Assembly: GCA_012269745.1 (NCBI GenBank)
Contig: JAAXJR010000050.1
Span: forward strand, 1 to 64,000
DNA length: 64,000 nucleotides
From: Flavobacteriales bacterium
GTDB taxonomy: Bacteria; Bacteroidota; Bacteroidia; Flavobacteriales; Schleiferiaceae
Direction: 5' to 3'
Position numbers and translations under genes: made by a program
Notes under the pieces: model-generated
The model's input: only the letters and a program-made list of their open reading frames with translations
The model's database searches: none
What the model was told of the DNA's origin: nothing
Part shown: positions 1-64,000 of the stretch, in pieces
How the letters are laid out: each line of letters begins with the position of its first letter
Numbering within the stretch: the first letter of the stretch is position 1

Positions 1-98
1 TAAATCTTTATGAGCTAGAGAATATTATAGGGGAGATTCCTAAGAAGCGTTCTCAGATACGTATTTTCTTCAAACGATTACTTACTACATCGAGATAG
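1..98 (+). CDS. 3' end of an unidentified protein
   Basis: An open frame enters from the left edge and runs from base 3 to a TAG at 96-98, giving 31 visible residues rich in Lys, Arg and Ile (ending KRLLTTSR). A rho-independent hairpin follows about 20 bases later, which supports this being a genuine gene end. Too little is visible to assign a family. The glycan genes next door make a polysaccharide-related product plausible, but that is only context. Confidence 0.55.
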   Translation, partial: NLYELENIIGEIPKKRSQIRIFFKRLLTTSR

Positions 99-118
99 AC
101 AGGAATGAATTAATAATT

Positions 119-152
119 AAAAAAGGGAGAGCGGACTGTTCTCCCTTTTTTT
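119..152. terminator. Bidirectional rho-independent terminator
   Basis: A perfect 12-bp stem (AAAAAAGGGAGA paired with TCTCCCTTTTTT) flanks a 9-base loop. There is an A tract on the left and a T tract on the right, so it can work in both directions. It sits between the plus-strand gene ending at 98 and the minus-strand gene ending at 279. Confidence 0.85.
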
Positions 153-278
153 ATATCAAAACCGATATCTAACTATATCGAAACCTTCAGTCTAATCTAT
201 TAAGACGGGTTTATTCAGGTGTACTATTAAAGCCAATGACAGTTTTAAAGATACGGTGACTAGGATCAGCCAGGATTC

Positions 279-1739
279 TTAAAAAAGAGGTGCTGATTTC
301 TTCTTTTCGAATATTTCTATCGATGGCCACGACTCCCATTTTTCGAAGCCTACCATGGTCAGAAATAACAAGTTTACAACCGGGAACTGGAAACTAACCA
401 TTTGAGCATAATCCGATACACGAGCGCCAGCAAATAGCGCCAGACAAATAGTCATCCAAAGACGTGAGTCAGAGTTTTTAGGCATTCGAGCCGCTTTAAT
501 AATCATATATACTGCGATAACTAACAATATCGCTTGGAAAAGATAGGAGCCAAGAAATCCAAGTTCTGCCTTTACTTGGACATACAAACCGTCAGGGGGA
601 AAGGTTGAAAGAAAAGAATCGGGTTGGAATCGTCTGTCAAAATAGGTTCCGCCAATACCTCCTCCAAAAGGATGGTTTGCCAGCCAGGAATTTAGCTTTT
701 CTCTATTCACTAATCGTACAAGGAGCGATTCGTCTTGCGGATTAAAGGCTGATCTGACCCTTCGAATTACTCCTATACCGTTTCCAAAGTTGGTAAATCT
801 CAATATTAAGGCAGATATACCTAAGGATGAGATGGTAAGGAATTGCCTATTCCCTCTCAAATAGAAAAGTGCAATAAGTATGGCTCCTATGGCGATTGAA
901 CCATATCCTGCTCTAGTTCCTGATATGAGGGATGCATGAAAGAGTAGAAGCATGGAGATAACCACGCTTGTTTGTTTCATTAGGCTTCCTTTTGTTACCA
1001 AAAAAGGTATAGCTGCAATTATACCAAGCGCAAGACCGACTCCACTTCCAGCAGCATCCGTAAATCCACCCCAATATCTTGTTGTTCCCGCGATTAAGTG
1101 AGTTCTTCCAAATTCTGTACTCAGCAGTGCATTTTCAAATGAGTTAAAGCCAAATATGCTTTGCCGTTCAGCTACTAATCCAAGAAGTAGAAGCCCACCG
1201 ATTACTGCTGCTAAAGCGATTTTAAAATCACGCTTAGTCCGAATAAATATGATATTTAGTAAAACAAGTCCTACTGGATTTAGGTATACGCGTCGTATGC
1301 CATAAATGAAGCTCATCCAGTTCACTCCGTCGAAGTTAAGTGCTTGAATGAACAGTGCCGAGACGAGCCAGATGGTCCAGATCCAAAAGAGTTTAGAGGT
1401 ATAAACATCTTTTAATGATTCTACATCTTGTCTATATTTTACCAGCCCAATGAATACTGTGAATAGCAACAATGAGTCTAAGATTACTCCGAATTGCGTG
1501 AACCCAGTATAGAGTTGAATAGAAGGGTAGAGAAAGCAAAATAAAAAGAAAGCGTAATACCCAAAATTCTTGAATCGAAAGGTTAATAGGGAGTACAGGA
1601 TGACAGCAAAGGTTCCCAGTAGAAGGACGCCACCCGTAATCCTGAAAAATACTAGAATTATTAGGAGTAAGGTCAATAAAATTGACCCAAATAAAATGGA
1701 AAATAGGCTTGAGCCTAAGGAAGTATCGTTTCTGACCAT
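279..1739 (-). CDS. O-antigen ligase / Wzy-like polymerase family membrane protein
   Basis: A 486-residue integral membrane protein with about ten or more hydrophobic segments and a large periplasmic loop. Two hallmarks of the Wzy_C / O-antigen ligase fold are visible: SGTRAGYG at residues 273-280 and HPFGGGIGG at 356-364, within the long loop before the last membrane segments. Members either polymerise undecaprenyl-linked repeat units or transfer finished O-antigen to lipid A-core; sequence alone does not separate these roles. It lies downstream of the secreted protein at 1715-2518, whose end overlaps its start by 25 nt, so the two are probably co-transcribed. The surrounding glycosyltransferases fit a surface or exopolysaccharide locus. 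Confidence 0.85.
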   Translation of the reverse strand: MVRNDTSLGSSLFSILFGSILLTLLLIILVFFRITGGVLLLGTFAVILYSLLTFRFKNFGYYAFFLFCFLYPSIQLYTGFTQFGVILDSLLLFTVFIGLVKYRQDVESLKDVYTSKLFWIWTIWLVSALFIQALNFDGVNWMSFIYGIRRVYLNPVGLVLLNIIFIRTKRDFKIALAAVIGGLLLLGLVAERQSIFGFNSFENALLSTEFGRTHLIAGTTRYWGGFTDAAGSGVGLALGIIAAIPFLVTKGSLMKQTSVVISMLLLFHASLISGTRAGYGSIAIGAILIALFYLRGNRQFLTISSLGISALILRFTNFGNGIGVIRRVRSAFNPQDESLLVRLVNREKLNSWLANHPFGGGIGGTYFDRRFQPDSFLSTFPPDGLYVQVKAELGFLGSYLFQAILLVIAVYMIIKAARMPKNSDSRLWMTICLALFAGARVSDYAQMVSFQFPVVNLLFLTMVGFEKWESWPSIEIFEKKKSAPLF

Positions 1740-2518
1740 TCAGAGTCTAGCATTGTGTAGTGTAATCGGTTCAATGTTTCTTTATCTGCGTAAATGCTAC
1801 GGTTGAGTTCTTTCCAGTCCCTCGTAATAGCGGCTGGATCGTGAAACACTGGATGAAGTGAATAGACTAAGAACCTTAACTGACCTTGGTCTTTTTTCTC
1901 TAGCTGTACCACTAATTTTCGATCCGTTCGTTCAAGTAGTAATTTTTCAGAAATGTATTTCCAGGGGTCTTTGTAAGACTTCTTAGGTACGTTTGTGATT
2001 AACTTTTCGTCCAAAATTTGAAATCCATAATTCAAATTAGTGTCTATTGGAAGACTATTGAGACTATCGGATTCAGAAGGTCTTGCAATGACCGCATAAT
2101 AAAGAACATTTTCAGTCTCCCATCCACTCTTAGTAATCGGGTATTCATATTTACCTATAGAATACTGCTTAACGAATACAAGAAATCTATTTGTATCGAT
2201 ATCCATTTCATAAAAGGCCATATGATGAAAGTTGTCCTGACCTATGCTGGCTTCCTTAGATTTGGCGGTCTTGCTATCAGAGCTCATTCTATATAGAGGC
2301 AGTTTATTGGTCTCGGATAGCCATTGGTTATCAACGGATTTGGTCCAGCCATAAACGTATTCAGGAATTTGTAATACCGGCTCAGGATTGAAAATTGGTT
2401 CACCATTATTAGCATGATACTCAACGAGGACAGAATCTCGTTGTGTCATTTTGATATTTGGCTGACTACTTGCACAAATACTTAATGACAGCAAAATGGA
2501 TGTAGCTAAAACTCTCAT
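1715..2518 (-). CDS. Secreted protein of unknown function in glycan locus
   Basis: A 267-residue protein opening with a signal peptide (MRVLATSILLSLSICASSQ) and otherwise soluble. The mature part is rich in Tyr, Trp and Asp, and I recognise no domain. Its stop lies inside the start of the O-antigen ligase-like gene, which suggests translational coupling and a shared role in polysaccharide export, polymerisation or anchoring. That role is inferred from position only. The divergent glycosyltransferase at 2567 starts 48 bases away, so both directions probably share this short promoter region. Confidence 0.75.
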   Translation of the reverse strand: MRVLATSILLSLSICASSQPNIKMTQRDSVLVEYHANNGEPIFNPEPVLQIPEYVYGWTKSVDNQWLSETNKLPLYRMSSDSKTAKSKEASIGQDNFHHMAFYEMDIDTNRFLVFVKQYSIGKYEYPITKSGWETENVLYYAVIARPSESDSLNSLPIDTNLNYGFQILDEKLITNVPKKSYKDPWKYISEKLLLERTDRKLVVQLEKKDQGQLRFLVYSLHPVFHDPAAITRDWKELNRSIYADKETLNRLHYTMLDSEWSETILP

Positions 2519-2566
2519 AATTGAAGTTAAATTCTATTTTTGATAAATATATTAAAATACTAAGTA

Positions 2567-3439
2567 TTGATACTTATAAGCCTGGTAACTGTCAATTATA
2601 ATCACTCCGATTTGACTATAGCTTTAATCGAGTCATTGAGCCGGCTAACAGATCTAAGATTTGAGTTAGTTGTGGTTGATAATAATTCTACCGTGCCTTT
2701 TTCATACGATGATGACTTACCCTTTCCAATGAGGGTTATTTATTCAGATAAGAATCTTGGTTTTGCTGGTGGTAATGAGCTAGGAATGAAAGCTGCGGTT
2801 GGTGATTTCCTGTTTTTGGTTAATAATGACACTGAGATCAATCAAAATTTTATAACCCCAATAATTGAATGCTTTAATTCGCATCCCAATCTAGGAATGC
2901 TCAGTACTTTATTGAGATTCTATGATACTGGGTTAATTCAATACGCAGGCGCGTCAGCTCTAAGTAAACTTACTTTACGAAATAGAAGTTTTGGAAATTT
3001 AGAGAAGGATTCTTCTCAGTTCAAAGGGTTTCATTTGACAGGAAACATCCATGGTGCAGCAGTGGTTGTTCCAAGAAAGCTATATAATGAGCTAGGAGGT
3101 ATGTGGGAGCCCTTCTTCTTGTATTATGAGGAATACGACTGGTGTGCACGCTTTAAAGAGGCCGGATATGATATCGGATTCTTGGGCGATGTTGAAGTTC
3201 TTCATAAAGAAAGTGCCAGTGTTGGAAGAATGAGTCCATTAAAAATTGAATACATGTTCCGCAATAGGATATTGTTTGCACGCCGTAGAAAGTATCGTCT
3301 CAAGTCCTTAACAGTCATATATCTCACTACCATAGTATTGTTGCGCGATCTACTTAAGTATACATTTAGCGGACAATATAATTTGATTTCACCCCTACTA
3401 AAAGGAGCCAAAAGAGGGCTCTCGGAATCTGCCTTATGA
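2567..3439 (+). CDS. Glycosyltransferase family 2 (rhamnosyltransferase-like)
   Basis: A 290-residue GT-A fold enzyme of the WcaA/rhamnosyltransferase-like group. Visible motifs are the N-terminal VTVNYN strand, VVDNNS near residues 36-41, the metal-binding DxD-like NNDTE at 86-90, and EEYDWCARFKEAGY near 190, where the catalytic acidic residue is expected. The frame opens with TTG just two codons after an in-frame stop. The next ATG would delete the nucleotide-binding strand, so TTG or a nearby non-ATG start is likely real. It is first of three transferases and overlaps the next by 4 nt. The acceptor and sugar cannot be read from sequence. Confidence 0.85.
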   Translation: MILISLVTVNYNHSDLTIALIESLSRLTDLRFELVVVDNNSTVPFSYDDDLPFPMRVIYSDKNLGFAGGNELGMKAAVGDFLFLVNNDTEINQNFITPIIECFNSHPNLGMLSTLLRFYDTGLIQYAGASALSKLTLRNRSFGNLEKDSSQFKGFHLTGNIHGAAVVVPRKLYNELGGMWEPFFLYYEEYDWCARFKEAGYDIGFLGDVEVLHKESASVGRMSPLKIEYMFRNRILFARRRKYRLKSLTVIYLTTIVLLRDLLKYTFSGQYNLISPLLKGAKRGLSESAL

Positions 3440-4545
3440 GAATCGGAATAGAAGCTCAGCGAATATTCAGGGACAATCCACATGGAATGGATGTTTTTGC
3501 AATCAATTTGATTAACGAATTAGTTCACCTTAAGGAAGTAAGCCAGATTGTGGTTTTCGTGAATAGCGCTACGAAAGAGAATAACGTCCTATTCAAAAGC
3601 GAAAAAATAAGCATCGCAAATTTTACTGGTCAATTCGCCATATGGGAGCAGATTAAACTTCCACGAAAAGCCAAAAAGTACGATCTAGATATCATACACT
3701 TTACTTCGAACACACGGTCGGTTAGAATTCATTTGCCAGTATTGACGACTTTGCATGATACATTTTTTTTAGATCAAAACCCTTTGTTTAGAAGGGGGTT
3801 CTCTATGTATCAGCGGTTTGGTAATATGTATAGACGTACATTATTTGCTTTTCCGAGTATCTATAAAGGCAAATACATAACGGTCTCGAAGGCAGAATTA
3901 GATAGGATACGTTCTCGATATTCTCTTGATATGAAAGGATTCATTTACAATGGGAGAAACCAAATTTTTGAACCCAAAGGCAACGAGGAGTCTCAAGACA
4001 TTTTAGTTAAGTGGGGTATCAAAGCTCCCTTCATAATGCATTTTGGTAATACAGACCCTAAGAAGAATACTCCGAGAGCGTTAGAAGTCATTGTTGAATT
4101 TTTGATTCGGAACAAAGGGCATCACGCTGTGATTTTCGATTACCAAATCGATAAAAATGAACTTAACGCACCTAAAGAGGTAAAGGATAGAATAAAACTT
4201 CTTGGCTACGTTCCTCAAGTAGACTTACCCTACATATATACCATGGCCGACGCGCTTTTTTATCCGAGTCTGCAGGAAAGTTTTGGAATACCACAAATAG
4301 AAGCATTGGCCTGTGAAACGCCCGTTGTCAGTGGAGATTGCCCTGCTTTAGTCGAAGTGAGTCATGAATGCGCCATACATGTAGACCCCACCGATAATGA
4401 TGCCATGTTAGCATCGCTTAATGCTTGTGTAAGCACAAACGCTTTAACAGCAAATGCGCTTTTGAAAGCTAAGAAGGTTGTTGCTGGCTACAATTGGAAA
4501 ACAACTGCGGAGCAGTACCTAATGGAATACAAAAAGCTATGTTAG
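3436..4545 (+). CDS. Glycosyltransferase family 4 (GT-B fold)
   Basis: A 369-residue retaining glycosyltransferase. The N-terminal half carries the acceptor-side fold (MRIGIEAQRIF, later THFTSNTRS-type strands). The C-terminal half has the GT4 donor-binding pattern ESFGIPQIEALACETPVV near residues 280-297, with the two glutamates of the EX7E motif, and ADALFYPS just before it. It starts on an ATGA overlap with the upstream GT2 and overlaps the next gene by 7 nt, so the three are co-translated. Similar proteins are mannosyl- or rhamnosyltransferases of O-antigen loci; the specificity here is unknown. Confidence 0.85.
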   Translation: MRIGIEAQRIFRDNPHGMDVFAINLINELVHLKEVSQIVVFVNSATKENNVLFKSEKISIANFTGQFAIWEQIKLPRKAKKYDLDIIHFTSNTRSVRIHLPVLTTLHDTFFLDQNPLFRRGFSMYQRFGNMYRRTLFAFPSIYKGKYITVSKAELDRIRSRYSLDMKGFIYNGRNQIFEPKGNEESQDILVKWGIKAPFIMHFGNTDPKKNTPRALEVIVEFLIRNKGHHAVIFDYQIDKNELNAPKEVKDRIKLLGYVPQVDLPYIYTMADALFYPSLQESFGIPQIEALACETPVVSGDCPALVEVSHECAIHVDPTDNDAMLASLNACVSTNALTANALLKAKKVVAGYNWKTTAEQYLMEYKKLC

Positions 4546-5693
4546 AATTTCTCTCCATAGGTCTTTTAGCACTTATAATCTACACTTATCTAGGTTACCC
4601 AATCATCATCGTACTGCTGAGTAAAATCTTCAAACGAAGCCGAAATATTGATACTCGGTTTAGACCAACAGTCACTTGGGTGGTGCCTAGTTACAATGAG
4701 GAAGATATTATCGCAGATAAAATTCGAAATCTTATAGAATTAGACTATCCAAGAGAACTCCTTGAGATTATTGTTATTACGGATGGTTCTACGGATAAGA
4801 CGCCGATTATTGCTGCAGAGTTTCCCGAAGTAAAGGTCATTCATGAAGATCGAAGAGGAGGGAAGAGTGCTGCGGAGAATAGAGCGATGAAGTTCGTTTC
4901 AGGGGAAATTGTAGTTTTTAATGATGCTAATACAATTGTCTCTAAAAACGCTCTGAATGAGATGGTAAAGCATTATGCAGATCCAATTGTTGGTGGTGTA
5001 AGTGGAGCGAAAGGGATCATTGTGAAAGAAGGTGATACCGCTGAGAGCAAAGGAGAGGGGCTTTACTGGCGTTATGAAAGTGCCATAAAGAAAGCAGATA
5101 GTGCATTTAATAGCCTGATGGGAGCTGCCGGTGAGTTGGTAAGTTTTAGGAGGGAACTTGTCGTTGATTTGCCAGAAGATACCATTCTTGATGACTTTAT
5201 GCAGAGCTTTAATATGCTGAAGCAGGACAGGATTATGGTCTATGAACCAGAAGCCAAAGCCGAGGAAGTGAGTTCAGCCAGCGTCGAGGAAGAATTGAAG
5301 AGGAAGATTCGTATTGCTGCAGGTGGATGGCAGAGTATGAGTAGATTGCTATTCATGCTAAATGTCTTTGCAAGACCTGTACAGTCTTGGATGTACATAT
5401 CTCATAGAGCCTTGCGTTGGAGCATAACAGCTTTTGCGCTGCCCATCTTATTCATTGTAAATGCTTTTGCCCTTGAAAATGGTATCGTTTTTCAGTTGCT
5501 GTTCGTTGCGCAAGTGCTTTTCTATAGCATAGCGGCCTTTGCTCATGTTAATAGACATAGAGTTATGTCGGGGCCTATTCTCGCAGTCTATTATTTTACG
5601 ATCATGAACTATGCAGTCATTGCAGGCTTCAGAAGATTCATCAAAGGTTCCCAAAAGGGTGCATGGGAACGATCAAAACGTAAATTGGCTTAG
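4539..5693 (+). CDS. Membrane-anchored glycosyltransferase family 2 (CESA-like)
   Basis: A processive-type GT2 of about 384 residues. There is one N-terminal membrane helix (GLLALIIYTYLGYPIIIVLL), a cytoplasmic GT-A domain with VVPSYNEE, ITDGSTDKT, a DxD-like NDAN, LDDF and KRKIRIAAGGWQ, and three or four C-terminal membrane helices. A longer frame opens 45 bases upstream, but ATG 4539 is preferred because it starts just before the transmembrane helix and gives the common short overlap with the preceding stop. Such enzymes extend or export polysaccharide. The stop is one base from the stop of the convergent histidine kinase. Confidence 0.85.
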   Translation: MLEFLSIGLLALIIYTYLGYPIIIVLLSKIFKRSRNIDTRFRPTVTWVVPSYNEEDIIADKIRNLIELDYPRELLEIIVITDGSTDKTPIIAAEFPEVKVIHEDRRGGKSAAENRAMKFVSGEIVVFNDANTIVSKNALNEMVKHYADPIVGGVSGAKGIIVKEGDTAESKGEGLYWRYESAIKKADSAFNSLMGAAGELVSFRRELVVDLPEDTILDDFMQSFNMLKQDRIMVYEPEAKAEEVSSASVEEELKRKIRIAAGGWQSMSRLLFMLNVFARPVQSWMYISHRALRWSITAFALPILFIVNAFALENGIVFQLLFVAQVLFYSIAAFAHVNRHRVMSGPILAVYYFTIMNYAVIAGFRRFIKGSQKGAWERSKRKLA

Positions 5694-5694
5694 G

Positions 5695-7764
5695 TTAAGA
5701 ACTGCGCTGGATGTACAGGCGCATTCTTTCTATTTCTTGAGATACCAATCGGTTAATTCCAATGATATCACTTCGAACTCCTTCCCATTGGTTCTCGATA
5801 CCCTGGTTGTCTAAACCATCGTCAATCATTCGCTCCCATTTCTCAAAATAGGTCGTGGTTCTAGGAAAACCTACCATTGTGAATGTAGGTTTAAGCTTAT
5901 GTACGTAGTGGCGTGCATTTAAACGGTCTCCACCTTCAATAGCACTTTTTAGTAGTGGTAATGACTCTGCCAATTGGTCAATGAAAATCTCGAACATCTC
6001 CAGGGTATATTCGATATCTCCGTCATAATACATCTTGAGAGACTCCGTGTCAAAGCTTTCGTGAAAGTTAAATGTCATTGAATTATCGTTGTCTAGAAAT
6101 AGTGTGTGAGAAGCGTTTTGATCTTTTTGTTTGGTGATCTCGCTCAATACTTGCTTGATTTCATTCGGGTGAAATGGCTTACTAATAAAACCTTCCATAC
6201 CTACCGTAAGGGCGCGCTTCTTGTGTTGGGCAACGGCGGTGGCAGTTAAAGCGTAGATTGGTGTATGCTTGTTTGGGTTTTCGGTTTTTCTGATGTGTTT
6301 TGTCGCATCGAAACCATCAATCAAGGGCATGAATAAATCCATGAAAATCACGTCGAACTTTTGGTGTCCGCAGATTTTTTGAGCGAGATGTCCATTTTCA
6401 ACAATCTCATAATACACCCCGATTTTATCTAGAATCCTACTGATGTACTTCTGATTCATGCTGTTATCTTCGGCGACTAAAATGCTTAAGCTGGAATCAA
6501 TTTTTGTATCTGTGGACTTTGGAGCGTCCGAAGTGACGCCCGTCCTTTTATTCCCATCGTTGGTTTCTACTTTGGCAATTTGAAAGGGGACAACGAAATG
6601 TACTGATGTCCCTAGGTTTAGAGTACTTTCCGCCCAAATCTTACCGTCCATGAGTTCTACGATCTTCTTGGTGATGGCAAGCCCTAGTCCGGTACCCCCT
6701 TTTCCATCACGCAGAATAACTCCTTCTTCCTGGACAAATTCTTGAAAAATTGCTTCCAATCTATCGGGCGCGATACCACTACCTGTATCTTCTACGGTAA
6801 ATTGATAGGTAAGGGTGTCGCCAATCTCGGCTAATGGTTCGGCTGTAATGGTTATTGAGCCCTCCTCAGTGAATTTTTCGGCATTACTCATCAAATTCAT
6901 AAAGACTTGATTGAGTAATGTTTCATCCGCCAAAACTGCGTCTTCTTCTACATCAATTTCGGTTTTGATGGACAGCGGTTTGTCGAGAGTTTTAAGTCTG
7001 AATGTTTGGGCTAAATCGGTTAAAAGAACATTGAGGTCCACAGGAGCTTGACGCACTTGAATTTGACCAGAACTTACTTTGCTATAATCTAAGATGTCAT
7101 TGATTAGATTCAAAAGAAGGTTTCCACTTCTTGAAATCACATCGACATATTCCTTTTGTTCTTCATTGATCTCGGTTCCTTTCAGCAAGTAAGACATTCC
7201 AATTACTGCATTTAAAGGTGTCCTGATTTCATGAGACATTTTAGCTAGGAAACGCTCCTCAGCATGTTTCGCGCGGTCGCTTTCTTCTCGAGCTTGTTGC
7301 AGCGATTGTTGCAGCCTTTTCTGACGGGTAATGTCCCAGTGGATACCGATAGAACCAATTTTGTCGCCATTATCATCATAAAGAGGAGCACCTGAGATGG
7401 TTAACCACAATTCCTCGCCGTTTTTGGCGATAATCGGAATTTCGTAAACACTTGAATCGCCGTTTTCTCGAAGCGTGTGTTGTTCTTTGAGTTGCAGGTC
7501 TGAAATAACATCGCCTTTTCTGAGCAACACTTCTGAGGCCTTTTTGCCCACGAGTTCTTCCGCAGTATAGCCTGTTAGCGATTCGAAACTTGAATACACT
7601 TTCGTGATTATTTCATCGTTATCCACGATCATGAGTCCAAGGTTCAAGTTCATCACCATGGCTTTGAACTTCTCTAGATTCAATAGTTGTTTACGATAAC
7701 CTTCGTGAAGATTTTTAATTTTATCTTCAAGTAATTTAATTCGCTCCTTATCCGTCATGTTCAC
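5695..7764 (-). CDS. Hybrid sensor histidine kinase (PAS-HisKA-HATPase-REC-Hpt)
   Basis: A 689-residue soluble phosphorelay protein with no membrane segment. Domains in order: N-terminal coiled coil (about 1-35), PAS/PAC (about 35-148), HisKA with phospho-acceptor H178 in KMSHEIRTP, HATPase_c with the N box (about 285-297), DTGSGI (326-331) and GGTGLGL (356-362), receiver domain with AEDN, phospho-acceptor D476 and K529, and a C-terminal Hpt domain with H622 in YVHKLKP. All phosphotransfer residues are present, so it can run a full His-Asp-His relay. No response-regulator partner is adjacent. The PAS domain could sense a cytosolic signal such as redox, oxygen or a small molecule; the ligand is not deducible. 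Confidence 0.93.
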   Translation of the reverse strand: MNMTDKERIKLLEDKIKNLHEGYRKQLLNLEKFKAMVMNLNLGLMIVDNDEIITKVYSSFESLTGYTAEELVGKKASEVLLRKGDVISDLQLKEQHTLRENGDSSVYEIPIIAKNGEELWLTISGAPLYDDNGDKIGSIGIHWDITRQKRLQQSLQQAREESDRAKHAEERFLAKMSHEIRTPLNAVIGMSYLLKGTEINEEQKEYVDVISRSGNLLLNLINDILDYSKVSSGQIQVRQAPVDLNVLLTDLAQTFRLKTLDKPLSIKTEIDVEEDAVLADETLLNQVFMNLMSNAEKFTEEGSITITAEPLAEIGDTLTYQFTVEDTGSGIAPDRLEAIFQEFVQEEGVILRDGKGGTGLGLAITKKIVELMDGKIWAESTLNLGTSVHFVVPFQIAKVETNDGNKRTGVTSDAPKSTDTKIDSSLSILVAEDNSMNQKYISRILDKIGVYYEIVENGHLAQKICGHQKFDVIFMDLFMPLIDGFDATKHIRKTENPNKHTPIYALTATAVAQHKKRALTVGMEGFISKPFHPNEIKQVLSEITKQKDQNASHTLFLDNDNSMTFNFHESFDTESLKMYYDGDIEYTLEMFEIFIDQLAESLPLLKSAIEGGDRLNARHYVHKLKPTFTMVGFPRTTTYFEKWERMIDDGLDNQGIENQWEGVRSDIIGINRLVSQEIERMRLYIQRSS

Positions 7765-7820
7765 AAATTACGAGAATTAAGAGCCATACGCCATTTTAAC
7801 CTTCCACTTTAGTTACAATT

Positions 7821-8534
7821 ATGCTCATTGAATCCATTTTCAGCTTACAAGGATTGGTGTCCTTGCTCACTTTAGCGCTTCTAGAGATCGTGCTTGGAAT
7901 AGATAACATTATCTTCATTTCGCTAGTTACTCAAGATTTAGAGCAGCAAAAGCAGCCATTAGCAAGAAGATTAGGCCTCATATTGGCTCTAGTATTTCGA
8001 GTGCTTATGCTACTTGGGATAACCTGGTTAATTGGATTAACCGCACCTGTATTTTCTATTGGTGAGCATCCAGTAAGCGGGCGAGATTTGATTCTGTTTT
8101 TAGGTGGTGCATTCCTCTTAGGAAAGGCATCCACTGAAATCTTTCATAAAACTGAAGGGCATCAGAAGAAGGAAAATGCTAAAGCAAAAAACGTTGCAGG
8201 TGCCATTGTTCAGATTGGATTATTGGATATAGTTTTCAGTTTTGACAGTGTTCTTACTGCCATTGGTATGACCAAGGAGATAGGTGTTATGATTGCTGCA
8301 GTAGTAATCTCTATGATTGTGATGTTGGCTTTTGCAGAGCCAATTAGTGCCTACATCAGTGCGCACATATCCTTACAGATTTTAGCACTTTCTTTTCTAA
8401 TTCTCATTGGGACTGTCCTCATTGCGGAGAGTGCTCACGTTGAGATTCCTAAGCCATATGTGTACTGCTCCGTGGGTTTTGCACTAATTGTTCAGCTTTT
8501 AAGCATTCGAGCAGCGGAGAGAAAGAGGAAGTAG
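7821..8534 (+). CDS. TerC family integral membrane protein
   Basis: A 237-residue protein with seven or so membrane helices. The two family signatures with acidic intramembrane residues are visible: LEIVLGIDNIIFISLV near the N terminus and DIVFSFDSVLTAIGM in the middle. A Lys-rich cytoplasmic loop (KTEGHQKKENAKAK) separates the halves. TerC proteins (YgdQ/YjbE/Alx relatives) are linked to manganese export or metal loading of exported proteins. It diverges from the hybrid kinase at 7764, and its stop directly abuts the stop of the convergent gene at 8535. Confidence 0.9.
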   Translation: MLIESIFSLQGLVSLLTLALLEIVLGIDNIIFISLVTQDLEQQKQPLARRLGLILALVFRVLMLLGITWLIGLTAPVFSIGEHPVSGRDLILFLGGAFLLGKASTEIFHKTEGHQKKENAKAKNVAGAIVQIGLLDIVFSFDSVLTAIGMTKEIGVMIAAVVISMIVMLAFAEPISAYISAHISLQILALSFLILIGTVLIAESAHVEIPKPYVYCSVGFALIVQLLSIRAAERKRK

Positions 8535-9104
8535 CTATTGGAATCGGCCAATAAGTCTAAAATAGTCCTTTAGAACAACTAGGTTCGCTTTGGCATTTGG
8601 CTGCGTACCAAAGAGGAAGGTGGAATCTTGACCATTGGTGATAAACGGTCTTTCATAATTCAAAGACCTTTTAAAAAGCTCAGCGGCGAAAGTATAGTGA
8701 TCATTATAGTCCATATGATCAATGTCCAAGACAATGGTCGTATCACCAATATCAATATTCACTGGGGAAACGAAGAATTCTCTGGAACTAGGTTCACATA
8801 CGATGTAGGCCTTGTCGTTGCGCCAGTGGTTAATGATAGCAAAGTTGATAAAAGGCACTGTAGTATCCTTTAATGCCTTTGTGCTGCGATGAACCTTAAA
8901 ACCTTGGGTATTCAAAGCCTCACTTTCCGAAGTGCGATACTGAACAATACGGGTATTATTAAAATAGATCTCGTCACTCTCTAACACCTCATAAGTAGGG
9001 GCCAATTCGAAATTGATCAACTTCTGTTCATAGGGCCATAGAATACTTAGTAAAAGAGCACCCATTATGAATCCCAAGGCAATTTTGTACAGCTTATTTC
9101 CCAT
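8535..9104 (-). CDS. Single-pass membrane protein of unknown function
   Basis: A 189-residue protein with one N-terminal hydrophobic segment (KIALGFIMGALLLSILW) that acts as an uncleaved anchor or signal peptide, followed by a soluble extracytoplasmic domain of about 160 residues. I recognise no family. It converges head-on with TerC with zero bases between the stop codons and diverges from the carotenoid operon by 41 bases. The position beside crtD may be incidental. Confidence 0.7.
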   Translation of the reverse strand: MGNKLYKIALGFIMGALLLSILWPYEQKLINFELAPTYEVLESDEIYFNNTRIVQYRTSESEALNTQGFKVHRSTKALKDTTVPFINFAIINHWRNDKAYIVCEPSSREFFVSPVNIDIGDTTIVLDIDHMDYNDHYTFAAELFKRSLNYERPFITNGQDSTFLFGTQPNAKANLVVLKDYFRLIGRFQ

Positions 9105-9145
9105 ATTCGTTTCAACAAATATCCTCCCACGATGTTTAACTACAA

Positions 9146-10651
9146 ATGCCTAAGTCCAAAATGTCGCAAAAGACCATAGCCGTTGTAGGCGCAGGAATTG
9201 CAGGTTTAGCTGCCTCTATTCGCTTAGCTAGAGCGGGTTATAATGTGTCCTTGTTTGAGAAAAATGCCTACACAGGCGGGAAGATGACCGTATATGAACA
9301 AGACGGTTACCGGTTTGATGCAGGTCCTTCGTTGTTTACACTGCCTCATCTCGTGGATGATTTGTTCAAATTGTGCGGGATGAATCCGCGAGATCATTTC
9401 AATTACATTCAACACGAAACTGCTTGCAAATATTGGTGGCAAAATGGAAAGAAATTGGTCTTAACTGCCCAGGAAGAGGAAAACTTGAGGGCCATTGCAG
9501 AGGAGTTTGGTGGTGAGGCAGCCGCATCAGCACGTAAGTATTTTGAAGATGCCAAGGAGAAATACGAGCTCACGGAGCCTTATTTTCTGCAGCAAAGCTT
9601 ACACCGGGCGAAGACATTTTTGAACCGTCGCGTACTTAAAGTCATCAGGGCAATTCCAAGATTAGGATTGTTCAATACTCTCAATGAGGAAAATGAGAAA
9701 TACTTCAACAGCCCTGAGTTAGTTCAACTTTTCAATAGATACGCAACATACAACGGTTCTTCCCCGTATCTGACTCCAGGCATTATGCAAATGATTAATC
9801 ATCTTGAACACGGCTTGGGAACTTACCTGCCCAAGGGAGGGATGCATGAGATAGCTGCAAGCTTGACTAGACTCGCGGAAAAGTTAGGTGTTAATATTCA
9901 GCTCAACAGCCCTGTAGAAAAAGTGCACGTACAAGGCAAGAAATGTGAAGGGCTCCAGGTGAAGGGTGAGACGTTGAACTTTGATGCTGTGGTACTCAAC
10001 GCTGATGTTCATTATGCTTACGAGCATCTTATAAACATCGGAGTAAAACGACCAAAGAAGACGTTGGCTCAGGAGCCAAGTACCAGTGCCCTTATTTTCT
10101 ATTGGGGAATAGATAGAAGTTTTGAGCAGCTTGATTTGCATAACATTTTCTTCTCCAAGGATTATCGTAAGGAGTTTGATCAAATAAGAAGCTCAGAAGA
10201 TTTTTGGCTTGATCCTACCATCTATGTCAATATTTCAAGTAAGGTCGAACAGGAAGATGCACCAGAAGGCTGTGAAAATTGGTTCGTTATGATCAATGTC
10301 CCTCCAAATTCCACGCAAGATTGGAAGGCAATTACACTAAAAGCTAGGAAGACGATAGTTGCGCGTATGTCACGAGTATTAGGTGTTGATATTGAATCAC
10401 ACATTGCCACGGAGCGAGTTCTAGATCCTGTGATGATTGAAACCTATACTTCAAGTGCAGGAGGTGCCCTATATGGAACAAGCTCGAATGATCGAATGGC
10501 TGCATTCCTGCGCCATCCGAATAAGAAATTGGGCGGCTATAAAGGATTATATTTCTGTGGAGGTAGTGCACACCCAGGAGGTGGTGTCCCTTTGTGCTTA
10601 TTGAGTGGTAAATTAGCGGCTAATTGGTGCATTGAAGATTTAAATGGATAG
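9146..10651 (+). CDS. crtD: Carotenoid 3,4-desaturase CrtD / CrtI-type phytoene desaturase family
   Basis: A 501-residue FAD-dependent carotenoid desaturase. The Rossmann dinucleotide motif VVGAGIAGLAASIRLARAG lies at about 13-31, followed by the GGKM and FDAGPSLFTLP substrate-pocket strands. The C-terminal family signature GLYFCGGSAHPGGGVPLCLLSGKLAA is complete. CrtI and CrtD are hard to separate by eye. CrtD is preferred because the next gene is the carotenoid 1,2-hydratase CruF, and the two together make the 1-hydroxy-3,4-didehydro end group of myxol- or saproxanthin-type pigments. It overlaps cruF by 8 nt. ATG 9161 is an alternative start that removes five residues. Confidence 0.85.
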   Translation: MPKSKMSQKTIAVVGAGIAGLAASIRLARAGYNVSLFEKNAYTGGKMTVYEQDGYRFDAGPSLFTLPHLVDDLFKLCGMNPRDHFNYIQHETACKYWWQNGKKLVLTAQEEENLRAIAEEFGGEAAASARKYFEDAKEKYELTEPYFLQQSLHRAKTFLNRRVLKVIRAIPRLGLFNTLNEENEKYFNSPELVQLFNRYATYNGSSPYLTPGIMQMINHLEHGLGTYLPKGGMHEIAASLTRLAEKLGVNIQLNSPVEKVHVQGKKCEGLQVKGETLNFDAVVLNADVHYAYEHLINIGVKRPKKTLAQEPSTSALIFYWGIDRSFEQLDLHNIFFSKDYRKEFDQIRSSEDFWLDPTIYVNISSKVEQEDAPEGCENWFVMINVPPNSTQDWKAITLKARKTIVARMSRVLGVDIESHIATERVLDPVMIETYTSSAGGALYGTSSNDRMAAFLRHPNKKLGGYKGLYFCGGSAHPGGGVPLCLLSGKLAANWCIEDLNG

Positions 10652-11276
10652 AGCGCAACTACAACATCATGCTAAGGCCTACGGCCATTGGATATTACTT
10701 ATTCTACAGGTAGTTGGGATTTTTCTCTTGGGCAGCCAGTGGGGGCAGCAGTTTGTATTTCTCACTCCCGTAAATCTGACCATAGTTGCAGTCCTTTTTT
10801 ACCTCGCCTCCGAACCGACTAAATCCGAGTTCTTTTATTTCTTACCTGCGCTCATGGGTTGGTTGATTGAACTAGCGGGAACCAACACAGGATTTCCGTT
10901 TGGCGAATACACCTACAGCGGAATCTTAGGCCCTGGTTTGTTCGGTACACCATTCATGATTGGTATCCTATGGTGGGTTTTAATTCGTTCTGCTTATGAT
11001 ATCTGTGGCCAATTCATTTCTTCAGATTTCTTCAAGAGCATTATCACCGGTTTAGCGATGGTAGGTCTGGATATTCTCATAGAACCAGTGGCTATTGGGC
11101 TGAACTTCTGGCAATGGGAAACACCTGAGGTGCCATTAGAAAACTATGTTGCCTGGTTCATGTGCAGTGCTGTTTTTGCGCGCGTCACAGCCGGCGGAGA
11201 TACTAAGAATCCACTGAGCTACTGGATCTGGGGTACGATGCTTTTGTTTTTCGGAGCGCTGAACTTCGTGTATTAA
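10644..11276 (+). CDS. cruF: Carotenoid 1,2-hydratase CruF (DUF422 family)
   Basis: A 210-residue polytopic membrane protein with about six helices. Family motifs are TGFPFGEYTY at 82-91, LGPGLFGTPF following it, EPVA at 147-150, FWQW at 155-158 and NYVAWF at 167-172. CruF-type proteins add water across the psi end group of lycopene or gamma-carotene to give a 1-hydroxy group, upstream of 3,4-desaturation by CrtD. Its ATG lies inside the end of crtD, so the two are co-translated. No crtB, crtY, crtZ or crtW is in the window, so those steps must be encoded elsewhere. Confidence 0.88.
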   Translation: MDRAQLQHHAKAYGHWILLILQVVGIFLLGSQWGQQFVFLTPVNLTIVAVLFYLASEPTKSEFFYFLPALMGWLIELAGTNTGFPFGEYTYSGILGPGLFGTPFMIGILWWVLIRSAYDICGQFISSDFFKSIITGLAMVGLDILIEPVAIGLNFWQWETPEVPLENYVAWFMCSAVFARVTAGGDTKNPLSYWIWGTMLLFFGALNFVY

Positions 11277-11306
11277 AAAAGCCAACCCCAAAGGAGTCGG
11301 CTTTTT
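11276..11306. terminator. Rho-independent terminator after cruF
   Basis: AAAAAGCC and GGCTTTTT arms, with further partial pairing toward an AAA-containing loop, lie between the convergent cruF and PspC genes. A and T tracts on both sides allow bidirectional use. Confidence 0.75.
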
Positions 11307-11331
11307 ACAGGTACAGAACTAGAGTAGGGGT

Positions 11332-13014
11332 CTAGTTTTCTTTCAATCGTTTAATCTCTAATTCGAGTTCTTCGATTTTACGTTCAATATCTTCTTCCAA
11401 ACTCTCTTCGAGCTCTTCGATCTGTTCTTCTATTTCCTCTGTATTGTAGTATTCTACATCTTCACAATCCAAGCAAACTAGGCCACGGCGTTCCATTGCC
11501 CAGGTATGACCAATCATTTGTCCGTCCCACATGTTATGAACGTTTTCAATATCATAGATGAGGTTTTCGATACTTGGGTCCAAGAAGATTTCAGTGCCCA
11601 CTGGTAAGAAGAGTGTAGCTCTCAATTCTTGACCGCGATACAACGCTTCTTTAGGTACTGTGAAGTACTCATTCAAGCTAAGGACTTCTCCTGTTTGTTC
11701 GATGGGGTAGCTAAACTGCCCCGCGCGATTACGGGCATCAGAATTGCTTTTTCCCCGCGCGCGGTGCTTCATCACTAACGTCGCTGTAGAGTCAAAGGAT
11801 TTTTTGATAGTCAAGCTGACATTTTCAATGCGCAACTTATCATCGTCCACCTCGAATAAGAATCCCTCAGGGCTTTCCAATAGATCTGCGCGGAGATCAA
11901 AAGTATTTCCTTGAAGTTCGACCGTACTCATTTCGGTTGCGCCAACCTTGAATGTATTTGCTACTTGGCCACCAGCATAAAGGAGGAAGGCCAGACCCAC
12001 AAAGAAGCTAATTCCACCGACTACATTTAGTATTCTACCGTTCGCTAAAGGCTTTCCTGCAGCTCTTGCAATCAAGGCGATTAGTCCAAGGATAGGGAAG
12101 AGCAAGGTAAGTAAGGTGCCAACGCGCATCAGTGTCAGATCTACACCGCTGCCTAAAACCGCTTCCGCAGCATTGAATCCTATTACAGCGCCGTCGATGG
12201 TGATGAAATCGAAACCGCCAATATTCCAGGTGCTAGCTATAACACCAAACAGCGCAATGAAAAGTACGAAGCCAATGACACTACCAATAATGATTAGGAT
12301 AACACTGAAGAACTTGAAAATGAATCCGAAAATCGCTTCTAATACATTGATAATGAAATTACCTACACGGCTGAAGAAGTTCCCGATTTGGTTTTGCGTC
12401 CCTTTGCTTTCCTCGCGAAATCGACCGAAGCGCTCCTTGACGCCATCGAGCTCCTCCTTCACGCTCTTCTCAATATTGCTGAGGTTTACAGGCTCTCCAC
12501 GCATCTGTAATTTCTGTGCAGTGGTCTTTGCTTCAGGGATGGCCGCCCAGAGAATTACATAAGTGATAAAGCCAATTCCAGTGAAAAACAAGAGAATCAA
12601 GAACAGAATACGAATCCAGACAACGTCAGTTCCGAAATAGGCCGCAATACCGCTGGCAACGCCCCCGATGAACTTCTCATCAGGATTCCGAAACAGGCGC
12701 TTTTTAGCCTTGTTACTCTTTGTTTGCTTTGAAGAATACTCTTCAGCATCGTCTTCAAATTCCTCCGGAGATCCAAGGGTATCAGTAACAAAAGTTACAT
12801 CATCAATGCTAATTACTTCGCGTTTGTATTCTTCCAATCTCATGGAGAATAGCTCCGCAATACGTGCTTCGATATCAGCAATTACTTCCGCACCGCCCTC
12901 TTGGGATTCAAGTGCATTTTTGACCTGGGTCAAATATTTTTTAAAGGCATCGTAGGCAGCCTCGTCGAGGTGGAATATGATGCCGGCTAGATTAATGTTA
13001 ATGGTCTTATTCAT
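11332..13014 (-). CDS. PspC domain membrane protein
   Basis: A 560-residue protein. The N-terminal 85 residues form the conserved Bacteroidota cap (MNKTININLAGIIFHLDE, an Asp/Glu-rich helix). A PspC domain follows at about 105-165 (LFRNPDEKFIGGVASGIAAYFG plus a membrane helix), then three or four more membrane helices, a beta-rich extracytoplasmic domain and a highly acidic C-terminal coiled coil (EEIEEQIEELEESLEED). PspC proteins take part in envelope-stress responses. The partner here is the PadR regulator whose gene overlaps this one by 4 nt, a pairing common in Bacteroidota and likely to control expression of this operon. Confidence 0.88.
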   Translation of the reverse strand: MNKTININLAGIIFHLDEAAYDAFKKYLTQVKNALESQEGGAEVIADIEARIAELFSMRLEEYKREVISIDDVTFVTDTLGSPEEFEDDAEEYSSKQTKSNKAKKRLFRNPDEKFIGGVASGIAAYFGTDVVWIRILFLILLFFTGIGFITYVILWAAIPEAKTTAQKLQMRGEPVNLSNIEKSVKEELDGVKERFGRFREESKGTQNQIGNFFSRVGNFIINVLEAIFGFIFKFFSVILIIIGSVIGFVLFIALFGVIASTWNIGGFDFITIDGAVIGFNAAEAVLGSGVDLTLMRVGTLLTLLFPILGLIALIARAAGKPLANGRILNVVGGISFFVGLAFLLYAGGQVANTFKVGATEMSTVELQGNTFDLRADLLESPEGFLFEVDDDKLRIENVSLTIKKSFDSTATLVMKHRARGKSNSDARNRAGQFSYPIEQTGEVLSLNEYFTVPKEALYRGQELRATLFLPVGTEIFLDPSIENLIYDIENVHNMWDGQMIGHTWAMERRGLVCLDCEDVEYYNTEEIEEQIEELEESLEEDIERKIEELELEIKRLKEN

Positions 13015-13349
13015 GATTCAGTGGGGGTAGTAGTTATAATTTTTACAGCTTCTTGTAATTCTTCCCAAGTCATCTTTAATTCTGCTTGGAACGAACGTCC
13101 AGTATCGGAAAGTGAATAATACTTTCTCGGCGGGCCAGATGTGCTTTCTTCCCAACGGTATTCAAGCAATCCGGCATTCTTCAGCCTCGTAAGCAGGGGA
13201 TATAAAGTACCCTCAACCACGATGAGTTTGGCTTCTTTGAGCTTCGCAATGATGTCGGAAGCATAGGCATCTGATGAATCTAGGATCCCAAGTATGCAAT
13301 ACTCCAGGATGCCCTTTCTCATCTGAGCCTTAGTATTATCAATCTTCAT
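13011..13349 (-). CDS. PadR family transcriptional regulator
   Basis: A 112-residue protein consisting of the PadR winged-helix domain. Hallmarks are KGILEYCILGIL in helix 1, the recognition-helix region VVEGTLYPLLTRLKNAGLL, and wing residues GPPRKYYSLSDTGR. It lacks the long C-terminal dimerisation arm and so is a subfamily-2 (short) PadR. It sits between the lipoprotein gene (11-nt overlap) and the PspC gene (4-nt overlap). The operon promoter at 13825-13856 is overlaid by two inverted repeats, consistent with autorepression. Confidence 0.92.
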   Translation of the reverse strand: MKIDNTKAQMRKGILEYCILGILDSSDAYASDIIAKLKEAKLIVVEGTLYPLLTRLKNAGLLEYRWEESTSGPPRKYYSLSDTGRSFQAELKMTWEELQEAVKIITTTPTES

Positions 13350-13800
13350 GCAGCTTCTTGTTTAAAGTGAAATCACCATATACCGTGAGTAGCATGGTCA
13401 TGTTGTCCTCTTTGATTAGAAAATGGGCTTCGTCAAAGTGCGTTCGGCTACCTCTTGTGTAGATGTAGTTTTTTTCACCGTCGTTGTCCAATTCTACCTT
13501 GTTGTAGCCCGTGCGCTTAAGGAATCGCTCCCAGTCCTTAGTCACTTCTTCAAGGTAACGGTCGTCGCTAACCTTTAGCCACTGGATTCTTTTGATCTCT
13601 CCATTAAGAGTGCGCTCTAAATCTCCTGAAGCGGTGAAGTCGATGTCTAGAGGTAGAGCACTCAATAGGGAACCGCCAAAGCTAAATCCACTCACATAGG
13701 GCTTCGGGTCGTACTTCTCGTACAATTCATCTGCCTTGCCTTTCGGTTGTGAACACGCCATAAAAGGCAGTAAAACAGCGATTAAAATTAATTGTCTCAT
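13339..13800 (-). CDS. Small lipoprotein, DUF4252-like
   Basis: A protein of about 153 residues beginning MRQLILIAVLLPFMACSQ, a lipoprotein signal with the cysteine after FMA. A frame opening 27 bases upstream exists, but ATG 13800 puts the signal at the N terminus. The pattern resembles DUF4252 proteins: an amphipathic first half, then VSDDRYLEEV and a final LIKEDNMTMLLTVYGDF strand. That match is by eye. It is first in the lipoprotein-padR-pspC operon, so it should be co-regulated by PadR and may act in the envelope-stress response. Confidence 0.75.
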   Translation of the reverse strand: MRQLILIAVLLPFMACSQPKGKADELYEKYDPKPYVSGFSFGGSLLSALPLDIDFTASGDLERTLNGEIKRIQWLKVSDDRYLEEVTKDWERFLKRTGYNKVELDNDGEKNYIYTRGSRTHFDEAHFLIKEDNMTMLLTVYGDFTLNKKLHED

Positions 13801-13821
13801 AATTAGGGGTGTTATTGTTTG

Positions 13822-13839
13822 ATACAAAGATATATGTAT
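13822..13839. promoter_or_regulatory. Inverted repeat over the -7 element, candidate PadR operator 1
   Basis: ATACA, 8 bases, TGTAT: a perfect 5-bp dyad with two-turn geometry typical of PadR dimers. The predicted -7 element lies inside it, so occupancy would block RNA polymerase. Assignment to the PadR protein encoded in the same operon is inferred. Confidence 0.5.
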
Positions 13840-13856
13840 TCTTAGGTACTATGCAA
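13825..13856 (-). promoter_or_regulatory. Bacteroidota-type promoter of the lipoprotein-padR-pspC operon
   Basis: Read on the minus strand, the -7 element TATCTTTG (13825-13832) matches TAnnTTTG exactly. A TTG for the -33 element lies at 13854-13856, 21 bases upstream. The position just before the start at 13800 gives a short leader. Both elements are covered by the inverted repeats at 13822-13839 and 13844-13868. Confidence 0.6.
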
Positions 13857-13868
13857 TACAAAGTACCT
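13844..13868. promoter_or_regulatory. Inverted repeat over the -33 element, candidate PadR operator 2
   Basis: AGGTACT, 11 bases, AGTACCT: a perfect 7-bp dyad just upstream of the first inverted repeat. It contains the predicted -33 TTG in its spacer. Two dyads on one promoter suggest cooperative or two-step repression. Confidence 0.5.
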
Positions 13869-14002
13869 TAAAATTTGTGAAGAGAGTGTGAAATAGCTTG
13901 TTTCGATTCAATTATGAGACGAAATGCTCAATTCCGGACATTTTACGATTCGTATTGCCATAAATCCATCGCATAACGAGAATCTTGGCGCGGCTTTCGG
14001 TA

Positions 14003-14605
14003 ATGCCGGTCTTAGATTTTTATAGAAATGTTAAAACCCTATTAGTTATGACACTTTTTATTTTATCCATTGTCCTACAATTAGTTGCCTTGTATTTCTT
14101 GTTGGATTTTCTCACTGGAATCGTTCATTGGTGGATGGACCGTTATGGAAGGGAGGATATGCCTATTGTCGGTCGAGCAATTATTGAAATCAATACCTGG
14201 CACCACGAGAACCCGAGAAAAATGACTACGCGTAGCTATTGGTATCTATGTAAAACCGGTTGGGTAGGAGTGGGATGCATGTGGCTTGTAGTCGTGCTGC
14301 TTACAGGCCATCTCCCATGGCAATGGCTCTTTATCGGAGTTTTAGGTGCTAATGCGAACATTGTTCATCAATGGGCCCATAAGTTTCCCAATGAGAAGCC
14401 TAAGGTTATTAATTGGTTGCAGAAGCACCGCATTCTTCAAAGACCACACGATCATGCGCAGCACCATACAAGACCCGAAACTAGAGCCTACTGTACCTAT
14501 ACGCCCTGGTTGAATCCTATTTTAGACCGCATCGGTTTTTGGTTCGCCATAGAGAATTTTCTATCTCTTTTCAAGATATATACGACCGACCGGATTGATG
14601 CTTAA
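14003..14605 (+). CDS. CarF/PEDS1-type lipid desaturase (TMEM189 family)
   Basis: A membrane protein of about 200 residues with the histidine framework of plasmanylethanolamine desaturases: LDFLTGIVHWWMD (H42), WHHENPRKMTTR (H67, H68), NIVHQWAHKFP (H122, H126) and PHDHAQHHTRPETRAYC (H149, H151, H154, H155), then WLNPILDRIGFW and a Glu. Human TMEM189 and Myxococcus CarF share this block order. They introduce the vinyl-ether double bond of plasmalogens using O2 and a di-iron site. A TTG-initiated frame begins at 13985; ATG 14003 or ATG 14048 (directly before the first helix) are more likely. Whether this organism makes ether lipids is unknown, so another lipid substrate is possible. Confidence 0.82.
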   Translation: MPVLDFYRNVKTLLVMTLFILSIVLQLVALYFLLDFLTGIVHWWMDRYGREDMPIVGRAIIEINTWHHENPRKMTTRSYWYLCKTGWVGVGCMWLVVVLLTGHLPWQWLFIGVLGANANIVHQWAHKFPNEKPKVINWLQKHRILQRPHDHAQHHTRPETRAYCTYTPWLNPILDRIGFWFAIENFLSLFKIYTTDRIDA

Positions 14606-14606
14606 C

Positions 14607-14634
14607 AAAAAGCCGCGCACAGCGCGGCTTTTTT
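14607..14634. terminator. Rho-independent terminator
   Basis: AAAAAGCCGCGC and GCGCGGCTTTTT arms enclose a short loop. It lies between the convergent CarF-like and methyltransferase genes, and its A and T tracts make it suitable for both directions. Confidence 0.88.
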
Positions 14635-14641
14635 ATTGCAT

Positions 14642-15445
14642 TCAGATCTTCTTTTCTGCTTTGATCGCATAGACCAACGGGAACAACCCTTCTTTTCCCT
14701 TGATCTGATAGCGGCCTGAATCTTTTTCAGTGGCCTCAAAGATTTCATAGGGACTCCAATCGTATTCATTAAAGTAGATCATAGAGCGCTCCGGATGGTC
14801 TACAATTGGTTTTACTAGGTCGCTGATACTGTGATTCCAGGTGTAATTCACCATCTTTTTGGCCTCTGGAGAGGCATAGGAGCCTTCGCGCTCCTCCTTA
14901 ATTACGCCAGTATTGAAGTACGGATATTTAACCTCCTTAAAATCTTCATCTAGGATCCACAGCACTGGATGAAAGTCTACAAGGAGTAATTTCCCGCCAG
15001 GTTTTAAGTAAGAAAACGCTGCATCCATCCATGCCTTAGCATCTGGGTGCCAACCTACCACACCATAAGAGGCAAAAACAAAATCGAAAGAATTTGCCAT
15101 GCCAGGATCAATATCAAGCACGTCTCTTTGGATAAAACTGGCTGCTACCTCACAGGCCTCGGCAAGTTTCCGGGCTTGAATTACGGCCTCGTTACTAAAG
15201 TCTAAACCAGTAATGCTCTTTGCTCCAAGTGTGTTAAGGCTAATAGTATCTTGACCGAAGTGGCATTGCAGATGTAAGACATCTTTTTCTTTAACATCAT
15301 GCAACAAATCCAATTCGATCGCATTTAGTGCCATTTGATGCTTTACGAACGAATCATTGTCATAAAATTCGCTCGAGGGATGCAAGGCAGCCCAATGGTC
15401 CCAAAGTGCCTTGTTGGCCTCTTTGTATGCTTTGATTTCTTTCAC
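14642..15445 (-). CDS. Class I SAM-dependent methyltransferase
   Basis: A 267-residue Rossmann-fold methyltransferase. The SAM-binding motif I region is KDVLHLQCHFGQDTISL near residues 55-70. Motif II is ITGLDFSNEAV, the acidic loop is FIQRDVLDID, the motif IV region is FDFVFASYGVVGWHPD, and the post-motif is YLKPGGKLLLVDFHPV. The rest binds an unidentified small molecule; the broad family includes methyltransferases of metabolites, lipids and metalloids. It directly follows the secreted protein gene at 15445 with a one-base overlap, so they are probably co-transcribed, but no functional link is evident. Confidence 0.88.
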   Translation of the reverse strand: MKEIKAYKEANKALWDHWAALHPSSEFYDNDSFVKHQMALNAIELDLLHDVKEKDVLHLQCHFGQDTISLNTLGAKSITGLDFSNEAVIQARKLAEACEVAASFIQRDVLDIDPGMANSFDFVFASYGVVGWHPDAKAWMDAAFSYLKPGGKLLLVDFHPVLWILDEDFKEVKYPYFNTGVIKEEREGSYASPEAKKMVNYTWNHSISDLVKPIVDHPERSMIYFNEYDWSPYEIFEATEKDSGRYQIKGKEGLFPLVYAIKAEKKI

Positions 15446-16209
15446 TAGCGGTAATCTTTAGTCGCCTCTTGACGCTCTTTTTCTCGTTCGTACAACTCGT
15501 AACAATCAAGCAGTGAAACGAGAAACTGGTAATCATTAAAGGTGCGGATTTCCGTGTCAGAGTATTTACAATAAAACATAAAAGCCTCCATTTCTTCCTT
15601 TGGAATCCCCGTCAATTCTTCTAAAATCTCACGGTTGCTTCCTTCTTCTAGTTTGCGGCGGTAGTAGTCCTCCTGCTGTAGTTTTCGAAGTGCAGCCAAT
15701 TGTCTCGGTCGCTTACCAAAACTATAGTACAATAAATCCAGTGGGTTAGCCAGAGTGGGAGCGACAGCTTGTGGAATACGAATGTCCGCATTACTGGGTA
15801 CGCGCGGCTTTGCTTGAGGCATGGTCCTAGGGTTGTTCGAAGTAATGGCGTAGATACTTACTTCATCAAGGAGGAAATTTTTTGGCACCAATTTGATCAG
15901 CCTTTCCTCCTTGATTTTTGCGACCACTGCAGAATCAATGGCGAGATACTTGAATTGGTACCCTACGTTAGAAAATACAATAGTATCGCCCAGAGCTACC
16001 GAAATTTCAAAATATCCTATGCCATTGGTTACGGTGCCTGCGAAGGTCTTATTGTTGACCACATAAGAATTTGGCACTGCAAAAGATGAATCTCTATCGA
16101 CAACAGTCCCTTTCAATATGTAACTTTGAGCCCAAGCGCTCGTGCCCAATAAAAGCAGAAGTGCTATGGTTAAAGAACTATTTGTAAATCGCTTAACGCT
16201 ATAAATCAT
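15445..16209 (-). CDS. Secreted carboxypeptidase-regulatory-like domain protein
   Basis: A protein of about 254 residues with a signal peptide ending in TSAWAQ. A CarboxypepD_reg-like beta-sandwich follows at about 25-110 (LKGTVVDRDSSFAVPNSYVV, then GYFEISVALGDTIVFSNVGY and LDEVSIY), the plug-proximal module also found at the start of SusC-like receptors. The remaining part is helical, charged and of unknown role. A frame begins 48 bases upstream inside ettA, but ATG 16209 gives a normal signal peptide. This ATG shares the tetranucleotide CATG with the ettA start on the other strand. Confidence 0.8.
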   Translation of the reverse strand: MIYSVKRFTNSSLTIALLLLLGTSAWAQSYILKGTVVDRDSSFAVPNSYVVNNKTFAGTVTNGIGYFEISVALGDTIVFSNVGYQFKYLAIDSAVVAKIKEERLIKLVPKNFLLDEVSIYAITSNNPRTMPQAKPRVPSNADIRIPQAVAPTLANPLDLLYYSFGKRPRQLAALRKLQQEDYYRRKLEEGSNREILEELTGIPKEEMEAFMFYCKYSDTEIRTFNDYQFLVSLLDCYELYEREKERQEATKDYR

Positions 16210-17899
16210 GTCTGACGACGGTAAAAAAGTCATTTTTTCGATGTCCAAAGTGAGCAAGATATTGCCTCACAACAACAAGGCCATCATCAAAGATATCTAT
16301 CTCTCTTTCTTCTATGGAGCCAAAATAGGTATCCTTGGTTTAAACGGCTCGGGTAAATCTACGCTTTTGAAAATCATTGCAGGAGTGGATAAAAGCTACC
16401 AAGGCGATGTGGTTTTCGCTCAAGGCTATTCCGTGGGTTACCTCGAGCAGGAGCCGCAATTAGAGGCAGGTAAAACGGTTTTAGATATCGTTAAAGAAGG
16501 TGCAGCAGAGACGGTTGCAGTCCTTGACGAATACAACAAAATTAACGACATGTTTGGTTTGCCAGAGGTCTATGAAAATCCAGATAAAATGGAAGAGCTC
16601 ATGGCCAAGCAGGCAGAGCTTCAGGACAAAATTGATGCAACCAATGCATGGGAGCTAGACACCATGCTGAACCGCGCCATGGATGCCCTGAATTGTCCTC
16701 CGTCAGACCAACTAGTCGATCACCTTAGTGGAGGTGAGGCACGACGTGTAGCCCTCTGTCGCTTACTTATTCAACAACCTGATGTTTTGCTTTTGGATGA
16801 GCCTACCAACCATTTGGATGCTGAAAGTATTTTGTGGTTAGAGCAGCACTTACAACAGTATAAAGGGACCGTTATTGCTGTGACGCACGACCGTTACTTC
16901 TTAGATAACGTAGCAGGCTGGATTCTAGAATTGGACCGTGGTGAAGGCATTCCATGGAAAGGGAATTACTCTTCGTGGTTGGACCAGAAGACACAACGTC
17001 TCGCGCAAGAAGAAAAACAGGCTTCAAAACGCCGTAAGACACTCGAGCGCGAGCTGGAGTGGGTTCGTATGAATCCAAAGGGCCGTCAGAGCAAGAACAA
17101 AGCACGTTTGAGCAACTATGAAAACCTGCTTTCTCAAGAACAAAAGGAGAAGGAAAGCAAACTAGAGATCTTTATTCCAGCAGGACCGCGTTTGGGGACG
17201 AATGTGATCGAGGCGCAAGGTGTGAAAAAAGCCTTCGGTGAAAAGCTGCTCTACGACGATCTAAACTTCAAATTACCACCTGCCGGCATCGTAGGAATTA
17301 TTGGGCCAAATGGTGCGGGTAAGACGACCATTTTCAAGATGATCATGGACCAATTGGCACCGGATGGCGGTCAGTTCGATGTGGGTGAAACGGTAAAGAT
17401 TTCATACGTGGATCAGAACCACGAGAAAATGGATCCAGAGAAGTCTATTTTCGAGGTTATAGGTGATGGTACAGAGGAAGTTTTGCTCGGTGGTCAACGA
17501 GTGAATGCTCGTGCTTATTTGAGCAGATTTAACTTCGCTGGCGGTGATCAAAGCAAGAAAGTAGGAGTGCTTTCCGGAGGGGAGAGAAACCGTCTTCATT
17601 TGGCTATGGCACTTAAGGAAGGTGGTAATGTATTGCTTTTAGATGAGCCTACTAACGATCTGGATGTGAATACATTGAGGGCTCTTGAAGAAGCGCTTGA
17701 GAATTTTGCGGGATGTGCAGTAATAATCTCGCACGACCGTTGGTTCTTGGACCGTGTTTGTACACACATTCTAGCTTTTGAAGGAGATTCTGAAGTGTAT
17801 TCTTTTGAAGGGACTTTCTCAGAGTATGAGCAGAATAAGTTGAAGCGATTAGGAAAGACAGAGCCTACAAGATTCAAATACAAGAAGTTGATGAAATAA
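16208..17899 (+). CDS. ettA: ABC-F ATPase EttA (energy-dependent translational throttle)
   Basis: A 563-residue soluble tandem ATPase. Domain 1 has Walker A GLNGSGKST near 43-51, LSGGEARR and LLLDEPTNHLD. Domain 2 has GPNGAGKTT near 366-374, LSGGERNR and LLLDEPTNDLD. The charged linker between them (P-site tRNA-interaction motif region, with KRRKTLERELEWVRMNPKGRQSK-type residues) and the short arm in domain 1 are those of EttA. It binds the ribosomal E site and gates the first elongation steps according to ATP/ADP ratio. The N terminus MSDDGKKVIFSMSKVSK matches the family start. A strong terminator follows. Confidence 0.94.
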   Translation: MSDDGKKVIFSMSKVSKILPHNNKAIIKDIYLSFFYGAKIGILGLNGSGKSTLLKIIAGVDKSYQGDVVFAQGYSVGYLEQEPQLEAGKTVLDIVKEGAAETVAVLDEYNKINDMFGLPEVYENPDKMEELMAKQAELQDKIDATNAWELDTMLNRAMDALNCPPSDQLVDHLSGGEARRVALCRLLIQQPDVLLLDEPTNHLDAESILWLEQHLQQYKGTVIAVTHDRYFLDNVAGWILELDRGEGIPWKGNYSSWLDQKTQRLAQEEKQASKRRKTLERELEWVRMNPKGRQSKNKARLSNYENLLSQEQKEKESKLEIFIPAGPRLGTNVIEAQGVKKAFGEKLLYDDLNFKLPPAGIVGIIGPNGAGKTTIFKMIMDQLAPDGGQFDVGETVKISYVDQNHEKMDPEKSIFEVIGDGTEEVLLGGQRVNARAYLSRFNFAGGDQSKKVGVLSGGERNRLHLAMALKEGGNVLLLDEPTNDLDVNTLRALEEALENFAGCAVIISHDRWFLDRVCTHILAFEGDSEVYSFEGTFSEYEQNKLKRLGKTEPTRFKYKKLMK

Positions 17900-17933
17900 G
17901 TAGATTTCCTTTAAAATAGAGTAAAAATCAGAG

Positions 17934-17963
17934 AGCCCGCAAACCAATTTGCGGGCTTTCTTG
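17934..17963 (+). terminator. Rho-independent terminator after ettA
   Basis: A perfect 10-bp stem, AGCCCGCAAA with TTTGCGGGCT, has a CCAA loop and is followed by TTCTTGTT. Confidence 0.85.
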
Positions 17964-18000
17964 TTATCTTCCCATTGCCTAAAACAAACAGAAGATATTT

Positions 18001-19152
18001 ATGAGAATCACCATGAGTGATGAGCGTCAAGAAACGCTTGAATTAATCCGTCAATCTGCTAGAGATTTTGCCGAAACGAAAATTCGTCCACACGTGATGG
18101 AGTGGGACGAAAGCCAACATTTTCCAATTGAAGTTTTTAAAGAATTAGGACAGCTCGGTTTTATGGGAGTCTTAGTACCTGAAGAATACGGAGGTGCGGG
18201 CTTTGGTTACCAAGAATACATCACCGTAATTGATGAAATTGCACAAGTATGTGGTTCAATTGGACTCTCTGTAGCAGCACACAATAGCTTGTGTACTGGG
18301 CATATTTTGCAGTTTGGAACAGAAGAGCAGAAGAAAAAGTGGTTACCAAAATTGGCCACTGCTGAATGGATTGGTGCTTGGGGGCTAACAGAGACAGGTA
18401 CAGGCTCAGATGCGGGTGGAATGGATACCACGGCTGTACTTGATGGAGATCATTATATTCTGAACGGTTCGAAAAACTGGATCACACATGCCATTTCTTC
18501 GAACATCGCTGTGGTCATTGCTCGTACGGGTGAGAAAGGTGATTCTAGAGGAATGACGGCCTTTGTTATTGAAAAAGGTACGCCAGGGTTTACTGCAGGT
18601 CAGAAAGAAAACAAACTTGGAATGCGTGCTTCAGAAACAGCATGTCTGTTCTTTGACAACTGTCGCGTACCCAAAGAAAATGTTCTTGGAAATGTAGGTG
18701 AAGGCTTTATTCAAGCGATGAAAATCCTCGACGGCGGTCGTATTTCAATCGCAGCCTTGTCTGTGGGTATTGCTCGTGGTGCGATGAATGCAGCCATTAG
18801 CTATGCTGATGAAAGAGAGCAGTTCGGCAAGAAAATTCGCTCTTTCCAAGGAGTGAGCTTCAAGCTTGCTGAAATGTCTACTAAGGTATATGCTGCAGAG
18901 CTCATGACGCGTCACGCAGGTGCCTTGAAAGAGGAAGGTAAGCCTATGACCCAAGAGAGCGCCATGTGTAAATTGTATGCATCGGAAATCTCCACGGAGG
19001 TAGCCAATGAGGCCGTTCAAGTGTTCGGTGGCTACGGTTACACGAAAGACTATCCGGTAGAGAAATTCTACCGCGATTGTAAATTATGTACCATTGGGGA
19101 AGGAACGTCAGAAATCCAGAAAGTCGTGATTTCTAGAAACTTATATCGCTAA
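18001..19152 (+). CDS. Acyl-CoA dehydrogenase (short/branched-chain type)
   Basis: A 383-residue flavoenzyme with all three acyl-CoA dehydrogenase domains: an N-terminal helical domain with [10 protein letters not shown], a beta domain with the FAD/substrate strand [14 protein letters not shown] and GSKNWITH, and a C-terminal four-helix bundle with R-Q-F-G-K and [19 protein letters not shown]. The catalytic base is Glu367 in GEGTSEIQ, at the position used by short- and medium-chain enzymes. It oxidises acyl-CoA to trans-2-enoyl-CoA and passes electrons to ETF. A second ATG lies four codons downstream. The gene stands alone between terminators, so the acyl chain preferred cannot be inferred from context. 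Confidence 0.93.
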
Positions 19153-19220
19153 ACTTTTGAACGGTTCGAGCTGCATTTTTTACTGCAGTATTTGACATTC
19201 TCCCAGTTTTTCTCCCATTT

Positions 19221-19263
19221 TTTGCGCCATGTGAAGGGTCTTCCGCACGTGGCGCAAACTTTT
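19221..19263. terminator. Rho-independent terminator after acyl-CoA dehydrogenase
   Basis: TTTGCGCCATGTG pairs with CACGTGGCGCAAA across 13 positions with one G-U wobble. The loop itself contains a small GAAG/CTTC hairpin. The sequence CTTTTTC follows the right arm. Confidence 0.65.
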
Positions 19264-19312
19264 TCTGGCAAATGAGGTTTTTTGTGCATAGACTCAGAAA
19301 ACAAACCCTGTC

Positions 19313-19606
19313 ATGAAAGGTTCCAAAATCGCAAAGAATTTTACCGAAAGAGAGTTAGACCGTATTGTTGAAATGGCTTGGGAAGACCGCACGCCTTTTG
19401 ATGCAATTACCGACCAGTTTGGTATATCTGAGGCAGAAACTATTGCACTCATGCGCCATCAAATGAAAGCAAGCTCTTGGCGCATGTGGCGGGCTCGAGT
19501 ACAGGGTAGGAGCACCAAACATCGGGCAAGGCGAGGCTTTGAAGTAGGTCGCCATAAGTGCTCTCGCCAACGTCATATCACACACAACAAGATTTCCAAG
19601 CGTTAA
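19313..19606 (+). CDS. TIGR03643 family (DUF2805) small protein
   Basis: A 97-residue basic protein. The first 70 residues match the TIGR03643/DUF2805 pattern: FTERELDRIVEMAWEDRTPFDAI, the helix-turn-helix-like QFGISEAETIALMRHQM, and SWRMWRARVQGRSTKH. The Arg/His/Lys-rich tail after residue 70 is extra. In other marine bacteria this family often lies beside photolyase/cryptochrome and carotenoid genes; here it stands alone, about 12 kb from the photolyase-like operon. The function is unknown and nucleic-acid binding is plausible. Confidence 0.88.
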   Translation: MKGSKIAKNFTERELDRIVEMAWEDRTPFDAITDQFGISEAETIALMRHQMKASSWRMWRARVQGRSTKHRARRGFEVGRHKCSRQRHITHNKISKR

Positions 19607-19737
19607 TCCAGAGTTGTAAGTCTTTGTTTTACAGGGGTTAACAACGTTTACTCATTGTGTGAAATACTACCCTAATCGCAGTGCGAAAAGTGGAATAAAT
19701 CCGTTATTTTCGGAGTTCTATGTATGGCGTAAAGACT

Positions 19738-22700
19738 ATGAAGAAATTTTTACTGACTCTAGCCCTTGGTTTATTTGCTTTCCAAGCGAATGCTTCTCAC
19801 CTTCTCGGGGGAGAAATCATTTGGAAGTGTAAGCCTAATGGGAAGTATCAATTCACCCTAGTGGTTTATCGTGATTGTGGTGGTATTACTATTTCCACTA
19901 CTCCGCAGACCTTAGCAAATAATGCAGGTGTATCTATCACTTGTAACTATGTGAGCACAACTGATGTTGTTCCCGCATGTTATACCGGTACCACTACTTG
20001 TTCAGGTGCGACATCGGGACAGGGGAGAATGCAGAAATATGTGTTCCGTTCGGGCGATATTACTTTGACTGGAACTCCTCCTGCTGGTGGTTGGTACTTT
20101 ACTTGGAACAGTTGCTGTCGTCCAGGTTCGATCACCAATGGACCGTCGAATCAAGGTTATTTGCTTAGAGCAGTAATGTACCCGTATACGCCACCGGGTT
20201 CAACTACGCCGCTTTCTGCAGGTACAGGAACTAATGGTACATGTTTCGATAACTCGCCAAACTTCCTTGAAGACCCTCAGGTAATTTCATGTACAAATGT
20301 TGATGTTATCTACAACAACCTCGGTTACGATCCAGATTTGGATTCTCTTTACTACGACTGGGCATCGCCATTGCAAGGTTCTTCTTGGCCGGGTAGTTCT
20401 GTTACATTCTCAACAGGATACAGCGCGACGTCACCGCTTCCGAGCGGGACAGGATCTACTCCTGGTGCTATCAACGGAGAGACTGGAGAGATTACTTTTA
20501 AATCTGCCTTGGCTGGTTCATGGGCCACTTGTGTTAAGATTGAAGAATGGCGTTGTGGTCAGAAAGTAGGGGAGATCTTCCGTGATATCCCTATTGTTAC
20601 TTTAGGATGTACTCCTCCAACGGGTCTTTGTGCCTCTGCCTTCGTGGATGTGGAGCCAACTATGGATTTAACACCAGATCCAAACCAAATGACTCCTACC
20701 ATTTTGACTCCGGTAACGAATACTTCTGGTGATACGATCTATTATTTCACAGATGCCTACCCTGGGGATACGATCAAATTTAAAATTTCGTCTTCAGATC
20801 CATATCCAAACCCGAACTGTTCTTCTCAAAATATTGAGTTTAGCGCTTCTGGAGGTAATCTGAGTTCAGCTTCCAATTATGGAAATGCGAATGCATGTTT
20901 GTTTAACCCTCCATGTGCAACGATTACCTCCTTAAATACCGGTGGAGTATACACCTATCCGGGTATTAACGACGTAGAATTTGAGTGGCACATTGACTGT
21001 AATCACTTGTTCTATCAAGAATACCAGTGTGGTAATTTGAAATCTGAGTATTCATTCTATCTAAGAATGCAGGATGATCAGTGTCCTTTGAATCGCTTCA
21101 CCTATAAGAAAGTGGTCGTAGAAGTTCTGAACTACATGCCGCGCAATGTTAATGTAGATAATGCCTGTATTTCACAAGATCCTATTACTGGTGCAGTAAC
21201 CTTCGACTGGGTGAATGATGCAGATACTGGGTTTAATTTCGACTACTACATCATTAATCATATCGATACCATGGGTAACACCACGGTGGTTGATACGATC
21301 TACGATTGGGCAACCCAAACATACACGCACACCACTGCTGACCCTAATGCGAAGAATGCATATACCATTCAAACTGCTGGTGGATGTGGTCTATTAACAG
21401 AGCCTACAGATACTATTCAGAATATTCGTGTTGGTCTTCAAGCATTCCCGCCGCCACCAAACAGTAGCATTGCTCGTTTGGACTGGAACCGTTGGATGGT
21501 GGGTGATACCACGACATCCTATGATGTTTGGGTAGAAGCTCCTGCAAATTCCGGTCAATGGACACAATTAGGTTCTACAACAGATACTACATGGATTGAT
21601 ACAGTGGCCTTCTGTGGTTCTTGGTTGAACTACCAAGTGCGTTATAATTCGACTTGTGAAAGCTCACTTGATTCCGGGTTCTTCTCAGACAAGACAGCAC
21701 CTTCAGCAGTAGTCTTTGATTCGGTTACAGTAGCAGGAGGTAACTTAAGTGCTTTAGCTTGGAAGTCATCGAACGATAGCGATGTAGTTTACTACGTTAT
21801 TTATAGAGAAGATAACAGCGGTTTCTTCGTGCCAATTGATTCTATTTCAGCAGCAGATTGGGCAACCTCGATGCCTTGGGTGTACAACTTGAGTAATGCG
21901 GAGAACCAAAGTGAAAACTTTGTTGTAACTGCGGTGGATAGCTGTGGTAACCAGAGTTCAGTAGGAAATACCATTCCTTCTAGTTCCATTCACTTGCAGA
22001 TTGGTATTGATCCTTGTGATGGATATGCACGTTTGCGTTGGGGTACTTACAAGACTTGGACCCAAACCCAACCTTTAGAGTACAATCTGTACGCAGATAT
22101 TACCGACCCAGTAGGAGGTACTATCTCTGGTGTCCTACTTAAGGGAGGTACATTAGATACGGCCTTCAACCATTACGGTATTATCAATGGATACACCTAT
22201 TGTTACTACGTGAAGGCGGTAGATACCACAAGAACGATTAGTTCAACTTCAAATAGAGTCTGTAACAGTTCTGCCGTTGTTCAAGGTTCACGTGTGCTCT
22301 ATTTGGGTAGAGCTTCGGTGAATAGCCAGAACGGTGTAGATATGTACGCTTATATTGATAAGGATGCAGATGTCATCGATTATCAAATTCAACGTGCTGA
22401 TGATGAGATTGGCCCATATTTGACCATTGGTAACGTGGCTAAACCAGCTCTAGGACCTTGGGAAGTTAAGTTTGTCGATTACACTGCGGATCCAATGTCT
22501 CGTAAATACTACTATCGAATTTCTTCTAGAGATTCCTGTGGCTCTTTGGATACAATTTCTAACCTCGCCACAAATATTCTACTGAATGTTGAGGCCGTAG
22601 GTAACTTAACGTGTTCATTGAATTGGACAGCGTATCGTGACTTTGATGGCGGTGTCGAGGAGTATGAGATTTACCGCTCAACAGATGGTGGTAATTCATT

Positions 22701-23163
22701 TAACTATGTAACCTCCACACTAGATACAGGCTTTATTGATGATATCAAGCCCTACACGAATTCAAGAGGTAAATTCTGCTATTACGTCAGAGCCGTTGCG
22801 GCAGATGGAATCATTCCTTGGAGAGATGAATTTGGTAATAAATTCAACGCTCGCTCTAATGTAGCTTGTGCAGTGCATAAGGCGCGTCTATGGTTCCCGA
22901 GTGCATTCAACCCATATTCAGATGTGGTAGAAAATAGAATTTGGAAGCCGCAAGGCGTATTTGCTCGTCCAGATAGTTATACCATGTTTATCATGGATCG
23001 TTGGGGACAAGAGGTGTTCCGTACTACCACCATAGCTGAAGGATGGGACGGAAAGATCAATGGTAAGGATGCTCCAATGGGAGTCTACACTTACTATGTG
23101 AAGTATCGTTCGATAGAAGACGTGCCAGTAGAGGAACGCGGAAACTTTACCTTACTCTACTAA
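19738..23163 (+). CDS. Large secreted protein with T9SS type B sorting domain (CHU_C)
   Basis: About 1141 residues with a signal peptide (MKKFLLTLALGLFAFQANA). The N-terminal region (about 20-300) is Cys-rich and starts SHLLGGEIIWKC, seen in many Bacteroidota surface proteins. The middle has several fibronectin III-like modules, recognisable by recurring AVDSCG / SSRDSCG and YYVKAVDT / YYVRAVAA strands. The last 90 residues form the gliding-motility-associated CHU_C domain (FPSAFNPYSD, FIMDRWGQEVFRT, GWDGKINGKDAPMGVYTY), the type B signal for T9SS export. It is probably an adhesin or cell-surface matrix protein. A frame opens six codons upstream at 19720, but ATG 19738 starts the signal peptide. 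Confidence 0.9.
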   Translation: MKKFLLTLALGLFAFQANASHLLGGEIIWKCKPNGKYQFTLVVYRDCGGITISTTPQTLANNAGVSITCNYVSTTDVVPACYTGTTTCSGATSGQGRMQKYVFRSGDITLTGTPPAGGWYFTWNSCCRPGSITNGPSNQGYLLRAVMYPYTPPGSTTPLSAGTGTNGTCFDNSPNFLEDPQVISCTNVDVIYNNLGYDPDLDSLYYDWASPLQGSSWPGSSVTFSTGYSATSPLPSGTGSTPGAINGETGEITFKSALAGSWATCVKIEEWRCGQKVGEIFRDIPIVTLGCTPPTGLCASAFVDVEPTMDLTPDPNQMTPTILTPVTNTSGDTIYYFTDAYPGDTIKFKISSSDPYPNPNCSSQNIEFSASGGNLSSASNYGNANACLFNPPCATITSLNTGGVYTYPGINDVEFEWHIDCNHLFYQEYQCGNLKSEYSFYLRMQDDQCPLNRFTYKKVVVEVLNYMPRNVNVDNACISQDPITGAVTFDWVNDADTGFNFDYYIINHIDTMGNTTVVDTIYDWATQTYTHTTADPNAKNAYTIQTAGGCGLLTEPTDTIQNIRVGLQAFPPPPNSSIARLDWNRWMVGDTTTSYDVWVEAPANSGQWTQLGSTTDTTWIDTVAFCGSWLNYQVRYNSTCESSLDSGFFSDKTAPSAVVFDSVTVAGGNLSALAWKSSNDSDVVYYVIYREDNSGFFVPIDSISAADWATSMPWVYNLSNAENQSENFVVTAVDSCGNQSSVGNTIPSSSIHLQIGIDPCDGYARLRWGTYKTWTQTQPLEYNLYADITDPVGGTISGVLLKGGTLDTAFNHYGIINGYTYCYYVKAVDTTRTISSTSNRVCNSSAVVQGSRVLYLGRASVNSQNGVDMYAYIDKDADVIDYQIQRADDEIGPYLTIGNVAKPALGPWEVKFVDYTADPMSRKYYYRISSRDSCGSLDTISNLATNILLNVEAVGNLTCSLNWTAYRDFDGGVEEYEIYRSTDGGNSFNYVTSTLDTGFIDDIKPYTNSRGKFCYYVRAVAADGIIPWRDEFGNKFNARSNVACAVHKARLWFPSAFNPYSDVVENRIWKPQGVFARPDSYTMFIMDRWGQEVFRTTTIAEGWDGKINGKDAPMGVYTYYVKYRSIEDVPVEERGNFTLLY

Positions 23164-23186
23164 TTGTTAAGATTTTATAAAACCTT

Positions 23187-23215
23187 ACGGGCGGCCATTG
23201 GCCGCCCGTTCTATT
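23187..23215 (+). terminator. Rho-independent terminator
   Basis: A 10-bp perfect GC-rich stem, ACGGGCGGCC with GGCCGCCCGT, has a 3-base loop and is followed by TCTATTT. It separates the type-B T9SS gene from guaB. Confidence 0.8.
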
Positions 23216-23229
23216 TCGTAGAAATTGCT

Positions 23230-23237
23230 TAATTTTG
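23230..23237 (+). promoter_or_regulatory. Candidate -7 element of guaB promoter
   Basis: TAATTTTG matches TAnnTTTG and lies 24 bases before the guaB ATG, directly after the upstream terminator. No clear TTG is found at the -33 distance, so this is a candidate only. Confidence 0.45.
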
Positions 23238-23261
23238 GGCGCAATTCAAATCAGAATTGCA

Positions 23262-24734
23262 ATGTCAGAATCAACTAACAAAGTAATCGGCTTAGGCCTT
23301 ACTTACGACGACGTCCTCCTCGTTCCAAATTATTCAGAAGTGCTTCCGCGCGATGTGGATTTATCTTCTAAAGTCACCCGTAATATTGGTCTTAAGACAC
23401 CAATTGTATCTGCTGCGATGGATACAGTAACGGAAAGTGCCATGGCCATAGCTATAGCTCAGGAAGGTGGAATAGGCGTGATTCATAAAAATATGACTAT
23501 CGAGCAGCAAGCCATCGAGGTTCGCAAAGTAAAGCGCGCTGAAAGTGGGATGATCTTAGATCCTGTAACGCTCCTTAAAGATGCCACTGTTGCTGATGCA
23601 AAGGCGATGATGACGGAATTCAAAATTGGTGGTGTACCTGTCATCAATGAGAACAAGAACCTCATTGGTATCATTACGAATAGAGATTTGAGATTCGAGA
23701 AAGACAATGACCGTCTTATCGATGAAGTCATGACTAAAGAAAATCTTATCACGGCGTCGCCAGCGACCACTATGGAGGAGGCAGAAGCCATTCTTCAAGA
23801 GCATAAGATTGAAAAATTGCCAGTTATTGATGATAATGGCCAATTGGTTGGTCTAATCACTTATAGAGATATTACTAAGAATCGTGTTAAACCGAATGCC
23901 AACAAAGACAAGTACGGTCGCTTACGTGTTGCTGCTGCAGTAGGTGTTACAGGCGATGTGGTAGAACGCGTGGAGGCCTTATATGAAAGTGGCGTTGATG
24001 CCGTAATCATTGATACCGCTCACGGTCATACCAAAGGTGTTGTGACCGCATTGCAGAACGTTAAAGCGAAATTCCCAGAACTAGATGTAGTAGTAGGGAA
24101 CATTGCAACCCCAGAAGCCGCATTGTATTTGATGGAGGCAGGTGCTGATGCGGTGAAAGTAGGAATTGGCCCTGGTTCTATTTGTACAACGCGTATTGTT
24201 GCCGGTGTAGGTTTCCCACAGTTAAGTGCAGTTATGGAAGTTGCAAAGGCGATTGACGGTCGTATCCCTGTAATTGCAGATGGTGGTATTAGATTTACCG
24301 GAGATATAGTGAAGGCACTAGCTGCCGGCGCAGATTGTGTGATGCTTGGATCCATGTTCGCCGGGACTAAAGAAAGTCCAGGTGAGACTGTGATTTATGA
24401 AGGAAGAAAGTACAAGACCTACCGCGGAATGGGATCTGTAGAGGCTATGTCTGACGGTTCGAAGGACCGCTACTTCCAAGATGTTGAAGATGACGTGAAG
24501 AAACTAGTACCTGAGGGTATCGTAGGTCGCGTGCCTTATAAAGGCGAAGTAGGTGAGGTAATGTACCAATTTGTAGGTGGTCTTCGTGCCGGTATGGGGT
24601 ACTGTGGATCTAAAGATGTTCCTACCTTGAAAAAATCGGCTCGATTTATTCAAATCACTGCAGCTGGTATGCAGGAAAGTCACCCACACAACGTTAGTAT
24701 TACAAGAGAGGCTCCAAATTATAGCAGAAGATAA
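23262..24734 (+). CDS. guaB: IMP dehydrogenase
   Basis: A 490-residue enzyme converting IMP to XMP with NAD+, the committed step of GTP synthesis. The TIM barrel is interrupted at about 95-210 by two CBS domains ([19 protein letters not shown] and [19 protein letters not shown]). The catalytic cysteine is C308 in [11 protein letters not shown]. The flap region contains [15 protein letters not shown], and the IMP-phosphate loop [10 protein letters not shown] is present. A TTG-opened frame reaches back to 23235, but ATG 23262 gives the normal N terminus ([22 protein letters not shown]). The SurA-like trio follows 3 bases after the stop. Confidence 0.97.
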
Positions 24735-24737
24735 CCA

Positions 24738-26684
24738 ATGAAGAAAATCCTTCTATTCGCCCTACTATTTGTCGGCGCACAATTACAAGCTCAAGAAGTT
24801 CTATTCACAGTAGGCAGCCAGGAGGTTACCGCTGAAGAGTTCAAGGCAGTATACGAGAAGAACAAGGGGGTAGGCAATGCCATCGACCCAAAGACTCCAG
24901 AGGAATACCTTGATCTCTACATTAGATTCAAATTAAAGATTGCTGAGGCGTTCGATCAACAGCGTGATACAGCTTCAAAATTCGTTAAGGAATTTGGAGG
25001 TTATCGCGCACAGTTGGCTAAACCATATCTCAGTGATTCAGGATCTGAAGATGCTCTAATTAAGGAGGCATATGGACGTATGCAACAAGAGGTTCGTGCG
25101 GCACATATTATGTTCGAGTTGGCTTCAAGTGCGCTTCCATCAGACACTTTACGTGTGTACAATGCGATGATGGAACTTCGTGATGAGATCATAAGCGGCA
25201 AGATGAGCTTTGAAGATGCTGCACGTTCAAAGAGTGCAGATACATGGAGTGCAAAGCAAGGCGGTGATCTAGGTTATTTCACTGCTTTTAATATGGTGTA
25301 TCCATTTGAAACTGGTGCTTACGAACAGGAAGTGGGGGCAATTAGTAAGCCTATTCGTTCGCAATTCGGTTACCATCTTATAAAGACGTTGGACAAACGT
25401 CCTGCAAGCGGTACAGTGCGTGTGCGTCAGATCTTCTTTGCAGCTGGAGAAAAGGCCAAATTGGCGGAAAAACAACGTGCAGAGCGCAGCGCTCAAGAGA
25501 TTTATACACGATTACAGAACGGTGAAGATTTTATTGACCTTGTTTCTTTTAGTGAAGACAGAAAGACCAAGGATAGGGCAGGAGAGATGCCAGAATTTGG
25601 TTTGAATAAAATGATGCCGTCTTTCGAGAGTGCTGCTTTTTCTTTGGAAAATCCTGGAGATTTTTCTGCACCAATCAAGACGAACATAGGTTGGCACGTC
25701 ATCCAATTGATAGAAAGAAAGCCTTTGCCAGATTTTGATGCGTTAAAAAAAGATATTAAATCCAAAGTAAAGAGAGACTCTAGGAGTCAAGTGGGCGCAA
25801 AGAAGTTTGTGAACACCTTGAAGCGCAATTACGAATTCACAGTAAATGAACGCAATTATAAGCGCACCGTGGCTTTGGTGGATGCGGCATTGTTTGCAAC
25901 AGGGAATTGGGTAGCACCAGAAAAGGTGAAAAACGACCGCGTAGTTGCTACCTATGCTGATCAAAAACTACTTCAAAGTACTGTATTAGCATTTTGGGGC
26001 AAGAACCAGAAACCGCAAGATGTAGAAGACGTAGAAGAGTATTTGAGGTTGCTGTTTAATGTCGTGAGTAACGATAAGGTTATTGCCTACGAGGACAGTC
26101 AGTTAGAGGCAAAGTATCCCGCGTTTAGAAATCTAGTTCGCGAATACAGAGAGGGAATTCTATTATTTGATTTGACTCAAGAAGAGGTGTGGAATAAAGC
26201 GGCGCAGGATAGCGTAGGTATCGCGGAACACTACGAAAAAATCAAAGGCAATTTTACTTGGGAGGACCGTATTAGCTACAAATTGTGGGTTGCTCAGAGT
26301 GAAAAAGATGCTAAGAAGATTGCGAAATGGGTAGCTAAAGAGAAAACGGATAAGCTCGAGGCATTTCTAACTTCTAACGACGCACTCTCAGTGGCTGTTT
26401 CTAACGGTACGGCGCAACAGAAAGACGAAGATGTATTCCAATCGATTTGGGAAACTGAGACTGGTGTTTATGGTCCTGTTTCCTACAACGAGGGCTTCGC
26501 AGTTCTTCAAGTCGTAGATTTTCTTCCAGCTGGGCCGAAGGCTTTGACTGAAGTTAAAGGACTTGTCATTGCCAGTTATCAAAACGAATTGGAATCTGCA
26601 TGGGTAGCTTCACTTCAAGAGAAGTTCTCTGTTGAGATCAATGAAGAGGTAAAAGCTGAGCTTTTCTCAGAACTCGCTGAATAA
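24738..26684 (+). CDS. Periplasmic peptidyl-prolyl isomerase with two parvulin domains
   Basis: A 648-residue secreted protein with signal peptide MKKILLFALLFVGAQLQAQ. After a helical N domain it carries two PpiC/parvulin rotamase modules, about 120-220 (RAAHIMFEL ... GGDLGYF ... FGYHLIKTLDKRP) and about 225-335 (RVRQIFF ... GWHVIQLIERKP). The C-terminal 300 residues are helical and lack a recognised domain. It is first of a trio whose genes overlap (TAATG with the next). The arrangement suggests a periplasmic chaperone system for outer-membrane beta-barrels. Confidence 0.9.
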   Translation: MKKILLFALLFVGAQLQAQEVLFTVGSQEVTAEEFKAVYEKNKGVGNAIDPKTPEEYLDLYIRFKLKIAEAFDQQRDTASKFVKEFGGYRAQLAKPYLSDSGSEDALIKEAYGRMQQEVRAAHIMFELASSALPSDTLRVYNAMMELRDEIISGKMSFEDAARSKSADTWSAKQGGDLGYFTAFNMVYPFETGAYEQEVGAISKPIRSQFGYHLIKTLDKRPASGTVRVRQIFFAAGEKAKLAEKQRAERSAQEIYTRLQNGEDFIDLVSFSEDRKTKDRAGEMPEFGLNKMMPSFESAAFSLENPGDFSAPIKTNIGWHVIQLIERKPLPDFDALKKDIKSKVKRDSRSQVGAKKFVNTLKRNYEFTVNERNYKRTVALVDAALFATGNWVAPEKVKNDRVVATYADQKLLQSTVLAFWGKNQKPQDVEDVEEYLRLLFNVVSNDKVIAYEDSQLEAKYPAFRNLVREYREGILLFDLTQEEVWNKAAQDSVGIAEHYEKIKGNFTWEDRISYKLWVAQSEKDAKKIAKWVAKEKTDKLEAFLTSNDALSVAVSNGTAQQKDEDVFQSIWETETGVYGPVSYNEGFAVLQVVDFLPAGPKALTEVKGLVIASYQNELESAWVASLQEKFSVEINEEVKAELFSELAE

Positions 26685-27523
26685 TGCGCTTTTGGTCTGT
26701 CATAGCCGCTAGTATACTCCTTTCATGCAGTCAAGGATTGACGAGCACGGAGGAGGTCGTAGCTACCTTAGGTAGTAAACAGCTTCTGGTGGATGACATT
26801 AAAAGTCAATTGCCGAAAGCAGGTGCTTTGCCTGAGGCTGATAGTATTGCTCTTGTACAGACTATTGCTAGAAATTGGGCGAAAAATGAGCTTCTCGTGG
26901 AGGCTGCAGAGTTCAATTTGAAGGAGGATCTTAGAGATTTCGAGAATCTCGTGAGTCAATACCGAAATGATCTGTTGAAACACGCTTACATCGAGAGGTA
27001 TGTGAATGAGAATCTAGATACTAATGTTACAGCTGAAGAAATTGCTAATTATTATGAGAGTAATCAGAGCAATTTTGAGTTGAAAGAGAGTATTATTCGT
27101 GCCGGATACACTGCCGTTCCTTTGGAGGCACAGAAAATGAAGGATGCAAAGCGTTGGTTTAAGTCTACTTCACAACAGAGTAAGTATTTGGATTGGATAG
27201 AGGTTTTTGCCACTAAACAAAGCGCTTTTTCAGACTCTTCTTGGGTGCCGTTAGACGATTTTTTAGCTGAAATTCCGTTGGAATCGAGCAATCCTTATAG
27301 TTATCTAAAACGAACACCGAAGTTTACTTGTGAGGACACAGTAATGGTGTATTTTGTCAATGTTAATGACATTAGAATAGAGAACAGTTATTCGCCACTG
27401 GAATATGTGCGCGAAAACATACGAAAGATGATTCTTAACAAGCGCAGATTAGACTTAATTGAGCGTATTGGAGATAATATTATAGCAAATGCAATTGAAA
27501 AAGGCGACTTACTTATTCCTTAG
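26684..27523 (+). CDS. SurA-like lipoprotein with degenerate isomerase domain
   Basis: A 279-residue protein with a lipoprotein signal (cysteine in LLSCSQG). The N-terminal helical region (VVATLGSKQLLVDDIKSQLP, then ARNWAKNELLVEAAE) follows the SurA/PpiD chaperone-domain pattern. The middle (about 140-240) has parvulin-like spacing, but the usual HIL and FGYH motifs are missing. It starts on the last base of the preceding stop and overlaps the next gene by 35 nt. By context it is a membrane-anchored partner of the two flanking parvulins, probably without isomerase activity. Confidence 0.8.
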   Translation: MRFWSVIAASILLSCSQGLTSTEEVVATLGSKQLLVDDIKSQLPKAGALPEADSIALVQTIARNWAKNELLVEAAEFNLKEDLRDFENLVSQYRNDLLKHAYIERYVNENLDTNVTAEEIANYYESNQSNFELKESIIRAGYTAVPLEAQKMKDAKRWFKSTSQQSKYLDWIEVFATKQSAFSDSSWVPLDDFLAEIPLESSNPYSYLKRTPKFTCEDTVMVYFVNVNDIRIENSYSPLEYVRENIRKMILNKRRLDLIERIGDNIIANAIEKGDLLIP

Positions 27524-28844
27524 TGTATTCGGGTTCATTTCCATGGCCCAAGGTCAACCACAGACTGTTGATGGTGTGGTGGCTATTGTGGGAGGTGATA
27601 TCATCCTTAAAAGTGAGGTAGATGAGCAGTTCGATATCATGCGCCGCCAGAACTTTGGAGAAGAATTGAGCGAATGTGCAGTATTTGAAGAGTTGCTTTT
27701 TCAAAAACTACTGATTCACCATGCTGAGATCGATTCTGTCACTGTAGGTGAGGAAGAGGTTGAAGCAAATATGGACCGTCGTATCCAGCAACTTATTGCT
27801 CAGATGGGTGACCAAAAGAAACTCGAGGAGTTTTATGAGAAGTCAGTGGTTGAGATTAAGGAAGATATGCGTACACTCATACGCGATCAACTCACAGCTC
27901 AGCGCATGCAAATGACTGTGGTCGATGGAATTGAGGTGACTCCTTCCGAAGTAAGAGAGTTTTATGAAAATCTACCTGCCGACAGTGTGCCGCTAATCAA
28001 TGAAGAGGTCGAACTCTCTCAGATTGTAAAGTATCCAGAGATCTCGAAGGAAGCTGAGCAAGAGGTGATTGAGAAATTGAAATCCCTAAAGGAACGGATT
28101 GAGAACGGAACGTCATTCTCGTCTATGGCTATTCTATACAGTGAGGATCCAGGTTCTAATAAGAAGGGTGGTGAGTACAAGGCGATTCAGCGCGGGGTAT
28201 TCGTTAAAGAATTCGAAGCGGTTGCCTTTAATCTGAAAAGAGGGCAAATCAGTGACCCTTTCAAAACTGAATTTGGCTACCACATCGTTCAACTGTTAGA
28301 AAAGCGTGGAGAAGAATTGGATTTACGTCACATTCTTATCAAGCCCAAGATGACCCAAGAAAACCTCCAAGAGGCGAAAAACTTTTTGGATAGTATTGCT
28401 GTCGCGATCAACAACGGAGAGATGACCTTTGAAGAAGCGGCGAGCAAATATTCTGAGGATGAGCAAACCAAGTTTAACGGTGGTCAGATGAGTAATTTTC
28501 AAAGCGGTAATAATCGTTTTGAAGTGAGTGCATTGGATCGTGGATTGTTCGCCGTTGTAAATAAAATGGACGAAGGTCAGATTTCAGAGACCGGCTACTT
28601 CCAGAGTCAAGACCAGCGTGAAGCATTTAGAATAGTACGATTGGATAAGAAGTTTGAACCACACAAGGCTAATTTGGATATTGACTTTACGCGAATTAAA
28701 GGTTTTGCGCTTCAAGAGAAGCAAGCTAGAATAGTTGATGAGTGGAAAGAGGAAAAGCTCATTGAGACTTTTGTAAAGATAAACGCAGGGTACTTCCCGT
28801 GTGATGATAAACTGAACGATTGGAACAGTAACCGCGATGACTGA
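27489..28844 (+). CDS. surA: SurA-type periplasmic chaperone / peptidyl-prolyl isomerase
   Basis: A 451-residue secreted protein. It has a signal peptide ending near SMAQGQP, then the SurA N domain (VDGVVAIVGGDIILKSEVDEQ, ELLFQKLLIHHAEID), two parvulin domains (about 175-275 with EFGYHIVQLLEKR, and about 280-385 with LRHILIKP) and a C-terminal helix. This is the full SurA layout. It escorts unfolded outer-membrane proteins to the BAM complex. Its start lies 35 nt inside the preceding gene and its end overlaps the MoxR gene by 8 nt, so all four genes are co-transcribed. The surA symbol is by family; a second parvulin in the same operon makes strict orthology uncertain. Confidence 0.9.
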   Translation: MQLKKATYLFLSVFGFISMAQGQPQTVDGVVAIVGGDIILKSEVDEQFDIMRRQNFGEELSECAVFEELLFQKLLIHHAEIDSVTVGEEEVEANMDRRIQQLIAQMGDQKKLEEFYEKSVVEIKEDMRTLIRDQLTAQRMQMTVVDGIEVTPSEVREFYENLPADSVPLINEEVELSQIVKYPEISKEAEQEVIEKLKSLKERIENGTSFSSMAILYSEDPGSNKKGGEYKAIQRGVFVKEFEAVAFNLKRGQISDPFKTEFGYHIVQLLEKRGEELDLRHILIKPKMTQENLQEAKNFLDSIAVAINNGEMTFEEAASKYSEDEQTKFNGGQMSNFQSGNNRFEVSALDRGLFAVVNKMDEGQISETGYFQSQDQREAFRIVRLDKKFEPHKANLDIDFTRIKGFALQEKQARIVDEWKEEKLIETFVKINAGYFPCDDKLNDWNSNRDD

Positions 28845-29799
28845 TGAAAGAGTCATAGAAGTTCTTGAACGGGCTCCTGAGAAGCTACGTACCTTTAAAA
28901 ATGAAGTAGGGAAGGTTATTGTCGGTCAGGAAGATGCTGTTGACCTCATTACACAGAGTATTTTGGTGGGTGGTCATAGCCTGTTGTTAGGAGTTCCTGG
29001 GCTTGCTAAAACGCTATTGGTGACAACTGTTAGTAAGGCGCTTGGTCTTGAGTTTTCTAGGATTCAGTTTACTCCAGATTTGATGCCTACAGATATTACA
29101 GGTACTGAAGTCTTAAATAAAGATCGAGTTTTTGAATTCCGTAGAGGTCCTGTATTTGCTAACGTAATTCTCGCTGACGAGATCAATAGAACTCCTCCCA
29201 AAACGCAAGCGGCTCTCCTTGAAGCCATGCAGGAAAAGCGTGTGAGTGTTGGAGGTATGACTTATGATCTCCCAAAGCCATTCTTTGTTTTGGCAACACA
29301 GAATCCGATCGAGCAGGAGGGGACCTATCCGTTGCCTGAGGCGCAATTAGATCGCTTTTTATTCAATATTTCTGTCGGATACCCGTCTCTTGAGGAAGAG
29401 CAACAGGTCGTGAAGCAAACCACTGTCGGATACACGGCGTCAGTTGAAACGGTATTTAGCGCCAAAGAAATTTCAGAGCTTCAAGAGGCTTTAAAGCGCC
29501 TTCCTGTTGTTGATGAGACTATTCAATATGCGGTTTCTCTTGTTCGTAAGACACGCCCTTCAAGTGAGGGAGCACATGAAAAAGCGAATGAATTTTTGAA
29601 TTGGGGTGCAGGGCCTCGTGCCAGTCAAAATCTAATCCTTGCGGCCAAAGCCAAGGCCATTATGGAAGGTCAAGGTTCTCCAACAGTGGCACACGTCAAG
29701 GCGGTAGCGAAGCCTATTCTTAGACACAGAATAGTCGTGAATTACAAGGCTAAGGCAGAAGGATATACCTCAGACGATATCATCGACTTTTTACTGTAG
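28837..29799 (+). CDS. MoxR family AAA+ ATPase
   Basis: A 320-residue AAA_3 ATPase. Walker A GVPGLAKT is at 52-59 and Walker B VILADEINR near 110-118. NPIEQEGTYPLPEAQLDRFLF contains sensor 1 and the arginine-finger region, and the AAA lid 2 is C-terminal. MoxR ATPases act as chaperones that activate metal or VWA-domain partner proteins, in Bacteroidota usually the BatA/BatB and DUF58 proteins encoded next door. Here the gene is the last of the guaB-SurA run and is followed by a two-component system instead, so the usual partners are missing from this locus. Confidence 0.92.
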   Translation: MTDERVIEVLERAPEKLRTFKNEVGKVIVGQEDAVDLITQSILVGGHSLLLGVPGLAKTLLVTTVSKALGLEFSRIQFTPDLMPTDITGTEVLNKDRVFEFRRGPVFANVILADEINRTPPKTQAALLEAMQEKRVSVGGMTYDLPKPFFVLATQNPIEQEGTYPLPEAQLDRFLFNISVGYPSLEEEQQVVKQTTVGYTASVETVFSAKEISELQEALKRLPVVDETIQYAVSLVRKTRPSSEGAHEKANEFLNWGAGPRASQNLILAAKAKAIMEGQGSPTVAHVKAVAKPILRHRIVVNYKAKAEGYTSDDIIDFLL

Positions 29800-29856
29800 G
29801 TGTTAAACGGCGTTAAAACTCGTAAATTCCCGTTGTTCGAGTAGTACATTCGCCAT

Positions 29857-31254
29857 ATGTTCCAACGACTTTTAGATCAATTAAGAGCCAATTCCATTAC
29901 AGCTGTACTTACTGCTGCGGTTATTGGTGCCTTGTTTTTGCAATTGAATCTATTGTCGGGACAACTTGAATTACAACGCCAGCAATTCGAACAGCAGGTG
30001 GGCTTGACATCTACCAGCTTGAATGAGCGCGTGCGTATGTTCGTCCGTCGTAAAAGTATGGGCGCTTTTAAAACTGGCGAGAACAGTGATAGTACCGTAA
30101 CCATTAATACCCCCATGGGACAGACTACATTGCGGTGGTCTTCTGGTCAAGTGCCCAACGCCATGGGTTTCTCAGATTCTGCTTTATTTGGTGGCCTTTT
30201 GGACAACTTTCAGAATTCATTGCCTTGGTCAGCACAGGTAACTCAGATCGAACTGGACAGTATCATTCGTTCCCAATTACAGCAAAATGGCGTTCGTACT
30301 GAACCTATGTGGGCTATTGTAGAAAATGGTTATTTGAGTAACCTAATTTCCGAAGAATTTGACCCCAATCTAACCACCTTTAACTACGTGCTTGCCGAGA
30401 GTTTTTTTGGTCCTACAAGACAGTTACTACTGTACTTTCCCTCTGAGAAGTTCTACCTCGCGAAGAGGGTCTACATGTCTTTGATCGCATCGTTACTCTT
30501 TTCAACGGTTATTCTTGTCGCATTTTTCGGAGTCCAGCGTCAAGGGCGAAAGCAGAAGCGATTGGCCGAGGTAAAAAGCGACTTCATTAACAATATGTCG
30601 CACGAATTTAAGACCCCTTTGGCAACCATTAATCTTGCCGTTGATGCGCTTCTTAAGAATGGTGATAAGATGACTTCTACCCAAATGGAGAGTTATTTGA
30701 GCATTGTAAAGAAGGAGAATAAGCGCATGAACGCTCAGATGGAAAGTGTATTGCAGATGTCGATGATGGACAAGGAAGAATTAACCTTGGATAAATCTTC
30801 AATGAATATTGCCGAGGTTTTAGGTGAAGCGGTGCAACATTTCAAATTGGCCGTAGAAGAAAAGCAAGGTTGGATAGACCTGAATATTGCCGCTGGTGAT
30901 TATGCATACGTTGGAGATAGAACCCAGTTCAAGAGTGCACTTACGAATTTGATTGACAATGCTGTCAAGTATAGCGACGGGACGCCCATGATTAGCGTTC
31001 AATTGACCCAAAGTGAAACGGACTTTACTATTTTGGTTAAGGATCGTGGTATTGGAATGGACGAGGATACTCTAAATCAGGTTTTTGACCGATTCTACCG
31101 CGCTACCAAAGGAAATATACACGATGTAAAAGGACACGGTTTAGGGTTGTCCTTCGTTAAAGAAATTATTGAAAAGCACGACGGTACCATCGCTGTAGAT
31201 AGTAAAGTAGGAGAGGGTACCACCTTTAAAGTAACCATTGAAAAGAACCTTTAG
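29857..31254 (+). CDS. Membrane sensor histidine kinase
   Basis: A 465-residue class I kinase. Transmembrane helix 1 is at about 14-35, a periplasmic sensor domain of about 170 residues follows, helix 2 is at about 206-226, then HisKA with H249 in INNMSHEFKTPL and HATPase_c (DNAVKYS, KDRGIGM, GHGLGLSFV). No HAMP domain is obvious between helix 2 and HisKA. The response regulator begins one base after the stop. The pair resembles the RprX/RprY-type systems common in Bacteroidota. The periplasmic signal is unknown; the upstream SurA genes make an envelope signal possible. Confidence 0.92.
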   Translation: MFQRLLDQLRANSITAVLTAAVIGALFLQLNLLSGQLELQRQQFEQQVGLTSTSLNERVRMFVRRKSMGAFKTGENSDSTVTINTPMGQTTLRWSSGQVPNAMGFSDSALFGGLLDNFQNSLPWSAQVTQIELDSIIRSQLQQNGVRTEPMWAIVENGYLSNLISEEFDPNLTTFNYVLAESFFGPTRQLLLYFPSEKFYLAKRVYMSLIASLLFSTVILVAFFGVQRQGRKQKRLAEVKSDFINNMSHEFKTPLATINLAVDALLKNGDKMTSTQMESYLSIVKKENKRMNAQMESVLQMSMMDKEELTLDKSSMNIAEVLGEAVQHFKLAVEEKQGWIDLNIAAGDYAYVGDRTQFKSALTNLIDNAVKYSDGTPMISVQLTQSETDFTILVKDRGIGMDEDTLNQVFDRFYRATKGNIHDVKGHGLGLSFVKEIIEKHDGTIAVDSKVGEGTTFKVTIEKNL

Positions 31255-31255
31255 C

Positions 31256-31942
31256 ATGAATAAGCAACGCATACTCTTAGTAGAAGACGATACCAACTTT
31301 GGTAATCTTCTTCGTGATACACTTTCTTTTAATGACTTTGAAGTAGATCTCGAAAGAGACGGAGTTCAAGGACTTCGAGCCTACAAGCAGGGCGAATACG
31401 ACCTTTGTATATTCGATATCATGATGCCCAAAAAAGATGGTTTGACCTTAGCTACGGAGGTAAAAGCTATTGATAATGGTCAGCCATTAATCTTTTTAAC
31501 AGCCAAAGGGCAGAAGGAAGATATCATTGCTGGTTATAGCGCTGGTGCAGATGATTACCTTGTTAAGCCTTTCGATACGGACGTTTTGCTTTACAAGATT
31601 CAAGCGATTATCGGAAGGAATCTAGCAGATGTTGAAGAAGAACCGGATGAAATTCAGATTGGAGACTTGGTTTTTAAACCGAAGATTCGTCAACTACTCT
31701 ATAAGGATGAAGTAACAAGGTTAAGTCCCAAGGAATGTGATTTATTAAAACTATTGGCAGGCCATAAGAATCAGCTGTTGCCAAGGTCTAAAGCCCTGTT
31801 GAAAATCTGGAAAGAAGACAATTATTTTACGGGACGATCCATGGATGTATACGTTGCGAAGCTTCGTAAATATTTGAAGGTTGATGACAACCTACGCATC
31901 GAAAATGTGCACGGCGAAGGCTTTAGATTAGTGCAAGATTAG
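31256..31942 (+). CDS. OmpR/RprY-type response regulator
   Basis: A 228-residue regulator starting at ATG 31256 (a frame opening at 31238 would run into the kinase gene). The receiver domain has acidic pocket EDD at 10-12, phospho-acceptor D54 in [12 protein letters not shown], and K104 in YLVKPFDTD. The C-terminal winged helix (about 128-226) has the recognition features [18 protein letters not shown] and [13 protein letters not shown]. It pairs with the kinase directly upstream. The last 4 bases are shared with the convergent photolyase-like gene. Confidence 0.93.
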
Positions 31943-33396
31943 GACCTCCTGGGGCCAGGATTCACGTGTTTTCCGAGAATTCTCCGTGCCTCTTGCTTTG
32001 TTTTTTTTTCTTTTCGTTTTGAATATAAGGCATCACTTGCGCGCTTTCTATTCTTAGACAAATCCACAACGGGCTCGAGAGGGTAGGATCCGGTATTGTA
32101 GCCTTGCATGGCCAATTCCATTGGTGGTATTTTCCAAGGTTCATGGATATAAGGTGCAGGTATTTGAAAAAGTTCTGGCACCCATTGCTTGATGAATTTA
32201 CCCTTGGGATCGTGATCCTGACTCTGCTTGATGGGGTTGTAGATCCTAATGGTATTCACACCCGTGTAGCCGCTTTGCATTTGGAATTGGGCATAGTGAA
32301 TTCCCGGTTCAAAGTCCGTAAACAAAGAGGCTAAATAATCAGCACCCGGCTTCCAGGGCAACCACAGATATTGGCTGTAAAAACTGACGACCATAGCACG
32401 CATTCTAAAGTTTAAATACCCGGTTGCCGTCAAGCAACGCATGCATGCATCCACTAGTGGGACGCCCGTCTTTCCTTCCTTCCATGCATCGAATAGGTCT
32501 TGGTTCCATTCTTTACTCTGGTCAATATCCGTATATGCTCGATTAATGGGTAAAAACTCATATTCCCACTCGCTCTCAAACTTTTGAATGAAGTGGGCTT
32601 GCCACCGAAGTCGGTCCGCAAAAGCCCTGATATTACGCTTGGATCCCGGAATGTCTGCATGCTCCATGATTTGGACAAGTTGACGCACACTAATATTGCC
32701 CCAAGCCAAGTGTGGTGATATTCGACTGCATCCTTGTCGCGATTCTTGTGGCTTAGATATGCTATAAGCGTAGCGGGCGATACGTTTAGTTAGAAAGCTC
32801 TTTATAATGTTGTGTGCCCTGCGCTCACCGCCTTTTTGAAAAAAGGGATGTTCTTCAAACTCATTTTGATATTCCGGGATATTTAATTCTTGAGTATACG
32901 CACTGGAAGCAATCTTTTTTAAGTCTGCTTGAATCAGCGGTTGAGCAGCATTGTGATGCCATTTGCTCATCCAGTCTCTGCGGTTTCGAAGACCGCGTCG
33001 CACACCATTTGCATCTGACTCTAGCCACGGGATTTTCTGTGAGTTAAGGAATTTCTTGATTCTTAGATCGCGGTCGAAAGTGTGTTTGATACCAGTCTCT
33101 TTATGACTTAGAACTCTTACTACCTCAAAATTTGAGCAGATATGCTTGAAGAAATCGATGGCTTCGCATTTGAAGAAATACACCGTTTTCTGATCTAGCT
33201 GTAGATTGAGATCGTATACGGAGTCTGTAATAAATCGAACATGACGTTCGTCGTATTGAATTTGAGCAAAAAGTGAGGGTTCATAGAGAGTAAAGTAGAG
33301 TGTAGGAACATTGAGCTCCGTGCTCTGAAACACTGGTAGATGATCAAACCAGCGTAGATCCCGTTTGAACCACACTAATTGAATCTTCTCTCTCAC
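31939..33396 (-). CDS. Divergent cryptochrome/photolyase family protein
   Basis: A 485-residue protein with the N-terminal photolyase antenna domain ([15 protein letters not shown]) and the C-terminal FAD-binding helical domain ([49 protein letters not shown]). Several positions that bind the CPD lesion or form the electron-transfer Trp triad in E. coli photolyase look replaced: Asn341 by Phe330, Trp382 by Phe371, Trp384 by Met373 (aligned by eye). It may repair another lesion or act as a light sensor. The start is GTG overlapping the upstream TAG by one base. It is last of the SDR-flavin reductase-photolyase operon. Confidence 0.85.
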
Positions 33397-34022
33397 TAGA
33401 GGCCGTATTTCAAAGTGCTTGGGTAGGGAATATGCTTGTTGTCCGATGCAATACCGGTGTACTGCTGCAATCCTATTGCTAGAGTAGGACTTTGTTTAAA
33501 CAATACCCTCCCTTGTTCACAGACTTGTATATCATCACCCAGGGCAATATTTTGGATTCTTCCAACGGTATAAACGCACCCGTTGTTCAAGGTGAATTCT
33601 TCAATGAATTCTAACTCTATGGCATAGAGAAATGCTGTGGGAAGTGGATGCGTCCAATCCTGGTGTTCTTTAAGGCTTTCTCCAACTATCTCTAATTCAA
33701 ATATTCCCTCAGGCGCATTCATACTTACTTCATGAACTGTGGCCGATTTTGTAAAAGGCATACATACAAGGCTTATTCGACCTTGGTTTCTATAGTTAGA
33801 AAGCGTGTGCCTTTTACCATTATCCGGACGAAACAAAATGCTCATTTGAGCTGGATTCGCACCTACGTGGGTGATGTTTGAAAGGGTAGCGGCATTGTAC
33901 CTGTCCCGGTCATCCGCGGTGATCCCAATAAAAGCAGTTCGTATACCCGAGAGGCTGTTGATCAACGAGGTTCGGTATCGTTTTTCGAATCCCTCGATAT
34001 CCGAGGCGGTAATAGTTTTCAT
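33396..34022 (-). CDS. Flavin reductase-like FMN-binding split-barrel protein
   Basis: A 208-residue protein that fits the flavin_reduct split barrel: [43 protein letters not shown], and [20 protein letters not shown]. Family members bind FMN and reduce it, or use it, with NAD(P)H. It lies 3 bases after the SDR gene and overlaps the photolyase-like gene by one base, so the three proteins should be made together. A role in supplying reduced flavin for the photolyase-like FAD protein is an inference from context. Confidence 0.75.
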
Positions 34023-34025
34023 TCT

Positions 34026-34712
34026 TTATAGTACGCTTTGACCGCCATCAATGTGAACAATTTGACCGGTCATCCAAGAGGCTTTATCGCTCAATAAAAA
34101 GGCTGTCATTTCTGCAATATCACCGGCCTCTCCAACGCGTTTCATCGGATTGTTTTCGCCAAGCGCAGCCTTTTTCTCTGGTGTGCTCAAAAGTTTGCTT
34201 GCAAGTGGGGTATCTGTTAATGAAGGTGCAATACAGTTGATTCTAGCCTTGGGTGCCCATTCTGAGGCAATTGCTCTAGTCAACCCCTCAATGGCTCCTT
34301 TTGACGCACTTACAGTGGCATGGAAAGGCATTCCTCTTTGAACTGCCACTGTAGAATACAAAACCACCGAGGGAGTACTCTCTTTGTGAAAGTTTTTATA
34401 GGCTGCCTGCAGCGCTTTCACAGCACCCATGACTTGAAGTTGAAAATCAGCTTCAAAGACTTCAGGCTTTAATCCTCTGAATGGTTTCAGATTGATAGAT
34501 CCAACACTGTATACTAGGCCATCAATATTCTCTGGCATCTTATCGTCCCATTCGTCTTCGAGAACATCAAATTCTTCCCATTCAATGGTATGTGCGGGGC
34601 CTTCATAAGGAGTTCTGCTAAAGACAGTGACCTGGTGACCTTCTGCCGCCAATAGCTCTGCTGTTTCTTTTCCGATTCCTTTGCTTCCGCCAATAATTAC
34701 GTAATTCTTCAT
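34026..34712 (-). CDS. SDR family protein lacking the catalytic tyrosine
   Basis: A 228-residue short-chain dehydrogenase fold. The cofactor loop GGSKGIGKE is at 8-16 and the NNAG position reads SVGS (69-72). The catalytic Ser120 and Lys138 are present, but the Tyr of YxxxK is Val134 (VSASK). The C-terminal GQIVHIDGG is intact. Nucleotide binding is therefore expected while classical carbonyl reduction is doubtful. It is first in the operon with the flavin reductase-like and photolyase-like genes and diverges from the ammonia-lyase gene across about 107 bases. Confidence 0.85.
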   Translation of the reverse strand: MKNYVIIGGSKGIGKETAELLAAEGHQVTVFSRTPYEGPAHTIEWEEFDVLEDEWDDKMPENIDGLVYSVGSINLKPFRGLKPEVFEADFQLQVMGAVKALQAAYKNFHKESTPSVVLYSTVAVQRGMPFHATVSASKGAIEGLTRAIASEWAPKARINCIAPSLTDTPLASKLLSTPEKKAALGENNPMKRVGEAGDIAEMTAFLLSDKASWMTGQIVHIDGGQSVL

Positions 34713-34819
34713 GTTTAGTCTAATGTTCTAAGATTCTAAACGCATTTTTAATCTGCAGGTTCAGATTAATGCCGGAAAATGGTGGCTTCTGTTGTAATTT
34801 CAAGGCAGAACTTAAAGCC

Positions 34820-36337
34820 ATGTTAGAGAACATCACATTAGGAGCAGCCCCTTTGAGCTACCATCAGTATGAGCAAATTGCAAAAGGTAATGCTCGATTG
34901 ACATTGGATCCTGTGGCCGCAGAGCGTATATCGTGTTCAAGAGCTTTCCTTGAAGAGCGTACAAAAACCAGAAAAACACCTGTTTATGGTGTGAACACAG
35001 GCTTTGGCGCACTTTGTAATATAGTAGTAGGGGAAGAGGATTTGGGTAAACTTCAAACCAATCTCGTTCGTTCACATGCTTGTGGAGCGGGAGCAGAGAT
35101 AGATGAAAGGATAGTTCGTCTCATGATGGCTTTAAAGGTGCAAAGTTTTGCTGTAGGTGTAAGTGGTATTCGTCTTAAGGTAGTAGAGCAAATCATTGCC
35201 ATGTACAATAGCGGTGCTATACCTGTGATTTATGAACTAGGATCTCTAGGCGCTTCAGGTGATTTAGCGCCACTTGCACATTTGTCTTTACCCTTGCTTG
35301 GTGAGGGTGAAGTTTGGCTTGAGGGCGAAAAAACTAGTACCCAAGATGCTTTGTCGGAGCTTGGTGAAAATGGTTGGAAGGCCATGGAATTGGCTTCAAA
35401 AGAAGGTCTTGCACTATTGAATGGTACACAGTTCATGTCAGCACATGGTATTTATGCACTTATTCAGGCAAGAAGAATAGATTTCTTTGCCGATCAATTG
35501 GCGGCTCTTTCCACGCTGGCATATGATGGAAGAATAGAGCCGTTTACTCCAGGTGTGCACTTAACCAGGCCACATATCGGTCAAATACTTACAGCGGAGC
35601 GATTGTTGAATTGGTTAGAGCCATGCGAGGCCATGCACAGGGAAAAAGAGCATGTTCAAGATCCATATTCTTTTCGATGTGTACCTCAGGTACATGGCGC
35701 CTCAAAAGGTGCCATTAAGCACATGATGGACGTCTTTGAAGTGGAGGTGAATGCTGCGACCGATAATCCCGTGGTTTTAAGTGATGAAGGCAGAATCATA
35801 AGTGCCGGAAATTTTCACGGTCAGCCGCTGGCCTTAGCCTTAGATTATGGTGCTTTGGCTATCCACGAATACGGCTCTATTTCTGAACGACGTACCTATC
35901 AATTAATTTCGGGAAGACGTGGTTTACCACCATTCTTGGTGAAAAACCCGGGGATTAATTCAGGACTGATGATCGCGCAATACACTGCCGCGAGTATGGT
36001 GAGTCAAAACAAACAATTGTGTACACCAGCATCAGCAGATAGTATCGAGAGTTCAAATGGTCAGGAAGACCATGTGAGTATGGGAGCTAATGCCGCCACC
36101 AAGCTCTTGAAAGTGGTAGATAATGTTTATGGTATTTTGGGTGTAGAGCTATTGAATGCAGTTCAAGCGCTTTGGATACGCGGTGAGGCGGTAGAAGGGG
36201 AGCTTGGTGCTCTATTCAATGATTTCCTCGCAGTAAGCCCTGCCATTGAAGAGGATATTTACTTGCATGAGCGAATGGAATTGGCCAAAAACTTCCTTAA
36301 AACTCGTATGCTAGAGGAGCGTACTATACTTTTGTAG
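34820..36337 (+). CDS. hutH: HutH-family aromatic/histidine ammonia-lyase (MIO enzyme)
   Basis: A 505-residue MIO enzyme. The MIO-forming triad is Ala145-Ser146-Gly147 in ELGSLGASGDLAPL. Other active-site blocks are YGVNTGFG, NLVRSHACG (Ser-His selectivity pair, HAL-like), LLNGTQ, YSFRC.PQ and NGQEDHVSMG. The usual histidase Glu in SENK (Glu414 of the Pseudomonas enzyme) is Gln396 here (SQNK), as in phenylalanine lyases, so a tyrosine or phenylalanine substrate is possible. No hutU, hutI or hutG is nearby. The frame opens at 34769, but ATG 34820 matches the family start. The symbol denotes the family rather than a proven substrate. Confidence 0.85.
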   Translation: MLENITLGAAPLSYHQYEQIAKGNARLTLDPVAAERISCSRAFLEERTKTRKTPVYGVNTGFGALCNIVVGEEDLGKLQTNLVRSHACGAGAEIDERIVRLMMALKVQSFAVGVSGIRLKVVEQIIAMYNSGAIPVIYELGSLGASGDLAPLAHLSLPLLGEGEVWLEGEKTSTQDALSELGENGWKAMELASKEGLALLNGTQFMSAHGIYALIQARRIDFFADQLAALSTLAYDGRIEPFTPGVHLTRPHIGQILTAERLLNWLEPCEAMHREKEHVQDPYSFRCVPQVHGASKGAIKHMMDVFEVEVNAATDNPVVLSDEGRIISAGNFHGQPLALALDYGALAIHEYGSISERRTYQLISGRRGLPPFLVKNPGINSGLMIAQYTAASMVSQNKQLCTPASADSIESSNGQEDHVSMGANAATKLLKVVDNVYGILGVELLNAVQALWIRGEAVEGELGALFNDFLAVSPAIEEDIYLHERMELAKNFLKTRMLEERTILL

Positions 36338-36352
36338 GCCAATTCAACACGT

Positions 36353-36625
36353 ATGAGTCAAGATCCTTGGAAAGGCCTTCGCGAGAAATTAGAGGAACGC
36401 AAATGGCCAGCAGTCTACATGTTTAAATTCATTGTCCCAGCTGATAATCAGAAAGTTGCCCAAACTGAAGCGCTATTTGATGCGGAAACAGCGCAGATAG
36501 AATTGCGTAAGAGTAAGACTGGAAAATTCGTTTCTGTCAGTGCAAAAGAGATGATGATGGATGTTGATTCAATCATTGCACGCTACGAAGAAGCTGTGAA
36601 GATTCCTGGCTTAATGGCTTTGTAG
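36353..36625 (+). CDS. DUF493 family protein
   Basis: A 90-residue alpha/beta protein matching DUF493 (YbeD-like): a W-P-A-V-Y-M-F-K-F-I-V core strand, a central helix, and KFVSVSAKEMMMDVDSIIARYEEAVKIPGLMAL. The fold resembles ACT-like regulatory domains; the function is unknown. It lies 15 bases after the ammonia-lyase gene. A TACTTTTG sequence at 36327-36334, inside the end of that gene, could give it its own promoter. Its stop is one base from the convergent TIGR02757 stop. Confidence 0.9.
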   Translation: MSQDPWKGLREKLEERKWPAVYMFKFIVPADNQKVAQTEALFDAETAQIELRKSKTGKFVSVSAKEMMMDVDSIIARYEEAVKIPGLMAL

Positions 36626-36626
36626 G

Positions 36627-37400
36627 CTATTTCCAACCTTCATAGACTCCCAATCCAAACAACGCATAATCCAGTCGAGCCGGATCTTCTGGGGCTATTT
36701 TTCGTATCGCTTGGTCCAATTCCATTACGGCTTTCCAATCGCTTTGTTTACGTTTTAATAGACCTAAACTGCGAGCAACCCTTCCGCTGTGTACGTCAAG
36801 AGGTAAGGACAACACTCCTGGATCAATGTCCCAAATACCGAAATCAATGCCTTCTTTATTGCTGCGTGCCATCCAGCGGGAATACATCACTATTCGCTTA
36901 CAAGCACTGCCTTTAGTAGGATCCCCGAAATGTTTTGCAGCACGTTGAGGGAGGCCGTTGTTTAATAGGTAGCTCTTAAATGCAGTAAAGGATGCACCGA
37001 GATGATTTTCAGAGTTTAGATGCTTAACGAAGAAATCGCCAATGTTTTCATATTCCGTGTAAAGCTGTTGCAGAGCAACAACTAGGCCTTGGATATCCTC
37101 AGCCTTAAAAGTGCGGTGGATGAAGCCCTCGAAACTCTCTAAATCTTTTTGATTGGCACCTGAGACGAATTCCCAAGGGGAGTTGTCCATGCGCTCCATG
37201 ATATCTTCGCTTTTGGCAATGATAGTTTTGCGCTGTCCCCAAGCAAGCGTTGCTGCGATAAGGCCGCTAATTTCAATATCCTTTGGATTTGAAAACTTGT
37301 GTGGGATTAAGATCGGGTCCTCGGTTACGAAACTGCGCTTAGCGTACTGATCGGCTTTTTCTAGAAGAAATTCGCGCAACTCGGCTTTTTTTAATTTCAT
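36627..37400 (-). CDS. TIGR02757 family (DUF2400) protein
   Basis: A 257-residue protein of a family widespread in Bacteroidota. Recognisable blocks are DPILIPHKFSNPKDIEISGLIAATLAWGQRKTI, NSPWEFV, the GSACKRIVMYSRWMAR segment and LSLPLDVHSGRVARSLGLLKRKQSDW. The last block recalls helix-hairpin-helix DNA glycosylases, so a nucleic-acid role is possible, but no function is established to my knowledge. It is last of the minus-strand run DUF5916 - ABC ATPase - TIGR02757, 3 bases after the ATPase. Confidence 0.9.
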   Translation of the reverse strand: MKLKKAELREFLLEKADQYAKRSFVTEDPILIPHKFSNPKDIEISGLIAATLAWGQRKTIIAKSEDIMERMDNSPWEFVSGANQKDLESFEGFIHRTFKAEDIQGLVVALQQLYTEYENIGDFFVKHLNSENHLGASFTAFKSYLLNNGLPQRAAKHFGDPTKGSACKRIVMYSRWMARSNKEGIDFGIWDIDPGVLSLPLDVHSGRVARSLGLLKRKQSDWKAVMELDQAIRKIAPEDPARLDYALFGLGVYEGWK

Positions 37401-37403
37401 GAA

Positions 37404-38054
37404 TTAGCCCAATTTTCCGTCTACCATAGTCCACTTGCTCTTGCCAAGAGCTGCGAGTTCTGCATTATGAGTTACAACTACAATAGTTTGACCCAATTCT
37501 TCATTGAGCTTGACTAGTAAATCATGTACCGCTTCAGCATTGGCGCTATCCAAGTTTCCTGTAGGCTCGTCTGCCAATAGCAATTCAGGCTCGTTGATCA
37601 GTGCTCGAGCAATGGCCACGCGTTGCTGCTCACCACCGCTCATTTCGTTAGGAAGATGGTTAGCACGATGTGCGATGCCCAAAAGCTCCATTAACTCTTT
37701 CGCTTTTTCAGTTGCATTGCCATCCATCTGTCCGCCTATCCAACGCGGGAGGGTGATATTTTCTAAAGCGGTTAACTCGGGCAAAAGGTTATGGAACTGG
37801 AATACCAGACCGATGTGCTTATTTCTGTAATTATTTAACTCTTTTTTGGAGAGATTACCCAATGACATTCCATCAAAGGAAATAGAACCACTGTTGTAAG
37901 AGTCTAAGCCAGCGATCAAGTGCAATAACGTGCTCTTACCGGCACCAGAGGCGCCCACTATGGTGATGAAGTCACCTTTAGAAACGCGACCATTAACACC
38001 CTTAAGAACTTCAGTAGCACCGTACGATTTATGGAGTTGTCCTATTTCAATCAT
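37404..38054 (-). CDS. ABC transporter ATP-binding protein, LolD-like
   Basis: A 216-residue ATPase. Walker A GASGAGKST is at 34-42, the Q-loop is VFQFHNLLPELTALENI, the signature is MSGGEQQRVAIARAL, Walker B is LLLADEPTGNLD and the switch His is in VVTHN. The sequence type is the LolD/MacB subfamily, which powers lipoprotein release or mechanotransmission across the periplasm. No LolC/E-type permease is adjacent, so the partner is encoded elsewhere. The gene begins directly at the stop of the DUF5916 gene. Confidence 0.92.
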   Translation of the reverse strand: MIEIGQLHKSYGATEVLKGVNGRVSKGDFITIVGASGAGKSTLLHLIAGLDSYNSGSISFDGMSLGNLSKKELNNYRNKHIGLVFQFHNLLPELTALENITLPRWIGGQMDGNATEKAKELMELLGIAHRANHLPNEMSGGEQQRVAIARALINEPELLLADEPTGNLDSANAEAVHDLLVKLNEELGQTIVVVTHNAELAALGKSKWTMVDGKLG

Positions 38055-40481
38055 CTAGCGCAAGGTAGCTGATTTCTTGATTTGAGCATAATCAAGGAAA
38101 TACACCAATCTGAGTGAGAAGAAATTATCTGCAGGAAGACCACTTAGGCTTTGGATATTCTGTAGATAACTTAAGTCTACAGCATTGTCAGAATTTGCCA
38201 AAGAGGCTCTGTAGAGCAGATTTAATTCTCGTCCTGGTGCAAACCAAAGTACATACTTAAGGTCTACATTAAAGAAGTTGATTCGTAGGGTAGGGTCGCT
38301 GTAGGCGTCTGAAGGCTTCAAGCTCCCGTCTTCATTTAAGTGGAAGATGTTTTCATTATCAATTCGATTCCAGCTGTGTCTCAAATCCAAAGTCAAATAG
38401 GAGTTTGGACCGAATAAGTATTGACCGCGTAATGTCTGTTCAAAATTTCGACGGTGACGAAGCGCCATTCCTACAGAATCCGCGCTGATGGTTTGGGCCC
38501 ACCCAATCTGGTGGTTATTGCCCACTTCGAACTCTGCGCGCAGGTTGAATTGATCGTTAATACGACCAATGATTTCTACCTCTCCGTATCTGCCGCGTGC
38601 ACCCCAATCGGCCCACCACCATTGTCCTCCGCGTAATTCAAGTGCTAGAGGTTTACGGAAATCCGTGCTAAGCCAAGCGTTGTGCCAGAAAGATGCAGGA
38701 TTCACTCGATAACGTCCCCATACACGTGCATCGTAAAAATCATACTCTTCAGGTCTGGTTTCAACGTTGTAGCCGAAAGCGATAAAACTTTTGGTCAAAC
38801 CAAAGAAGCTGTATTCCACATGAAAGCGCTCGAAATCGCCACCCTCAAAGAGTCTATTGTACTGAATGCCTACACGGTGCCTTCTTCGTAAGAAATATTC
38901 ATTCGGTGCCAACAGATTATGACTAACCCTAAAACGTTGGTGAAATTTGTTTCCTCGTGCTTGGAAACCAAGATCATTTGGGTCGAAGGTATTCGACAGT
39001 ACCTCAAGGCTATGGTCCCAACGCCAGGCACCAGTTTGTTTACCCATGTCCCAAGCACCTGCCAGACCTGCATAGTTATCGTCAGTATCATAAATGCTCG
39101 AACGGCCAAAGGCACCGTTGAAATAATGGCTGTTCTCCCAGAAATTCAAGTTTCCCGTAATCGCGGTAACGTTCGCATCCCTTGCGCTACTTTCAGTATT
39201 CATGCGAGTTACATTCGTGTTGATCAACCCAATGGAACTATTTCCTCCAAATCTTTGATCCACAGCAGTCACGTTGTAATTAGTCAATGGCTCCGTCAAG
39301 ATTTCGACTGTATTGCCCAAAGAATCGGTTCCCTTAATAAAGTTTGCAGCAGTAATGGCGTTGAGAAAGCCAACACTTAAATTTCTGTCGGTAGTCCCTG
39401 TAAGCTTCGTGGCGTTGAGCATTCGAGTAAAACTCTGTGTAGTATTGCTCAAATCATCAAGATTGGCATTCGTAAAGTTTTGCGGGTTACCACCAATTCT
39501 TCTGCTGTAAAACAGATCAGCTTTATTAAATAAGTTGACCCCTTCGGTAAAGAATTGACGGTTTTCGTCGAATTGCTGTTCGAAGGCCTCAAAATTCACA
39601 AACTGCTCATCAAAGGCCACTTGAGAGAAATCTGGAAGCAAGGTCATATCAAGGGTAAAGCTCTTATTTAGCCCAATTTTTATATCCGCACCACCGGCTC
39701 TAGTAGCTCTCCAGTCTGAATCTCCTGTTTTTTGTAATCCTCCTGTAACATTTGGTCTGAGACTTACACGTACCGGTGGGTCGATGACATTAATACCCGT
39801 GAGCAAACCACTCTGTAAGCTCTCATTTCGGAAGTTTCTGTCAATTGGGTTCCAACTGTACATGGTTCGGTCAGTGCGAATAGAGCGCTTGATGTTAAAT
39901 CCCCAAGCTGGCGGCTGAGCGCCTGCACCCCCTTGAGGAATACGCAACACTTGGTAGGGAATGTATATCTCAAAGCTCCATTGGTGCTCCTCCTTGACCA
40001 CGGCGCTCCACCAAACGGCATTCCAGCTACCGTCCTCATCATTATCGCTGGTTTGGCGCGAGTCGCCTTGGACGCCGGCAGCACTCAGATAGAAATTGAA
40101 GTCATTGGCACCGTCGTTAAACGGATTGATAATGAGGTGAATCCAATCCGTATTGGCATTGACGCGGTCGCGCGGTGTTAACTGTGATAGAATAGGTGCA
40201 CGCTCGTCTTTGAGAACACCTGCAAAATAAATGCCTTCCTGAGTGTAGAAGATGCGTACATCACTTGCAATACCCGCAGCAGGTGTTGCCGGTTCAGGGA
40301 AATACTGATCCAATTCAGTAATTTGAGCGCTCTGGGCCCATTCGGCCTCATCGAGAACCCCATTTACTTTGATATTCACCTCGCGAAGTTCAGGCACCTC
40401 AAGGCTCTTCTTCTGTGGATTTTGACCGAAGCCCAGTAGGGAAGTGGCTACGGCTAAACAGGTTAGGATGTATTTGGTCAT
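38055..40481 (-). CDS. DUF5916 outer-membrane protein with CBM9-like N-terminal domain
   Basis: A protein of about 808 residues with a signal peptide ending LLGFGQ. The N-terminal 200 residues form a CBM9/DOMON-like beta-sandwich (INGVLDEAEWAQSAQI type, VRIFYTQEGIYFAGVLKDE, WAFEIYIPYQVLR type). The remainder is the DUF5916 beta-barrel, with many alternating aromatic strands ending in RLVYFLDY. The family is often found with proteolysis or nutrient-uptake genes, but the function is unknown. A frame opens 9 bases upstream at 40490; the second ATG gives the tighter signal peptide. It heads the operon with the LolD-like ATPase. Confidence 0.88.
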   Translation of the reverse strand: MTKYILTCLAVATSLLGFGQNPQKKSLEVPELREVNIKVNGVLDEAEWAQSAQITELDQYFPEPATPAAGIASDVRIFYTQEGIYFAGVLKDERAPILSQLTPRDRVNANTDWIHLIINPFNDGANDFNFYLSAAGVQGDSRQTSDNDEDGSWNAVWWSAVVKEEHQWSFEIYIPYQVLRIPQGGAGAQPPAWGFNIKRSIRTDRTMYSWNPIDRNFRNESLQSGLLTGINVIDPPVRVSLRPNVTGGLQKTGDSDWRATRAGGADIKIGLNKSFTLDMTLLPDFSQVAFDEQFVNFEAFEQQFDENRQFFTEGVNLFNKADLFYSRRIGGNPQNFTNANLDDLSNTTQSFTRMLNATKLTGTTDRNLSVGFLNAITAANFIKGTDSLGNTVEILTEPLTNYNVTAVDQRFGGNSSIGLINTNVTRMNTESSARDANVTAITGNLNFWENSHYFNGAFGRSSIYDTDDNYAGLAGAWDMGKQTGAWRWDHSLEVLSNTFDPNDLGFQARGNKFHQRFRVSHNLLAPNEYFLRRRHRVGIQYNRLFEGGDFERFHVEYSFFGLTKSFIAFGYNVETRPEEYDFYDARVWGRYRVNPASFWHNAWLSTDFRKPLALELRGGQWWWADWGARGRYGEVEIIGRINDQFNLRAEFEVGNNHQIGWAQTISADSVGMALRHRRNFEQTLRGQYLFGPNSYLTLDLRHSWNRIDNENIFHLNEDGSLKPSDAYSDPTLRINFFNVDLKYVLWFAPGRELNLLYRASLANSDNAVDLSYLQNIQSLSGLPADNFFSLRLVYFLDYAQIKKSATLR

Positions 40482-40566
40482 AGGGAGCAAATATCGGTAT
40501 AAAGACGCATATATCGATTTAACAACTTTAGAGGTTGTTTATGTTCAGGATTAAAGGTCTGTACCC

Positions 40567-40574
40567 TAAATTTG
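40567..40574 (+). promoter_or_regulatory. Candidate -7 element of sucC promoter
   Basis: TAAATTTG matches TAnnTTTG, 21 bases before the sucC ATG. An AAGGA Shine-Dalgarno-like sequence follows between it and the ATG. The -33 element is not clear. Confidence 0.5.
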
Positions 40575-40595
40575 TACTCAAATCAAGGAAAAACT

Positions 40596-41783
40596 ATGAA
40601 CCTTCACGAATATCAAGGGAAAGAGATTTTAGCAGGTTACGGTGTACGTATCCAGCGTGGTAAAGTAGCGCAAACTCCAGCTGAGGCTGTAGAGGTTGCC
40701 AAGCAATTGACAGAAGAGACTGGTACTTCATGGTACGTAGTTAAAGCACAGGTTCACGCAGGTGGTCGCGGTAAAGGCGGCGGTGTGAAGCTTGCAAAAG
40801 GCATTGATAAAGTGGAAGAAGTAGCAGATAGCATCATTGGTATGCAGCTAGTTACTCCTCAGACATCTGCAGAGGGTAAGAAAGTACACCAAGTTTTGAT
40901 TGCTGAAGATGTATACTACCCAGGAGAAAGTGAAACTTCAGAATTCTACATGTCAGTTTTGTTGAACCGTTCTACAGGCCGCAACATGATTATGTATTCA
41001 ACAGAAGGTGGTATGGATATCGAGACTGTAGCTGAGGAAACACCACACTTGATTTTCACGGAAGAAATTGACCCTAAAGTAGGTTTGACTGGATTCCAAG
41101 CGCGCAAAGTAGCATTCAACCTAGGTTTGAGTGGTGCTGCGTTCAAGGATATGACCAAATTTGTAACGGCGTTGTACAAAGCATACGAAGGTGCTGATGC
41201 ATCATTGTTTGAGATCAACCCAGTGCTAAAAACATCAGACGATAAAATATTAGCGGTAGATGCTAAGGTGACCATCGACGATAACGCATTGTACCGTCAT
41301 AAGGATATCGCTGAAATGCGTGATACCCGCGAAGAGGATGCGACAGAAGTAGAAGCTGGCGAAGCCGGGTTGAACTTCGTAAAGCTAGACGGTAACGTAG
41401 GTTGTATGGTTAACGGTGCAGGTCTAGCAATGGCTACTATGGACATTATTAAGATGGCAGGTGGTAACCCAGCGAACTTCCTTGATGTAGGTGGTACTGC
41501 TGATGCAGCGCGTGTTGAGCAAGCATTCCGAATCATTCTTCGTGATGAGAACGTAAAAGCTATCCTTGTTAACATCTTTGGTGGTATCGTACGTTGTGAC
41601 CGCGTTGCACAAGGTGTTGTTGATGCTTATAAGAACATGGGTAATATTAACGTCCCAATCATTGTACGTCTTCAAGGAACGAACGCTGAGGAAGCGAAGA
41701 AATTGATCGACGAGAGTGGACTAGAAGTACACAGTGCCATTGCATTGCAAGAAGCTGCTGACTTGGTTCAAGAGTTGGTATAA
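40596..41783 (+). CDS. sucC: Succinyl-CoA synthetase (ADP-forming) beta subunit
   Basis: A 395-residue ATP-grasp enzyme subunit. The N-terminal ATP-grasp domain starts MNLHEYQGKEIL and carries the VHAGGRGKGGGVKLA nucleotide loop. The C-terminal CoA-ligase domain has NGAGLAMATMDIIKMAGG, NFLDVGGTAD and VNIFGGIVRCD. With SucD it forms ATP from succinyl-CoA in the citric-acid cycle. sucD is not adjacent. The frame opens at 40572, but ATG 40596 has the AAGGA ribosome-binding sequence and the family N terminus. A perfect terminator follows. Confidence 0.96.
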   Translation: MNLHEYQGKEILAGYGVRIQRGKVAQTPAEAVEVAKQLTEETGTSWYVVKAQVHAGGRGKGGGVKLAKGIDKVEEVADSIIGMQLVTPQTSAEGKKVHQVLIAEDVYYPGESETSEFYMSVLLNRSTGRNMIMYSTEGGMDIETVAEETPHLIFTEEIDPKVGLTGFQARKVAFNLGLSGAAFKDMTKFVTALYKAYEGADASLFEINPVLKTSDDKILAVDAKVTIDDNALYRHKDIAEMRDTREEDATEVEAGEAGLNFVKLDGNVGCMVNGAGLAMATMDIIKMAGGNPANFLDVGGTADAARVEQAFRIILRDENVKAILVNIFGGIVRCDRVAQGVVDAYKNMGNINVPIIVRLQGTNAEEAKKLIDESGLEVHSAIALQEAADLVQELV

Positions 41784-41808
41784 GTCCAATGAGATAATCT
41801 TAAATTAG

Positions 41809-41836
41809 CCCCGAGCACAAGTGCTCGGGGTTTTTT
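41809..41836 (+). terminator. Rho-independent terminator of sucC abutting pnuC start
   Basis: CCCCGAGCAC and GTGCTCGGGG form a perfect 10-bp palindromic arm pair separated by AA. TTTTTT follows directly, and the next base is the A of the pnuC ATG. Confidence 0.88.
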
Positions 41837-42385
41837 ATGTCCTTAGATTTTATTTTAGAATGGAGTGCCACACTGCTGAGTCTGATCTTCCTTGCAGGAA
41901 TCATTCAACGAAAGGTGTGGGCATGGCCGGCAGGAACGCTTTCGAGTGCCCTGTCTGTAGTGCTTTTTTATAGGATTGGCCTCTACGCTGAAACAGGACT
42001 CTATGTATTCTATGTAGTGATGGGTTTTTATGGTTGGTCTCAATGGCGTAATAATGCTTCTGAAGCAACCATTGAGCTTGTTGATATTCCTGTAAAGACA
42101 CAGCTTTTAGCGCTACTGGGAATCCCCTTAGCTCTAATTTTGGGCTACGGATTGAACGCATTGCCCGGTGTTAGTTTTGCCTATTTCGATTCATTTACTA
42201 CCGTCTTTGGATTATGGGCTACTTGGCAGGAAACCAAGCGTATACGAACGGCTTTCCATTACTGGATTCCTTTGAATATAGCCTCGATGATTCTCTACGG
42301 AATGAAGGGGTTGCCGGTATATGCTGGCTTAATGGTGATATATTCTATTCTAAGCGTGGTCGGATTTATACGATGGCGCAAATAA
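41837..42385 (+). CDS. pnuC: Nicotinamide mononucleotide/riboside transporter PnuC
   Basis: A 182-residue membrane protein with about seven helices. PnuC features are IIQRKVWAWPAGTLSSALSV, FYRIGLYAETGLYVFYVVMGFYGWSQW and the closing YGMKGLPVYAGLMVIYSILSVVGFIRW. It facilitates uptake of nicotinamide riboside or a related vitamin; some relatives carry thiamine or riboflavin. The ATG follows the T tract of the sucC terminator with no leader and no ribosome-binding sequence, which makes its expression unusual (see findings). No internal ATG would preserve the first helix. Confidence 0.9.
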   Translation: MSLDFILEWSATLLSLIFLAGIIQRKVWAWPAGTLSSALSVVLFYRIGLYAETGLYVFYVVMGFYGWSQWRNNASEATIELVDIPVKTQLLALLGIPLALILGYGLNALPGVSFAYFDSFTTVFGLWATWQETKRIRTAFHYWIPLNIASMILYGMKGLPVYAGLMVIYSILSVVGFIRWRK

Positions 42386-42420
42386 TTCAGTTATTTTAGT
42401 GGCCAATTCAGAGAATTAAG

Positions 42421-43020
42421 ATGCAAGCACAACAATACATTGACCTGGTTAAATCGACTTTAGATGCCTTAGATCCCAAAGCGCTAGATGCTTTGGTTGA
42501 AGCATTCCACACGACCTATGAAAAGGGTGGCAACATCTACACCATGGGTAATGGAGGCTCGGGTGCCTCGGCTTCTCATGCGGCAGGTGATTTCTTAAAA
42601 GGCGCGAGCTACGGCTTAGACAAGCGTTTTAAGATGATTTGTTTGAACGATAACCTTCCCTCAATGATGGCCATTGCCAACGACATTGGTTGGGAAAGTA
42701 TTTTTGTGGAGCCTTTGAAGAACTTCCTCAGTGAGGACGATCTAGTGATCGGTATCAGCGGTTCTGGAAACAGTAAAAACGTGGTCAACGCCCTAGAATA
42801 TGCAAACGCTAACGGTGCTACTACAGTGGCGATGAGCGGTTTTAAGGGCGGTAAAATCTCACAGATCGCCAGCATCAACGTTCATGCGCCTGTCATGGAC
42901 ATGGAAGTCACCGAAGACGTGCATATGGTCATTTTCAACATCGTAAAGAAGCAAATGATGGCGCGTTTGATGGGCGATAATCCATCGATGGGCGATACCT
43001 ACGACAAAAGAATAGGCTAA
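42421..43020 (+). CDS. SIS-domain sugar-phosphate isomerase (GmhA-like)
   Basis: A 199-residue single SIS domain. Active-site patterns are MGNGGSGASASHAAGDF, ICLNDNLPSMMAIANDIGW, ISGSGNSKNVVNALEYA and EVTEDVHMVIFNI, matching sedoheptulose-7-phosphate isomerase relatives (GmhA/DiaA). GmhA makes the heptose precursor of LPS core or capsule. No other heptose gene (hldE, gmhB) is visible in the window. The stop overlaps the WbpB-like start by one base, suggesting a shared role in surface sugar supply. Confidence 0.85.
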   Translation: MQAQQYIDLVKSTLDALDPKALDALVEAFHTTYEKGGNIYTMGNGGSGASASHAAGDFLKGASYGLDKRFKMICLNDNLPSMMAIANDIGWESIFVEPLKNFLSEDDLVIGISGSGNSKNVVNALEYANANGATTVAMSGFKGGKISQIASINVHAPVMDMEVTEDVHMVIFNIVKKQMMARLMGDNPSMGDTYDKRIG

Positions 43021-44000
43021 TGAAGCGTTTTGCGCTCATTGGTGCGGCAGGATACATTGCGCCACGACATCTAAAAGCCATCGCAGATTGTGGTGGAGTA
43101 CTCGTTGCGGCGTACGATCCTAGCGATAGTGTTGGTCATCTTGATGCCTACTTTCCTGAAGCGGCATTTTTTACAGAATTCGAACGCTTTGATCGTCATT
43201 TGAATAAGCTCAGTGATGCTGGGAAAGGGGTAGATTTTATTTCAATATGCTCCCCAAATTACCTGCACGACAGTCATATTAGATACGCCTTGCGCAGTGG
43301 TGCGCACTGTATTTGTGAGAAGCCGTTGACCCTTCGCCCTTGGAACATTGAAGGTTTAACTAAAGTGAGTCAAAGTACAGGTAATCAAGTTTTTACAATT
43401 CTTCAGTTGCGATTACATGAAAACGTGATAGCGTTGAAGAAAGAGGTTCAAAAGAAACTCCAAGAGGATCCGGAATATGTGTTCGACGTAGATCTGACCT
43501 ACATTACTTCGAGAGGGAATTGGTATTACGCTTCATGGAAGGGTGATGAAGAAAAGAGTGGAGGTATTGCGACCAATATTGGGGTCCATTTCTTCGATAT
43601 GCTTCATTGGATTTTCGGCGATTTAGAGGACCAAAAAGTATATACAAGAACACACGATCGTGCTTCGGGTACCATGTATTTCAAAAACGCGAAGGTGCGT
43701 TGGTTCTTGAGTATCAATGCCGATACACTCCCTGATAGTGTAAAAGGGCAAGGAGGTCGTATTCATCGTTCCTTGAGCTTTGATTCTTGGTCGTTTGATT
43801 TCACCGAAGGCTTCACAGAATTACACAGCACGTCATACAAGCACATCCTAGAAGGTGGAGGTTTTAACGAGAAGGCAGCAGAAGCGGCGATAGAAATCGT
43901 TCACAACATGCGAGAGCAGGAATTGGCCCCATTGGGCGAGGATGCTCACCCACTGGCTAATCTACCTCATGCTGCACACCCGTTCTATCCGAAGAAATAG
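43020..44000 (+). CDS. wbpB: WbpB-type UDP-N-acetyl-glucosaminuronate 3-dehydrogenase (Gfo/Idh/MocA)
   Basis: A 326-residue Gfo/Idh/MocA oxidoreductase. The N-terminal NAD loop is FALIGAAGYIAPRHLKAI, the typical start of WbpB/WlbA proteins. Then come ISICSPNYLH and the catalytic CEKPLTLRP lysine block, with THNIGVHFFDML-type substrate strands (NIGVHFFDMLHWIFGD). WbpB oxidises C3 of UDP-GlcNAcA to give the 3-keto sugar used by the aminotransferase WbpE. Homologues of WbpE, WbpD and WbpI lie 10 kb downstream at 54089-56851. In Porphyromonas the same step feeds the T9SS linking sugar. Confidence 0.85.
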   Translation: MKRFALIGAAGYIAPRHLKAIADCGGVLVAAYDPSDSVGHLDAYFPEAAFFTEFERFDRHLNKLSDAGKGVDFISICSPNYLHDSHIRYALRSGAHCICEKPLTLRPWNIEGLTKVSQSTGNQVFTILQLRLHENVIALKKEVQKKLQEDPEYVFDVDLTYITSRGNWYYASWKGDEEKSGGIATNIGVHFFDMLHWIFGDLEDQKVYTRTHDRASGTMYFKNAKVRWFLSINADTLPDSVKGQGGRIHRSLSFDSWSFDFTEGFTELHSTSYKHILEGGGFNEKAAEAAIEIVHNMREQELAPLGEDAHPLANLPHAAHPFYPKK

Positions 44001-44080
44001 CATTTAAACACCTCTTTACCAATCAGTTAAAGAGTAGTCAATAGTTATTCACACCCGTTTTATTTGGCTGCGTCATTTGT

Positions 44081-44088
44081 TAGATTTG
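44081..44088 (+). promoter_or_regulatory. Candidate -7 element of dnaE promoter
   Basis: TAGATTTG matches TAnnTTTG, 28 bases before the dnaE ATG. A TTTG 14 bases upstream (44063-44066) could serve as the -33 element, although the spacing is short. Confidence 0.4.
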
Positions 44089-44116
44089 AGTATTCAGCTC
44101 AGCTAACAGGATACCT

Positions 44117-47100
44117 ATGTTTTTAATTTTTGATACCGAGACGACCGGTTTCCCAAAAGATTGGAATGCGCCTATCACGGATTTAGACAATTGGCCACGT
44201 GTGGTTCAATTGGCTTGGCAAATCCATGATGAGAAAGGGGCATTGGTCGAGGTTCAAGACCACATTATTTATCCTGACGGTTTCGATATTCCGTTTAATT
44301 CGACGAAAATTCATGGTATTTCTACCGAGCGAGCACGTAATGAAGGTAAGCCACTTGAAGAAGTGCTCGCACTGTTCGAAGCATCCATGGACAAATGTGA
44401 ATACCTCATAGGTCACAACGTCAAATTTGATCTAAACGTCACTGGCTGTGAGTATTACAGGGTGAAAGGAACGAATCCTTTGGACCAAAAGACGCCTGTA
44501 GATTCCTGTACAGAGACTACGGCTGAACTATGCCAGTTGCCTGGTGGACGCGGGGGGAGATATAAGCTTCCAAAGCTCGAGGAGCTCTATTTCCACTTGT
44601 TTAATGAAGGTTTCGCAGAGGCGCACAATGCAGCATTTGACGTCGAGGCCACGGCCCGTGTTTTCTTAGAGTTGGTTCGATTAAATATCATTACACCTGA
44701 GTCTATTGGGAAGGATCAGGAGTTTTTGAATCGATTCAAAACCGCTAACCCTTCAACTATTCAAGCTATAGGTTTAGCAGTAGAGGAGGCGAAGAAAAAA
44801 CGCGCAGAAGGATTAGGAAAGACAGAAGAAGCTACCACAACCACAGCAGCAGCTTCCAACTTGCATGCAGCAGATGTCGAGTTTGCCCATCTACACAACC
44901 ACACCCAGTTTTCTATTCTTCAAGCCACTACTACTGTTGGAGACCTCGTAAGTAATGCGGTGGACAATGGGCAGGCGGGTGTAGCCATTACCGACCTAGG
45001 GAATCTCATGGGAGCATTCCACTTCAATCGAGCGGTAATGAACGTCCCTGGGAATAGAGAAGCCTATGAGCACAATGAAAAGGTCAAAGCTGGAGAGCTT
45101 GATGAGCCGCTCAAAGAATATCCTTTTGTTGGGGTCATTGGCTGTGAATTCTACGTATGTGAGGACCGCCTTGACCGCAGTAAAAAAGACGACGGCTACC
45201 AAATAGTTGTTTTAGCCAAGAATAAGAACGGCTACCACAACCTCGCAAAACTCAGTAGTGAGGGGATGTTAAACGGGTATTACTATGTACCTCGTATCGA
45301 TAAAAGCGTACTACTAGAGCACAAGGAGGACCTCATTGTACTTTCTGGTGGCTTGCGTGGCGAAGTGCAGCATTTGTATTTGAATGTAGGTGAAGCCCAA
45401 GCAAGAGCAGCACTAGAATGGTGGCACGAGCATTTTGGTGAAGATTTCTACCTCGAACTAAACCGACACGGGCTGGACGAGGAAGATCACGTGAATCTTC
45501 AGCTATTAAAATACGCCAAAGAGTACGGTATTAGATATATCGCAGCCAACAATACGTTCTACCTGACGCAGGACAATGCGGACGCTCATGATATTTTGCT
45601 TTGTGTGAAAGAGGGCGCGCAAAAGAGCACACCTATTGGTCGAGGTCGAGGATTCCGTTACGGTTTCCCGAACCAAGAGTTCTACTTCAAGAGTAAGGAA
45701 GAGATGGTGGAATTGTTCTCAGATTTACCTGAGGCACTGACTACTACTAAAGAGATTTTGGATAAGGTGGAGCTATATCCACTTGAGCGTAATGTACTCC
45801 TTCCAGCCTTTGATATCCCGGAACAGTTCCAGGATCCTCAAGATGCTGTAGACGGTGGGCAACGCGGTGAGAACGCCTACCTCAGGCATTTGACCTACGA
45901 AGGTGCGAAAGCACGTTATGGGGAAATTACTCCAGAAATTGACGAGCGCTTGGACTTCGAATTAGAGACTATTGCCCGTACGGGGTATCCAGGGTATTTC
46001 TTGATTGTACAAGATTTCTGTGAGGCGGCACGCCAAATGGGCGTTAGTGTAGGTCCTGGCCGTGGTTCGGCAGCGGGTTCTGCAGTAGCCTATGCGACGG
46101 GAATTACGAATGTGGATCCGATTAAGTACGACCTTCTATTCGAGCGTTTCTTGAACCCGGAACGTGTATCACTTCCCGATATCGATATCGATTTTGACGA
46201 CGAGGGGCGTGATAAGGTCATTCAGTACGTGATTGATAAATACGGTGCGCCTCAGGTAGCACAGATCATTACCTACGGTACTATGGCGGCTAAGAGCTCC
46301 ATTAGAGATGCTGGTCGTGTTTTAGAATTGCCTTTGCCTGATACTGACCGCATTGCCAAGCTCATCCCAGATATGACCAAACTGAAGAAGCTTTGGGCAC
46401 TGGACGACAAAGGCCTAAGAAGCAAATTTGGTTCTGAAGAAGCCTCTTTAGTGATTCAACTGAAAGAATTATCAGAAGGAAATACGCTGGAAGCGACTAC
46501 AATTAACCAAGCCCGAGTTTTAGAGGGTTCGGTACGAAACACGGGTATTCACGCCTGTGGTGTGATCATTACCCCAAGTGATATCCGTGAGCTCGTTCCT
46601 GTGGCGCGGGCCAAGGATAGCGAGATGTGGTGTACGCAGTTTGACAACTCTGTGGTAGAAGATGCCGGTTTGCTGAAGATGGATTTCTTGGGACTTCGTA
46701 CGCTGACCATCATTAAAGAAGCTTGTCGATTGGTCAAGCAACGTCACGGGGTAGAATTGGACCCAGATAGCTTCCCATTAGACGATACCAAGACGTATGA
46801 GCTTTTCCAACGCGGCGAAACTGTCGGCATTTTCCAGTACGAGAGTGCGGGTATGCAGAAGTATCTGAAGGAGCTCAAGCCTACTGAATTTGCCGATCTC
46901 ATTGCGATGAACGCCCTATACCGCCCAGGTCCTCTGGAATACATCCCAGAGTTTATTGACCGTAAACACGGTAGAAAGGAGATTACCTATGACCTTGATG
47001 CCATGGAGGGTAAGCTCAAGGAGACCTACGGAATTACCGTCTATCAGGAGCAAGTAATGTTGTTGTCGCAGGAATTGGCAGGCTTTACCAAGGGTCAGGC

Positions 47101-48505
47101 CGATATGCTTCGTAAGGGGATGGGTAAGAAGAAGAAGGACATCATTGATATGCTCAAGCCCATGTTCTTGGACGGTGGTGAAGAGCGTGGACACAATAGA
47201 GATGTACTTGAGAAAGTTTGGAAGGACTGGGAAGCCTTTGCTTCTTACGCCTTTAACAAATCGCACTCAACGTGTTATGCGTGGGTAGCCTACCAGACGG
47301 CGTATCTAAAAGCACATTACCCGGCCGAATTTATGGCCTCAGTATTGTCCAACAACATGTCTGATCTCAAAGCGGTGACCTTCTTCATGGAAGAGTGTCG
47401 TCGTATCGATGTACCCGTTTTGGGGCCTTCGGTCAACGAGAGTTTGCTTCGCTTTAGCGTAAATAATGAAGGTGCAGTCCGATTCGGAATGGGCGGTATG
47501 AAAGGCGTTGGAGAGAACGCTGTTCGCGAGATCATTGCCAAAAGGGAAGAGGGCGGTCAGTTTAAGGACCTCTTTGATCTCCTAGAACGAATTGACCTTC
47601 GACAAGCCAACAGAAAAACCATAGAGTGTCTCATTTTGGGCGGTGCTATGGACGATTTTCCAAATACCCACCGCGCCATGTACTTCTCAGAAGAGGAAGG
47701 AGGCCGCAGTTTTGTTGAGAAGGCCATCAAATACGTACAAAACAAGAAAAACGATGCAGAGAGCGCTCAGGCCTCTCTGTTCGGCGAAGGATCGGGAGAA
47801 GAGCTTCCTCCTCCCAAGATGCCAGAGGTCACCGAATGGCCGACTATCGTGGCCTTGAAAAAGGAAAAAGAGATCAATGGGATGTACCTCAGTTCCCATC
47901 CTTTGGACGATTACAGAACTGAAATTCAATATTTCTGTACCGCGGAATTGAACCGACTGAACAACCCTGAGAGCATCATGGGGCGCGACGTTTTTGTAGC
48001 AGGAATTGTCACCGAAGCACAGCACCGTATCTCTAAAATGGGTAAGGGCTGGGGCATTTTCCGACTGGAGGATTTCCGTGGCGATTATGAATTCAAAATG
48101 TTCGGTGAAGATTACCTGAAATTCCGTCATTTCTTCGAGAACGAGCAGCTACTCTTTATCAAAGCACGCGGTCGCAAATTCAACCAGCGCCAGGGTGAAG
48201 GCTTCATTGAACGCCTGAGCGTGGATGTCGCCGATGTAAAACTGCTGCAAGATGTGCTTGAAGAGCAGAGTAAATCGTTAGAAATCAAGCTAGACCTTGC
48301 CGCCCTTGATACAGGCCTAGTAGATAAGGTGCATGATCTATTAGAAATGCACCCAGGGAAAAAGCGTGTGAAATTGCACATCGTAGATATTGAAGAACAA
48401 TTGGACATTAAACTCCCAGTAAAGGAGCGTAAAGTCAACATTAGCAAAGATTTATTGGTAGCTTTAGAATTAGATCCATTGCTCCACCCAAAAATCAACA
48501 GTTAA
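44117..48505 (+). CDS. dnaE: DNA polymerase III alpha subunit fused to N-terminal 3'-5' exonuclease
   Basis: A 1462-residue replicative polymerase. Residues 1-195 are a DnaQ-like DEDD exonuclease (FDTETTG near 5-11, HNVKFDLN near 98, HNAAFDVEAT near 170). A short Thr/Ala linker leads to the PHP domain (HLHNHTQFS at about 257-265), the palm with catalytic aspartates PDIDIDFDDEGRD near 688-700, fingers, a helix-hairpin-helix region, and a C-terminal OB fold (about 1285-1355). Proofreading and synthesis are thus in one chain, unlike E. coli. It shares its last base with the next gene start (TAATG). Confidence 0.95.
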   Translation: MFLIFDTETTGFPKDWNAPITDLDNWPRVVQLAWQIHDEKGALVEVQDHIIYPDGFDIPFNSTKIHGISTERARNEGKPLEEVLALFEASMDKCEYLIGHNVKFDLNVTGCEYYRVKGTNPLDQKTPVDSCTETTAELCQLPGGRGGRYKLPKLEELYFHLFNEGFAEAHNAAFDVEATARVFLELVRLNIITPESIGKDQEFLNRFKTANPSTIQAIGLAVEEAKKKRAEGLGKTEEATTTTAAASNLHAADVEFAHLHNHTQFSILQATTTVGDLVSNAVDNGQAGVAITDLGNLMGAFHFNRAVMNVPGNREAYEHNEKVKAGELDEPLKEYPFVGVIGCEFYVCEDRLDRSKKDDGYQIVVLAKNKNGYHNLAKLSSEGMLNGYYYVPRIDKSVLLEHKEDLIVLSGGLRGEVQHLYLNVGEAQARAALEWWHEHFGEDFYLELNRHGLDEEDHVNLQLLKYAKEYGIRYIAANNTFYLTQDNADAHDILLCVKEGAQKSTPIGRGRGFRYGFPNQEFYFKSKEEMVELFSDLPEALTTTKEILDKVELYPLERNVLLPAFDIPEQFQDPQDAVDGGQRGENAYLRHLTYEGAKARYGEITPEIDERLDFELETIARTGYPGYFLIVQDFCEAARQMGVSVGPGRGSAAGSAVAYATGITNVDPIKYDLLFERFLNPERVSLPDIDIDFDDEGRDKVIQYVIDKYGAPQVAQIITYGTMAAKSSIRDAGRVLELPLPDTDRIAKLIPDMTKLKKLWALDDKGLRSKFGSEEASLVIQLKELSEGNTLEATTINQARVLEGSVRNTGIHACGVIITPSDIRELVPVARAKDSEMWCTQFDNSVVEDAGLLKMDFLGLRTLTIIKEACRLVKQRHGVELDPDSFPLDDTKTYELFQRGETVGIFQYESAGMQKYLKELKPTEFADLIAMNALYRPGPLEYIPEFIDRKHGRKEITYDLDAMEGKLKETYGITVYQEQVMLLSQELAGFTKGQADMLRKGMGKKKKDIIDMLKPMFLDGGEERGHNRDVLEKVWKDWEAFASYAFNKSHSTCYAWVAYQTAYLKAHYPAEFMASVLSNNMSDLKAVTFFMEECRRIDVPVLGPSVNESLLRFSVNNEGAVRFGMGGMKGVGENAVREIIAKREEGGQFKDLFDLLERIDLRQANRKTIECLILGGAMDDFPNTHRAMYFSEEEGGRSFVEKAIKYVQNKKNDAESAQASLFGEGSGEELPPPKMPEVTEWPTIVALKKEKEINGMYLSSHPLDDYRTEIQYFCTAELNRLNNPESIMGRDVFVAGIVTEAQHRISKMGKGWGIFRLEDFRGDYEFKMFGEDYLKFRHFFENEQLLFIKARGRKFNQRQGEGFIERLSVDVADVKLLQDVLEEQSKSLEIKLDLAALDTGLVDKVHDLLEMHPGKKRVKLHIVDIEEQLDIKLPVKERKVNISKDLLVALELDPLLHPKINS

Positions 48506-49317
48506 TGAAAGTTTTCAAGGTCTTCATCCTCGCCATGGCTGTACAATTCGCACAAGCTCAAGTGAATTGTGTCACTACAGGTGATCAGTTGGGTCCTTAT
48601 TTTAAGTGGGGCGCTCCGTACATCTCAAACGACACCTTGGCGCCGGGTATTTTGGATACCACGCGTTCTTTAGAGCTGACTTTTTACGTGAGCTACGATT
48701 GTGATACCGTTGATCTAGACACGTTGCCTTCGACGTATACCTTACAGATTTGGCACGCCAACGACACTGGTGCGTATAGCAATGTCGACGGCAACCCGAA
48801 TAATTACGATTATCGCGGAGAACTAGAGCTTACGGGCTATTCAACCACTTTGCACACCACATTGCCGGGCATTTATCCCAACCGTCCTTCGCACATTCAC
48901 ATTAAGGGCTATCTGACAGACGCACATTTTACGGACACCATCATTACACAACTCTACTTCGAAGGAGATTCACTGATACCCTTTGATGGCGCGATGAATA
49001 TGCCCGAAAGATGGATTCGATTGGATACTGTAAAGGAGAATGGGTATAAAGGAGAGTTCGCCTTTGGCTTGTCCTATATAGTAGGGGTGGAGGAAGCAGC
49101 TGGCCCAGTCAAGAGATTGTACCCAAATCCTTCAACGGGCCTAATTAACATCGAAATGCAGGACAAGGGAGTAATTACCCTGACCAATTTAACAGGTCAA
49201 ATTGTACATCACCAATGGTTAGAGCAAGGTGAGAGTAGACTTGATTTAAGGCAACTACCCAAAGGAGTGTATGTACTGCGTAGTGAAGGCGTTGCAAGGC
49301 GATTTGTCCTTAAATAG
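48505..49317 (+). CDS. Secreted intradiol-dioxygenase-like protein with T9SS type A sorting domain
   Basis: A 270-residue protein with signal peptide MKVFKVFILAMAVQFAQAQ. Residues 22-165 follow the intradiol ring-cleavage dioxygenase pattern: GDQLGPYFKWGAPYISND, QIWHANDTGAYS, YRGELELTG, TTLPGIYPNRPSHIHIK and TQLYFEGD. All four expected non-heme Fe(III) ligands are present: Tyr91, Tyr124, His130 and His132. Residues 203-270 are a T9SS type A sorting domain (RLYPNPSTGLINIE ... LPKGVYVLRS ... RRFVLK). It is therefore predicted to be an exported or surface-bound catechol-type dioxygenase. It starts on the last base of the dnaE stop. Confidence 0.85.
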   Translation: MKVFKVFILAMAVQFAQAQVNCVTTGDQLGPYFKWGAPYISNDTLAPGILDTTRSLELTFYVSYDCDTVDLDTLPSTYTLQIWHANDTGAYSNVDGNPNNYDYRGELELTGYSTTLHTTLPGIYPNRPSHIHIKGYLTDAHFTDTIITQLYFEGDSLIPFDGAMNMPERWIRLDTVKENGYKGEFAFGLSYIVGVEEAAGPVKRLYPNPSTGLINIEMQDKGVITLTNLTGQIVHHQWLEQGESRLDLRQLPKGVYVLRSEGVARRFVLK

Positions 49318-49392
49318 CTTTCGTGAACTACGTGTGGAAAACATAGATGAGCTCATAGGCGAAGCCTATCGCATCAGGCGGTAAATTGGCCT

Positions 49393-49400
49393 TACATTTG
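49393..49400 (+). promoter_or_regulatory. Candidate -7 element of trxA promoter
   Basis: TACATTTG matches TAnnTTTG, 27 bases before the trxA ATG; an AAGAAAAAGAAA purine stretch lies between them. No clear -33 TTG is present. Confidence 0.45.
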
Positions 49401-49427
49401 ATAGAAGAAAAAGAAATACATTTTATT

Positions 49428-49745
49428 ATGGCACTCGAAATAACAGAAGCAAACTTTGAAGAAGTAGTAATGAAGTCAGACAAGCCAGTATTGGTAGATT
49501 TCTGGGCTGAATGGTGTGGACCATGTCGCATGGTTGGACCAGTAGTTGACGAATTGGCTGGCGATTACGAAGGCAAAGCAGTTGTAGGTAAACTTAACGT
49601 AGATACTGACGGTGCCGTAGCACAACAGTTCGGTGTACGTAACATCCCAACACTACTTGTATTCAAGAACGGTGAGATCGTTGATAAGCAAGTGGGCGCT
49701 ACAAGCAAGCAAGTGCTAGCAGCTAAGCTAGACGGCGCTATGTAA
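49428..49745 (+). CDS. trxA: Thioredoxin
   Basis: A 105-residue thioredoxin with the redox motif WCGPC in VDFWAEWCGPCRMVGP, the cis-proline segment VRNIPTLLVFKNGE and the usual C-terminal helix. It reduces cytoplasmic disulfides with electrons from thioredoxin reductase. A frame opens 42 bases upstream, but ATG 49428 gives the typical length and N terminus (MALEITEANFEEVV). A strong GC-rich terminator follows. Confidence 0.96.
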   Translation: MALEITEANFEEVVMKSDKPVLVDFWAEWCGPCRMVGPVVDELAGDYEGKAVVGKLNVDTDGAVAQQFGVRNIPTLLVFKNGEIVDKQVGATSKQVLAAKLDGAM

Positions 49746-49771
49746 GAAGTAGCGAGATAAAATTTTCTCAT

Positions 49772-49810
49772 AACACCCCCGCGGGCGCAGCCCGCGGGGG
49801 TGTTTTTTTT
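49772..49810 (+). terminator. Rho-independent terminator of trxA
   Basis: A 15-bp perfect stem (AACACCCCCGCGGGC with GCCCGCGGGGGTGTT) has a GCA loop and ends in eight T. It is the strongest hairpin seen in the window. Confidence 0.92.
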
Positions 49811-49924
49811 CTCCGACACTCCCAATGTGAATAGGTTTTAGTTCTTCACAATCTTTGTATCCCAACATAGCTAAAGGCAATTTGATAGTAGTGGCAATAA
49901 AGCTGCTATTTAACCCTAATCGCT

Positions 49925-52900
49925 ATGATAAAATCAACCCTATTTAGGACATGGCTTGTCCTTATGCTCCTGCCTGTGGTGCATCGCGCACAGGTAGTCG
50001 ATTCTTCGCAGTACATGTACGCTGCACTTCCTGATGCATTATTTCCAAGCGGGTTCTTGCACGATCAAAGTTTCCTTCGTGATTTGCACGAAGGCACCGA
50101 TTACGATTTGCATCTTTTTGACGGTTCTATTCCTGGAAAAATGAACTCGAAAAGGCACGGTGAGCTGGCTTACAACGACTTGTATTTGAGCCAGCGCATT
50201 AAGAACGGCCGACTTTTTGGAACGTCCCCGTTAAAGTTGAAGCCCTGGCCTGAATTCGAACGCCAAAGCAAGGCTCAGGATACCTTAGGCGTAGATATTA
50301 GCCTTTATTTGAATTGGTTCGAGGTACATGAATTGGATACCAATGCCTTAGCCAATGGATGGCTGTATTACGATAATGATCAGGTTACGTTGATGCCCAA
50401 CAAGCTGTGGTTAGATGCCGCGCAAACGGCACAATGGAATACGCCAAGCCCTATGGATAGTGCGCGCAAGGCGGTTCAAGAGTTTGATGTGTTCTTTGGT
50501 GGAACGAATTCCGTAGCGCACTACATCAGCGGCCAATCGGTCACCCTGACCTTTTCTTTGATGGATTACCTCGTGCAAAGCAACAGAACCTTGCCCACAG
50601 ATTTCTACTTGGATTTAGGGGACGGACAAGGGTTCCGTAAGGTGTCAATCAATCAGAAAGTCCAAGCTACGTTCTCAACGACATCTACAGTGAGCGAATT
50701 GATTCATAAAGACTTGGCCATTCGAATACGCTACAACAACAAATGGTTAGAAACGAGATTTCAGATCCCGTTGATATTCAATGTAAGTGTTCCAGATCTT
50801 GTTTTGCACACTGATAGCTTGGATTCGCCGAATTGTTACACAAAGAAAGCACCGAAAAAGGATGCGAGCATTACCGTTAAATATGCTAACAAGGGATTGG
50901 GCTTACAAAAGCCGGTAGTCCTTGTGGAAGGCTTTGAAAGCTCTTTGCAGCCTTATGGACTCATCAGCTATGAAGGTTTGTCTAGTGGTGTCATATTGAA
51001 TGAAAATGACGAGCAGGTGTACCAGCAGATGGAGAAATTGGCTTGGCTGTACGATTCCCTCCACGGCGCCGGCTACGATATCGTTCATGTCGATTTTAAA
51101 GAAAGTAAGCAAAGTATTGAAGATAACACTGTAAGCTTGATCCGCGCATTACATTGGGTCAATAGCCAAGGTGCTGATGAGCCAGCTATCGTGGTTGGCG
51201 CATCCATGGGAGGTCTCATTGCGCGTGCTGCACTCTTAGAACTAGAACGCTATGACTGTTGCCAAAATATCAGTGCATATGGCACCTTTGATACGCCGCA
51301 CGACGGTGCATTTGTACCTCTAGGCATACAAATGGGAGCGAAACGTATGGAGGAACTAACGACTATTTTATGGACTTGGTCGTTGGTTCAGACGTGGTCG
51401 AAGGCGCTAAATTCTCCCACCTCACGTCAGATGCTCATTGATCATTTAGATCCTTCGGCGAGAAGTGAACGTGCAGATCTCGTTGCTTTTTACAATGGTG
51501 AGCAGCCAAAAACGGTTCGCAGATTTGCCATCTCCAACGGTTCTGATCTCAATGTCAGTGCGCCTTTGGCGGATGGGGATGATATCATTGCTCAATGGGG
51601 TAGCAAGAAAAAAGTCACTTATAAGCACCGCGTACATACGCATATGGATAGCCTACAATTCAACAAGAGTGGGGGGGATAAGCGTGATGTTATTGGCTAT
51701 GGAGCGAGCATAGAAGGGATGAACAGTGCAAGTAATTTTCTGTATTATGGACACAATATCTTGAGCAATACGCTGAATTTCAGAAAAATCAAGTTTTTCA
51801 GCAAGTTCAATGCCCGAAAGACACTCTGGGTAAAGCGTTTAGACAATTGGAACGTTATAAAATCGGCAGATGCAGATAAGGCCATTGTTCATATCCAGCA
51901 AACCAGCAACAACCAATTAAATCGTATTCACCAGGCCATACAAGGGAATGCTTCGAAGCTTGATAAGAAGAGTTTCTATCACGATTACATCGAAGCTCCG
52001 GGTTCTTCCACAAATTCAGCTATGGCATTCGGTGCGATGTGGAATTCAGAAGTCCTCAGTCCTTCACATACCTTTATTCCGGCTTTTAGCGCATTAAACG
52101 TAGGAGAGAAGTATGCCTCTCAAAGTTTCCGCGGCCGAATGGACATTATCCCATTCCACTCCTACATTAGTCCTGGATTAGTAGATGATGCTGCCGGCGC
52201 CAATCAATCGCATATTTACACGGATGAGGACATCATCCAATATGCGTTACATTCATTCGCCGGTGTACACCAAGAGATTGGGACCAATGGTGTGTTAAAA
52301 ACCGATTTCAACATTGCCAAACAGTACAATACCTACGGCACTTATCCATCGCATATTGAAGCATTAGAAGTGGCGAGCGGAGTAACTCTTACTATTGGAA
52401 ATCAGGGATTTGTAGGAAATTCTAATGTGCCTGCCGACGGTGATCAAAATCTAGAGGTCTTCGTGGGCAATGGGTGTATTCAAGGCGAACTTCGCATTAA
52501 AGGAACCCTGAGAATTGGCGATATCCCAGGTCATTTTGCGACCCTTCGAATCAACAAGGGAAGTACGCTCGTGCTCGATAAAAACAGTTCCTTGTCCATA
52601 GGGCCAGGCAGCGAATTAATTATCGAAGAAGGCGCTACAATGATCATTCAACCCGGTGCTTCGATTGACTGGAACGACGGTGCCATCACTCTAGAAGGTA
52701 CACTGAATATGGACAGCGGTGTCGATTTTTTACCTGTTGGATCTGGCACGCTAACCTTTGCTAAAGACGGAGTGATCAGTCCGCAAAGCACTGGAACTAT
52801 TCGCGTAGAGCAGAGTAGGGTAAACATCAAAAACCTGCAGTATTTGACAGTGAACCTCGCCGCAGTAGAGTTTAATGAATGTACGGTCGTGTTTTATGAT

Positions 52901-53989
52901 AAGGGCGAGCTCAAAGTGCGTTCAGACTTCGATTTGACCAATTCTACTGTGCAATTTGATGGCAACAAACAATGGGCAGCCCTATCGGTGAGCGCCAATA
53001 CAACCACAGTTGCCCATTGTGAATTTATCGGCGGAGCACCCGCACTTTCTGTAGCCTCAAACAGCGCGCTTTCCTTGGAGAACAGCACCTTCAAAAATGC
53101 ACTTCAAGGTCTAAAATGTACAGCTACTCCCACTAGTTTTTATGCCAATAAGTTCTACTCTTGCACTACTGGCGCTGAGCTACATTGCGGTGCTGTGACC
53201 ATCGAACGCAACTTATTTCACGGCTGTAATAATGGCCTCGTATTTTCTGCAACATTAAAGAATGCACCCCTTCAGCTCGTACGCAATGTGTTCAGTTCAA
53301 ATACGACCTATGGCTCAAATATCACAGATGCTAGCGTGCGCATGGAATGCAACGATTGGAGCTATAACGCCATTGGTCACATGCAAACTGGTGGAACGCT
53401 AAGTTTAGGTTCTAATGCCGGGAACATTTTAAATTCGAATACCACAGCCTTAAAATTCCAATCCTTGCAGAGTTTAGCCCTCAATTATGGTCAAAACCAA
53501 TTTCAAAACAATGCCGCTTTAGATATTCAAGGAACCTTCCTCAATAGTGCGACTGTTCCTCACAACGGTACCCATTACTTTATATCTACAGATTACAACA
53601 GCTTTACGAGTTCGTGGTCCACAGATATGGTCTTAGGTCGCAGTAAGGTATACCCAATCAAGAGCCCAAATACCCAGCCTTCTTCGTACGTATGTCCAGC
53701 GAAAGGGCCAGGAAAGGCTCGTGATCAAGGGATGGATAATACAGAACAGATGTCTCTGACCGTTTACCCGAATCCGAGTACTTCTCCTGAGATTCAGGTT
53801 TCTTTTTCGCCTATTCAGCAAGAAGGTACTCTTGAAGTATATGGGGCTAATGGGGCACTCATTGTTTCCTCTCAGCTTTTACCAGGGGCCTACTCAAAAA
53901 CCATCTCGGTTGCTAATACTCCCGGTACCTATGTCGTTAGATTAATATCAGGTGGCAGAATAGAGACCGCGCGTTGGGTGTTGTTGTAG
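49925..53989 (+). CDS. Giant secreted hydrolase / beta-helix protein with T9SS type A sorting domain
   Basis: A 1354-residue protein with a signal peptide ending VVHRAQ. The first 300 residues are unrecognised. An alpha/beta-hydrolase segment follows (about 330-520): PVVLVEGFESS, AGYDIVHVDF, the nucleophile elbow VVGASMGGL with Ser427, and FDTPHDGAFVPLG. From about 810 to 1240 the sequence has short repeating strands (LRIKGTLRIGD, TLNMDSGV, VRNVFSSN types) like a right-handed parallel beta-helix. The last 75 residues are a T9SS type A sorting domain (LTVYPNPST ... GTYVVRLISGG). It is probably a surface lipase/esterase-like or carbohydrate-binding protein; the substrate is unknown. Confidence 0.85.
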   Translation: MIKSTLFRTWLVLMLLPVVHRAQVVDSSQYMYAALPDALFPSGFLHDQSFLRDLHEGTDYDLHLFDGSIPGKMNSKRHGELAYNDLYLSQRIKNGRLFGTSPLKLKPWPEFERQSKAQDTLGVDISLYLNWFEVHELDTNALANGWLYYDNDQVTLMPNKLWLDAAQTAQWNTPSPMDSARKAVQEFDVFFGGTNSVAHYISGQSVTLTFSLMDYLVQSNRTLPTDFYLDLGDGQGFRKVSINQKVQATFSTTSTVSELIHKDLAIRIRYNNKWLETRFQIPLIFNVSVPDLVLHTDSLDSPNCYTKKAPKKDASITVKYANKGLGLQKPVVLVEGFESSLQPYGLISYEGLSSGVILNENDEQVYQQMEKLAWLYDSLHGAGYDIVHVDFKESKQSIEDNTVSLIRALHWVNSQGADEPAIVVGASMGGLIARAALLELERYDCCQNISAYGTFDTPHDGAFVPLGIQMGAKRMEELTTILWTWSLVQTWSKALNSPTSRQMLIDHLDPSARSERADLVAFYNGEQPKTVRRFAISNGSDLNVSAPLADGDDIIAQWGSKKKVTYKHRVHTHMDSLQFNKSGGDKRDVIGYGASIEGMNSASNFLYYGHNILSNTLNFRKIKFFSKFNARKTLWVKRLDNWNVIKSADADKAIVHIQQTSNNQLNRIHQAIQGNASKLDKKSFYHDYIEAPGSSTNSAMAFGAMWNSEVLSPSHTFIPAFSALNVGEKYASQSFRGRMDIIPFHSYISPGLVDDAAGANQSHIYTDEDIIQYALHSFAGVHQEIGTNGVLKTDFNIAKQYNTYGTYPSHIEALEVASGVTLTIGNQGFVGNSNVPADGDQNLEVFVGNGCIQGELRIKGTLRIGDIPGHFATLRINKGSTLVLDKNSSLSIGPGSELIIEEGATMIIQPGASIDWNDGAITLEGTLNMDSGVDFLPVGSGTLTFAKDGVISPQSTGTIRVEQSRVNIKNLQYLTVNLAAVEFNECTVVFYDKGELKVRSDFDLTNSTVQFDGNKQWAALSVSANTTTVAHCEFIGGAPALSVASNSALSLENSTFKNALQGLKCTATPTSFYANKFYSCTTGAELHCGAVTIERNLFHGCNNGLVFSATLKNAPLQLVRNVFSSNTTYGSNITDASVRMECNDWSYNAIGHMQTGGTLSLGSNAGNILNSNTTALKFQSLQSLALNYGQNQFQNNAALDIQGTFLNSATVPHNGTHYFISTDYNSFTSSWSTDMVLGRSKVYPIKSPNTQPSSYVCPAKGPGKARDQGMDNTEQMSLTVYPNPSTSPEIQVSFSPIQQEGTLEVYGANGALIVSSQLLPGAYSKTISVANTPGTYVVRLISGGRIETARWVLL

Positions 53990-54026
53990 CCAAAAGTTAT
54001 GACCGCGCGATTTTTTTCGCCCATAG

Positions 54027-54058
54027 CCCCCACGCGCCCTGCGGGCGCGTGGGGGTTT
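54027..54058 (+). terminator. GC-rich hairpin, probable terminator
   Basis: A 13-bp perfect stem (CCCCCACGCGCCC with GGGCGCGTGGGGG) has a TGC loop. Only three T follow, so termination may be incomplete and the downstream Wbp genes could receive readthrough. Confidence 0.65.
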
Positions 54059-54088
54059 AACCCAAAATCTGTACTTTGCGCCTAGCAA

Positions 54089-55210
54089 ATGAGCCATAAT
54101 AAAACCATACCCATGATTGACCTGCCAAGGGTCCATGCAGCCTACCAGAGTGAGCTCGACGAGGCTATACATGCTGTAGTTAAGAGTGGTTCATACATCG
54201 GTGGACCCGCTGTTGCAAAATTTCAGGAACGACTCACTAACTTCATGAAAACCCCGACTTTCGGTGTAGGGAATGGTACTGATGCGCTTCAGATTGCCCT
54301 AATGGCGCTAGGCATAGGTCCAGGTGATGAAGTCATCGTTCCGGCTTTCACCTATGCAGCGAGTGCAGAAGTCATCGCTCTTTTAGGAGCAACAGCTGTA
54401 TGGTGTGATGTTGATCCCCAAACCTTCAATATCGATCCAGAAAGTGTGAAATTGGCACTATCTGCAAAAACGAAAGCAGTGATAGCGGTGCACCTTTACG
54501 GTCAATTAGCTGATCTAGAAGCATTAGAAAATATCATTGGATCCGTTCCCATTGTAGAGGATACTGCTCAGGCCTTCGGCGCAAGGTTTACTTCAGGCAA
54601 GCACAAAGGAAAATTCGCAGGCACTGTGGGTGCATTCGGAACCCTCAGCTTTTTCCCAACCAAACCCCTTGGTGCAATGGGCGACGGTGGTGCGATTATA
54701 GCCAACGATAAATTGCTATTTGACCATGCGTTAAGCATTGCTAGGCACGGTCAAAGTAAAAAGTACGTCCACGACATTATTGGTGTAAACTCGAGATTGG
54801 ATCCCATCCAAGCGGCTGTACTAAATGTAAAGCTTAACCATTTTGATGAAAGCTTAAAGCGGAAGCAAGAAATTGCGGCACTTTATCAAGATGAGCTTGC
54901 GAGCCTTGAACGAATCGAGCTTCCAAAAAGGGTAGGATACTCTTCTCACGTTTGGCACCAGTTTACTTTAAAAGTAATTGATGGTAATCGAGACGATTTA
55001 CAATCTTCATTGAATCAAGCGGGTATATCTAGCATGATTTACTACCCTATATCGTTAGCGGATCAAAACGCATACAAAAACATGGTTCATAGGATGCCGA
55101 TTGAAACATCTAGGTTGCTCTGTAAACAGGTTTTAAGTTTACCTATAGACCCTTCCATGAGTGATGAGGATGTTCTTTACATCTGCCAAGTGATAAAACA
55201 GTACTTTTAA
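54089..55210 (+). CDS. wbpE: WbpE/PorR-type sugar aminotransferase (DegT/DnrJ/EryC1 family)
   Basis: A 373-residue PLP-dependent aminotransferase starting [15 protein letters not shown] after a short leader, with [29 protein letters not shown], the PLP-phosphate region, [10 protein letters not shown] and the Schiff-base lysine K192 in [14 protein letters not shown]. WbpE adds an amino group at C3 of UDP-3-keto-GlcNAcA made by WbpB. The adjacent acetyltransferase and epimerase complete the Wbp series. PorR of Porphyromonas is a homologue needed for A-LPS and T9SS anchoring. Related enzymes aminate other keto-sugars, so the assignment rests on the cluster. Confidence 0.85.
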
Positions 55211-55214
55211 TTCT

Positions 55215-55781
55215 ATGAGTTATTTCAAACACGAATCGGCTGTCATAGACGACGGTGCGTTCATAGGAGAGGGCACGAAAGTCTGGCATTTTTCGCACAT
55301 AATGTCCACAGCGAGCATCGGTGAAAACTGCATTTTAGGTCAAAACGTGTTCATCGGTGCCGATGTAGAAGTAGGAAATGGGGTTAAGATTCAGAACAAT
55401 GTAAGCGTTTATAGTGGTGTAATCATTGCGGACGACGCGTTCCTAGGACCATCTGTAGTTTTTACAAATGTCGATGCTCCACGAAGCTTTTTCGAGCAAA
55501 AGAACTACGCTAATACACACATAGGAAAAGGAGCGACCTTAGGGGCGAATTCGACTATTGTTTGTGGCAATGACATAGGCGAATATGCCTTTGTTGGAGC
55601 GGGGGCTGTGGTCACTAAACCAGTGCCGGCGTTTGCCAAATGCTACGGCGTTCCCGCCGAGCAAAAGGGCTGGATCAGTCGTCATGGCCTAGATTTAGAT
55701 TTCTCTAATTCCAATATCGCCAATTGTCCAAAAACAGGTGAGCAGTACATGTTGGAAAACGGAAGAGTACGTCCTTTATGA
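55215..55781 (+). CDS. wbpD: WbpD-type UDP-amino-sugar N-acetyltransferase (left-handed beta-helix)
   Basis: A 188-residue hexapeptide-repeat acyltransferase. Regular I-G-E-N-C / V-G-N-G-V repeats build a left-handed beta-helix from about 10 to 140 ([53 protein letters not shown]). The C-terminal tail ends in KGWISRHG and CPKTGEQY, typical of WbpD/WlbB. It acetylates the C3 amino group installed by WbpE. It lies 4 bases after wbpE and overlaps the epimerase gene by 4 nt. Confidence 0.88.
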
Positions 55782-56851
55782 AAGTAGTAACGGTCATTGG
55801 TGCGCGTCCCCAATTCATTAAAAGTGCTCCTGTAAGTAAAGCATTCCTAGACTCAGGTATTCAGGAGATTACCGTGCACACTGGTCAGCACTATGACGAC
55901 AATATGAGTGCTGTTTTTTTCGAGGAAATGGGCTTGCCTAAACCTTCATATCGGCTGACGAGTGGAGGTCTTTCTAGAGCTGAGATGATTGAAAAAATTC
56001 AATCAGAATTGGTGCCCATTCTTCAGAAAGAAGCTCCAGATTATGTCCTGGTGTACGGCGATACGAATTCAACTTTAGCTGGAGCAAGAGCAGCTAAATC
56101 CTTGGATATGTCACTGGTTCATGTCGAAGCTGGATTGCGATCTTTCAATCTAGAGATGCCGGAGGAACACAATAGAATAGAAACAGATCAGCTTTCAGAT
56201 ATTCTCTTTACCCCTACAGAGGAAGCTGTGCGCAACCTTCAAAAAGAAGGTTTCGATACAAAAAACTATCAGATACATACCATCGGAGACGTAATGTACG
56301 ACGCACTCCTGACCTTTCAGGCGCGTGCACTGTGGCATGAATCCTTGGGGCGAGAGTCATTTTTCGATAGAGACTTTGGTTTAGCTACCGTACACAGGTT
56401 CGAGAACGTAAGCGATCCTAACAAGCTAAGAGTGTTGGTGGAAGAATTGAATGCTATCCATGAGAACGAAATCCCTCTTTGGATGCCCTTACATCCGTCA
56501 ACTGCCAAAAGGCTCAAGGAATTCAAGATTGATTTGAATATCCATCTTGGACCACCTGTAGGTTATTTGCAGATGTTGTGGTTGTTGCAAAAGTGTAAGA
56601 TAGTCTTGACGGACAGTGGTGGGCTTCAAAAGGAGGCCTATTTCAGTAAAAAGTCTTGTGTTACACTAAGGGATCAAACGGAATGGGTAGAGTTGGTTGA
56701 TAGAGGCGTGAATAAGCTTCATCATATTGGTCGCTCGAATCTCGTTCACTTAATACAGGAGCTACTGAATGCTACACATGATTTTAGCTGGAAAGGTTAT
56801 GGTGAAGGCAATGCGGCAGAAAAAATTTCAGCAACGCTGCTGGGTCGTTGA
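55778..56851 (+). CDS. wbpI: UDP-N-acetylglucosamine 2-epimerase family (WbpI/WecB-like)
   Basis: A 357-residue GT-B-fold epimerase: [79 protein letters not shown], and [12 protein letters not shown]. Next to WbpE and WbpD homologues the likely reaction is C2 epimerisation of UDP-2,3-diacetamido-glucuronate to the manno form, as WbpI does; a plain WecB activity on UDP-GlcNAc is the alternative. The start shares ATGA with wbpD. The stop codon directly abuts the stop of the convergent esterase. Confidence 0.88.
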
Positions 56852-57451
56852 TTAGAACTGCTCCAAAAACTGCTGAACATCACTGATACACTCCGCATTC
56901 AGATTATGAGCCATTGGGTAAGACTTAAAAGAGAATAAATCACTTTGTAGTAAATCGGCTCCCGATTTCGCCCAATCGAACGGGATAACATGATCCATGG
57001 TCCCGTGAGTTTGAAGAACTGGCACATCTACTTTCCAATGGTCATTGCGCCATTCAGGCAGCATATACCCACTCATAAGTACGTATCCCGTAGCGTTGAA
57101 CCCACTTCTTAGAATGGCCATGCTCAAAATGGCACCTTGTGAAAATCCTCCACAGATAATCGGTCCAACAAGCTCATGCTCTTGCGTCCAATTAATAATA
57201 CTCTCAACAACTAGATCTGCAACCGAAGTCACTTCAACATCATCTATGATTTTGTTTCCATTGTCCCAATTGATATCGTACCATGCGAAACCACCCATTC
57301 CTATATCTTTTGGTGCCTGAAAGCACACTAGATTCATAGGAGGTAGGTACGGTTTTAGACCAAAAAGGTCTTGCATGTTGGATCCGTAACCGTGCAGCAA
57401 TACAAGCGTAGGCGCTTCCTTGCTTTCAATGTGTTGAAGGTGTTGTAGCAT
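56852..57451 (-). CDS. Alpha/beta hydrolase, carboxylesterase/phospholipase type
   Basis: A protein of about 199 residues of the Abhydrolase_2 (YpfH-like) family: oxyanion strand LVLLHGYGSN, nucleophile GGFSQGA, acid in GTMDHVIP and catalytic His in YPMAHNL, so the Ser-Asp-His triad is complete. Substrates of this family are short-chain esters or lysophospholipids. A frame opens 18 bases upstream, but ATG 57451 starts on the last base of the DUF2452 stop and is preferred. It is last in the SRPBCC-DUF429-DUF2452-esterase operon. Confidence 0.88.
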   Translation of the reverse strand: MLQHLQHIESKEAPTLVLLHGYGSNMQDLFGLKPYLPPMNLVCFQAPKDIGMGGFAWYDINWDNGNKIIDDVEVTSVADLVVESIINWTQEHELVGPIICGGFSQGAILSMAILRSGFNATGYVLMSGYMLPEWRNDHWKVDVPVLQTHGTMDHVIPFDWAKSGADLLQSDLFSFKSYPMAHNLNAECISDVQQFLEQF

Positions 57452-57882
57452 TATTCGACGATGTCCCAAGTATGGTCCGCCAAAAGTAGCACTTTGTGCA
57501 TGAATTCAAACGGGCACTTTCGCCATTCAGTAGGTCCTATCATACTTAATACTGTTGAACCGTTTTCTCTACGGTATAGGAAATATGTATGATTAATTTC
57601 AGGTTTAAAGCCCATTTCAGCGCTGTAGATATGCGCACTCAATTCTTTACGCTCTTGAATCTTTCTAGCTTGTGCCGCCAACAATTCGATCTGTTCCTTT
57701 ATCTGATCCAATTGCATATCGGTCTGCATCTCCATGGCATTGACATCCAGAGATTTATTCTTTAGGACATCCACAGCTTTAAATGCTGGTGCGCTCACAG
57801 AAGACCCATAAGGAAGCAAATTTGCATCCTCAGCAATTTTATCAGGATCAATAGGGTTGAAAGTGCGCTTATCTTCTGCCAT
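57451..57882 (-). CDS. DUF2452 protein
   Basis: A 143-residue protein matching DUF2452: FNPIDPDKIAEDANLLPYG near the N terminus, a heptad-like helix DMQLDQIKEQIELLAAQARKIQ, AEMGFKPEINHTYFLYRRENG, and LSMIGPTEWRKCPFEF. No activity is known for the family. It sits 3 bases after the DUF429 gene and overlaps the esterase start by one base. Confidence 0.9.
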   Translation of the reverse strand: MAEDKRTFNPIDPDKIAEDANLLPYGSSVSAPAFKAVDVLKNKSLDVNAMEMQTDMQLDQIKEQIELLAAQARKIQERKELSAHIYSAEMGFKPEINHTYFLYRRENGSTVLSMIGPTEWRKCPFEFMHKVLLLADHTWDIVE

Positions 57883-57885
57883 GGG

Positions 57886-58479
57886 TCAAAAATAAATTAA
57901 TCCTTCTTCTTCATTGCCGCAACTAGAAGCTGTTTTTAAGCTGTATTTCTCGGCCGTGTATAGCGCAAGTAATGCATCAAATTGATGCCAATTTGAAATA
58001 TTGAGATGGTCGACCATCCAATGTACGCGCTCAAACAAGATGGCTAGAGAATTTTGTAGATAGGTATTGTCTTTTTTGTAGCGCTTCATATCTAGATCGA
58101 GAGCTTCTGCCGCAAGTTTAGGGTAGACCTCTATGGTATGTGAAGGCAATTCATTTTGCATCCATGTGCTCAGCTCAATAGCTCGAGCAGTCAATCCTCC
58201 AAGAAACATAGGGCTCATAGCGCGTGCCTCAATATCCGCTAATCGGTAATGAAAATTAGAAAAACCGGCCAAGCCTTTTAAAGCCCCTGGAAGGGAAAGA
58301 GGTGCATCTATTCCTACGAGCAAGGGCTGGTATTTTTGTATCAATCCTTTCAGCCATAGGTCAGCATCATTATTCTTCGCAGATTGATGCATATGAATTT
58401 TATTACCTTCTAAGAAAGCTATGCAAGTGAACCCAGATGTCTTGCTGCCGTAATCAATACCCGCAATCACTTCTCCCAT
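57886..58479 (-). CDS. DUF429 protein (RNase H-like fold)
   Basis: A 197-residue protein of the DUF429 family. The N-terminal AGIDYGSKTSG and later VGIDAPLSLP strands carry the acidic residues of an RNase H-like fold, and the closing DALLALYTAEKY helix is typical. It is a predicted nuclease or phosphotransferase with no established role. The gene overlaps the SRPBCC gene by 13 nt at its start. Confidence 0.88.
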   Translation of the reverse strand: MGEVIAGIDYGSKTSGFTCIAFLEGNKIHMHQSAKNNDADLWLKGLIQKYQPLLVGIDAPLSLPGALKGLAGFSNFHYRLADIEARAMSPMFLGGLTARAIELSTWMQNELPSHTIEVYPKLAAEALDLDMKRYKKDNTYLQNSLAILFERVHWMVDHLNISNWHQFDALLALYTAEKYSLKTASSCGNEEEGLIYF

Positions 58480-58928
58480 TTCCCAAAGATTTCTTCAACA
58501 CGTTTGATACGAAACTCAAAGATTTCCTCCAATTTGCCTTTAACAACAAGAGGATGGGCAATCCTGCCTAGGATTCCTAAAGGAATTTTATAGTTCACGC
58601 GGTCGAGCATTTCTACACCACCTTCGATTTCTTTAAAATGGTGTTCGTGATGCCATATTGCATAAGGTCCAACACGTTGTTCGTCAACAAAATAGTAGGG
58701 CTCCTGGACATAGGTGATTTCCGTTGTCCAATTCATCTTGATGCCGAATAAAGGACTCACTTTGTAGTGGATGAACAGACCAGGATACATCTTTTCTGGT
58801 ACGTCACTTAGAGTTTCAAAACCCATTTCACTAGGGGTGATCTTCGAGAGATTCCCAGGGTTCTGAAAGAAGTTCCAGGCTTCTTTTATACTAATTGGAA
58901 TGCGTTGTGTGCGCTCTAGAGTATACAT
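58467..58928 (-). CDS. SRPBCC (START-like) ligand-binding protein
   Basis: A 153-residue helix-grip protein: RIPISIKEAWNFFQNPGNLSKITP, then GLFIHYKVSPLFGIKMNWTTEITYVQEPYYFVDEQRVGPYAIWHHEHHF-type strands and the long C-terminal helix LEEIFEFRIKRVEEIF. Members bind hydrophobic ligands; this subtype is often annotated as cyclase/dehydrase or cell-division inhibitor-like. It heads the four-gene minus-strand operon. The ligand is unknown. Confidence 0.88.
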   Translation of the reverse strand: MYTLERTQRIPISIKEAWNFFQNPGNLSKITPSEMGFETLSDVPEKMYPGLFIHYKVSPLFGIKMNWTTEITYVQEPYYFVDEQRVGPYAIWHHEHHFKEIEGGVEMLDRVNYKIPLGILGRIAHPLVVKGKLEEIFEFRIKRVEEIFGKWEK

Positions 58929-58992
58929 AAAATTGCATTGTGTACACCTAACGCCACATTTAATAAGTAGTTCAGCAGTGAAAGGGAATCTT

Positions 58993-59508
58993 TTAAATTC
59001 TCTTCATTTGTTGCTTTATATATTTAGTTTGCTCTGCAAGCACACCTTTGGTATCCAAACGCTTGACATCTGTAAGCAGAATCTGTGCCTCTTTCTTGCG
59101 GCGTTTTGTTAAGGCTATACCCGCTAGGTTCAATTTCGCCAGGGCCTTGTCTTGATCCATGCGCAAACCTGTGTTCAAAGCTTTTTTCAAGAGTGTTTCT
59201 GCTTTACCTACTTTTCTTTGAGATTCAATCATTCCCATAAGAAGGTAGAAATAAGCAAGCTGCGTCTTAATTAAACTGCTCTCTGGATTTTTAATGCCGC
59301 CCAGCGCTTTCTCAGCTTTATCCAAATCCTGCTTTCTCATGTGGTACAGGGAAAGAAGGATTCTTTCGTTCCTAAAGTAAGTAAACAGCACAATTGCTGC
59401 TGGAAACAACAGCGCAATACCGTTGCCTATTTCTCCATCTACAAAATTGTAAATCGACCATCCAAAGATGATTGCTGAAACTCCAATGCGAATAATTTTA
59501 CTTAACAT
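58993..59508 (-). CDS. Small TPR membrane protein (Bacteroidota-specific)
   Basis: A 171-residue protein with two N-terminal membrane helices (IIRIGVSAIIFGWSIYNFV and IALLFPAAIVLFTYF), followed by TPR-like helical pairs (QDLDKAEKALGGIKNPES, KAETLLKKALNTGLRM, LNLAGIALTKRRKKEA). This architecture is common in Flavobacteriia. The role is unknown, probably a membrane-bound scaffold. It diverges from trmH with 35 bases between starts. Confidence 0.82.
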   Translation of the reverse strand: MLSKIIRIGVSAIIFGWSIYNFVDGEIGNGIALLFPAAIVLFTYFRNERILLSLYHMRKQDLDKAEKALGGIKNPESSLIKTQLAYFYLLMGMIESQRKVGKAETLLKKALNTGLRMDQDKALAKLNLAGIALTKRRKKEAQILLTDVKRLDTKGVLAEQTKYIKQQMKRI

Positions 59509-59543
59509 GTCCTTACTTTTGTCTTGCGCAAAGAAACAAAGAA

Positions 59544-60227
59544 ATGGATAGAGTTAATTGGAAATTAATGACCCTTGAGGAAAAACGAGCATTTTACCAG
59601 AAAATCTCAATGGAACTAAGTGATCACAAGCGTCAGTTATTCGATGAAAAAGTTCAATATCGTACCCGCCATTTTTCGCTTGCGCTTGAAGATATGATGA
59701 AGACTCAAAATGCTTCGGCACTAATGCGTACCGCTGATGCCTTCGGAATCCACAGAGTAGATGTTTACGATAAGAATGAAAGGTTTAACGTGAGCAGTGG
59801 AATTAGTAAGGGTGTTGAAAAATGGCTGGATTCTAAATTTTTCAATACTTACGACGAAGGCGGGGTAGAGGAGTGGGCGGCTCGTTTAAAATCTACTGGT
59901 AGAAAACTCTATGTTACCGCACTTAATAAGGATGCGAAGCCTTTGCACGAAATAGACCCGACCATTCCAGCAACAGTATGCTTTGGCAATGAGCAGGAGG
60001 GGGCTTCAGAGAATCTTATCGCCCTGGCAGACGAGGTGCTTTACATCCCAATGAAGGGCTTTGTAGAAAGTTTCAATGTCAGTGTTAGTTGCGGCATTGT
60101 TTTACACCATTTAACCCATCGAATGGAGCAGTGTGGCGTTCAGCGAGGGTTAGAAGAGGAAGATGCATTGGATACAAAGATTAATTGGGCGCTGAGGACT
60201 ATTCCGAATCCGCAACGTTTTGTTTAG
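59544..60227 (+). CDS. trmH: TrmH-type RNA 2'-O-ribose methyltransferase (SPOUT)
   Basis: A 227-residue SPOUT methyltransferase. SpoU motif 1 is NASALMRTADAFGIHRV with the catalytic Arg, motif 2 is CFGNEQEGASENLIALAD, and motif 3 is IPMKGFVESFNVSVSCGI, which forms the SAM-binding knot. The flanking helices match TrmH, which methylates G18 of tRNAs; a related rRNA specificity is possible. Its last 4 bases are shared with the convergent AlbA_2 gene. Confidence 0.9.
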   Translation: MDRVNWKLMTLEEKRAFYQKISMELSDHKRQLFDEKVQYRTRHFSLALEDMMKTQNASALMRTADAFGIHRVDVYDKNERFNVSSGISKGVEKWLDSKFFNTYDEGGVEEWAARLKSTGRKLYVTALNKDAKPLHEIDPTIPATVCFGNEQEGASENLIALADEVLYIPMKGFVESFNVSVSCGIVLHHLTHRMEQCGVQRGLEEEDALDTKINWALRTIPNPQRFV

Positions 60228-60877
60228 TCAAGGAAGTATTCAAATTGTCCCTTTTCTTGTTGCCAACCTATAACCTCCCAGCGTATCAGTCGAGCAAGTG
60301 TTTCGATAGTACGCCTTCGGTCCATTGCCATAATTTTTGAAGCCTTACTGGTACTTATACTCGAATAAGATTTCAAATAATCAATGAGCTTCCTTTCGCT
60401 ATCACTAAACTCAACAGGTCTTTTACTCTTAACCGATTGCTCTTGCCGCCAAACTTCCATGAGGACCGCATTTGCGGGAAAATTTTCATCTTGATCCCTG
60501 TAGTAGGCAATCATTTTATCGGTTTCCTCAACCTTGTAGGGTTTTTTACGTCCTTCTGGAATATTTATTTCCCAAACTGTCTTTCCGTCCACCTGATGTG
60601 CCAAGACTTCAACATCAATTGTTGGATGTAGAAAAATCTGGGTAGCATTCTCCACCATATAGATGTCGTCTTCATCCTTAACACCTGCAATCAATCCGTT
60701 ATCTCGTACACCAATCAAGAGACGTCCGCCCGTAGTGTTTGAAAATGCGCTGATTGTGCGAGCGATTTTTCGGCTATCGCTAATCTTATACTTGAAGTCT
60801 TGATTTTCGTGCTCGCCTTGACGAATGAGTTCGTTTAGGTTATGCGTTGAATAATTTTTATCAAAGTCTTTATTCAT
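60224..60877 (-). CDS. AlbA_2 (Schlafen-like) domain protein with C-terminal winged helix
   Basis: A 217-residue protein. The N-terminal AlbA_2 domain (about 12-140) shows EHENQDFKYKISDSRKIARTISAFSNTTGG, LLIGVRDNGLIAGVKDE and the WEINIPEGRKKPYKV strand. The C-terminal 60 residues (FSDSERKLIDYLKSY, TSKASKIMAMDRRRTIETLARLIRW) form a winged helix. Such proteins are usually called ATP-binding or RNA-binding regulators, and some belong to defence or stress loci. It diverges from an unknown gene with only 28 bases between start codons. Confidence 0.85.
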   Translation of the reverse strand: MNKDFDKNYSTHNLNELIRQGEHENQDFKYKISDSRKIARTISAFSNTTGGRLLIGVRDNGLIAGVKDEDDIYMVENATQIFLHPTIDVEVLAHQVDGKTVWEINIPEGRKKPYKVEETDKMIAYYRDQDENFPANAVLMEVWRQEQSVKSKRPVEFSDSERKLIDYLKSYSSISTSKASKIMAMDRRRTIETLARLIRWEVIGWQQEKGQFEYFLD

Positions 60878-60905
60878 AAGTTAAAAATCTTCGTATCTTA
60901 AACTC

Positions 60906-61331
60906 ATGGAGCAGGTCATAAACTTTAAAGATCCTAGTTTTTTTGATGAGATCAACTATCTCTTGAAGCATCGTCTACATGCTAAACTTGCTTACGACGG
61001 TGTTTTAGAATTGCTTTTTGACAATCTTAATCTCAATCAAATTCATAACACGGATATAGAGTTATTGTTGAACTTCGGAAAAGATGCCTTTGACGAGAAA
61101 TTGATCGAAATTCATAGCGTCACTTATCTTGTAAAAGTTGGTGAAAAGTCCAAAGCGGTGCTTGAAATGATTGAAAGACTTCGATTTGAACTTCGTCTTT
61201 TAGATAATGATGGTTTCGAAATAGACTACGCGACATTAGCTCTGTTTATTGAGTTTATCGTTCAATCCAATGAAAAACTGAAGGAAATAGAGTTGGTGTA
61301 TCAGGACCAGTTGAAGTACCTGATGAATTGA
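60906..61331 (+). CDS. Uncharacterised acidic helical protein
   Basis: A 141-residue acidic, mostly helical protein with no recognised domain (MEQVINFKDPSFFDEINYLLKHR at the start with repeated EIEL/DIEL helices). There is no signal peptide or membrane segment. It is divergently paired with the AlbA_2 gene and ends one base from the convergent lipoprotein. Functional partnership with the AlbA_2 protein is possible but rests only on position. Confidence 0.7.
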   Translation: MEQVINFKDPSFFDEINYLLKHRLHAKLAYDGVLELLFDNLNLNQIHNTDIELLLNFGKDAFDEKLIEIHSVTYLVKVGEKSKAVLEMIERLRFELRLLDNDGFEIDYATLALFIEFIVQSNEKLKEIELVYQDQLKYLMN

Positions 61332-61332
61332 G

Positions 61333-61695
61333 CTACTTTGTTACGTAAATTACATCTACAAGCGCCTGTACATCACTATTTCTTCCAAACCACTTGGTTT
61401 TGAACTCTTCGGAATATACGCGTATGTTCGCGATGGTAACACTATCACCGTAAGCTTTCTTTGCTTCGTAAAGCATTTTCTCATAGGAGATTAGCCCATC
61501 GTGTAACACAACTTCTCTCGTCTGTTCAGCAGCTGTAATCTTGTCGCTATAAATGACATCAGGATAGACTGTTATCGTGCCCAAATAAGTCCAGGAATTA
61601 CCATAGAGGGTATTCGCCGTGTCATAAAGCGACCTGTTAGGGCTGGCGCAAGAGGCAAAAAAAGCGATAATTGCGATGAAAACTATTCTTTTCAT
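61333..61695 (-). CDS. Small lipoprotein of unknown function
   Basis: A 120-residue protein beginning MKRIVFIAIIAFFASCASPN, a lipoprotein signal with the cysteine after FAS. A frame opens 24 bases upstream, but ATG 61695 starts the signal. The mature domain (about 100 residues) has an alternating strand-helix pattern ending in DVQALVDVIYVTK. It resembles small Bacteroidota envelope lipoproteins but matches no family I can name. Confidence 0.72.
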   Translation of the reverse strand: MKRIVFIAIIAFFASCASPNRSLYDTANTLYGNSWTYLGTITVYPDVIYSDKITAAEQTREVVLHDGLISYEKMLYEAKKAYGDSVTIANIRVYSEEFKTKWFGRNSDVQALVDVIYVTK

Positions 61696-61723
61696 AATTG
61701 TTTTGTAAACCTCGACCAAAGCT

Positions 61724-61755
61724 AAAAAAAAAGCAGCCCAGTGGGCTGCTTTTTT
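61724..61755. terminator. Rho-independent terminator downstream of the small gene
   Basis: AGCAGCCC and GGGCTGCT form an 8-bp perfect stem with an AGT loop. The minus strand carries eight T after it, and the plus strand five or six. It lies directly at the stop of the 44-codon minus-strand gene. Confidence 0.85.
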
Positions 61756-61888
61756 AATGAGACTTAATGCGAGCCTCTAATGCTTTTTGACTGATCAAAA
61801 TTCCTCGCTCCTTGCAGTACTCTGAAATTCTGTTCAAATCACCTTTAAACTGTTTAATGGCTTGGTTAATACTACAAATAGGGTTCAT
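61754..61888 (-). CDS. Predicted 44-residue small protein
   Basis: ATG 61888 opens 44 codons ending at a TAA whose next bases form a perfect rho-independent hairpin with eight T, strong evidence of a transcribed unit on this strand. The product starts MNPICSINQAIKQF and is basic, amphipathic and probably helical, with no signal peptide. A TTG, 23 bases and TAAATTAG (one mismatch to TAnnTTTG) lie upstream on the minus strand. No family is recognised. It could instead be a non-coding RNA. Confidence 0.55.
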   Translation of the reverse strand: MNPICSINQAIKQFKGDLNRISEYCKERGILISQKALEARIKSH

Positions 61889-62109
61889 AGGAACATTTAT
61901 TTATGGATTAACACTGAGACTAATTTACAATTTCTAAATCCCGCTTCATCCAACAATCCGATTCAATTCTGATACGATAGTGCTTTTAAGTTTAAAATAC
62001 ATAGACTATTCTTCAAAAATTCCCGCCTCGAGAAAAACTCATACGATTAAATTTTACCTCAATAAGCTAAAAAACTCAGTTTATATATAAGGCTTCTTTT
62101 CTTTGTTGT

Positions 62110-63231
62110 ATGAAAAGGCCCTTGATTATTTGTGCAAACCCTGTTTTTGGAGATGAGGGATTATCTTCTACGGAAGAAATAGCAAAAGAGCTCAGTAGGC
62201 TTCGTCCGGTAGTTTTTGTGAATTTTCCGCTGACCCTCAGTCAGTTGAGATCTCAAAGACAACGAGTAAGTAAGGTAAATACTATAGAAGCTGTTCAAGG
62301 GTTTGATCAGTTATGGGTGTACGAACCTCCTATTATGTTGCCTTCAAACGCACTCAATGGACGGAGTTATACAGTGGTCAATACCATTAATAATATCAGG
62401 TATTACAGAGGATTACAGCGACTAATAAACGATTTCAATTGGAATCAAGTAGACTTAGTTAACGCGTTTAACCCGCTTTATGTCGGTGCTTGCACCAAAC
62501 TAAAAGCACATTCCTTGACCTATTATTGCTACGACAATATAGCCGCCTCTCATTGGATGAGGAATCATGGTACGCGATTGGAAGACAGGCTAGTCAATGA
62601 GGCAGATAAGATCATCGTATCTTCACCTGGACTTAAGGCGAAATTCTATGAAGCAAGCGTTCCTGTTGTTCTTGTCCCAAATGGAATGGATGCTTCGAAC
62701 TTCAGTGTGGTTGATGAATTACCTAAAAATTCAATTGCCTTAGCCTATGTTGGAGCCATTGACGATCGAATAGACTATAAATTAATCGAGGAAATCTTGA
62801 AACTTCCAGAGGTGAGTAAACTGAAGCTTGCGGGTCCATTAAAAACTTTGGATGCTGAATTACTTTCAGGGCATGATAAAGTCGACTACCTAGGGATATT
62901 GCCGAAAGAGGAGGTGGGTAAGGCACTCATTGAAGTGAATACAGGCCTCATACCGTTCGTGAAGAACGAATTTACCAAGTACATTTATCCACTGAAAATC
63001 AATGAATATCTAGGTAAGGGGTTGGCAGTGCTGACCACCGATTTTGCGGATTTATCTGATTTTGAAGCATTCGTTCAGCCTATCAGGTCTTTCGACGAAG
63101 CCACAGATGAATTGCAGCGAATTTTGAAGGAGGATTTCACAGAACCTAAGAAATTGGCTCGTCATGAATTTGCAATGAAAAATACTTGGGAACATCGGGC
63201 ACAAGCTTTTAATGAGGCATTAAATGGATAA
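62110..63231 (+). CDS. Glycosyltransferase, GT-B fold (family 4-like)
   Basis: A 373-residue GT-B enzyme: an N domain with IICANPVFGDEGLSSTEEIAKEL, then VDLVNAFNPLY, DKIIVSSPGLKAKF, VPNGMD, and a C domain with LAYVGAIDDRIDY and IPFVKNEFTKYIYPLKINEYLGKGLAVLTTDF, where the donor-binding acidic residues lie. This pattern occurs in polysaccharide loci that follow a flippase. It overlaps the flippase gene by 8 nt. The preceding 220 bases (61889-62109) are AT-rich and contain nothing else I can identify. Confidence 0.85.
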   Translation: MKRPLIICANPVFGDEGLSSTEEIAKELSRLRPVVFVNFPLTLSQLRSQRQRVSKVNTIEAVQGFDQLWVYEPPIMLPSNALNGRSYTVVNTINNIRYYRGLQRLINDFNWNQVDLVNAFNPLYVGACTKLKAHSLTYYCYDNIAASHWMRNHGTRLEDRLVNEADKIIVSSPGLKAKFYEASVPVVLVPNGMDASNFSVVDELPKNSIALAYVGAIDDRIDYKLIEEILKLPEVSKLKLAGPLKTLDAELLSGHDKVDYLGILPKEEVGKALIEVNTGLIPFVKNEFTKYIYPLKINEYLGKGLAVLTTDFADLSDFEAFVQPIRSFDEATDELQRILKEDFTEPKKLARHEFAMKNTWEHRAQAFNEALNG

Positions 63232-64000
63232 AAGACTCGTCATACAGAGTGGGTTTAACCTAATAGCAAATGGGCTTCCAGCACTGTTTGGGTTGCTTTC
63301 GTTTCGTTGGCTAGGCGGTGTTTTAGGTGTTGAAACTTTCGGAACATATATTCTGCTACTAGCCGCGTTCGGAATTTATACACAGATACGATCAGGCATT
63401 ATTTCAGCCGCATTTATAAGGATGACCGCGGGTAAGGATGATATCGACAGCATCATAGGTGCATCTATTTGGATATCAATCTTTCTCGCATTACTAGGCA
63501 TAATGACCACTTTCATTTTTGTCTTTTTTTCGGACCAATTCACCTTGGATTATTTCATTCTCGCATTACTCGCTTTCACCTCCATTCCTTCTTTTATTGC
63601 GATTAATTTGAATTCTGCCCGTGGAGTATTTCAACGTGTAGCATTAATTCGTCTAATTGAAACTGGTGGCTTTTTGTTGCTCTTAATCATTTTAACAAAT
63701 GACAATTCTACACTTACCGAGGTTCTGTTATTGTATGCATTAACCTCAGTGATTACGTCCATTTTTATTCTTATTATGAATTGGATACCACGGAAGTTAA
63801 CCTTCGGTAAAGAGCAAAGCAGTTATGTACGTGCTATTTGGGATTTCGGCAAATTCACTTCTGGTACTCAATTGGTAACCAGCCTTTTAACTAACACAGA
63901 TGTTTTCCTGATCAACTACTTTCTAGGAAGTTCGAGCGTTGCCTTGTACGAATACGGCAGGAAATGGTTGGAAATTTTCGAAGTCCCTTTCCGCTCTTTA
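63224..64000 (+). CDS. Polysaccharide flippase (Wzx / MATE-like), truncated by window edge
   Basis: ATG 63224 opens a frame of 259 codons still open at the right edge. The product has at least seven membrane helices and starts MDKRLVIQSGFNLIANGLPALFGLLSFRWLG, the pattern of Wzx/RfbX oligosaccharide flippases, with YGRKWLEIFEVPFRSL near the cut. Such proteins move undecaprenyl-linked glycan repeats across the inner membrane. The 8-nt overlap with the glycosyltransferase indicates one operon continuing beyond the window. Confidence 0.88.
   Translation, partial: MDKRLVIQSGFNLIANGLPALFGLLSFRWLGGVLGVETFGTYILLLAAFGIYTQIRSGIISAAFIRMTAGKDDIDSIIGASIWISIFLALLGIMTTFIFVFFSDQFTLDYFILALLAFTSIPSFIAINLNSARGVFQRVALIRLIETGGFLLLLIILTNDNSTLTEVLLLYALTSVITSIFILIMNWIPRKLTFGKEQSSYVRAIWDFGKFTSGTQLVTSLLTNTDVFLINYFLGSSSVALYEYGRKWLEIFEVPFRSL

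Follow-up and report, generated by a model that had tools for sequence, protein, structure and literature searches.

The window, by which we mean the whole 64,000-nucleotide stretch of DNA that was analysed, carries a gene whose product is, judged by its sequence, a real, rare and divergent bacterial member of the Lipid_desat family, and this protein would very probably act as a di-iron lipid oxidase. With somewhat less assurance, we read it as a short membrane-bound desaturase, FAD4-like but divergent, that would use O2 and a di-iron site to act on the acyl chains of lipids, and its role would probably be the tuning of membrane lipid rather than plasmalogen synthesis. Membership of the CarF/PEDS1 plasmalogen desaturases is not supported by the features that were compared: the ninth His, a conserved Phe, the score on the CarF model and the presence of precursor genes.

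The gene occupies an uninterrupted open reading frame (14003–14605, forward strand, 200 residues) that matches Pfam PF10520 (Lipid_desat) at 119.4 bits against a cut-off of 26.4 (E = 2.3e-34, 165 of the 175 profile positions), a match far beyond chance and the sole PF10520 match in a profile search of the genome. The frame and the profile match thus establish that the gene called in the initial annotation is real, but the start at ATG 14003 probably does not hold, because most relatives begin at the equivalent of ATG 14051 and the upstream ATG adds 16 residues that they mostly lack; the true start is therefore probably ATG 14051, giving a protein of 184 residues. The first His lies only 25–41 residues from the start, as against 95 in mouse PEDS1. 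The short N-terminus has room for one helix before it, and by hydropathy one N-terminal helix of the four-helix CarF/PEDS1 topology is likely missing. The AlphaFold model of the protein is too weak to add evidence (pLDDT 66); the PDB held no usable relative by sequence and no match by fold to this weak model. The best match in a viral fold search, a Harvfovirus “lipid desaturase domain-containing protein” (E = 0.09), is likewise too weak for use, and a search for virus-encoded relatives of this particular protein gave none.

What we take to be the human PEDS1 sequence, which fits 11 of 11 published residue positions, served as a yardstick only. The conclusions on individual residues rest on the published mouse numbering (PMC8960569), in which H96, D100, F118, H121, H122, H131, H187, H191, H215, H218 and H219 have as their equivalents, in the same order, H42, D46, N64, H67, H68, R77, H122, H126, H151, H154 and H155 of the window protein (Table 1). 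All eight metal-ligand His and the Asp of PEDS1, CarF and FAD4 are therefore present. These eight His are common to the three enzymes, whereas a ninth (mouse H131, CarF H113) is restricted to PEDS1 and CarF (PMC7149458, PMC8960569, PMC9131029), and it is at this ninth position that Arg is found, together with Asn at the Phe118 position, in 18 of the 18 Bacteroidota relatives examined (17 from named genomes plus the distant copy L019 of genome G436, at 39% identity). After the HH pair, 34 residues follow without any His, the next one lying 35 residues on and being non-conserved, so the absence of the ninth is not an alignment artefact. The initial annotation had all His blocks of human TMEM189 and Myxococcus CarF in the same order and spacing; this is right for the eight His, their order and the spacing of the first block (25 residues), but not for the ninth, nor for the stretch between mouse H122 and H187, which is shorter by 11 (54 versus 65), or that between H191 and H215, which is longer by 1 (25 versus 24).

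Table 1. Features of the Lipid_desat gene, its active-site positions and its surroundings (coordinates are those of the window)
Feature	Position	Strand	Basis and remarks
crtD–cruF carotenoid pair	9146..11276	+	Profile matches; separable from the Lipid_desat gene
PspC–PadR–DUF4252 block between cruF and Lipid_desat	11332..13827	-	Profile matches, synteny
Conserved 16-bp inverted repeat ATTCTTAGGTACTATG / CAAAGTACCTTAAAAT between divergent genes	13838..13874	.	Genus-wide conservation
Lipid_desat coding sequence, probable true extent	14051..14605	+	184 aa, ATG 14051; ORFs of relatives and their upstream stops
H42...D46, first iron-ligand His and essential Asp (mouse H96/D100)	14126..14140	+	Sequence, published numbering (PMC8960569); invariant in the relatives' alignment A1
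N64 T W H67 H68: retains the HH pair (mouse H121/H122) but has N64 in place of the PEDS1-important Phe (mouse F118)	14192..14206	+	Alignment, PMC8960569
R77 at the ninth-His position (mouse H131, CarF H113)	14231..14233	+	Alignment, PMC9131029
H122xxxH126 (mouse H187/H191)	14366..14380	+	Sequence, alignment
H151xxH154H155 (mouse H215/H218/H219)	14453..14467	+	Sequence, alignment
Strong hairpin, U tracts on each strand; bidirectional terminator shared by Lipid_desat and the methyltransferase	14607..14634	.	Fold -18.7 / -19.2 kcal/mol, z -4.9 / -3.9
Class-I SAM methyltransferase, convergent with Lipid_desat	14642..15445	-	Profile matches, which reach the class-I SAM level

CarF and human PEDS1 lacking the ninth His failed in the Myxococcus light assay, homologues naturally without it (those tested came from plants and Alphaproteobacteria) could not replace CarF, and in plants Arg is usual at this position (PMC9131029). 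Because the window protein has Arg there as plants do, these findings support a FAD4-like reading, and desaturation of an acyl chain is somewhat favoured over vinyl-ether chemistry. At a di-iron site built by the eight His and one Asp, the enzyme would use O2 and an electron donor of the ferredoxin or cytochrome type to remove hydrogens close to the head-group end of an esterified acyl chain in a membrane lipid, leaving a double bond. Plant FAD4, with peroxiredoxin Q as its partner, acts in this way at carbon 3 of the sn-2 chain of phosphatidylglycerol.

The surroundings of the gene are conserved across the genus, in the order TerC - ORF - crtD - cruF - PspC - PadR - DUF4252 - Lipid_desat - methyltransferase - CPDreg - ABC-F. 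Judged from the sequence, Lipid_desat is a stand-alone transcription unit, and the inverted repeat upstream would probably be the operator/promoter, of PadR-operator type, of the divergent DUF4252-PadR-PspC operon, likely reflecting PadR autoregulation. The crtD gene (NF042421, 620 bits) and the CruF-type protein beside it do lie close by, at 2.7 kb where about 3 kb had been given, and a photolyase-type gene is in the window as well (photolyase/cryptochrome, 31939–33396), adjoined on one strand by flavin-reductase-like and SDR genes (31939–34712). The link to carotenoids drawn from this proximity is not supported, because three opposite-strand genes intervene and because either partner can be absent from the locus alone. 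In L025 and L027 crtD is absent (2584–2659) while cruF and the desaturase stay; in G288 (L130:9352–10833) the whole PspC-PadR-DUF4252-Lipid_desat-methyltransferase block is cleanly absent, yet crtD-cruF are still there; about 60 bp separate cruF from CPDreg, and the genome has no PspC elsewhere. A further locus, L024, keeps the desaturase with only a fragment of PspC and without PadR, DUF4252 or the methyltransferase. Since each of these exceptions keeps one gene without another, no neighbour is an obligate partner, and since the whole neighbourhood is conserved, proximity to crtD-cruF is weak evidence; a tie of the Lipid_desat gene to carotenoid control is not supported. The absence of crtD with cruF kept in L025 and L027 predicts an altered carotenoid end product.

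The alternative that fares best, tentative as it is, keeps the di-iron lipid oxidase but gives it another substrate or outcome, so that it would hydroxylate or desaturate either a carotenoid end group or a lipid specific to Bacteroidota, such as a sulfonolipid, an amino-acid lipid or a hydroxy fatty acid. It accords with a residue signature unlike both PEDS1 and FAD4, with the ordinary FA_desaturase genes already present in these genomes, which make a separate role plausible, and with a weak secondary similarity to the FA_hydroxylase profile, although at 21 bits the latter is below its cut-off and the Lipid_desat match is far stronger. No lipid-specific neighbours were found in the genus or beside the distant homologues L019 and L037, and the desaturase is retained where crtD is missing; both speak against this reading. 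A slightly more doubtful proposal is a third activity within the CarF/FAD4 superfamily, in which a genus-specific enzyme of marine Bacteroidota with the signature N-x-x-H-H ... R would modify a Bacteroidota-specific membrane lipid; were it true, abundant ocean bacteria might possibly contain an unsuspected enol-ether or delta-3-unsaturated lipid.

Rather improbable is a true plasmanyl desaturase, which would form the 1'-vinyl ether of plasmalogens from an alkyl-ether phospholipid obtained by an unrecognised route or by environmental uptake, and which may help to signal singlet oxygen to carotenoid genes. The shared superfamily, the retained eight His and Asp and the crtD-cruF pair 2.7 kb away are compatible with it, and PEDS chemistry is conceivable even where the ninth His and Phe118 are lacking, because mouse H131A and F118A retain about 7% and 6% of activity, respectively, while Asp100 is essential (PMC8960569). 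Against it stand the clade-wide replacement of both residues, the failure of homologues without the ninth His to replace CarF, the separability of crtD and the Lipid_desat gene, and a score of 69 bits on the CarF equivalog model NF045946, whose cut-off is 500. The precursor pathway is a further difficulty. Twelve genomes (those of the genus itself plus G436) were searched with the PF02913, NAD_binding_4 and PF09989 profiles. No AGPS was found, as the apparent matches to PF02913 (FAD-oxidase_C) that were examined proved to be YdiJ-type FAD and Fe-S dehydrogenases and were rejected; in the window's genome the YdiJ-type gene is one gene split across two contigs. The best NAD_binding_4 matches, apparent FAR candidates, were rejected as well, since they scan as epimerase-type (sugar-epimerase) or thioester-reductase-like, and a PlsA-type DUF2229 protein (PF09989) was found in 0 of the 12 genomes, while four control genomes matched. 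With no AGPS, FAR-type or PlsA-type protein recognised, neither the known aerobic nor the known anaerobic ether-lipid route is visible within this search, which was the check that the initial annotation had itself suggested. Its assignment to CarF/PEDS1 is thus sound at the level of the CarF/PEDS1/FAD4 superfamily and is not supported at that of a plasmalogen desaturase. A set of eight His is not enough to recognise such an enzyme, and genome annotations should therefore check the ninth His and Phe118.

The host belongs to a marine Schleiferiaceae/Cryomorphaceae genus of Flavobacteriales, a placement based on named relatives whose gene order agrees. The Lipid_desat gene is present in 9 of the 11 sampled genomes of this genus at 66–78% identity and in a kept position, and this conservation argues that it is functional. 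Outside the genus it was found in none of about 285 other genomes of the order, and one other genome among 395 in the phylum has a match over the cut-off, with none in 298 further genomes of that genome's order; a lake Flavobacteriales MAG carries a relative at 44% identity (L037). Such a patchy distribution suggests acquisition by transfer. As to the insertion site, the outgroup methyltransferase homologues are not syntenic. That the gene is a non-catalytic or decaying relic is hardly credible: its absence from a few genus members would fit, but synteny is maintained, no frame damage is seen, and the metal-ligand His and Asp are invariant in all Bacteroidota relatives aligned, down to 38–44% identity. 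In a published survey, as summarised in PMC9131029, the bacterial homologues of CarF were chiefly myxobacterial, and a few came from Leptospira and Alphaproteobacteria. A copy with a fixed syntenic position in a single marine genus of Flavobacteriales widens this known range.

Several other Lipid_desat proteins came to light. An uncultured 595-kb phage (LR756511.1; L039:2968–3426) encodes an unannotated one of 152 residues, in which the ninth His of PEDS1 is kept, as is the Phe (-3 relative to HH). At 90 bits on the CarF model it scores best among the non-CarF proteins tested, and it is a candidate phage-borne vinyl-ether lipid desaturase. In Erythrobacter phage vB_EliS-L02 (L038:2337–2873) a Lipid_desat gene annotated as “hypothetical protein” lies between the phoH and portal genes, and copies 74% identical to it occur in four IMG/VR viral contigs (L143–L146); in L146, Glu takes the place expected for the essential Asp. 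It is possible that this type is a phage lipid-modifying gene. A plasmid of Legionella lytica (L040:1806–2543) carries a distant member at 22–25% identity, with His at the ninth position and annotated as a fatty acid desaturase.

Overall, the protein is likely to share the same di-iron chemistry on lipids with the characterised members of the superfamily. With Myxococcus xanthus CarF and animal PEDS1 (TMEM189), the plasmanylethanolamine desaturases, it has in common PF10520, the eight His, the essential Asp and the order of the motifs; it departs from them in its Arg and Asn, in the little room left for a second N-terminal helix, in its length (184–200 residues versus 281 in CarF), in falling far under the CarF equivalog cut-off, and in a genome where no AGPS or PlsA gene was found. 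Plant FAD4, the delta-3-trans desaturase of phosphatidylglycerol, likewise shares PF10520, the eight His and the Asp, and also the Arg. In the published FAD4/PEDS1 alignment (PMC8960569) the FAD4 proteins have a conserved Phe at the Phe118 position; the window protein has Asn there, so it is not a canonical FAD4 either, and its host is a non-photosynthetic bacterium. The Lipid_desat proteins of Alphaproteobacteria, likened here by published description, are also bacterial and also without the ninth His (PMC9131029). The Erythrobacter phage protein, the sole alphaproteobacterium-linked sequence compared, is 29–30% identical and has Asn and Ser at the Phe118 and ninth-His positions. Set among these enzymes, the divergent active site offers a means to learn which residues choose between vinyl-ether and acyl desaturation.
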